Source: a virus
DNA: 29,846 bases
IMG/VR virus record: IMGVR_UViG_3300020051_000066
Location: 1 to 29,846 of that record
Reading direction: 5' to 3' (one strand)
The position numbers and the translations under genes were made by a program. The notes below the pieces were generated by a model. The model saw only the letters and a list, made by a program, of their open reading frames with translations. It did no database searches and was not told the origin of the DNA. Positions 1-29,846 of this stretch are shown here, piece after piece (the stretch's first letter is position 1; each line of letters opens with the position of its first letter).

Positions 1-169
1 TAAGTGTCTGCGTTGCAGTATTTTGTGTTAATTCAAAACCACCAGCAGTTGTGCCATCATGTACTCTAGCAGTATCAATAGTACTATCAATACTGATTTC
101 ACCTGCCGCACCTGTAAATGCATTGTTCTGGGCGGTTGTACCTCTTCTAAATTGTAACTGTGTTGGCAT
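1..169 (-). CDS. Virion structural / fibre-like protein, N-terminal part (runs off the left edge)
   Basis: The frame opens with ATG at 169 and stays open to the window edge, giving 56 residues. The start reads MPTQLQFRRGTTAQNNAFTG and continues with ISIDSTIDTARVHDGTTAGG. This 'FRRGT..QN..FTGA.GE' opening with a later 'RVHDG.TAGG' is common at the N-terminus of marine T4-like phage virion and fibre proteins, where it probably attaches the protein to the particle. An AGGA ribosome site lies 7 bases before the ATG, and a NATAAATA late promoter lies at 187-194. The C-terminal part is outside the window, so the role in the particle is unknown. Confidence 0.7.
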   Translation of the reverse strand, partial: MPTQLQFRRGTTAQNNAFTGAAGEISIDSTIDTARVHDGTTAGGFELTQNTATQTL

Positions 170-186
170 TTTTTAATCCTTTGCTA

Positions 187-194
187 TATTTATT
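187..194 (-). promoter_or_regulatory. T4-type late promoter (AATAAATA)
   Basis: On the minus strand this reads AATAAATA, which fits the late-promoter pattern NATAAATA of T4-like marine phages. It overlaps the stop codon of the upstream 806-residue gene. By T4 spacing, transcription would begin near 181, leaving a leader of about 12 bases that starts almost at the AGGA ribosome site. Confidence 0.55.
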
Positions 195-2613
195 ATGTCA
201 GTACGCCTAAATCAACTGAACTTGTGCTTCCTACTGGTTCCATTTGATCATATACTTCACCTAAAGAAACACCAAAAGCATCACTGCCTCCTGATTCAAA
301 AGGTGTTTCCTGTGTATCTTGTGCTACGTTAAAACTTAAATCAAAATCACCATCACTACCTGGTGCAGTAGTAGTTGTACTTGCAGTAAATCCACTTGAT
401 CCGCCTCCTGACCCAGCGTTTGCATCTACATATGCTTTAGTCGCCGCATCTTGGTTTCCTACAGGATCAGCAACATTTTGTACTCTATTAGATCCTAAAC
501 TAATTGTTTGTGTACTTGCTACTGCTAGTCCATTTAGTGTACCAACACTGGTAACATTGCTCAATGTGTCTAGTGCAGTTTCAAAATAAGTTTCAAAATC
601 TGTAAGTGCAACCTGTTTCATAGTACCTGCGTCATTTACAACAACTCTATCGGCATCAGCAAGTGTTGTACTAGTTGCACTAGTGTCACCGTCAATTATA
701 TTAAGTTCACTTGCAGTTGCAGTCACTCCGTCAAGTATGTTTAGTTCTGCGGCAGTGGCAGTTACCAATGTATTGTTTAATCTTAAACCTGCACTACTAC
801 CATCATGTGTTTCAATATCAAAGTCAGTACCGTTTAGAATTTTAAATTCTGTACTTGTCATACGAACATTTATATTTTGCGATCCGGCTTTTATGTGTGC
901 TATTTCAATAATACCATCTTCTGTGCCATCACTAGCGTCACCAATCTTACCAGTAATTTTAGCAAACACAGTCTTTTGATCTGCATCATTGTCTGCACTG
1001 AACTTTATCTGACCAATATAGTTTGCATCTGCACCTGTAATATCTCTAAATAGTTCAAACTCTGGAGCCGCACTACTGCCTGCAGTAGTACTAGTGATTG
1101 TATTGTTCTGATTATTACGTACAAGATTTGATGTATCACTAAGGTCTGTACTTGCTATTGTAATATCGCCAGTACCATCAAAACTTTGACCAGCAATGTT
1201 TCTTGCAGTAGCAAGTGCAGTGGCAGTATCAGCATTACCAGTTACATCACCAGTAATGTTACCTGTTACGTTACCTTCAATGTTAGCCACTAGTGTACCA
1301 GTAGTGACAGTTAAGTCACCGGTGCTTGCACCTGTAGCAGTAGTGGTGCCAACTACAAATTTATCTGCACTTTCGTCCCATATAATAGCAGCATTATCAC
1401 CGGTACTACCACGTTCCATAACAATACCTAGATCATTGGCATTGCTTGCCGCACCTGTGTTTAGTTCTATCAAACTGTCACTTACTACACTGTTTGTAGT
1501 ACTAATAGTTGTAGTTGTGCCACTTACAGTCAAGTTACCTGTTACAGTAAGATCTTGTCCTATAGTAACATTATCCGGTAGACTGATAGTTACAGTATCG
1601 TCTGTAACTGCTGTTGTAATTTCGTTAGCAGTTCCACTAAATGTAAGAGTGCTTCCTGTGGTATATGCGTCTGTGCCACTATCTCCTGCTAGATTAATAG
1701 TAGAACTAATACTAGCAAAACTTAATGCACCACTGCCATCTGTTTGTAGTACTTGATTAGCACTACCATCACTAGTTGGAAACTTATATGCGTTGTTGAA
1801 TGTGATAGCACCACTGTCATTACCATCAATCTTAAACTGTACTTTGCTTGGTGTGTTAGCGTCTGCTGATGTACCATCTGTAGTAACTGAAACAGCAAAC
1901 TGTGTTCTATTAGCATTGTTAGTGTTGTCAAAAGCAAAAGTACCACCGACAATAAGAGCTGAACCATTCCAATATTCGTGGTTACTTCTATATAGATAAT
2001 CACCTGATTGTACAGCACTCGGTGAGGCAATTGTGCCTCTGTATCTTCTTGTTCTTAAATCTGGAGCGTCAGCACTATCATTGTACTGCTCCATGCGAAT
2101 CTGTGCTGTTTGAGCACCTTCGCCTGTCATATGTAGTGTTACTTCAGGCGAGGATTGGTTAATACCAATATAATTACTACCTGTATCAATGCTAAGTGTA
2201 CTGTCACTTATAATACTGGTTCCATCAGAACCTACAATTAGCAGTTCATTTGCACTGCCTAGTGTAATACCTGTTACGCCATCTAGATAGTTTAGTTCAG
2301 CAGTAGTAGCAGTTAATGTAGTAGTGCCATCATTTAGTGAACCATATACAATAGCATTTGCTTGTAATCCAGCATAACTTGAAATTGTTACATTGCCACT
2401 TGTGCTACCATTTTCTGTGGTATTTACTAGTACAAACTGATCGGCACTTTCGTCCCAAATAATAGCAACGTTAGTATCGCTTCCTCGTTCTACTACAATA
2501 CCTACATCTTTGTCTGCACTACCACTTTGTCCACTGTTTAATCTTATAAGAGGGTCTGAAATGTTAGTAACATCAAAATCTATTTGTGCAGCTTTTGGTC
2601 TAGTGAACGCCAT
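193..2613 (-). CDS. Tail fibre-like virion structural protein (806 aa)
   Basis: A long, Ser/Thr/Gly/Asp-rich protein with few Cys or Trp, typical of trimeric beta-structured phage fibres. It has two copies of a module shared with neighbouring genes: around residues 15-90 (LIRLNSG, VERGSDTN, WDESADQF) and around 355-440 (LTVTGNLTVSGTTTT, IELNTG, MERGSTGDN, WDESADKF). Repeated 'TATAAELNILDGV' segments and a 'NQDAATKAYVDANA' linker near the C-terminus follow the usual pattern of marine myovirus fibres. The ATG at 2613 has AGGA 7 bases upstream and a late promoter at 2637-2644. No enzyme motif is seen. It is probably a baseplate-attached fibre or its support; which T4 fibre it corresponds to cannot be told. 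Confidence 0.75.
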   Translation of the reverse strand: MAFTRPKAAQIDFDVTNISDPLIRLNSGQSGSADKDVGIVVERGSDTNVAIIWDESADQFVLVNTTENGSTSGNVTISSYAGLQANAIVYGSLNDGTTTLTATTAELNYLDGVTGITLGSANELLIVGSDGTSIISDSTLSIDTGSNYIGINQSSPEVTLHMTGEGAQTAQIRMEQYNDSADAPDLRTRRYRGTIASPSAVQSGDYLYRSNHEYWNGSALIVGGTFAFDNTNNANRTQFAVSVTTDGTSADANTPSKVQFKIDGNDSGAITFNNAYKFPTSDGSANQVLQTDGSGALSFASISSTINLAGDSGTDAYTTGSTLTFSGTANEITTAVTDDTVTISLPDNVTIGQDLTVTGNLTVSGTTTTISTTNSVVSDSLIELNTGAASNANDLGIVMERGSTGDNAAIIWDESADKFVVGTTTATGASTGDLTVTTGTLVANIEGNVTGNITGDVTGNADTATALATARNIAGQSFDGTGDITIASTDLSDTSNLVRNNQNNTITSTTAGSSAAPEFELFRDITGADANYIGQIKFSADNDADQKTVFAKITGKIGDASDGTEDGIIEIAHIKAGSQNINVRMTSTEFKILNGTDFDIETHDGSSAGLRLNNTLVTATAAELNILDGVTATASELNIIDGDTSATSTTLADADRVVVNDAGTMKQVALTDFETYFETALDTLSNVTSVGTLNGLAVASTQTISLGSNRVQNVADPVGNQDAATKAYVDANAGSGGGSSGFTASTTTTAPGSDGDFDLSFNVAQDTQETPFESGGSDAFGVSLGEVYDQMEPVGSTSSVDLGVLT

Positions 2614-2636
2614 TTAGAAATCCTTAATTAATACTG

Positions 2637-2644
2637 TATTTATC
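2637..2644 (-). promoter_or_regulatory. T4-type late promoter (GATAAATA)
   Basis: Minus strand GATAAATA, placed between the terminator at 2659-2683 and the ATG at 2613. Predicted transcription start is near 2631, leader about 18 bases. It gives the 806-residue fibre gene its own late transcript after termination of the upstream unit. Confidence 0.6.
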
Positions 2645-2658
2645 TATTATTAGTAGTC

Positions 2659-2683
2659 AAAAAAATAGCACCCGAAGGTGCTA
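2659..2683 (-). terminator. Rho-independent terminator, TTCG loop
   Basis: On the minus strand a 7-bp stem TAGCACC/GGTGCTA with a TTCG tetraloop is followed by seven T. It lies just after the stop of the 1684-residue fibre gene. The same 29-base core (2655-2683) recurs at 16352-16380. Confidence 0.85.
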
Positions 2684-2704
2684 ATTTTAAATTTGTTTAT
2701 TAAA

Positions 2705-5700
2705 TTACATCATTAATGCTAGTACTTCAATAACGCCTTCTCCGCCTTCATTTGCTTCAATTGCCTTACCAATTACTGTACCCATTGCAGCTTCATTGTT
2801 AGCCATTGCCATACCATTTCCTGCACTTACCATTAAGTCACCTGCGTTTACAACACCTGTTACTTTACACGGTACACGCCCTGCTAGTGCTAGTGCAACA
2901 CCTTCTTGGTCTGCGTTCATTAAGTGTGCTGGATCTGTTGAAACAATACCTGCTACTGTTCTACAGTTTTCAGTATCACAAGCTGCAAGTTTGCCTTCAC
3001 CTGCAAAGTGTACCACTGTGCCTGGCTCAATTTCTGCATCTGCAGCATACATCTCAGCCAAGTCAGCGTATCTAGCAGCAGTTGATGTACCACTAAAAAT
3101 ACTTGTAGAAAGTGTGTTACTACTTGGATTATATGTTAATCCAGTATCACTGTTTGGACGCTGGTTTCCACTAGTACCACCAGTAAAAATTAAGTAATGA
3201 GTAGAGTTTGTACTATTATCTGCTGCAACATTAAAATTTGTTGCATTAGTAGCTGTACCACTTAGTGAAGCAGTTATAGTACCAGCACTGAAGTTACCTG
3301 AACCATCTCTAAACACTATAGTTGAACCAGTGTTTGCGTTTGTAGCATTTGATGTAACAGTAAATGTTCCACCTTCACTACTTACACTACCACTAATACC
3401 ACTACCACTTGTAGCACCTGCTGCAACATAATTGCCAGTTGTATCAGTTCCAAGGGCAACACTATTAGCTGCAACTGTAGTAGAGATGCTTACGTTACCC
3501 AAATTGGTCATTGTAGCAGAACCAGTAACATCACCAGTTAAGGAAATAGTTGGATCGTTTACATTTAAGTCAATTGTTCCATCACCATCCTGATACGTAA
3601 CAGAAATACCTGATTCAGTATTACTACTAAACATTGCACCAGTAACATCTTGAATATACTCTTCAATACCGTCAATATTTCCAACAACGTGATTGTGACT
3701 ATCGTCTGCAACCGTAACGGTTAGTGATACGTTACCACTACCATCAACACTTGCACTACCTGAGGCATCACCTGCTAGACTTAGTGTACGAGCTGTTTCC
3801 CAAGCACTTGCTGTAGTTGCGTTTCCACTTAGAGCACCTTCAAATGTGTTTGCTACAACTGTACCACTACTAATTGTTAAGTCACCTGTACTTGCACCTG
3901 TAGCAGTTGTTGTACCAAAAACAAATTTGTCAGCACTTTCATCCCAACCCATAAATGCGTTGTCACCAGTTGAACCACGCTCTATTACTATACCACTGTC
4001 ATTAGCATTTGAACCTGCACCATTGTTTAATTCAATCAAGTTATCACTTATAACTGTATTAGTTGTTGATAGTGTAGTTGTTGTACCATTTACAGTAAGA
4101 TCACCACTTAGTGTTAAGTTTACACCAGTTGCAGTTCCAGTAAACGCTGGACCTGCTAAACGTGCAAGGTCAGCAGTATCACTTAAATCTGTACTTGCTA
4201 TTGTTATATTAGCAGTACCGTCAAAACTGTTACCAGCAATTGTACGTGCAGTTTCAAGTGCAGTAGCTGTTGATGCATTTCCTGTTAGTGCACCAATAAA
4301 CACATCACTACTTAATGATCCAGTACTTGGATTATAAGTTAAGTCTGCGTCATGATGTACAGCGGTAACTGCACCACTAGTAATATCACCAAAGTAAAGT
4401 TGTTCTTCTGCGTTTGTTGTTGTATCACTTGTAGTTGTAGCACCTGCTGCTGCCCAACTTAATGTACCACTTGCATCACTTACTAGTGCGTATCCACTTA
4501 CTGCTGCATCTGCATTTGGAAGTGTCCAAGTTATATCACTTGCAACAGTTCCTGCACTTTGAAATGCAACAAAGTTACTAGCATCACTGTCATAAAATCT
4601 TATGTCACCTTGTGGTCCAAGTAAAACATCATCAATATGTGCCTCTGCCCAGCGATTAGTAGCACTACCTAAGTCTCTACTACCATCTGTATCTGGAATA
4701 ATATCTGATCCTATTTCAGCACCTAATGTAATAGTGTCTGTGTTACCATCACCAAGTGTAATATCACCGTTCGCAGTAATATCACCAGTAGCAACAATGT
4801 TTCCTGTTACACTAAGTTGTGTACTGTTAAGAACCATTTTTTCACTACCGCCAATATCAAAACGTATTATGTCTTCATCAGCACTTTCCTCAACTAGTAC
4901 CTGTGTATCACCATCTGAGTCAGTAAGTGCAGTAATAGTTGTAGTTGTAGTAAACTTACGTACTTCAATTAAATCACCACTTGCAGGAGCAGTTGTAAAT
5001 GTTAATGTTGTACCACTTATACCATAAACAGTCGTTGGTTCTTGTACCACACCGTTTAACATAACAAGTACGCCAGCAACTGTATAACTGTCTGAGCCAG
5101 TTAATGAACTTAATGTAAATGCTACAGTACTGTTATCACCGTTAAATGTTTGTGATGTTGCTAGTGTAAAGTCTGAACTAATACCTGTCCAAGCTGTGTT
5201 ACTATAATACTCAAGTGTATTACTAGTTGTATTATAACGGAACATACCAGTTACTGCAGTTGGACGTTGTGCAGTTGTACCACGTGCTAGTAATATTGCA
5301 CCTGTGTCATTAACATCAAGTATTGCGTTAGCATTTGGAGCACCACCAATACCCACATTGTCCTGACTTGCATCAACTGTTAGTAGTGCAGTGTTTGTAT
5401 CACCTTCTACTACAAAGTCGACGTTTGCGCCTGCTTCGTTAACACGTATTGCACTAGTAGCAGTACCGTCAATTGTTAATAGTCCTGTACCGTTTGTAAT
5501 TGCAGTATCTGTACCATCATGGTTTATAGTGAAGTCATTGCCTGTACCAACTCTTAATGAGCCAGCATCTGCAATGTCTACGTTACTACTTGCAGTGATT
5601 GCACCTGTAACTGCTAGTGTGCTACCATCAAATGTTAAGTTACCACTGTCTTCTATTGCACCACTTGTGCCTGCTAGTACTACACGACCTGAGGTTAAAT

Positions 5701-7759
5701 CACTTACAATAGCACTTGCTAGAGTTGCTTCACCAGTTGTTCCTAGTGTTGTTACACTTGCTGCTGCCGCAGTATTTGCACCTAATATACCATCAATATT
5801 TGTAGTTGTTATAGCGTTTGCAGTAAAGTCACCACTTCCGTCCAGTACTACTGCACGACTTGCAGTACCGTCACTTGCAAAGATGTTAGTGTCTGTTAGG
5901 TCAACACTCAAACTGTGATCAATTCCTTCGCCTGATGTTGCGCCAGAACTAGCAATACCATTACCGCCTGTAATAGTACCTACGTAGTCACCTGTTGTAT
6001 CTGTGCCTAATGCAACACTATTAGCTGCAATAGTAGTTGTGATACTAATGTTACCTGATCCATCAAAACTTGCCGTACCTGTAACATCACCTGCTAGTGC
6101 AATATCTCTTGCTGTCTCAAGTGCTGTTGCAGTGCTTGCATTTCCTTCTAATGCTGCTACAAGTGTTCCACTAGTAATTGTTAAGTTACCAGTACTTGCG
6201 CCTGTTGCAGTTGTTGTACCAAGTGTAAACTTGTCTTCACTCTCGTCCCAAGCAAACACAGCATTGTCACCTGTGCTTCCACGTTCAAAAATAAGACCTA
6301 AGTCATTACTGTTAGATCCTGCACCGTTATTAAGTTCTATTAAACTGTCACTTACAACACTGTTTGTTGTTGATAGTGTAGTTGTTGTACCATTTACTGT
6401 TAAGTTACCAGTAATTGTTGCATCACCACCAATTGTCACATCATCTGGAAGTCCAATTTGTATTTGATTGTCTGTAACTGCTGTTGTAATTTCATTAGCG
6501 GTACCAGCAAAAGTTAGTGTGTCAGTACCAACTGTTACAGTATCGTTTGATCCAGTGTCAGCGGCAATAACTAATCCACTTGCTGAACTAACTTGTGTGT
6601 CAACATATGCTTTAGTTGCTGCATCCTGGTTTGCTGTTGGATCTGTAACATTAACAATTTTACTTGTATCAACGTCAATAGTACCTGAACCTTTTGGACT
6701 TAGTACTAGGTTAATGTTAGTGTCACTACCAGTTGTAGTAATAGCTGGATGTCCACTTGCTGCGGCGTTTGCTACTGTGATTTCATTTACTGCACTTGCA
6801 GTAGTTGTAAAAATCACAAGTTCATTGCCATTAGCATCAGCAATAAAGCCACCATCTACAATTTTTGGAGCAGTCAGTGTTTTGTTTGATAATGTTTCTG
6901 TACCAGCAAGTGTAGCAAAACTACCATCACTTAATGCACTATTGAATTCTGAAGTAGTACCTGTTAGTGTGCCTTCACTTAAATCTAATGTTAGTGTATT
7001 GCTTGCACTATCTATTGTTTTGTTTGTGAGTGTCTTTGTACTTGCTGATAGATATGTGTCTAGTGTATCAACACTGGTCTGTTTCATAGTTCCAGCATCA
7101 TTAGTTACAAGACCATCACCACTGGCAAAAGCATCAGTACCTACACTTGTGTCACCATCCATGATGTTGAGTTCAGCAGCTGTTGCAGTTATACTTGAAC
7201 CACCAATTTGTAGTGTGGTTGCATTTACTTCACCACTAGATCCGTAAATAACTGCTTTGCTGTTAACAATAGTTCCTGCACTTGATCCATCTATTAAGTT
7301 GATCTCTGCGGCAGTTGATGTAATATCATTTGAACCATCATTAAGTGTTGCATATGTAATTGTTCCTGCTTGAAAGTTTGCGTAACTGCTTATTGTTACG
7401 TTTCCTGCAGTATCTCCATCTTCTGAGCCAACGTTAGCAGCTACAAACTGGTCTGCACTTTCGTCCCATATTAGGGCATAGTTGTCATCGTCACCTCTGT
7501 TTATAAGTAGTCCTGAGTCAACACTTGCACTTCCTGTTGCTTCAGCACTTAATGCAATTATTGCATCTTCTACTCTTGTATTTGTTGTACTAACACTAGT
7601 GGTTGTGCCACTAACTGTCAGGTTACCTGTTACAGTAAAGTCACTTCCATATGATAAGTTGTTAGCAAGTTTTGCACCTGTAACAGCATTATTTGCTATC
7701 TTACCGGTAGTAACGTTTAAATCAGTTATCTGATTAGTTTTAATTCTTGTTAGGGCCAT
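2705..7759 (-). CDS. Large modular tail fibre protein (1684 aa)
   Basis: The largest protein in the window. It opens MALTRIKTNQITDLNVTTGK, a common start for marine T4-like fibre proteins. It contains at least three copies of the '(LTV)TGNLTV.GTTT..STTN ... RG..(G)DNA...WDES.D.F' module, at about residues 40-135, 440-530 and 1210-1305. It also has a 'GTTAQRP ... GMFRYN' plus 'NGDNSTVAFTL ... PASGDLIEVR' module near 840-990, shared with the 522- and 145-residue proteins. The last ~125 residues differ: they start RYADLAEMYAADAEIEPGT, contain two Cys in CDTENC, and are Ala/Gly-rich. Similar YADLAE...PGTV ends occur on other marine phage fibres, possibly as a trimerisation or folding domain. The ATG at 7759 has GGAG 8 bases upstream. 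Receptor binding is plausible but not shown. Confidence 0.8.
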   Translation of the reverse strand: MALTRIKTNQITDLNVTTGKIANNAVTGAKLANNLSYGSDFTVTGNLTVSGTTTSVSTTNTRVEDAIIALSAEATGSASVDSGLLINRGDDDNYALIWDESADQFVAANVGSEDGDTAGNVTISSYANFQAGTITYATLNDGSNDITSTAAEINLIDGSSAGTIVNSKAVIYGSSGEVNATTLQIGGSSITATAAELNIMDGDTSVGTDAFASGDGLVTNDAGTMKQTSVDTLDTYLSASTKTLTNKTIDSASNTLTLDLSEGTLTGTTSEFNSALSDGSFATLAGTETLSNKTLTAPKIVDGGFIADANGNELVIFTTTASAVNEITVANAAASGHPAITTTGSDTNINLVLSPKGSGTIDVDTSKIVNVTDPTANQDAATKAYVDTQVSSASGLVIAADTGSNDTVTVGTDTLTFAGTANEITTAVTDNQIQIGLPDDVTIGGDATITGNLTVNGTTTTLSTTNSVVSDSLIELNNGAGSNSNDLGLIFERGSTGDNAVFAWDESEDKFTLGTTTATGASTGNLTITSGTLVAALEGNASTATALETARDIALAGDVTGTASFDGSGNISITTTIAANSVALGTDTTGDYVGTITGGNGIASSGATSGEGIDHSLSVDLTDTNIFASDGTASRAVVLDGSGDFTANAITTTNIDGILGANTAAAASVTTLGTTGEATLASAIVSDLTSGRVVLAGTSGAIEDSGNLTFDGSTLAVTGAITASSNVDIADAGSLRVGTGNDFTINHDGTDTAITNGTGLLTIDGTATSAIRVNEAGANVDFVVEGDTNTALLTVDASQDNVGIGGAPNANAILDVNDTGAILLARGTTAQRPTAVTGMFRYNTTSNTLEYYSNTAWTGISSDFTLATSQTFNGDNSTVAFTLSSLTGSDSYTVAGVLVMLNGVVQEPTTVYGISGTTLTFTTAPASGDLIEVRKFTTTTTITALTDSDGDTQVLVEESADEDIIRFDIGGSEKMVLNSTQLSVTGNIVATGDITANGDITLGDGNTDTITLGAEIGSDIIPDTDGSRDLGSATNRWAEAHIDDVLLGPQGDIRFYDSDASNFVAFQSAGTVASDITWTLPNADAAVSGYALVSDASGTLSWAAAGATTTSDTTTNAEEQLYFGDITSGAVTAVHHDADLTYNPSTGSLSSDVFIGALTGNASTATALETARTIAGNSFDGTANITIASTDLSDTADLARLAGPAFTGTATGVNLTLSGDLTVNGTTTTLSTTNTVISDNLIELNNGAGSNANDSGIVIERGSTGDNAFMGWDESADKFVFGTTTATGASTGDLTISSGTVVANTFEGALSGNATTASAWETARTLSLAGDASGSASVDGSGNVSLTVTVADDSHNHVVGNIDGIEEYIQDVTGAMFSSNTESGISVTYQDGDGTIDLNVNDPTISLTGDVTGSATMTNLGNVSISTTVAANSVALGTDTTGNYVAAGATSGSGISGSVSSEGGTFTVTSNATNANTGSTIVFRDGSGNFSAGTITASLSGTATNATNFNVAADNSTNSTHYLIFTGGTSGNQRPNSDTGLTYNPSSNTLSTSIFSGTSTAARYADLAEMYAADAEIEPGTVVHFAGEGKLAACDTENCRTVAGIVSTDPAHLMNADQEGVALALAGRVPCKVTGVVNAGDLMVSAGNGMAMANNEAAMGTVIGKAIEANEGGEGVIEVLALMM

Positions 7760-7994
7760 TTAGTTTTCTCCGTCCAAACGTAGTAATTACTAAACGTATT
7801 TATTGATTTCGTTAGATTTTTAAATATAGACATAAAAAAACTGTGGCAAAAAATAGGCTTTATAGAGCTTTATTTGCATATTTTGTAATGAAGTATAAAA
7901 CTTTGAAAAAGTTTTGTAGTGGTATTTTACGAGGATTGACACCAACCTCGACGGAGATTAACCTAGATGGTTACAACTTTATTTAGCAAATTGT
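7760..7994. other. Intergenic region with late promoter and hairpins
   Basis: This 235-base gap lies between two minus-strand fibre genes. It holds the late promoter at 7797-7804. Three imperfect or short hairpins are visible: AAAACTT/AAGTTTT near 7897-7915, CGAGG(a)TTG/CAACCTCG at 7930-7950, and TAACC/GGTTA near 7961-7975. None has a following T-run in the minus direction, so a standard terminator is not evident. No open frame of note is seen. Confidence 0.5.
7797..7804 (-). promoter_or_regulatory. T4-type late promoter (AATAAATA)
   Basis: Minus strand AATAAATA, 37 bases before the ATG at 7759. Predicted start near 7791. It serves the 1684-residue fibre gene. Confidence 0.55.
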
Positions 7995-9563
7995 TTATAA
8001 TTCTTCTATTGCTATTTGGTTGTTCGTTCCTGTAAAATTTACATATACAGTACCTGAACCATTGGTTGAATGTTGTAGTTTATAAGTTACACTAGTACTC
8101 GCTGATTGGCTTGGCGAATCAATGTAAGAAATTGTAAAATTGCCGTCTCCAGTTACAAAAGGTATTTCAATTATATCTGTATTGCTTGCACCAACTGTTC
8201 TAACCAATTTAATTTTGCCTGGATCACCGCTTCGTGTAACATTAACACTGACTCTTAGTTTGCTATTTGCTTCAGTTGTTGTAAGACTGGCAGTATACCC
8301 TGTAACGTCCACGAAAGACGAACTAGTTGTATTTCTTGAAGTAGTAGAGGTTACTATTTGTGGTGTCTTTTTTAATGCAAATGTACCTGTGCCACTTGGT
8401 ATTGTATGTGTGTTTAGTGTACCTGTAACAGTTAAACCACTAGCATTTATAGAAAGTCTTTCAGAACCAGCAGTGTCAAAACGGATTACATCTTCATCTG
8501 CAGTTTCTTCAACTTGAATCTTTGTATCGTTGTCTGCATCCTGAATAATGCTTGTACTCACGTTTGTTGTATTGGCACTAAAAAAATTACGTACCTGTAT
8601 TTTATCACCTGATGCTGGTGCTTCATTGAATGTAAGTGTTGATCCACTTACTGTATATGTGTTTGTAACTTCTTGTACTGTACCATTTATACTTACCCAT
8701 ACACTTGCACTAGTTCCTGTACGACTAAGAGTAAATGCAACTGTGCTGCCATCTCCATCAAATTCATCTAAGGTTACTGATTCAGTACTGCCAACACCTG
8801 TCCAACTTGTTCCGTTGTATACTTCAACTTGTCCATCTGTACTATTGAAACGGAACATACCAGTTTGACCAGTAGGTCTTTGTGCAGTGGTACCAACAGG
8901 AATAACAAGTCCGCTTGTAGAATCAATTGCTACGTAACCTGTACCTGCAGGTTCTATAATTATTTCTTCGTTAGTAGTTGTAGTTTGCAGTCTATTATCA
9001 GTAAATGAAAATGCACCAGTGCTTCCGCCTACACCAAAATCGCCAGTATACCTTGCTCCAGCAATATATACGCTTTTGCCTGTAAAATTTACACCATTGG
9101 GTAAGTTTGTGCCAATAAAGTTTAATACCCCACTCTGATAATCAAAAAACCATTCATCATCATTACCACTACCTGTAATAAAAACTTTGTTGCTTATACT
9201 TTCTGCATTTGATGCATCACCTGATGTATGTATGTAAACATTAACCAAGTATGTACTACCAAACTCGGGCGGAATCCAATCTGTTAATCCCGTTTTCCAG
9301 GTTCTATTTGCTGTTGCAGTTATATCAGAGGTACACTCGACTGTAGTTGCTCCTGTGTATACAGTTACAACTCCGCTACTACTTCCTGGTTTTGTACTTG
9401 GTATACTTGCTGCATCTTTGATAACTTTATCACCACGCAATAACAGTGGGCTTGCAATACTTTCGTTGGCTGCTACTTTATTAGAATTAGTATCAGTTTT
9501 AGTAATACCAAAACCAACTTTCTTAAACAAGTAATCAATTTTTTGTCCGTCAGATATAGCCAT
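7995..9563 (-). CDS. Tail fibre-like virion protein (522 aa)
   Basis: Begins MAISDGQKIDYLFKKVGFGI, followed by a 'TDTNSNKVAANESIASPLLLRGD' stretch. This opening is common in marine myovirus virion proteins. The centre (about residues 215-385) carries the 'GTTAQRPTGQTGMFRFN', 'FDGDGSTVAFTLS' and 'PASGDKIQVRNF' module shared with the 1684- and 145-residue proteins, then 'VEETADEDVIRFDTAGSERL'. The last ~120 residues look like a separate beta-sandwich tip ending ...NNQIAIEEL. The start codon overlaps the upstream stop as TAATG at 9563, so it is probably translationally coupled to the PKD protein gene. A fibre or tip role is inferred. Confidence 0.75.
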   Translation of the reverse strand: MAISDGQKIDYLFKKVGFGITKTDTNSNKVAANESIASPLLLRGDKVIKDAASIPSTKPGSSSGVVTVYTGATTVECTSDITATANRTWKTGLTDWIPPEFGSTYLVNVYIHTSGDASNAESISNKVFITGSGNDDEWFFDYQSGVLNFIGTNLPNGVNFTGKSVYIAGARYTGDFGVGGSTGAFSFTDNRLQTTTTNEEIIIEPAGTGYVAIDSTSGLVIPVGTTAQRPTGQTGMFRFNSTDGQVEVYNGTSWTGVGSTESVTLDEFDGDGSTVAFTLSRTGTSASVWVSINGTVQEVTNTYTVSGSTLTFNEAPASGDKIQVRNFFSANTTNVSTSIIQDADNDTKIQVEETADEDVIRFDTAGSERLSINASGLTVTGTLNTHTIPSGTGTFALKKTPQIVTSTTSRNTTSSSFVDVTGYTASLTTTEANSKLRVSVNVTRSGDPGKIKLVRTVGASNTDIIEIPFVTGDGNFTISYIDSPSQSASTSVTYKLQHSTNGSGTVYVNFTGTNNQIAIEEL

Positions 9564-12500
9564 TAACTTGCAACTCCTATGCTAAGAGCTGTCACGCTCT
9601 GTCCGCTTGTTAATGCTATACGAACAAGTACAACATTTCCTGTTGCATTACTCATATTTTCACTTCCTAGTGTCATTGTATAGCCACCACTTAAACTAGT
9701 GCTTGTTGCTATTACATCTGCACCTGTACTTGCACATCCATTGCTACCGTTACCACCGTTACCTGTATCACTTCCAGGAACGCCTGCACCAGCATATTGA
9801 GCACTAGAATCTAACCAACCATTAAGTCCACTAGCACTGTCAATTGCAGTACCTGGAGCAGCAATCCATAATCCGGCAATACCACTACTTGTAATATTAA
9901 TATCAAAACTAGCTACAACTGCTCTACGAAATGCAAAAGTAAAATATTGTGTACCTGTATCACTACTTCTATCTGGGCCTACCGGTAAGTATCCACTGCT
10001 GTAGTCTGTCACATCATATTTTAGTACACCTAAACGTATAGTTGCTTCTTTTGTACCTTCAACACCCGGATCAGCACTTTCACTGTATACACTGCTTGTG
10101 TAAAAGTTAGTTGCTCCATTAAAACTTGGGGTATCTGTTGTATCACTTAAAAATGCACTACTTCTTATTCCATCATCATCGTAAGTTGAACCTAAACTAT
10201 CACTTACTGCAATTGCAATTTCACTTATTCCACTTTGTGCAGCAGTATGTACTTGTATATTACCTGTTAAATTACTATAACTGCTGATACCATTTACGTT
10301 TCTTGCTCTTATATGTGCAGTATCTACTGTTCTAACACTACTAGATGTAATAGGAATTGTCAAATCACCAATTGCATACGCACTACTTGTGCCTATATTG
10401 ACTTTGGGTGTACCACTATCTAACATTGTAGTAGCACCATCTATATTTGCGTAAGTATAATTTTGTCCAGTAAATGCTGAACTGCTTGTGCCTTCAACAT
10501 TAGTATCGCTATCTACTTCAACAATATTACTCTGATTAGTATATGCTTGTCCAACTAAGTTGTTTATAGTTGTACCACTAAGTGTAAGTGTTGGACTTCC
10601 TGAGTTGTAGTAAGGAATACCAGATATATAACGTTTAGTTCCACCTGTACCTTCTGATAATGTACCTACTGATCCAAAACTTGGACTTGCAGTAAGATCA
10701 TCTTTGAGAACATGAACATAGTTTGTGTTTCCAGTTGTACTGTGTGTTAATCTTTGGGCACTTAATCCTGTGCTGTAATCTGCTAGAGCTTTTGTTATTT
10801 TTGCACTTGCTACAAGATATAATCTTTGAGGATAACTGCTAACAACTGTATCATAGTCTACATTACTACTGACTACTAAACTTGTAAATGTTCCTGTTTC
10901 ACCTTCTGATGCAGTAAAAGTTTTTGTACCATCATTACTTGCATTTATTTCTGCAGCAAGAGTTCCTGTTGCGCCATTATAAAAATTACTAGCAGTACTA
11001 GTATCTATTGTTCCACTAGTATATCTTCTTGCAGTTGTCGTTTCTAAACTTGCTCCTGCACTTAAAGAAGTTGCCGAACCTGTATTATCTGTAAATCCAC
11101 TAGCTAGTCTAGGACTTGTGCCTTGATAACTATCACTTAATGTTATACTCTTTGAACTTAAATTTGCAGGTGCACTTGGTGTAGCCTTCAAATTAAATGT
11201 TATGCTTGTATCCACATCTGTCTGTGCAGTAATATCCGGAGTACCGTTAGCAGTAAAAGAAACATTATAGTTTGCAGTACCTTCACCACTATAATCGTGA
11301 TCAAGTGTAGCACCTATACTTCCTGCAGCAGATCCATCTTCAGATACTGCGTCATCACTACTACTATCACCCCAGTCATAAACATAATCATCTGCATTTT
11401 GTGATGTATTAGTCATACGTACTATTGCACGATTAGTTCCATCTAAATCAGTAAAATCATATATAGTATATTGGTTATCACTACTACCAGTGTTTACTGT
11501 TACTGCAGTACCAGCAATATTTGCCCTTACGTCAGGTTCAACGTGTACTGTAAAGGTACTGCTTATAAATGGACTACTAGTATGATTACTAATTACTCTT
11601 AAATTTCCTGTATAATCAACTGCTACTCCATTAGCTTGGTTACTACTACTAAGTGCATATGTATGACTTAATGCAACATTTCTATCTCCTGCACTTCCAC
11701 TTCCAGCATTAACAGTTACGTTACTTGTGCCGTCACCGAATTGATATTGATATTGTATACCATAAGTTGAATAACTCCCTACGCCTGCTTCTGTTGTATT
11801 GGTTAACTGTACAACATGTCCACTAGTTGATTCTTCATTTACTCCACTGTTATCATCAAGTGTAACAGTAGGTGTATGTGTATCATAAATTAAATATGTG
11901 TTTGAATCACTTGCAGGAATATCTGCTGGCAAAGCAGTACTATGGCTATCGAGTGTAAGTGTTACTGTTCTACTTGCTTCTGCTTCTGTACTTGCAGTAA
12001 ATGTATGAGCAATTCTTCCACCTGCAGTTCCACCGTTTGCAGTGTCATCTGAGATTACATCGTCAGATTCGCTATCGCCCCAATCCCAAGTAAATTGTAT
12101 TGTTGCAGCACCGATATTTGTAGTTGTATTTTCAAAATAGATTGTGTCACCATCATCCCATTGTGTGATAGCTGATCCACCACTACTTGCTGCATATGCT
12201 GCAAAACTGACAACAGGTGTTGCAGTAAAAATTGTTATATATTCTGTTCTTGTTTTAGTTTCTGTACTTCCACTACCACTACCGCCATTATTGAATGCAG
12301 TAACAGTCACATCAAAAGGTGATCCTACATTTGTATTATATGTATGAGTTGGAGTGCTATCAGAAACTGCAGTATCTGTATTACCATCTCCCCAATTAAT
12401 TGTATATCTATTAGGGTTTCCATCTGCAGTTATAGTTAATGTTACTACTAATCCACTTGCACCACTTGTGCTATCTGCAGTGAAATCAACATTACTTACT

Positions 12501-13090
12501 GCAGTATTGTTTAGTACATTTTGTATTGCTTCATTTAAATCATCAATACTATCAGTAACCTTTGTAGAAGTTGTGAAACCCTTATACATTGCATCAGTTG
12601 TTAGACTACTATCTGTTGGTGTTCCTAATGTAAGCTCCATACCAGTACTAGCACCAGCACTAGCCACTTGTGTATCAACATAGGCTTTGATACTTTGTTG
12701 AGTTGATAATGCAGTTGCACTATCACTATTCATATCATCCTCGTCAAGTATACTACTTGCTGATACGCCACTTTGTAATGTTAAACTCCCGTCAATAGTA
12801 GCACCGGTTTTTAATTCAATTGTGCCTGTACCATTTGCATCTAATTGTAGATTTGCATTACTAGTATTAGATTCAATCTTGTTCCCTGCAATACTAATTT
12901 GGTCAAAAGTGCTACTACCAGTAATGGTCACATTACCAGAAATATCTAATGTTGTTGTTGGAGATGTTGTGCCTATTCCAATACGACTATTTGAATAGTC
13001 TATCGCAAGAGTGTCTGTGTTAAATGTGAGATCGCTATCTCGTTCTAGATTTGCTTTGAGGGCTCGTCCCCCAATACGACTTATAGCCAT
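9563..13090 (-). CDS. PKD-repeat tail fibre / virion structural protein (1175 aa)
   Basis: The N-terminus (MAISRIGGRALKANLERDSD, then 'SRIGIGTTSPTTTLDISGNV') matches the attachment region typical of marine T4-like fibre proteins. Four PKD-like Ig-fold repeats follow, marked by WGDG at residues 233-236, WGDS at 337-340, FGDG at 451-454 and WGDS at 573-576; the 'THTY', 'AHTF' and 'SHTY' strands follow the first three and 'DHDY' the fourth. PKD domains are beta-sandwiches that often bind polysaccharide or act as spacers. A Ser/Thr-rich middle leads to a Gly-rich end with 'GIAGLWIAAPGTAID', 'GNGGNGSNGCA' and 'VLVRIALTSGQSV', which looks like a conserved virion C-terminal domain. Late promoter at 13152-13159. 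Confidence 0.8.
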   Translation of the reverse strand: MAISRIGGRALKANLERDSDLTFNTDTLAIDYSNSRIGIGTTSPTTTLDISGNVTITGSSTFDQISIAGNKIESNTSNANLQLDANGTGTIELKTGATIDGSLTLQSGVSASSILDEDDMNSDSATALSTQQSIKAYVDTQVASAGASTGMELTLGTPTDSSLTTDAMYKGFTTSTKVTDSIDDLNEAIQNVLNNTAVSNVDFTADSTSGASGLVVTLTITADGNPNRYTINWGDGNTDTAVSDSTPTHTYNTNVGSPFDVTVTAFNNGGSGSGSTETKTRTEYITIFTATPVVSFAAYAASSGGSAITQWDDGDTIYFENTTTNIGAATIQFTWDWGDSESDDVISDDTANGGTAGGRIAHTFTASTEAEASRTVTLTLDSHSTALPADIPASDSNTYLIYDTHTPTVTLDDNSGVNEESTSGHVVQLTNTTEAGVGSYSTYGIQYQYQFGDGTSNVTVNAGSGSAGDRNVALSHTYALSSSNQANGVAVDYTGNLRVISNHTSSPFISSTFTVHVEPDVRANIAGTAVTVNTGSSDNQYTIYDFTDLDGTNRAIVRMTNTSQNADDYVYDWGDSSSDDAVSEDGSAAGSIGATLDHDYSGEGTANYNVSFTANGTPDITAQTDVDTSITFNLKATPSAPANLSSKSITLSDSYQGTSPRLASGFTDNTGSATSLSAGASLETTTARRYTSGTIDTSTASNFYNGATGTLAAEINASNDGTKTFTASEGETGTFTSLVVSSNVDYDTVVSSYPQRLYLVASAKITKALADYSTGLSAQRLTHSTTGNTNYVHVLKDDLTASPSFGSVGTLSEGTGGTKRYISGIPYYNSGSPTLTLSGTTINNLVGQAYTNQSNIVEVDSDTNVEGTSSSAFTGQNYTYANIDGATTMLDSGTPKVNIGTSSAYAIGDLTIPITSSSVRTVDTAHIRARNVNGISSYSNLTGNIQVHTAAQSGISEIAIAVSDSLGSTYDDDGIRSSAFLSDTTDTPSFNGATNFYTSSVYSESADPGVEGTKEATIRLGVLKYDVTDYSSGYLPVGPDRSSDTGTQYFTFAFRRAVVASFDINITSSGIAGLWIAAPGTAIDSASGLNGWLDSSAQYAGAGVPGSDTGNGGNGSNGCASTGADVIATSTSLSGGYTMTLGSENMSNATGNVVLVRIALTSGQSVTALSIGVAS

Positions 13091-13160
13091 ACATACACTC
13101 CGCTATCTTGCGATCACCTATTAACGTCCAAGGTGACAGGGTTTATAAGTGTATTTATAC
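13091..13160 (-). promoter_or_regulatory. Late promoter TATAAATA (13152-13159) with 5' leader hairpin
   Basis: Minus strand TATAAATA at 13152-13159 is a perfect T4 late consensus. Transcription would start near 13146, giving a leader of about 56 bases. The leader contains an inverted repeat TCACCT/AGGTGA, with the arms at about 13114-13119 and 13130-13135, which would fold upstream of the start codon. Confidence 0.6.
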
Positions 13161-13598
13161 CTAGTGGGTAGTACTGTCGTAGCCGTGTATTACAGTAATA
13201 GATTCTGCTGCACCAGGAGCACTAGTAAAAGTAATTGTTGTACCACTAAGAGTATATGCAGTGGCTGGATTTTGATAAACGTTCCCTACTGCCACGACTA
13301 CTCTTTGAGTTTGGTTACTGGCTACACTTTTACTCATTGTAAATGCGGTTGTGCTATTGTCACCAGTAAAACTATCTTGTGTTATAGGAATGTCTCCTTC
13401 TTTACTAAACTGAACAAAAGCACTGCCATCATAGTATTCCATTTTACTTGTGTCAGTGTTGAAACGTAAATCTCCATTTGCAGGGTCAGAAGGTCTATCT
13501 GCAGTTCCTCCAGCAGGTATTGAGTTAGCACCTATTTCTTCTGATTTGATAGTATCACCACCATCAAACTTGCCTTTTGTTTTTACAAAGCCTGCCAT
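13161..13598 (-). CDS. Small virion structural protein with fibre module (145 aa)
   Basis: Starts MAGFVKTKGKFDGGDTIKSE and carries a single copy of the 'GGTADRPSDPANGDLRFN', 'EYYDGSAF', 'FTGDNSTTAFTMS' and 'SGTTITFTSAPGAAESITV' module found inside the larger fibre proteins. It looks like that module standing alone. Its start overlaps the previous stop as TAATG at 13598, so it is likely coupled to the 103-residue gene upstream. Its role (fibre collar, adaptor or decoration) is unknown. Confidence 0.7.
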   Translation of the reverse strand: MAGFVKTKGKFDGGDTIKSEEIGANSIPAGGTADRPSDPANGDLRFNTDTSKMEYYDGSAFVQFSKEGDIPITQDSFTGDNSTTAFTMSKSVASNQTQRVVVAVGNVYQNPATAYTLSGTTITFTSAPGAAESITVIHGYDSTTH

Positions 13599-13909
13599 TA
13601 GATTGTTACCGAGCTAACTGTTGCGTAAATGCTTGATCCTGCACTTGCAAGACATTGTACGGTATCACCATCACTTAAAACTAATTTTTCTAAATTAATA
13701 ACATAAGTATCTGCTGGATCAATTGTAATTGTTTTAACAATTTTATTTGTGACTCCTGCACTACCTCCATCTTGTACAACATGTATATCCAGTGTTCTAG
13801 CACTAGCATTATCATTCATAAAGAACATACAAGTAATAGCAGTTGTTCCACTACTTGTGTAAACTGTTGTTGCACCTGTTCCTATAGCACCTGCTTGTGT
13901 TATTGCCAT
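13598..13909 (-). CDS. Small hypothetical virion protein (103 aa)
   Basis: MAITQAGAIGTGATTVYTSS, followed by a short beta-rich protein with 'TAITCMFFMNDNASARTLDI' and 'YVINLEKLVLSDGDTV'. Small proteins of this layout (IGTGATTVYTS ... FFxN ... EKLVLxxGD) recur next to fibre genes in marine T4-like phages and are taken as virion components. An AGGA site stands 7 bases before the ATG at 13909. It is the middle gene of a tight minus-strand run (13921, 13598, 13161). No catalytic motif is seen. Confidence 0.65.
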   Translation of the reverse strand: MAITQAGAIGTGATTVYTSSGTTAITCMFFMNDNASARTLDIHVVQDGGSAGVTNKIVKTITIDPADTYVINLEKLVLSDGDTVQCLASAGSSIYATVSSVTI

Positions 13910-13920
13910 TATCTAATCCT

Positions 13921-14562
13921 TTAAAATATCAATCCGTATACAATTGCTTTTGACTTACTTACTAGTTCATCTGATGTACTACCATCTACAAAATGTAATC
14001 CTGTACCGCCACCCGCAGCAGCTTTTGCATAAAGTATTGTAGCACCAGTTTGTGAGGATGGAGTTGAAATATCATTTAATTTTATTGCACCATCTACTGC
14101 AACTCTACCTGTACCACTTGGTTGCAATTGAATGTCTTCATTACTTGTTGCACTTATAATAGCTTTGCCATTTACATCTAAATCACCACCTAATTGTGGA
14201 GTTGTATCGTCAACTACATCACTTATACCAGCACCGCCAGCACCAGTAAGTACGTTTAAGTAACTACTTCCACCGTCAGTACTAATCTGAAATGTATCTG
14301 TTGTTTCATTAAAAACCAATAGTGCGTTTGCAGTACTGCCACGATCAACTTCAAATCCACTATATTGACCTGTTACACCTGCACCAGATTCTCCATTGTT
14401 ATATGTAACAATTCTATCTGTAATTCTTGTGTTTGTAGTTTCTACACTATTTGTAGTACCTGTTACTGTTAAGTTTCCTGTAACCGTAAGTTCATTATCA
14501 ATGGTCATTCCACCACTTGCTGATATTGTGTAGGCTCCGCCAATTCTTTTTGTATGACTCAT
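13921..14562 (-). CDS. Fibre-like virion structural protein (213 aa)
   Basis: Starts MSHTKRIGGAYTISASGGMT and carries one copy of the shared fibre module (LTVTGNLTVTGTTNS, RITDRIVTYNNGE, FEVDRGSTANALLVFNETTD). It continues with 'TPQLGGDLDVNGKAIISATS', a segment frequent in marine myovirus tail proteins. I chose the ATG at 14562; a TTG six bases earlier would leave only 4 bases after the AGGA at 14573-14576, against 10 for the ATG. A late promoter at 14588-14595 lies inside the end of the upstream gene. Role in the virion unknown. Confidence 0.7.
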   Translation of the reverse strand: MSHTKRIGGAYTISASGGMTIDNELTVTGNLTVTGTTNSVETTNTRITDRIVTYNNGESGAGVTGQYSGFEVDRGSTANALLVFNETTDTFQISTDGGSSYLNVLTGAGGAGISDVVDDTTPQLGGDLDVNGKAIISATSNEDIQLQPSGTGRVAVDGAIKLNDISTPSSQTGATILYAKAAAGGGTGLHFVDGSTSDELVSKSKAIVYGLIF

Positions 14563-14564
14563 AA

Positions 14565-15167
14565 TCAATGTATCCTGTTATGCATATTATTTATCAATTG
14601 GCTAAACTCCGAAATATTCATAACTTCATAGTTATCATTTTTACGCCACATATCTGGTACAAAATTATCCAATGGATTTACATGAATATACCTTTTATTT
14701 TCAAAACTTTGTATAATACTATTAATTTGATCTACCCAATTTCCAAAAAAAGTAGGATTATCATTTTTATCCCTATAGTGTTTAGTGCCTGCATAAATGT
14801 TATTAATTTTATTATTTGTGCCTTTTAGATCCATTCCTATTAGATAAAAGTAATTCGCCTGAGTCTCACTTGCAATTCCTAATGCTGCAGGCCCACTGCT
14901 CATTCCATGATATTTGTTAGGTATAATATGTGATCCACTATTTAAAAGTTTGCATTGTTTTCTTGTATAATGTAAATTACTAGCACTATATTTGGATTGT
15001 TGTATCTCTTCAGAAATACCGTTGTCTGTGCTAACTAGCACACTAGGCGCAAATTCTTCATATATTCTATTGCAACCATAAACTGTGCCTAAATCGAGCA
15101 AACTTTTACAGTCAACCTGTAATCTAGTTATCCCATTTCCTAATATAAATCCAATATCTTTATTCAT
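14565..15167 (-). CDS. Conserved phage protein, GNG/YGCN type, possible Rossmann-like fold (200 aa)
   Basis: The N-terminus reads MNKDIGFILGNGITRLQVDC, followed by 'LLDLGTVYGCNRIYEEFAP' and 'VLVSTDNGISEEI'. The order GNG - YGCN - STD resembles proteins of unknown function in marine T4-like phages and, more loosely, DUF115 / sugar-transferase-like Rossmann proteins; this is inference. A second block, 'YFYLIGMDLKGTNNKINNIY' with 'TFFGNWVDQI', follows. It is not fibre-like: richer in Asn, Ile, Tyr and Lys than its neighbours. A GTG at 15176 is an alternative start; neither start has a clear ribosome site. A near-consensus sigma70 promoter lies just upstream (15194-15223). Confidence 0.65.
   Translation of the reverse strand: MNKDIGFILGNGITRLQVDCKSLLDLGTVYGCNRIYEEFAPSVLVSTDNGISEEIQQSKYSASNLHYTRKQCKLLNSGSHIIPNKYHGMSSGPAALGIASETQANYFYLIGMDLKGTNNKINNIYAGTKHYRDKNDNPTFFGNWVDQINSIIQSFENKRYIHVNPLDNFVPDMWRKNDNYEVMNISEFSQLINNMHNRIH
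14588..14595 (-). promoter_or_regulatory. T4-type late promoter (GATAAATA)
   Basis: Minus strand GATAAATA inside the 3' end of the GNG/YGCN gene. Predicted start near 14582, leader about 20 bases to the ATG at 14562. It would make the 13161-14562 group a separate late unit. Confidence 0.55.
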
Positions 15168-15176
15168 TTTAGTCAC

Positions 15177-15207
15177 AAAAAAAGTTACAACTTATTATAG
15201 TTGTAAC
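15177..15207 (-). terminator. Rho-independent terminator after the 144-aa structural gene
   Basis: On the minus strand a perfect 8-bp stem GTTACAAC/GTTGTAAC with loop TATAATAA is followed by seven T (complement of 15177-15183). It lies 20 bases after the stop at 15227. The loop doubles as the -10 box of a sigma70 promoter. Confidence 0.75.
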
Positions 15208-15223
15208 CTTTAATGTTTGTCAA
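15194..15223 (-). promoter_or_regulatory. Near-consensus sigma70 promoter
   Basis: On the minus strand TTGACA (15223-15218) and TATAAT (15199-15194) are both perfect consensus hexamers, separated by 18 bases. Transcription would start near 15187, about 20 bases before the ATG at 15167. This is host-type (early) promoter sequence within a late structural block. Its -10 box is the loop of the terminator hairpin. Confidence 0.65.
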
Positions 15224-15226
15224 GTA

Positions 15227-15661
15227 TTAACCGTTAGGTACGGATAAACTTACGTTCGCTGATGGTCCTGATGCAACAAGCAATGCTTTATCACCTACTG
15301 CAAATTGTGAACCTGTTCCTAATGCTCCAACATGGAAGTGACGTCCAGTAATCTTACTTGCAAAGTAAGTACCACCTGCACTATCTGTACCAGTAATTTG
15401 GCATTGACCTGCACTAAGTGATCCATGTACTACTGCAGTAAGTGTTAGTGTTTGTGTCCCACCAGCAGTTGTACAACGAAAACGCTTTGTGCCTTTTTGA
15501 ATAACAACTGTTGTATCCTGGGCACTTGCACCATCTACAAAACCTTTCATTATAATTTGATTGCCACCTAAACCACTTGCTCCAATTGGCAGTGTGGTAC
15601 CAGATGCGGCTACTTTTGATGTTCCGCCAACTGTTTCGGCGCTCTTAATCGGTCTTCCCAT
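15227..15661 (-). CDS. Small virion structural protein (144 aa)
   Basis: Starts MGRPIKSAETVGGTSKVAAS. It is Gly/Ser/Thr/Ala-rich and beta-prone, with a basic centre 'IQKGTKRFRCTTAGGTQTLT' and 'ASKITGRHFHVGALGTGSQF'. Proteins that begin MGRPIK and follow this layout recur in the structural regions of marine T4-like phages, but I cannot assign a T4 name. GGAG precedes the ATG, and a late promoter sits at 15741-15748, about 80 bases upstream. The gene is a single-cistron unit bounded by that promoter and the terminator at 15177-15207. Confidence 0.65.
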   Translation of the reverse strand: MGRPIKSAETVGGTSKVAASGTTLPIGASGLGGNQIIMKGFVDGASAQDTTVVIQKGTKRFRCTTAGGTQTLTLTAVVHGSLSAGQCQITGTDSAGGTYFASKITGRHFHVGALGTGSQFAVGDKALLVASGPSANVSLSVPNG

Positions 15662-15740
15662 TTGTTTTCTCCTTCTTGAGTTTAAGACGTTCTAGGTCTA
15701 CGAGGTTGGTTTCCCCATAAGCATCTTAATTAATGCTAAG

Positions 15741-15748
15741 TATTTATT
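15741..15748 (-). promoter_or_regulatory. T4-type late promoter (AATAAATA)
   Basis: Minus strand AATAAATA only 3 bases from the divergent start codon at 15752. Predicted start near 15735, leader about 74 bases. No late promoter is seen for the plus-strand gene in this interval. Confidence 0.5.
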
Positions 15749-15751
15749 GAA

Positions 15752-16351
15752 ATGGGACTCATCAAGTTTTATCAGAATACAAAAAATATAGCAATTGTGC
15801 GTAATCACAAGTGTGCTACTACCACTATGTTAAGTTATGTTGCACAGGTATTATGGATGGCAGATCCAAATGAACAACAACATTATCAAAATTTTCAAAA
15901 CATGCGACCGGGAGTGTATAATAAGGCTAGACTCTTCGAACAATATAAAGATCAATTGATGTCAGCTGATATACGGATCGCACTTTGGCGTGATCCTATT
16001 GATAAATTTGTAAGTGGGTTTTATCATACTATGAGCAATCCAGCAAATAAAAATTTGTGGATAAAATCACCCAGTCTATCTAACTTTCTCAAAGACTTCC
16101 ATGTTTATAAACAAAATCCAAATGTTCAAGATCATTGCGAATCCAATACTGCTAGGCTAGGCCCTGATCGTAGCATCTATACTCATATCTTTAATTACAA
16201 AGAAGTACATAAGATTGCTGAACTTTTGGGTGTGCCAGCTGGCACAACACATCATCGCAAAGACAATTCCATGCGAGCTGGTCCTACGAAAACACAACAA
16301 TTACGTATTAAACAAATTATGCTAGAAGATTATGTTAATGGCTGGTATTAA
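15752..16351 (+). CDS. Sulfotransferase-like protein (199 aa)
   Basis: Two PAPS-binding features of the sulfotransferase fold are visible. The 5'-phosphosulfate loop is at residues 18-26 (NHKCATTTM, compare the family pattern PKxGTTxL/xKCGTTS). The 3'-phosphate region is 'IALWRDPIDKFVSGFYH' with Arg80 and Ser88. The family transfers sulfate from PAPS to sugars, lipids or proteins; the acceptor here is unknown. A later His-rich 'TTHHRKDNS' resembles the C-terminal part of short bacterial and phage members. It is the only gene on the plus strand between 1 and 28203, has no clear ribosome site before ATG 15752, and ends just before a bidirectional terminator. Confidence 0.7.
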   Translation: MGLIKFYQNTKNIAIVRNHKCATTTMLSYVAQVLWMADPNEQQHYQNFQNMRPGVYNKARLFEQYKDQLMSADIRIALWRDPIDKFVSGFYHTMSNPANKNLWIKSPSLSNFLKDFHVYKQNPNVQDHCESNTARLGPDRSIYTHIFNYKEVHKIAELLGVPAGTTHHRKDNSMRAGPTKTQQLRIKQIMLEDYVNGWY

Positions 16352-16355
16352 AGTC

Positions 16356-16385
16356 AAAAAAATAGCACCCGAAGGTGCTATTTTT
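16356..16385. terminator. Bidirectional Rho-independent terminator between convergent genes
   Basis: Stem TAGCACC/GGTGCTA (16363-16369 and 16374-16380) with a four-base loop, flanked by seven A on the left and five T on the right. It can therefore act in both directions, ending the sulfotransferase-like gene (+) and the porin gene (-). Its 29-base core is identical to the terminator at 2659-2683. Confidence 0.85.
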
Positions 16386-16399
16386 ATATTTTTCTATAA

Positions 16400-17389
16400 T
16401 TAGAACTTTGCTGCAATTTTAAATTGTAATACTGAACCATCATCGTCTGTTGATGCTTCTCCGCCGTTCTTGTACTCATAGTCTGTGTAGTTTACATAAC
16501 CAGTTAACCCTGGTGCAATTGCATGTTTGATTTCTACCATGTTTTGCTTTAGGTTTTCTTTTTCAGAACCTGATACATCTAAACTATCTTCTGATTCCAT
16601 AGTGGAAACTGCAATTGTTGTTTCTGATGTAAGAGCATAACTTGCACCAGCACCTACTGTTTCAATGTCCTCATCAGCACCTTCTACAGTACTCATTGCA
16701 CCAATAATTGCAATGTCACCAAATGATATTTTTGCACCAATGCTTTGTGACTCGTTGTCAATTGCACCTGATACTTCTTGCATACCCTTTGTGTAACCAA
16801 TTTTGATGTTCTCATGAGTGTAACTTGCGCCATATGAAGTTGAATCAGTTGTACCCGTTGCACCTGAATCCATGTAACTTACACCAGCCTGTATTCCGCC
16901 GAAACTTGGAGAAATATACGATACTTTATCACTGTCTGCACCATATGTTTTTTCACCTGCGTTTGTTTGGATTGAAGCATTTGTATATGTGCCTGTTACT
17001 TCTTCGTCCATGATGTCCTGCTCACCAATACCAAAGTTATCTGTTACAGCATCATTGCCGCCTAGTATTAGTTTTCCTGCAGAGCCTGAAATATAAATTG
17101 ATGATTCGTCAATAGTTGCACTTGAATCTGCAACAGTTGTCATTTCAACAACCATACCATAATCTAAACCAGCGTCTGATTTATTAGAAAAAGTAAATTT
17201 AATCTCGTTGTCACTGTTTCCCATACTATCACCTTTTTGTGAAGCAATTTGAGAATCAACGTCTTTGTAGTAGAACTCGCTTGTGCCTGAAATGGCAAAC
17301 TTTGGTCCTTTTTCAACTGCGGGTTCTTGTGCCAATGCAGTCGTACTTAGTAATGCTACTAAAGCACCACTTGCTAGTAGTTTTTTCAT
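16400..17389 (-). CDS. Outer-membrane porin (Gram-negative porin family), phage-encoded (329 aa)
   Basis: A clear Sec signal peptide is seen: MKKLLASGALVALLSTTALA, with likely cleavage after Ala20. The mature part has the beta-barrel pattern of general porins: 'KFAISGTSEFYYKD' as first strand, 'GKLILGGNDAVTDNFG' matching the family's 'G.l.lG.q......g' segment, then 'SPSFGGIQAGVSYMDSGA', many alternating short strands, and a terminal Phe (QFKIAAKF) as in the beta-signal recognised by the BAM complex. It is closest in style to alphaproteobacterial porins. It would insert in the host outer membrane and form a diffusion channel. AAGGA precedes the ATG, a perfect late promoter lies at 17483-17490, and terminators flank the gene. 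It is not a T4 core gene. Confidence 0.85.
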   Translation of the reverse strand: MKKLLASGALVALLSTTALAQEPAVEKGPKFAISGTSEFYYKDVDSQIASQKGDSMGNSDNEIKFTFSNKSDAGLDYGMVVEMTTVADSSATIDESSIYISGSAGKLILGGNDAVTDNFGIGEQDIMDEEVTGTYTNASIQTNAGEKTYGADSDKVSYISPSFGGIQAGVSYMDSGATGTTDSTSYGASYTHENIKIGYTKGMQEVSGAIDNESQSIGAKISFGDIAIIGAMSTVEGADEDIETVGAGASYALTSETTIAVSTMESEDSLDVSGSEKENLKQNMVEIKHAIAPGLTGYVNYTDYEYKNGGEASTDDDGSVLQFKIAAKF

Positions 17390-17525
17390 TATTATTTCCT
17401 TATTAAGTTGGGGGTCTTTTTTGTTTTGAAATCCTTAACTTTAGATTTAACATTAGTTGTGTTTGTTATAAACGCAACATTTTATTTATAAAAATTAATG
17501 AAATTTTCTCAAAACGTGAAAGAAT
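17390..17525 (-). promoter_or_regulatory. Porin late promoter (TATAAATA at 17483-17490) and long leader
   Basis: Minus strand TATAAATA is a perfect late consensus. The predicted start near 17477 gives a leader of about 88 bases, longer than at most genes here. An imperfect inverted repeat (17456-17464 with 17470-17478) would sit at the very 5' end of the mRNA. Confidence 0.6.
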
Positions 17526-17551
17526 AAAAAACAGGGCCGAAGCCCTGTTTT
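17526..17551 (-). terminator. Strong Rho-independent terminator after gp23
   Basis: Minus strand stem ACAGGGC/GCCCTGT with a TTCG loop followed by six T (the outermost pair is A-T). It lies 25 bases after the gp23 stop and closes the head operon. On the plus strand the stem is followed by only four T. Confidence 0.9.
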
Positions 17552-17575
17552 GTATTGGTGTTCTCTAAGTTTGAC

Positions 17576-18760
17576 TTATGAGAATGAAATGTTTGACATT
17601 GCAACTTCACCAACATAGTCACCAGCGTTACCTAGTGATGATGCTGTGTTTGATAACTCAACATAACCATAACGTGTCATAAATGAAACTACTGGCTCAA
17701 ATGTTGCTGGATCTAACACTGTACCACTTGACATCAACGGTACATATGGACAATAGAATGCTGCTGCATCTGTCTCTGATGAACCTTTGTATCCAACTAG
17801 TACTGCAGTTGCGTCTGCCGCATATGAATCAACATACACACGCATTGCACCATTTAATGTACCTACAAACTTAGTGTTTGTTGGTGCTTCAAATGTACCT
17901 TCTGTTGTTCTAGCAAATGCTGAAGTTGAAGCTGACTGAAGAACTGTTAATGCCTCAGGACTTACAACTGCATAGTTACCAGCACCACGACGTGTACGCT
18001 GAGCAATCTTATTTGCTGTTCTGTTTATTAATACTGCAAGAGCTGCATGTTCGTCACCTACGTATGTAGCTGTACCACTTACTGCTGCTTGGTTGTATGT
18101 TTCTTCTGTTGCTGCTAATGAACGTAGTGAACCAAGAACTTCTTGATCGATTTCTGCAGTAATCTCTTGAGCTAATGCTGCCATGATTTCTGCTTCAACG
18201 TCAATACCGTGCATTGATTGTGCGTCTTGAGCTGCTTCAAAAGTCCAACGTGCTTGTAGCTTACGTGTCTTTGCTTCGACAGGTTGCTTCAAGATTTGGA
18301 TTGAAAGTTGACTTCCGCCTGTTCCTTCTTTTGCTGCTGTAACATCAGCTTTACCAGTTGTAGTAGAACCTGAATATGCAGTTGCAATTTTGAACGGGCT
18401 TAATGCTTCGTCACCTGCTACTGTGTCTGTGTCAAATGGTGCACTTGCTGATGAAGTTACACTGTCTGCATATCTTACACGTAGAGTGTGAATTTGTCCA
18501 ACTGGACCTTGCATTGGTTGTACACCGACAATTTCGTTAGCGATAACTGTTGGCATAACACGTCTAATCACTGGAAGGATTACACGGTTTAATGTTGCTA
18601 CGTTACCAGCGGCTGATGCACCTGATGTTGCTGCCTCTTGTAAGTAACGCTTTGTGTTTTCTAACACAACGCTCATGCTATTGCGACGATTACCTTCTAG
18701 ACCTTCAAGAAGTGCGTCTTTGGTATCAGTCCAACGGCTTTCTAATAGTACGTCTGACAT
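17576..18760 (-). CDS. 23: Major capsid protein gp23 (394 aa)
   Basis: Forms the hexamers of the icosahedral head shell. The N-terminal region (SVVLENTKRYLQEAATSG) and 'TLNRVILPVIRRVMPTVIAN' with 'VGVQPMQGPVGQIHTLRVRY' are hallmark gp23 sequences of T4-like phages. The centre has 'AKTRKLQARWTFEAAQDAQS' and 'EIMAALAQEITAEIDQEVLG', also typical. A likely gp21 cleavage site is LQE/A after Glu42, matching the T4 rule (L/I)-X-E. At 394 residues it is shorter than T4 gp23 (521) because insertion regions are reduced. A strong ribosome site (GAGGAG) precedes ATG 18760. It follows gp22 by 21 bases and ends at a strong terminator. Confidence 0.95.
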   Translation of the reverse strand: MSDVLLESRWTDTKDALLEGLEGNRRNSMSVVLENTKRYLQEAATSGASAAGNVATLNRVILPVIRRVMPTVIANEIVGVQPMQGPVGQIHTLRVRYADSVTSSASAPFDTDTVAGDEALSPFKIATAYSGSTTTGKADVTAAKEGTGGSQLSIQILKQPVEAKTRKLQARWTFEAAQDAQSMHGIDVEAEIMAALAQEITAEIDQEVLGSLRSLAATEETYNQAAVSGTATYVGDEHAALAVLINRTANKIAQRTRRGAGNYAVVSPEALTVLQSASTSAFARTTEGTFEAPTNTKFVGTLNGAMRVYVDSYAADATAVLVGYKGSSETDAAAFYCPYVPLMSSGTVLDPATFEPVVSFMTRYGYVELSNTASSLGNAGDYVGEVAMSNISFS

Positions 18761-18781
18761 TTAAGTCTCCTCTATAGTACT

Positions 18782-19891
18782 TTATTTCAAACCTGCAAGT
18801 TTACGGATATCAACGATATTACTATCTTCTTCCTTCACTTCTGCAGTTTGAGGTTTTGGTTGCTTATCTCCTGTTACTTCAGAACGGTTTTCTTTAATTA
18901 TAGACTTTTTACTTTCTTTAATTACAGATTTTCCGTCTAAAACAGCTGGTAGATAACGGTCGAAAGCAGTCTTCAACTTTGAAGTCTGTACGCTTTCTAG
19001 TAGGTCAGTCATTATGCCTGCCTTATCTTTGTTGAGTGGCTTCAATAGTTCGCTAAGTGTTTCTTTACGCTCAACGTTCTCTTGAATAATAGCAATTTCT
19101 TGTTCTTTACTCTCAACTATTTTTGATTTCTCTTCTAGACTCTCATTAATCTTAGCAATTTCGTCTGCTGACTTTTTAATTTCAGCTTCTAGTTGCTTAA
19201 TTTTTTGATTTTCATTCAAGTGACTTGATGAGAATTCAGTAGCAAAAGTTTCGAATATTTTACGTCCGAAAGTATTTTCTTTTGCTATTTGGATATCTTC
19301 TTTAAGTTGATTCATTTCACCTTTTAGATAACCAGTCACTGCTTCGTTAACAGCCTTACTTGTATGCTTTACAAATCTTGATTTTAAATCATCAAACTTT
19401 GTACGGGCTTCTTTAACAAGTCTAACTTTAGTTTCAACAACATCTTGACGATCTTTCTGGAAATCTTGGATCTCTTCAGCTAATTGAGCAGTTACAAATT
19501 CCTCTAGTTTGTTAACTAGTGACTGTTGTGTTGCTCTTTCAGTTTTAAGTTCTTTAATTTCTTCGCTTAGTTGTTTAACTAAAAACTTATCAAATGTACC
19601 TGAAGTTTCTTGCATTCTTGCAACAAACTTAGCACGATCTTCTGAAATTGCTTTACGCTCTTCAGCGATTTGTGCAAGTTCAGTAGTAAGACCTTCTGTG
19701 ACCATTTTATCTAAGGCTTCAACCATTGTAGATTTATCATGCTCGTAGCGTTTTGCAAACTCCTCACGAAGTTCTGCAGTTACTTGTGTACGAGTCTCAT
19801 TCATCTTTGCTTCCCATTGTTCCGCAATTGCTGAACGAGTTTCTTCGTTAACAAGATCGCTATCAAGTAGTGGTTTAATAGCATCTAGCAT
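18782..19891 (-). CDS. 22: Prohead core scaffolding protein gp22 (369 aa)
   Basis: Opens MLDAIKPLLDSDLVNEETRS and is almost wholly alpha-helical and charged, with long coiled coils (about residues 60-130 and 230-280, for example 'LEAEIKKSADEIAKINESLE'). Position between gp21 and gp23, length and composition fit the T4-like scaffold protein that forms the prohead core and is later degraded by gp21. The C-terminal third includes 'LSELLKPLNKDKAGIMTDLLE' and ends IVDIRKLAGLK, common among marine T4-like gp22 proteins. AGGAG precedes ATG 19891. It is 9 bases after gp21. Confidence 0.9.
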   Translation of the reverse strand: MLDAIKPLLDSDLVNEETRSAIAEQWEAKMNETRTQVTAELREEFAKRYEHDKSTMVEALDKMVTEGLTTELAQIAEERKAISEDRAKFVARMQETSGTFDKFLVKQLSEEIKELKTERATQQSLVNKLEEFVTAQLAEEIQDFQKDRQDVVETKVRLVKEARTKFDDLKSRFVKHTSKAVNEAVTGYLKGEMNQLKEDIQIAKENTFGRKIFETFATEFSSSHLNENQKIKQLEAEIKKSADEIAKINESLEEKSKIVESKEQEIAIIQENVERKETLSELLKPLNKDKAGIMTDLLESVQTSKLKTAFDRYLPAVLDGKSVIKESKKSIIKENRSEVTGDKQPKPQTAEVKEEDSNIVDIRKLAGLK

Positions 19892-19900
19892 CTGGATCTC

Positions 19901-20533
19901 CTAGATCTTTAAGTCCTGAATTAAGCGAACTATTTCGCTCTTCAGATATTTTTGTACACGAGCGTCGCCATTTGCATCGCGAGCCATCTCTAGTACGTTA
20001 TGTCCGTTACGCATATTAAGTAGTCCTTCGTAAATCGCTACAGGATATGCATTCGGGGCACTCGGTTGCGCCACGATATCTACCGTGACAATCTCAAAAT
20101 CAGCAACTTGACCAGTGGATTCTGTTACGTTTCCACTACCTCTGCTACTAACTCCTAAATTTACTCCACCGTCGATCATAGTTTTCACTAATGTTCCCAT
20201 TGGTGTTTCAAGAATCTTTAATTTACCATACCCATTAGGTCCATCCATCCACATACTTTCTATCATGTGACTTACTCGATCTAAGTTAATTTTGAGATCA
20301 TCTGGATGGTCAACTTCACCTAAAACGCTATTACCGTTTTTAATTTGCTCGTTGATGGTACTAACGGCATTTGAGATTTCCTTGACAGGGTAGACACGCT
20401 TGTTTGCGTTCTCTACCCCACCTTGGATACAAATACCTTTCATGTAGAGATCCTTGCCGCCACCTGGCTTTTCTGTTGCTTCATAAACAACGTTTGCCTC
20501 TTTGGAGGTTAGGTTTTCTCTCAAGTATAACAT
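19901..20533 (-). CDS. 21: Prohead core protein protease gp21 (210 aa)
   Basis: Serine protease that matures the T4-type prohead by cutting gp22, gp23 and core proteins after (L/I)-X-E. The expected motifs are visible: His76 in 'LGEVDHPDD' and the nucleophile Ser in 'LGVSSRGSGNV' (residues 127-136, Ser129 or Ser130), followed by 'ADFEIVTVDIVAQPSAP'. Length is close to T4 gp21 (212). The start is two bases after the stop of the acidic core gene and has no strong ribosome site, which suggests translational coupling. It lies between the core protein and scaffold genes as in T4. Confidence 0.93.
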   Translation of the reverse strand: MLYLRENLTSKEANVVYEATEKPGGGKDLYMKGICIQGGVENANKRVYPVKEISNAVSTINEQIKNGNSVLGEVDHPDDLKINLDRVSHMIESMWMDGPNGYGKLKILETPMGTLVKTMIDGGVNLGVSSRGSGNVTESTGQVADFEIVTVDIVAQPSAPNAYPVAIYEGLLNMRNGHNVLEMARDANGDARVQKYLKSEIVRLIQDLKI

Positions 20534-20535
20534 GA

Positions 20536-21300
20536 TTATGCTTTACTCATTGTTGCGCCTTTTGGATTAGCCGCATCTGTTTGTACTGTAGATTTTGGTG
20601 TTGCTCCACCTTTTTCTTCACCGCCTTGTGCTAAGTTCTTTGCAGAACCGCCCATGTCGTTTTTGCCAGCAACTGGACCTGTTGATCCATCACCTTGCTC
20701 TGCAGTAACTGGTGCCGGAGCTTTTTCGGTGTATTCACGAACCATTTCCTCAGTCTCTTCCTCTACAGGCTCAACTGATTCCATTTCTTCTTCGTCACCT
20801 TCTTCTTCGTCACCTTCTTCGTCGCCTGCATCCATGTCCATGTCCATGTCCATTTCTGCATCGCCGCCTTCTGCATCATCTCCGCCCATTAGTGCGTCGA
20901 ATTCTGCTTTTAATTCTTCTAGTGCGTTTTCAATATCTACTACACGATCTTCAATCTCTTCATCGTCAGCATCTGCTTCCATAGATAGACCTTGTTCGTC
21001 TGCTTCAATATCGTCAATCATATCATCAGATTGATCACCGCCAATTTCAGCTTCTTCAAATCCTGATTCTTCTACTGCTTCTTCTTCAGATTCTTCAACA
21101 GCTTCATCTTCTGACTCTTCTACTGCTTCTGCATCTTCTTCGACTTCTGCAGTCTCTTCTACTTGCTCTTCATCTACGAGACTCTCGTAAATGTCACGTG
21201 ATTTTTCAACCACAATCTCATGGAACAAATCTTTTGCACCTTGCTCATCTTCTGCGATGAACAGTTCAATCAATTGTTCAAATTTATTGTTATCTGACAT
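20536..21300 (-). CDS. 68: Acidic prohead core protein, gp68-like (254 aa)
   Basis: The N-terminal 40 residues (FEQLIELFIAEDEQGAKDLF and EIVVEKSRDIYESL) resemble the prohead core protein placed next to gp21 in marine T4-like phages. The rest is extremely acidic, with runs such as 'DEAVEESEEEAVEES', 'MDMDMDMD' and 'GDEEEGDEEE', and then a Gly/Ala-rich tail. This acidic middle is longer than in T4 gp68 (about 140 residues). It may fill the core and be removed by gp21. GGAG precedes ATG 21300. The gp68 name rests on the N-terminus and position. Confidence 0.7.
   Translation of the reverse strand: MSDNNKFEQLIELFIAEDEQGAKDLFHEIVVEKSRDIYESLVDEEQVEETAEVEEDAEAVEESEDEAVEESEEEAVEESGFEEAEIGGDQSDDMIDDIEADEQGLSMEADADDEEIEDRVVDIENALEELKAEFDALMGGDDAEGGDAEMDMDMDMDAGDEEGDEEEGDEEEMESVEPVEEETEEMVREYTEKAPAPVTAEQGDGSTGPVAGKNDMGGSAKNLAQGGEEKGGATPKSTVQTDAANPKGATMSKA
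20784..20853. repeat. Short tandem repeats inside the acidic core gene
   Basis: On the plus strand 'tccatg'-type hexamers repeat about four times from 20831 and encode alternating Met-Asp. Just before them (20784-20827) a 'ttcttcgtcacc'-like unit repeats and encodes Gly-Asp-Glu-Glu. Such runs can change length by slippage without breaking the frame. Confidence 0.7.
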
Positions 21301-21438
21301 TCGTCACTCCTATTATACTTTTTATTTGTGAATAGGTAATTATTCACAAGGCATTTGTAGTTTTATTTAGTTTTTATTTGGAAAGTGTAATAAAATGCGT
21401 ACTTTTTGGTTCAAAAAGTATGCTAATTAAAATTTTTG
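21301..21438. other. Intergenic region with two strong inverted repeats
   Basis: A perfect 9-bp inverted repeat TTGTGAATA/TATTCACAA (21326-21334 and 21341-21349) lies in the leader of the acidic core gene. A second, 11-bp repeat with one mismatch, GCGTACTTTTT/AAAAAGTATGC (21397-21423), follows the stop of the gp67-like gene and, read leftward, leads into an AT-rich stretch. Neither is a textbook terminator. They could attenuate or stabilise mRNA. No late promoter of the NATAAATA type is seen here. Confidence 0.55.
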
Positions 21439-21750
21439 CTATTCTGCTGCTGGTGCAGGAGCAAATTGACGCCTAATATCTTTAAGTGATTCCTGATATT
21501 CAGTAGCTTTTAAGTCTGCTAATTTACGCAATTTACTTAATTGTTCAAACGTTAGACGTGTTTTTCTTGTATCAGTTAAACGTAATGCAGTGTTATCCTG
21601 GTATTGTTTTTCGTCTTTGTCTTCAGCATGAGCTTCTGAAGGCGATTTATTGCCTACTTCTCTTGTAGGAATATTAGGATTTTTACTCATCATGTCAACT
21701 TTTGCTGACACTTGTGTAAATGCTGGTGCTTCTAATTCAAATAATAACAT
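21439..21750 (-). CDS. Small prohead core-associated protein, gp67-like (103 aa)
   Basis: Starts MLLFELEAPAFTQVSAKVDM. The C-terminal half has a basic helix, 'RKTRLTFEQLSKLRKLADLK', followed by 'LKDIRRQFAPAPAAE'. Small proteins with an 'RKTRLT..Q...LRK' helix and a Pro/Ala end are found just after the portal gene in marine T4-like phages, where gp67 is expected; the gp67 identity is inferred. I chose ATG 21750; a GTG at 21771 would add 7 residues and overlap the subtilase gene. A late promoter (21756-21763) predicts transcription starting exactly at this ATG. Confidence 0.6.
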   Translation of the reverse strand: MLLFELEAPAFTQVSAKVDMMSKNPNIPTREVGNKSPSEAHAEDKDEKQYQDNTALRLTDTRKTRLTFEQLSKLRKLADLKATEYQESLKDIRRQFAPAPAAE

Positions 21751-21755
21751 GCAAT

Positions 21756-21763
21756 TATTTATC
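21756..21763 (-). promoter_or_regulatory. Possible late promoter (GATAAATA) giving a leaderless start
   Basis: Minus strand GATAAATA. With T4 spacing the transcript would begin at 21750, which is the A of the ATG of the gp67-like gene. It may be a real leaderless promoter or a chance match; if real it would serve the whole head operon. Confidence 0.4.
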
Positions 21764-23530
21764 CTATCCACGCCTACGTGTTCTGGTTCTAGGATAGATT
21801 GTACCTGTTGTGGGTCGTGTGTTTACATCTTTGTTGTATGTATTAAATGCCATATTACCTGATGTTGCCCTGTGATTCTTCCACAACACAATCCTATCAA
21901 TATCCGAACCATCTATGCTTACTCTTGTGTTTACATCTACAGTAATTGCGTCTGCGGTGTCCTGCATCAGTCCTGTGACAGCATTGTTACGCAGATATGT
22001 TCTTGCTTGTGCTTGTGTGAGTGTTGGATATACTTCTGCCAAACAAGCCAATAATCCTGCTACAAACGGCGCACTAAAACTTGTGCCTTGACTAAAACTA
22101 ATAGTGTCCCAGTTTGGTTGGTTCTGTTCCTGTCCTGGATAGGGAATACCATACGCAATCTCGCTGTTTTCCCAGGCGGATATTATTGATTCTCCTGCGG
22201 CATAAACATCTATGCCTGGACCCCAGTTGCTGAAGGTTGCTTTTCCTTGATCTGTGTGGTTGCTGAAAGCACCTACGCTGATAGCACCACTCATATAATA
22301 TTTGTCACCTCTGTGATAGTAATCTCTAAATGGAAAGGTTCCACTACCAAACGGAAACTCATAATCTTTGTTCACATAAGCCGCGGTCTGAACAAGATAG
22401 TTGTCCCAGTTATCGCCACCTTCTACATCAATGTATCTATTTTTGTTGCCTGCGGAGATGGTTACAATAATACCTTCCGCAATGGCATCTTCTATGTCGC
22501 TATCCACTGAAGGACTGTTTACTTGGAAGTTGGTGTTGCTCACAAAGTCTTCATCTGATGCATATATACCTCTTGCGTGTAGTTCAGCGGCTGTTAGATT
22601 GTTGCCTGATCCTTTGTCAAGATCCACTCCTTGAAAGTGAGCCCAAGCGGCTCCGGTGAGATTGTTTACTGTTCCCAAACTCACACTCACAATAGTAGGA
22701 TTTTTTCTACCAGTTGCTGGATTTACTGCTTTGGTTCTGTGGAACTCTCTGATGTATTCAAAAGTTCTGTCTGTGCTGTTGCCACCGCTCAAGTTCCTTT
22801 CGGCTCTGAGGCTGTAGTTATACACGTTAGCACTGTTGGCAGGTCCGTATAGTGTTCCTGCGGCATAACTGGCACACGCCGTTGGATGACTGTTTACTTC
22901 TTGTGCATCTGCGGCTCTTGCAAGTGCAAAGGTGTAGGTGTAGTTTGTGCCACCTGTGATTGTGTTGTAGTGTTGTCCCCAGTTGTAGTCCACTGCTCTA
23001 CTAAAAAAATCTTCGTGGTCATACCAGGTGTGCTGGTCCACTATAATAACATCTACATTTTTACCACTTGCACTATATGTCACGTTGGTGTCAACATATC
23101 TGTCATCTGAACTTGCGGCATCTGATCCCCAACCAGATCTGTTGGCGCTTTCTATGTGTCTCAATAGTCCCCAACTTGTATGATTAACCGAATATTTTAT
23201 TGCTGGGCCTGTGCCATCTGCTCTTGTGAATGTTGTTGTTGCTGTGGCACTGGTGCTTTTGTCAAATCTACCTGTGTAAGTTGATTCTGTGATTGTGATA
23301 TCTCTATCTAAAACTGATTGTGGCATCACCTGTTGCACACGTTCGTCAGCCGCAACCGTTTGTGCTTCTTCCATTGTGAGCATATAACCTGTGGTTCTTG
23401 AAGTTGGTCGTCTGTCCTCACAGTCAACACTCCTATCTGGAATGTGTAGAGCACCACCTGGTGTTTCCATATCATCATAAAATGCTTGGATGTCTTCACC
23501 ACGTTTCAGTGTGACTTGGAACAGTTCCAT
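21764..23530 (-). CDS. Subtilisin-family serine protease (S8-like, 588 aa)
   Basis: The full catalytic set of the subtilase family can be read: Asp165 in 'VDVIIVDQHTWYDHEDF', His215 in 'EVNSHPTACASYAAG', oxyanion Asn362 in 'VTISAGNKN', and Ser484 in 'FSQGTSFSAPFVAGLLA'. The DTG and HGT motifs are altered to DQH and HPT, but the catalytic residues remain. No signal peptide is seen; the first ~110 residues (with 'TTGYMLTMEEAQTVAADERV') look like an inhibitor-type prodomain. The C-terminus is basic (RTRTRRRG). It is coupled by TAATG to the fibre-like gene at 23530 and lies next to the portal operon, so it may be a virion protein that processes structural proteins or host surface targets. T4 has no counterpart here. 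Confidence 0.88.
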   Translation of the reverse strand: MELFQVTLKRGEDIQAFYDDMETPGGALHIPDRSVDCEDRRPTSRTTGYMLTMEEAQTVAADERVQQVMPQSVLDRDITITESTYTGRFDKSTSATATTTFTRADGTGPAIKYSVNHTSWGLLRHIESANRSGWGSDAASSDDRYVDTNVTYSASGKNVDVIIVDQHTWYDHEDFFSRAVDYNWGQHYNTITGGTNYTYTFALARAADAQEVNSHPTACASYAAGTLYGPANSANVYNYSLRAERNLSGGNSTDRTFEYIREFHRTKAVNPATGRKNPTIVSVSLGTVNNLTGAAWAHFQGVDLDKGSGNNLTAAELHARGIYASDEDFVSNTNFQVNSPSVDSDIEDAIAEGIIVTISAGNKNRYIDVEGGDNWDNYLVQTAAYVNKDYEFPFGSGTFPFRDYYHRGDKYYMSGAISVGAFSNHTDQGKATFSNWGPGIDVYAAGESIISAWENSEIAYGIPYPGQEQNQPNWDTISFSQGTSFSAPFVAGLLACLAEVYPTLTQAQARTYLRNNAVTGLMQDTADAITVDVNTRVSIDGSDIDRIVLWKNHRATSGNMAFNTYNKDVNTRPTTGTIYPRTRTRRRG

Positions 23531-24423
23531 TATGACTCCAGTTGTAATAAAGTAAGTGTAACTGTTATTACGCTTGTACTACCACTTTTATTTGTAATCA
23601 TAGTAGGAATAGTTGTTGTGGGTGTGCTTTCGTTGTTGAAACCAAAAGCACCAGGAGATATTAGCACAGTTTCAGCACCTGTTGTGATAACTTCTGCTAT
23701 GACACCTGCATCTGCTGTAGGGTCTGTACCTTCTGCTCTATCTTGGTCTGCTGCTCTACTTGCGTCATCTGTGTATATACGCACTCTAGCCGCTCTGCTT
23801 GTGTATACTTTGAGCAGTGCATATCCTTTAAATCCTGTGATATCAACGGAAGCCTGATTGCCATCTATTAGAAAGCCTGTAACACCATCTTTTGTAGTTC
23901 TGCTTTGTAGGCTACTGCCTCCTCCACCACTTGAATCTTCAAATGTAAAACCACCTGAACCATCTGTAGTGAGAACTTGCCCATTAGTGCCATCGCTAAT
24001 ACCTAAATCTGTAAGTGCTGAAGGTATAGTGGGAGTGCCCGACAGGCTTCCATATGCACCATCAAATGCATCTGTAATACCATATCCTGCTATTGTTGTG
24101 GGTTTACTTGTAACATCTGCAAATGCTACACTTGTTAAAGCGCCAAGTCCACTTGCTGTGGGTGGAGTATATGTGATTACACCTGTTGAACTGTTGTATG
24201 CTAGTGTGCCTGCGCCACTGGCACTAGCCTGTGTAACACTGATGTCTGTAAGTGCTATGCCACCGCCACCACCTGCACCACTGATTACAATGCCACCTAC
24301 AGTTGTGCCATCGCCTCTGTAAAGTTTAAAATCATCTTCATCAAGTGCAATATCACCTTCTTGCAACACATAGTTGTCGCGAATACCTTGCACTCTTTTA
24401 AAGAAAAGTTTTCTAAACGCCAT
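23530..24423 (-). CDS. Fibre-like virion protein (297 aa)
   Basis: Starts MAFRKLFFKRVQGIRDNYVL with 'FKLYRGDGTTVGG', a common opening for phage structural proteins. The middle has tail-fibre style repeats ('FADVTSKPTTIAGYGITDAF', 'GSLSGTPTIPSALTDLGISD') of the kind seen in many phage tail fibres. The last ~120 residues form a different domain ('FKGYALLKVYTSRAARVRIY', 'DDASRAADQDRAEGTDPTAD') that may be a beta-sandwich. AGGAG precedes ATG 24423 and a late promoter overlaps the end of the portal gene. It forms a two-gene unit with the subtilase, suggesting that the protease acts on, or is mounted with, this protein (inference). Confidence 0.7.
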   Translation of the reverse strand: MAFRKLFFKRVQGIRDNYVLQEGDIALDEDDFKLYRGDGTTVGGIVISGAGGGGGIALTDISVTQASASGAGTLAYNSSTGVITYTPPTASGLGALTSVAFADVTSKPTTIAGYGITDAFDGAYGSLSGTPTIPSALTDLGISDGTNGQVLTTDGSGGFTFEDSSGGGGSSLQSRTTKDGVTGFLIDGNQASVDITGFKGYALLKVYTSRAARVRIYTDDASRAADQDRAEGTDPTADAGVIAEVITTGAETVLISPGAFGFNNESTPTTTIPTMITNKSGSTSVITVTLTLLQLES

Positions 24424-24440
24424 AGAAGTCTCCTATAGCG

Positions 24441-24448
24441 TATTTATT
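24441..24448 (-). promoter_or_regulatory. T4-type late promoter (AATAAATA)
   Basis: Minus strand AATAAATA overlapping the stop codon of gp20. Predicted start near 24435, leader about 12 bases, beginning at the AGGAG ribosome site. Confidence 0.55.
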
Positions 24449-26174
24449 ATGCTTCAGGTGTTGCTGAGCCTACTGGACTTTCAGTGCCTGTTGCGTCGGC
24501 TTCTCCGGCGCCACCTTCTTCGCCACCGCCCTCTGTTTCTGCTTGATCATCAACAGGAGTTTCTGGTGTAAATGTGTCTAGATCTGATTGTATACCGCCT
24601 GCAGTTACACCAACACTACGCATACTAGGTAGTTCACTATCAACACTGACATCAGCATTTTCTTCACGCCACATTTTTGTATTTTCTAGCATTTCTTCTT
24701 CGCTCATACCCAAGTAACGTTGCATTAGAAAACGTTTACTCAAATATGGATACTGTTCTAAACTAGTAAATGTACCAATTCTAGCCGCATCCATTTCAGT
24801 TTCACGAAAACTACTAAAGTTTTGTGGCTCATTAAAACGTAATTCAAATGTACCGTTGTCTATTTCTACACCACGCCACTTGAGATACATTTTAAATTCT
24901 CTGTCAAATGTTCTAGCAACTAGTCTTTGTAGTCTTATACAGTATTCATTAAAACGTTTTTCCTGAATCATTGCAGTACCTACACGACCATCATTATATG
25001 CACCGGGCGATTCTTCAATTCCTGTTGGCAAATAACTGCTTGGTATACGTAGTCCACGGAATAACTTGTTAGTAAAATATTTTAAATCGTCAATTTCACC
25101 TAAATTAGTACCGCCTGGTAATGTATCAACTTTAGATCCACGTCCTTCTGCAGTTTGTGGAAAAAAATAATCTTCATTGGTACTAAGTGGATTATAAGTT
25201 GTGTCCATAATGTTAACACCACCACCAGTTTTACTTGGTATACGTCTCTGGTGTATTTCATTTTTAACACGTTCAACGAAACTCATAGCCATATGACTAG
25301 GCATATTACCTACGTCTATATAAAACACACGTCTTTCAGGTGCACGTTGTATACGATAGATAATAATTGCATCTTCAAGCAATTCTTTTTGTTTGAATAC
25401 TTTAAAAACTTGTTCTAATATACTGTTACCAAAAGGCCAGTTAGGATCTAAACCTTCTGTTAAACTAGTATGAACTATGTGATCTGCTTCAACTGCTTTT
25501 TCATTTAATGCACGATCAAAACGTCCTTGTGCAGTAGCACCTCCACTACCATCATAAATGTTACTAGGTTGTATGTAGCCTCTATTTTTGTATAAATCAC
25601 CCTGTTGGCCGGGATCAGCAAAAGTATTTGCAGTAGCAGTTAAGTTTTCAAAGTTTGGATTAATATCTTTTATAACATACTGTTCAGGCTTTTTACCTTC
25701 ACTCTCATTAACAATAATTTTAGTAACTTTGTTCATTTCTGTCCAAAACCACTCAAATGTTTCCGGATCACGAATGAATACTTGATCGCCGTATTTTAAC
25801 ACGTTACGAAAAATTTTAAAAAGTCTTTGGTTAAAATCGTTTAGATTATTCCAATTAAGTAACTGCTTTTTGATAATATCAACTTCACTTTCAGTTGGAT
25901 TTTCATTAAAATGTATATCAAATCCAGTGCCGTTTTCTTTGTTAACTTGTGTACAGAACTCAGCAAGAATATCCAGTGCAGCATTTATCTCACTGTCAAT
26001 ATCCATAGTTTCATACTGTCCATAACGTTCAGTACGATTAGGATGTCCTATATAAACTTCAGGTAAATGACTAGCATAGTGACTGTATTTTGTGCCGTCA
26101 CTACTGCCTCCAGTACTTACGTTTGTAAGTGGACTACTATTCTTTACTAATGTAAAATGCTTTTTCCAGCTCAT
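24447..26174 (-). CDS. 20: Portal vertex protein gp20 (575 aa)
   Basis: The dodecameric portal through which DNA enters the head and to which the neck attaches. Recognisable gp20 segments include 'ERYGQYETMDIDSEINAALD', 'GNSILEQVFKVFKQKELLED' followed by 'AIIIYRIQRAPERRVFYIDV', 'YFFPQTAEGRGSKVDTLPGG' and 'FTNKLFRGLRIPSSYL', all strongly conserved in T4-like phages including marine ones. Length is slightly above T4 gp20 (524). The C-terminus is acidic and Glu/Gly-rich, of low complexity. It is separated from the prohead core genes by the subtilase and fibre-like genes, unlike T4, where gp67 follows directly. Confidence 0.95.
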   Translation of the reverse strand: MSWKKHFTLVKNSSPLTNVSTGGSSDGTKYSHYASHLPEVYIGHPNRTERYGQYETMDIDSEINAALDILAEFCTQVNKENGTGFDIHFNENPTESEVDIIKKQLLNWNNLNDFNQRLFKIFRNVLKYGDQVFIRDPETFEWFWTEMNKVTKIIVNESEGKKPEQYVIKDINPNFENLTATANTFADPGQQGDLYKNRGYIQPSNIYDGSGGATAQGRFDRALNEKAVEADHIVHTSLTEGLDPNWPFGNSILEQVFKVFKQKELLEDAIIIYRIQRAPERRVFYIDVGNMPSHMAMSFVERVKNEIHQRRIPSKTGGGVNIMDTTYNPLSTNEDYFFPQTAEGRGSKVDTLPGGTNLGEIDDLKYFTNKLFRGLRIPSSYLPTGIEESPGAYNDGRVGTAMIQEKRFNEYCIRLQRLVARTFDREFKMYLKWRGVEIDNGTFELRFNEPQNFSSFRETEMDAARIGTFTSLEQYPYLSKRFLMQRYLGMSEEEMLENTKMWREENADVSVDSELPSMRSVGVTAGGIQSDLDTFTPETPVDDQAETEGGGEEGGAGEADATGTESPVGSATPEA

Positions 26175-26198
26175 ATCTTATTATACTACCTTATTGTG

Positions 26199-26206
26199 TA
26201 TTTACC
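26199..26206 (-). promoter_or_regulatory. Weak late-promoter-like site (GGTAAATA) before gp20
   Basis: Minus strand GGTAAATA differs by one base from NATAAATA. It sits 24 bases before ATG 26174. It might give gp20 extra late transcription; a chance match is quite possible. Confidence 0.3.
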
Positions 26207-26215
26207 TAATTGTTT

Positions 26216-28129
26216 TTAGGTTAAAACTGTTGAGAGGCTATCCATTTTGTTGTTTGTGCCTCGCATTACTTTCGTTAATTCTTCTATTTGACGTTGTAGA
26301 ACAGGTGCGTTTACATCTATAGTTTTAGATCCAGTTGCAGTACCACCACCCGATTGATTATTTGCAGGAGGTATATTAGTAGAAGCGTTATTAATACCTT
26401 GTCCTGTATTTGCCATTGCAGTTGCAATTCCGTCTATGCCTTGGAATGCTGACACTTCAGAATTATAAGGGCCTGCTGATGTACTGCCTCTTATGTTTGC
26501 CATTCCTGCTAACGCTTTTATACCATCATTAAGTTTTTCAGTTGCAGATCCTAAAAACGCAACTATACCACTACTATTTTTTAACAAAGAAGTAGTTAAT
26601 GCACTCATTGTCATTCCTAAATCTCGATTTTTATTTTCTAATTCAATTAATGCTTTAGTAGCTGCATTCTGACTGGTTCTGATTCTGTCATAATCGTCTG
26701 CAACATCTTCAATAGTCCTATTAATACTAACTGCCATAGTTTTTTGTAGACTTAAAAGGCTTCCTTCTATAGTTTTTACAAAAGTATTATCAGTAAATCT
26801 TCCCACTGCGGCAACTAAATCTGCATTATTTAAAAATTCAGATCTAATTGTAGTATTATTTTTTGCAAAGTCTTTAAACGCATCAACTGCTACACCACTA
26901 CCGCCTTTAATATCTCTGACAGTATTGATTATTCCTTCTGTTAGAGTAGGCATAGCACTGGATAACATTAATGCATCTTTACTTGCTAGACCATTAAAAG
27001 TTACTGTATCTAAAATTGCACCTCTCATCTGTGGAAATGCACTAATTAATCTTTCTATTTCTAATTGTTGTTGTGGACCTAGTCTTGCTATAGCTGCTTG
27101 TACTTGTACATCTTTACGCTGTTGTCTTTCTGCTTCTTTTTGGCGTTCAATGCTTCTACCAGTCAGTGTAGCAATAGTTTTTTGTTGTAACAACTGTGTT
27201 CTTGTTGCTTCTGAAAATTCTCTTGTACTGATTGCACTTTCGTCAATGGCTACGCCGCTCATAGCAAACTTAGACATCATATCTGCAGTGGCTAGTCCTA
27301 AATCTTCAAAACTAAACCCTAACATTCTTAACTCTGTGGCATTTTTATTTAATTCTCTGTTAGCTCTGGCAAATTCTCTGGCTCCTCTTAGTGTTTGTCC
27401 ACCAAATGTTGCCATCTCTTCACCGGCTTTTTGAAAGACATTTGAAAATTCTGCCATTGTTAAATTACTTGCATGAGCATTTACTCTAAACTCTACTAAA
27501 CTACCTCCTAGCAAAGCACCACTTTGTTGTACTTTTTTAAATGCATCACTAGTAGAATTTAATTTTTCAAATATAAAACCTGCAATTGCAGTAAGCACTT
27601 GAGGAGCAAAAACACCTAAAGTAGCACCAGTCAATGCACCTGCTAATTTGCTTCCGAAAGAATCTTGGACTGCTTTTGCAAATTCTGCACCAGCAAAACC
27701 GCCTGCAATTCCTAATACTGCTTTTCCTAAGAATCCAGTAGAGTCAGCAATAGTGCCTATCATTGTAGTAAGAGATTGTGCTAGTGCAAATGGTTTACTT
27801 TGTAAACTATCGAAACTACGTATTACACCACTGGTTGCTTGACGCATAGTTCTACCATATTTAAAACTAGCATCCGTTGCATCTCTAAAACCTTGTACAA
27901 CACTTGCACTTCCATCTTTGGTTAAGTTTCCAGATTCTTGAATTCTTTTTCCAAACATGCTTACACTAGAACTACTAGCATTCGCAGCCGCGGCTAATCT
28001 TTGTTGTGCTTCTGGACTATTTGCATTATCGGATGATTGTAGTACCGCAAGTATGCGATTCATAGTTTGCTCTTCAGCAAAACCATCTGCAAATACTTCA
28101 CCTATTCCAGGAACGTTAATAGTAGGCAA
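26216..28129 (-). CDS. Putative tail tape-measure-like structural protein (637 aa), TTG start
   Basis: I read the start as TTG 28129 (MPTINVPGIGEVFADGFAEE) because GGAG stands 8 bases upstream (28138-28141); the GTG at 28165 has no ribosome site. The protein is Ala-rich and mostly helical, with a hydrophobic Gly/Ala region at about residues 118-190 ('FLGKAVLGIAGGFAGAEFA', 'LAGALTGATLGVFAPQVLTA'), as is usual in tape-measure proteins. Charged helices at about 270-370 and a Gln/Asn/Gly-rich C-terminal linker follow. Length is similar to T4 gp29 (590), which sets tail length. Position opposite the gp26/gp51 pair supports this. A different large virion protein cannot be excluded. Confidence 0.6.
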   Translation of the reverse strand: MPTINVPGIGEVFADGFAEEQTMNRILAVLQSSDNANSPEAQQRLAAAANASSSSVSMFGKRIQESGNLTKDGSASVVQGFRDATDASFKYGRTMRQATSGVIRSFDSLQSKPFALAQSLTTMIGTIADSTGFLGKAVLGIAGGFAGAEFAKAVQDSFGSKLAGALTGATLGVFAPQVLTAIAGFIFEKLNSTSDAFKKVQQSGALLGGSLVEFRVNAHASNLTMAEFSNVFQKAGEEMATFGGQTLRGAREFARANRELNKNATELRMLGFSFEDLGLATADMMSKFAMSGVAIDESAISTREFSEATRTQLLQQKTIATLTGRSIERQKEAERQQRKDVQVQAAIARLGPQQQLEIERLISAFPQMRGAILDTVTFNGLASKDALMLSSAMPTLTEGIINTVRDIKGGSGVAVDAFKDFAKNNTTIRSEFLNNADLVAAVGRFTDNTFVKTIEGSLLSLQKTMAVSINRTIEDVADDYDRIRTSQNAATKALIELENKNRDLGMTMSALTTSLLKNSSGIVAFLGSATEKLNDGIKALAGMANIRGSTSAGPYNSEVSAFQGIDGIATAMANTGQGINNASTNIPPANNQSGGGTATGSKTIDVNAPVLQRQIEELTKVMRGTNNKMDSLSTVLT

Positions 28130-28137
28130 GAAAAAAA

Positions 28138-28141
28138 CTCC
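28138..28141 (-). promoter_or_regulatory. Ribosome site selecting a TTG start
   Basis: Minus strand GGAG, 8 bases before TTG at 28129. It is the only convincing ribosome site between 28129 and 28165 and so decides the start of the tape-measure-like protein. Confidence 0.6.
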
Positions 28142-28154
28142 AGTTATATGCGTA

Positions 28155-28162
28155 TATAAATA
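28155..28162 (+). promoter_or_regulatory. T4 late promoter (TATAAATA) for gp26/gp51
   Basis: A perfect late consensus on the plus strand. Predicted start is 28168, leader about 35 bases to ATG 28203. It faces two minus-strand late elements within 30 bases. Confidence 0.65.
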
Positions 28163-28172
28163 CACACGTACA

Positions 28173-28191
28173 TATTTATAATGTATTTATA
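28173..28191 (-). promoter_or_regulatory. Two T4 late promoters (TATAAATA) in tandem for the tape-measure-like gene
   Basis: Minus strand TATAAATA occurs at 28180-28173 and again at 28191-28184. Predicted starts are near 28167 and 28178, giving leaders of about 38 and 49 bases. They overlap the plus-strand promoter region at 28155-28168. Confidence 0.6.
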
Positions 28192-28202
28192 TGGAGAAAA
28201 AC

Positions 28203-29096
28203 ATGGTCGAAGTACCTGAGAATTATTCAATGAATCCTGAACAAATGGCACAAATGCAACCTAATCCATTATCACAGTTCATGAGACAAGCATCGATATA
28301 CATAAAATTGCCCAGTGGTGGCTTATATTATCCACCTGGTACTATACAACTACCGGAAAATAAAGAAATACCGGTACTACCTATGAGTACACGAGACGAA
28401 ATTACTGTAAACACTCCTGATGCACTTATGAATGGACAAGGTGTAGTGGATATGATACACAGCTGTTGTCCTAGTATCAAAAATGCTTGGGCAGTACCTA
28501 TTGTAGATCTAGATACTATTTTAATTGGTATTAGAATTGCAAGTTATGGTGAAAATATGGAATATACAAGTACTTGTCCTAAGTGTGAAAACGCAGATAA
28601 TTATGAAATTGATCTTAGGCAGTTTATGGATATGCCTGTGAATATGAGTTTGTATGCAGAACCGTTCGAATACAAAGGAATGAAAGTGTTTGTACAACCT
28701 ATAGATTATAATACACTCAACAAGCAAAACTTAGAGACGTTCGAACAACAAAGATTAATTACAATGGTAAATGATGCTGATTTAAATTCAGAAGAAAAAC
28801 AAAGAAGATTTGCTGAAATATTTAGAACAATGACCGGTTATACTCTTGCAAACATCACAGGAAGTATTGAAAAAATTGTAACTCCAGACGGAGTCGTAGT
28901 TAACAACGAATCTCACATAACAGATTTTGTAAGAAATACAGAGAGACAATTTTACGAATCATTAAGAAAATACATGGAGCAAATAACTACTGCTATTCCA
29001 GAAAAAACTGTATCTACTACTTGTGCAGAATGCAAAGAACAATATAGCACACCTTTTACATTCGATCAATCAAATTTTTTCGCATTCGCCTCTTAA
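28203..29096 (+). CDS. 26: Baseplate hub protein gp26-like, probable tail assembly chaperone (297 aa)
   Basis: Matches the T4 baseplate protein (gp26) type of marine T4-like phages: 'QASIYIKLPSGGLYYPPGTI', 'EIPVLPMSTRDEITVNTPDA', 'GVVDMIHSCCPSIKNAW' and 'DLDTILIGIRIASYGENMEY'. Two CxxC pairs, at residues 125-128 (CPKC) and 274-277 (CAEC), could bind one zinc. The start is ATG 28203, with GGAG 6 bases upstream; ATG 28191 overlaps that site and is less likely. Near its end the gene has a slippery heptamer, and its -1 frame continues into a gp51-like sequence. T4 gp26 is 208 residues and hub-associated. A tail-assembly chaperone role, as for lambda gpG, is inferred from the frameshift layout. 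Confidence 0.8.
   Translation: MVEVPENYSMNPEQMAQMQPNPLSQFMRQASIYIKLPSGGLYYPPGTIQLPENKEIPVLPMSTRDEITVNTPDALMNGQGVVDMIHSCCPSIKNAWAVPIVDLDTILIGIRIASYGENMEYTSTCPKCENADNYEIDLRQFMDMPVNMSLYAEPFEYKGMKVFVQPIDYNTLNKQNLETFEQQRLITMVNDADLNSEEKQRRFAEIFRTMTGYTLANITGSIEKIVTPDGVVVNNESHITDFVRNTERQFYESLRKYMEQITTAIPEKTVSTTCAECKEQYSTPFTFDQSNFFAFAS
29072..29081 (+). promoter_or_regulatory. Slippery sequence for programmed -1 frameshift
   Basis: AAATTTTTTC contains two in-frame X XXY YYZ heptamers: A AAT TTT (29072-29078) and T TTT TTC (29075-29081). It is five codons before the gp26 stop. A possible stem GCCTC/GAGG(g)GC (29088-29092 with 29117-29123) starts 6 bases downstream, the usual spacing for a stimulatory structure, though its loop is long. 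Confidence 0.65.
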
Positions 29097-29311
29097 CACT
29101 TTCTAATCCTGAGATTGAGGGGCTACTAAAAGGATACGAAAAGTCAGTTAATGAACTGCGATCCACTATGACTAAGATTGCTTGGTATATGAGAGGTGGA
29201 GTTACTCTAAGTGAATTATTGGATATGCCACAAAGTGATTATAAACACTTCAACGCAGTAATCGAAGACAATATCGAACTAAGCAAAAAGACTAAACAAA
29301 TAATCTTATAA
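29081..29311 (+). CDS. 51: gp51-like frame, expressed as -1 frameshift extension of gp26 (76 aa)
   Basis: In the -1 frame the sequence reads RIRLLTLSNPEIEGLLKGYE and later 'MTKIAWYMRGGVTLSELL', ending KKTKQIIL. It resembles the short gp51 hub-assembly proteins of marine T4-like phages ('WYMRGG', 'DNIELSKKT'). The frame opens after a stop at 29049-29051 and has no ATG, GTG or TTG before Met at 29168, well inside the conserved part and without a ribosome site. Translation by slippage at 29072-29081 would give a 369-residue gp26-gp51 fusion. A minor independent start at 29168 cannot be excluded. Confidence 0.65.
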   Translation, partial: RIRLLTLSNPEIEGLLKGYEKSVNELRSTMTKIAWYMRGGVTLSELLDMPQSDYKHFNAVIEDNIELSKKTKQIIL

Positions 29312-29336
29312 GAATGAACTACGTTCATTCGTTCTT
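29312..29336 (+). terminator. Possible terminator hairpin after gp26/gp51
   Basis: A perfect 8-bp stem GAATGAAC/GTTCATTC with loop TAC is followed by GTTCTTTTC. The stem is AT-rich and the T-run interrupted, so it is a weak terminator at best; it could instead be the first helix of the structured region. Confidence 0.4.
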
Positions 29337-29699
29337 TTCACTTCGTTACAAGAACATTTTTCTTTAGCGAAGCTAACAGCTATCATCTCGAAGTTGAACT
29401 CATACTTCACCCGTTTCCGGGTGTAGTAATAAACGAAATCGCATCATCTACGAGTCTCACTCATCTGTTATAAGAAGATTGCATTACTGCACGGAGGCGG
29501 AAACCCGTTAACCCCCTACTTCAGCCTTCACTGGTAGTCTCGGAACCGTACACACATCATAACAGCAATGTGCTTTCAGTTGAGGTTGTATCTTTTTCAC
29601 AGAGCCTCGATCTTTTGTGCCTAAAGTTGGTTTTACTTGTGTCAGCGACGGTTTATTGCGAAGACCGTAAACGCCTAATTGAATTTATTGTGACACTAT
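29312..29699. other. 388-base non-coding region rich in hairpins; candidate structured RNA
   Basis: No credible gene is seen on either strand. Hairpins: GAATGAAC/GTTCATTC (29312-29330) with a 3-base loop right after the gp51-like stop; TACT.CACCCG/CGGGTG.AGTA (29403-29428) with a TTTC loop; CTAC..CAG/CTG GTAG (29516-29537); CACAT/ATGTG (29553-29572); GAGG/CCTC (29582-29608); and GTGTCA/TGACAC (29639-29696) enclosing ACGGT/ACCGT (29648-29668). It is locally more GC-rich than its surroundings. The first hairpin may serve as a terminator for gp26/gp51. I do not recognise tRNA, tmRNA or RNase P features. Confidence 0.45.
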
Positions 29700-29846
29700 C
29701 TAGCCATTTAATTGTTTGTTAAGAATGCCTTTTTGATGTACTCTTACTCTAATGTGCCCATTGTACCAGTCATCTGATTCCAGTACTTTATATCTGAATT
29801 GTTCTCTTGCTTCTATATAAGATAGTTCTGCTTTACTTGAACAGAA
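29700..29846 (-). CDS. C-terminal end of a probable homing-endonuclease-like protein (partial, 48 aa)
   Basis: An open frame enters from the right edge and ends with TAG at 29700. It reads FCSSKAELSYIEAREQFRYK, then 'VLESDDWYNGHIRVRVHQKG'. An ending of the form 'SSK.ELSY.EAR.QF...VL..D.WYNG.I.VR.H' resembles the C-terminus of small phage homing endonucleases (GIY-YIG or related), recalled from memory. The catalytic part is outside the window. Next to the hairpin-rich stretch it could be a free-standing homing gene or intron-associated. No exon is visible downstream on this strand. Confidence 0.45.
   Translation of the reverse strand, partial: FCSSKAELSYIEAREQFRYKVLESDDWYNGHIRVRVHQKGILNKQLNG

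Follow-up and report, generated by a model that had tools for sequence, protein, structure and literature searches.

Why does a T4-like phage carry, beside the gene of its major capsid protein, a gene for an outer-membrane porin, and what could such a protein do in an infected cell? These questions are raised by a stretch of viral DNA of 29,846 nucleotides (IMG/VR record IMGVR_UViG_3300020051_000066), the whole of which is referred to below as the window. The features of the locus are listed in Table 1.

Table 1. Features of the porin locus in the window
Feature	Position	Strand	Remarks
MGRP gene	15227..15661	-	Downstream border of the cargo slot
Sulfotransferase-like gene	15752..16351	+	PF03567, E 1.5e-4 (weak); convergent with porin
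Bidirectional terminator	16358..16385	- (both strands)	Common to porin and convergent sulfotransferase-like gene
Porin coding sequence	16400..17389	-	329 aa; Porin_4 (PF13609)
Signal peptide	17330..17389	-	20 codons, MKKLLASGALVALLSTTALA|Q, A-L-A cleavage site; read from sequence
Ribosome-binding site AAGGAA	17396..17401	-	Read from sequence
Conserved 5'UTR element CCCCCAACTTAA	17402..17414	-	Common to porin copies in context B
T4-type late promoter TATAAATA	17483..17490	-	Consensus form; 93 nt before porin ATG
Intrinsic terminator	17528..17551	-	Between gp23 and porin promoter
gp23, major capsid protein	17576..18760	-	PF07068, 5.8e-99; upstream border of the cargo slot

The porin gene and its protein

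The open reading frame, which occupies exactly the coordinates of Table 1, was matched by PF13609 (Porin_4) with an E-value of 9.4e-31 and 108.2 bits, against a Pfam cut-off of 27. Its residues 9-308 align with positions 4-309 of 310, i.e. with the whole profile, and the Porin_4 score lay above the cut-off in all viral records searched (8/8). The initial annotation had described a full-length porin with signal peptide and terminal Phe that is not a T4 head or tail component; the sequence and its family agree with both statements, and the match to a Gram-negative porin family that was to be sought by HMM was found. Signal peptide and C-terminal Phe are kept in all complete relatives. The protein has neither Cys nor Trp and is strongly acidic (mature pI 4.06), and it is probably a small acidic general-diffusion porin, which would form a channel in the outer membrane.

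Porin_4 alone was matched in Pfam at E up to 1, with no homology to Porin_1, and PHROGs and NCBIfam gave no match. A tblastn search found nothing in 50,697 records of cultured phages and, in plasmids, one weak match to a Skermanella porin (E 2e-3). A profile built from the phage porins alone retrieved nothing from the PDB at E up to 1; when porins of the putative host order (see below) were added, the closest solved porin was Omp32 of Delftia/Comamonas acidovorans (1e54, 2fgr; E 3.7e-5, profile positions 86-227), followed by PorB P.IB (0.027). Omp32 is betaproteobacterial and very remote from the phage porin and, in contrast to this strongly acidic protein, it is anion-selective. With regard to the 16-strand barrel with constriction loop L3 that is typical of such porins, the porin sequence can be divided by eye into eight hydrophilic loops and seven short turns, and an AlphaFold model made from an alignment of nine viral rows had a pLDDT of 32 and did not show the barrel.

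A late transcription unit downstream of gp23

The motif NATAAATA occurs 12 times in the window and lies at most 120 bp upstream of a gene, in sense orientation, in 11 of these cases, where 0.5 would be expected. The maximum reached by chance placement was 4 in 5,000 draws, the best permuted motif had 4 such occurrences, and NATAAATA is a genuine late-promoter signal in this genome. These statistics, together with the position of the porin promoter, bear out the perfect late promoter that had been claimed for the gene. The terminators proposed on both sides of the porin are also present (terminator-like sites in the window: 7 vs 1.5 expected), and with its own late promoter and these flanking terminators the porin does form a separate late transcription unit.

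The porin lies 186 bp downstream of gp23, and further T4-type neighbours were recognised with Pfam: gp20 (PF07230, 4.4e-104), the gp21 protease (PF03420, 3.2e-28) and a baseplate protein (PF12322, 1.3e-15). The earlier placement of the porin between capsid and tail fibre genes holds on the upstream side, where gp23 is found, but not downstream, where the next gene is the convergent sulfotransferase-like gene; all fibre-like PHROG matches lie below 13.6 kb in the window. A subtilisin-like protease (PF00082, 6e-22; 21764-23530, - strand) was observed within the head operon, with gp20 on one side and the gp21 protease on the other.

Viral relatives and phage lineage

Relatives of the porin are encoded by 21 further IMG/VR records (21 dataset numbers), with 67-100% identity depending on the query. 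The same gp23-porin junction recurs in the independent contigs L002, L003, L004 and L005, so misassembly with host DNA, a concern of the initial annotation, is excluded. The porin dS between L005 and the window is 0.32, and pairwise dN/dS among phage porins is 0.05-0.21; on these estimates the phage porin is under strong purifying selection. Recurring junctions, divergence, selection and the naturally empty site of L259 (see below) jointly rule out host contamination or misassembly.

The gp23 of the window is closest to that of the jumbo T4-like phages Phosso (469 kb), Vibrio 2.275.O (349 kb), PA5oct and MIJ3 (both about 287 kb) (Arenbergviridae), with 63-68% identity. The window itself is a 29.8-kb fragment, and jumbo size (>200 kb) was read from G001, a contig of 328,292 bp that bears the relative L006 and one porin; its gp23 is 81% identical, and its terminase is 63% identical to that of the porin-bearing contig L017. 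The porin-bearing lineage is thus one of jumbo T4-like phages. Among 12 large viral contigs and three cultured jumbo phages, G001, a known carrier, was the only one with Porin_4 above the cut-off, which makes the porin a minority trait; unlike the window, Phosso, 2.275.O and MIJ3 had no Porin_4. A further jumbo phage from the gp23 clade encodes in tandem (L340:1459-2623; contig G901 of 374 kb) two proteins of 183 aa, each with a signal peptide and a terminal F. They are probably small outer-membrane barrels, and one of them has a weak Porin_4 match (E 4e-6).

Relocation of the porin and the cargo slot after gp23

Three genomic contexts of the porin were found among related phages: (A) after gp23, in the window and L002-L005; (B) between a terminase-adjacent structural gene and gp32, in L007-L009, L012, L013, L017 and L024-L026; and (C) at 193.6 kb in G001, and likewise in L015 and L016. 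In G001, site A (gp23, L165) and site B (terminase/gp32, L166) are syntenic but empty. The nearest porin-less gp23 relative, L259, has a gp23 93% identical to that of the window and flanks of the slot with 84.5% and 79.7% DNA identity, and its gp23-MGRP interval measures 135 bp, vs 1,914 bp in the window, where it holds the porin and the sulfotransferase-like gene. The porin is cargo, present in single copy, and has relocated among at least three genomic sites. One contig (L014:1-1036) combines C-type upstream with B-type downstream sequence around the porin, and represents either a recombinant phage or an assembly chimera.

The gene seems to carry its signals along when it moves: a 5'UTR element (written CCCCAAC(T)TTAAGGA) is found at sites A and B alike, and the terminator stem AGCACCTTCGGGTGCT after the porin is near-identical in contexts A and C. 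The promoter motif NATAAATA lies upstream of the porin at sites A and B; site C has in this position only a variant, NCTAAATA, that differs by one base. The sulfotransferase-like gene adjoins the porin in L003, L004 and L005, is missing together with it at the empty sites of L259 and G001, and does not accompany it at sites B and C. Separately, in unrelated cellular genomes (L169, L179, L192, L204, L206 and L212), an alphaproteobacterial porin adjoins a gene that begins LASYPKSGNTW and resembles a sulfotransferase.

Other genes occupy the slot after gp23 elsewhere: P-II (1e-28) and AmtB (3e-102) in L277 (5845-7382), a NUMOD3/HNH endonuclease in L258, a NUMOD3/GIY-YIG endonuclease in L273 and, directly after gp23 in MIJ3, an annotated HNH homing endonuclease. 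In jumbo T4-like phages this slot is a hotspot for cargo, filled with the porin, P-II and AmtB or homing endonucleases, or empty. Neither the relocation of the porin nor its place in such a hotspot had been noticed in the initial annotation. A glnK-amtB pair near gp23 has been reported in a T4-like contig (PMC8115048), and with the genes of L277 this gives nutrient cargo in the slot a precedent.

Origin of the porin

A sample of 398 genomes from the phylum gave, as its best match to the porin, a partial one (1.9e-15). With the search restricted first to the class and next to the order of genome G764, 54 of 136 genomes matched at E up to 1e-10, the best match (L229) being full length with an E-value of 7.6e-70. 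The nearest porins of this order are about 39-40% identical to that of the window over the full length. They are encoded at a leuS-lipoprotein-porin-yggS locus (gene names from N-terminal sequences) with a G+C of 0.29-0.48, in genomes of 1.1-2.7 Mb. Judged by these values the order may, as a guess, be SAR116 (Puniceispirillales) or another marine order of this kind.

In two maximum-likelihood trees, the phage copies fall without exception into a single clade (support 100/99), which has the porins of the G764 order as its sister group, and the porins of SAR11 and other Alphaproteobacteria fall outside both. The phage porin has a single origin, and its position in the trees points to one capture from an alphaproteobacterial chromosomal general porin. 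The chromosomal porins of the G764 order resemble the phage porins in full-length homology, length, charge and C-terminal F, and differ from them in their cellular locus and regulation, their variable loops and their place outside the phage clade; the phage copies are a separate clade under a phage late promoter.

The pointer to SAR11 in the initial annotation did not hold, as the tree puts the nearest cellular porins in another alphaproteobacterial order. Although a Porin_4 porin is present in 7 of 11 SAR11 genomes, these porins lie outside the phage clade, and the phage-porin profile matched none of 14 SAR11 genomes, so that a SAR11 origin is not supported. Four SAR11 porins (L341-L344), very diverged in sequence, were seen at the same leuS-lipoprotein-porin-yggS locus as in the G764 order.

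A motif scan of genome contigs found no cellular relative of the phage porin, a host-porin query found no match in viral contigs, and the gp23 of the window phage, sought as a sign of infected cells, was found in 0 of 136 genomes of the G764 order. We infer from porin ancestry only that this order may include the present host.

Possible roles of the porin

With the gene, its family, promoter, terminators, purifying selection, single origin and relocation established, a role in solute supply can be proposed. A lytic jumbo T4-like lineage would have taken the general porin from the chromosome of an alphaproteobacterial host lineage, once and long ago, given it a late promoter and a terminator of its own and kept it as single-copy cargo. 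Late in infection, translation of the porin would be followed by export through the Sec system of the host and by BAM-assisted folding into the outer membrane, where the porin may keep up or alter the flux of small solutes during the mass production of virions. We give an even chance to this reading, that of a nutrient cargo gene in which a host-derived general porin sustains or changes small-solute flux late in infection; insertion into the outer membrane, an open channel and a nutrient benefit are predictions. Of the roles suggested in the initial annotation, altered nutrient entry, replacement of host porins and a block of superinfection are all conceivable, and no evidence pointed to a receptor decoy. 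Phage and host porins match in net charge (-31.0 vs -32.6) and in length (324 vs 327 aa), and this agreement speaks for a general pore of like kind. The channel may have retained its selectivity, and the equal charge gives no sign of an ion selectivity altered relative to the host. Solute supply is weighed above receptor masking because of the ammonium transport genes found in the same slot and the host-like pore. Against it count that late timing equally suits receptor masking and that the loops are less variable than the strands, as pure permeability would not require frozen outer loops.

The main competing explanation, possible though doubtful, is surface remodelling, by which superinfection or re-adsorption would be avoided: at a late stage the phage porin would replace or dilute the main host porin, and neither the phage's own fibres nor competitors would then recognise infected cells and lysis debris. 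The adjoining sulfotransferase-like gene would contribute by modifying glycans of the cell surface. The late promoter is consistent with this, as are the retention of that gene beside the porin in L003-L005 and the low identity to the nearest host porins. So are the loops: in the phage copies variability is lower in the eight hydrophilic loops (0.167) than in the strands (0.257), with a circular-shift fraction of 0.034 (0.024 if all copies are included) under a by-eye topology, and three sets of host porins show the reverse tendency. Such frozen loops would suit a surface role, although the contrast is a lead only, as the loops were assigned by eye and the pLDDT of the model is low. The weak sulfotransferase match and the absence of that gene from sites B and C also speak against surface remodelling, and the exclusion genes of T4 itself are early. 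Joining several of these elements, a late make-over of the outer membrane may be conceived, in which a relocatable porin with frozen loops displaces the main host porin and hides cell and debris from adsorption, in some lineages with the help of a glycan-modifying enzyme; we regard this composite as rather unlikely. If true, the use of porins would be general among lytic marine phages instead of being confined to lysogens.

An additional porin might aid lysis and release by weakening or opening the outer membrane; this would suit the late expression signals and the head-gene neighbourhood, but it is very improbable for a general porin of host-like size and charge, in a step for which phages normally use spanins. 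Cellular DNA misassembled into a viral contig, or a functionless passenger, might be suspected because porins are cellular genes and L014 may be a chimera, but this has next to no probability given the identical junctions in independent contigs, the dS and dN/dS values, the phage promoter in place of a host one and the failure to find a cellular copy of the phage porin clade.

Relation to known phage porins and significance

Phage-encoded porins are already known. The Lc porin of the lambdoid phage PA-2 (NmpC) is inserted into the host outer membrane, where it serves in receptor replacement. It differs from the porin of the window in belonging to a temperate phage, in being of the OmpC type (Porin_1) and in its expression in lysogens, whereas the window encodes a Porin_4 protein (the only Pfam match) under a late promoter of a T4-like phage. 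A viral OmpL porin, like that of the window a presumed auxiliary gene of marine viruses, has been described from viral contigs of oxygen-minimum zones (PMC8115048); by its description it is set apart by its Flavobacteriales origin and its position beside glnK-amtB, downstream of amtB. What is new here is a late-promoter, relocating Porin_4 porin that belongs to jumbo T4-like phages and can be traced to an alphaproteobacterial source, and a literature search of incomplete coverage found no paper describing one.

Porins are usually seen as receptors that phages exploit, and here a T4-like lineage of aquatic phages has a late-controlled porin of its own, kept by purifying selection and moved about in the genome, which suggests that such phages remodel the outer membrane of the infected cell during virion production. 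This raises the testable question whether lytic phages re-engineer the outer membrane during infection, for supply or for avoidance of re-adsorption. The ancestry of the porin points to a likely host lineage for an uncultured group of jumbo phages, and the slot after gp23, with its porin, P-II and AmtB, and homing endonucleases, is a place in which more auxiliary genes may be sought.
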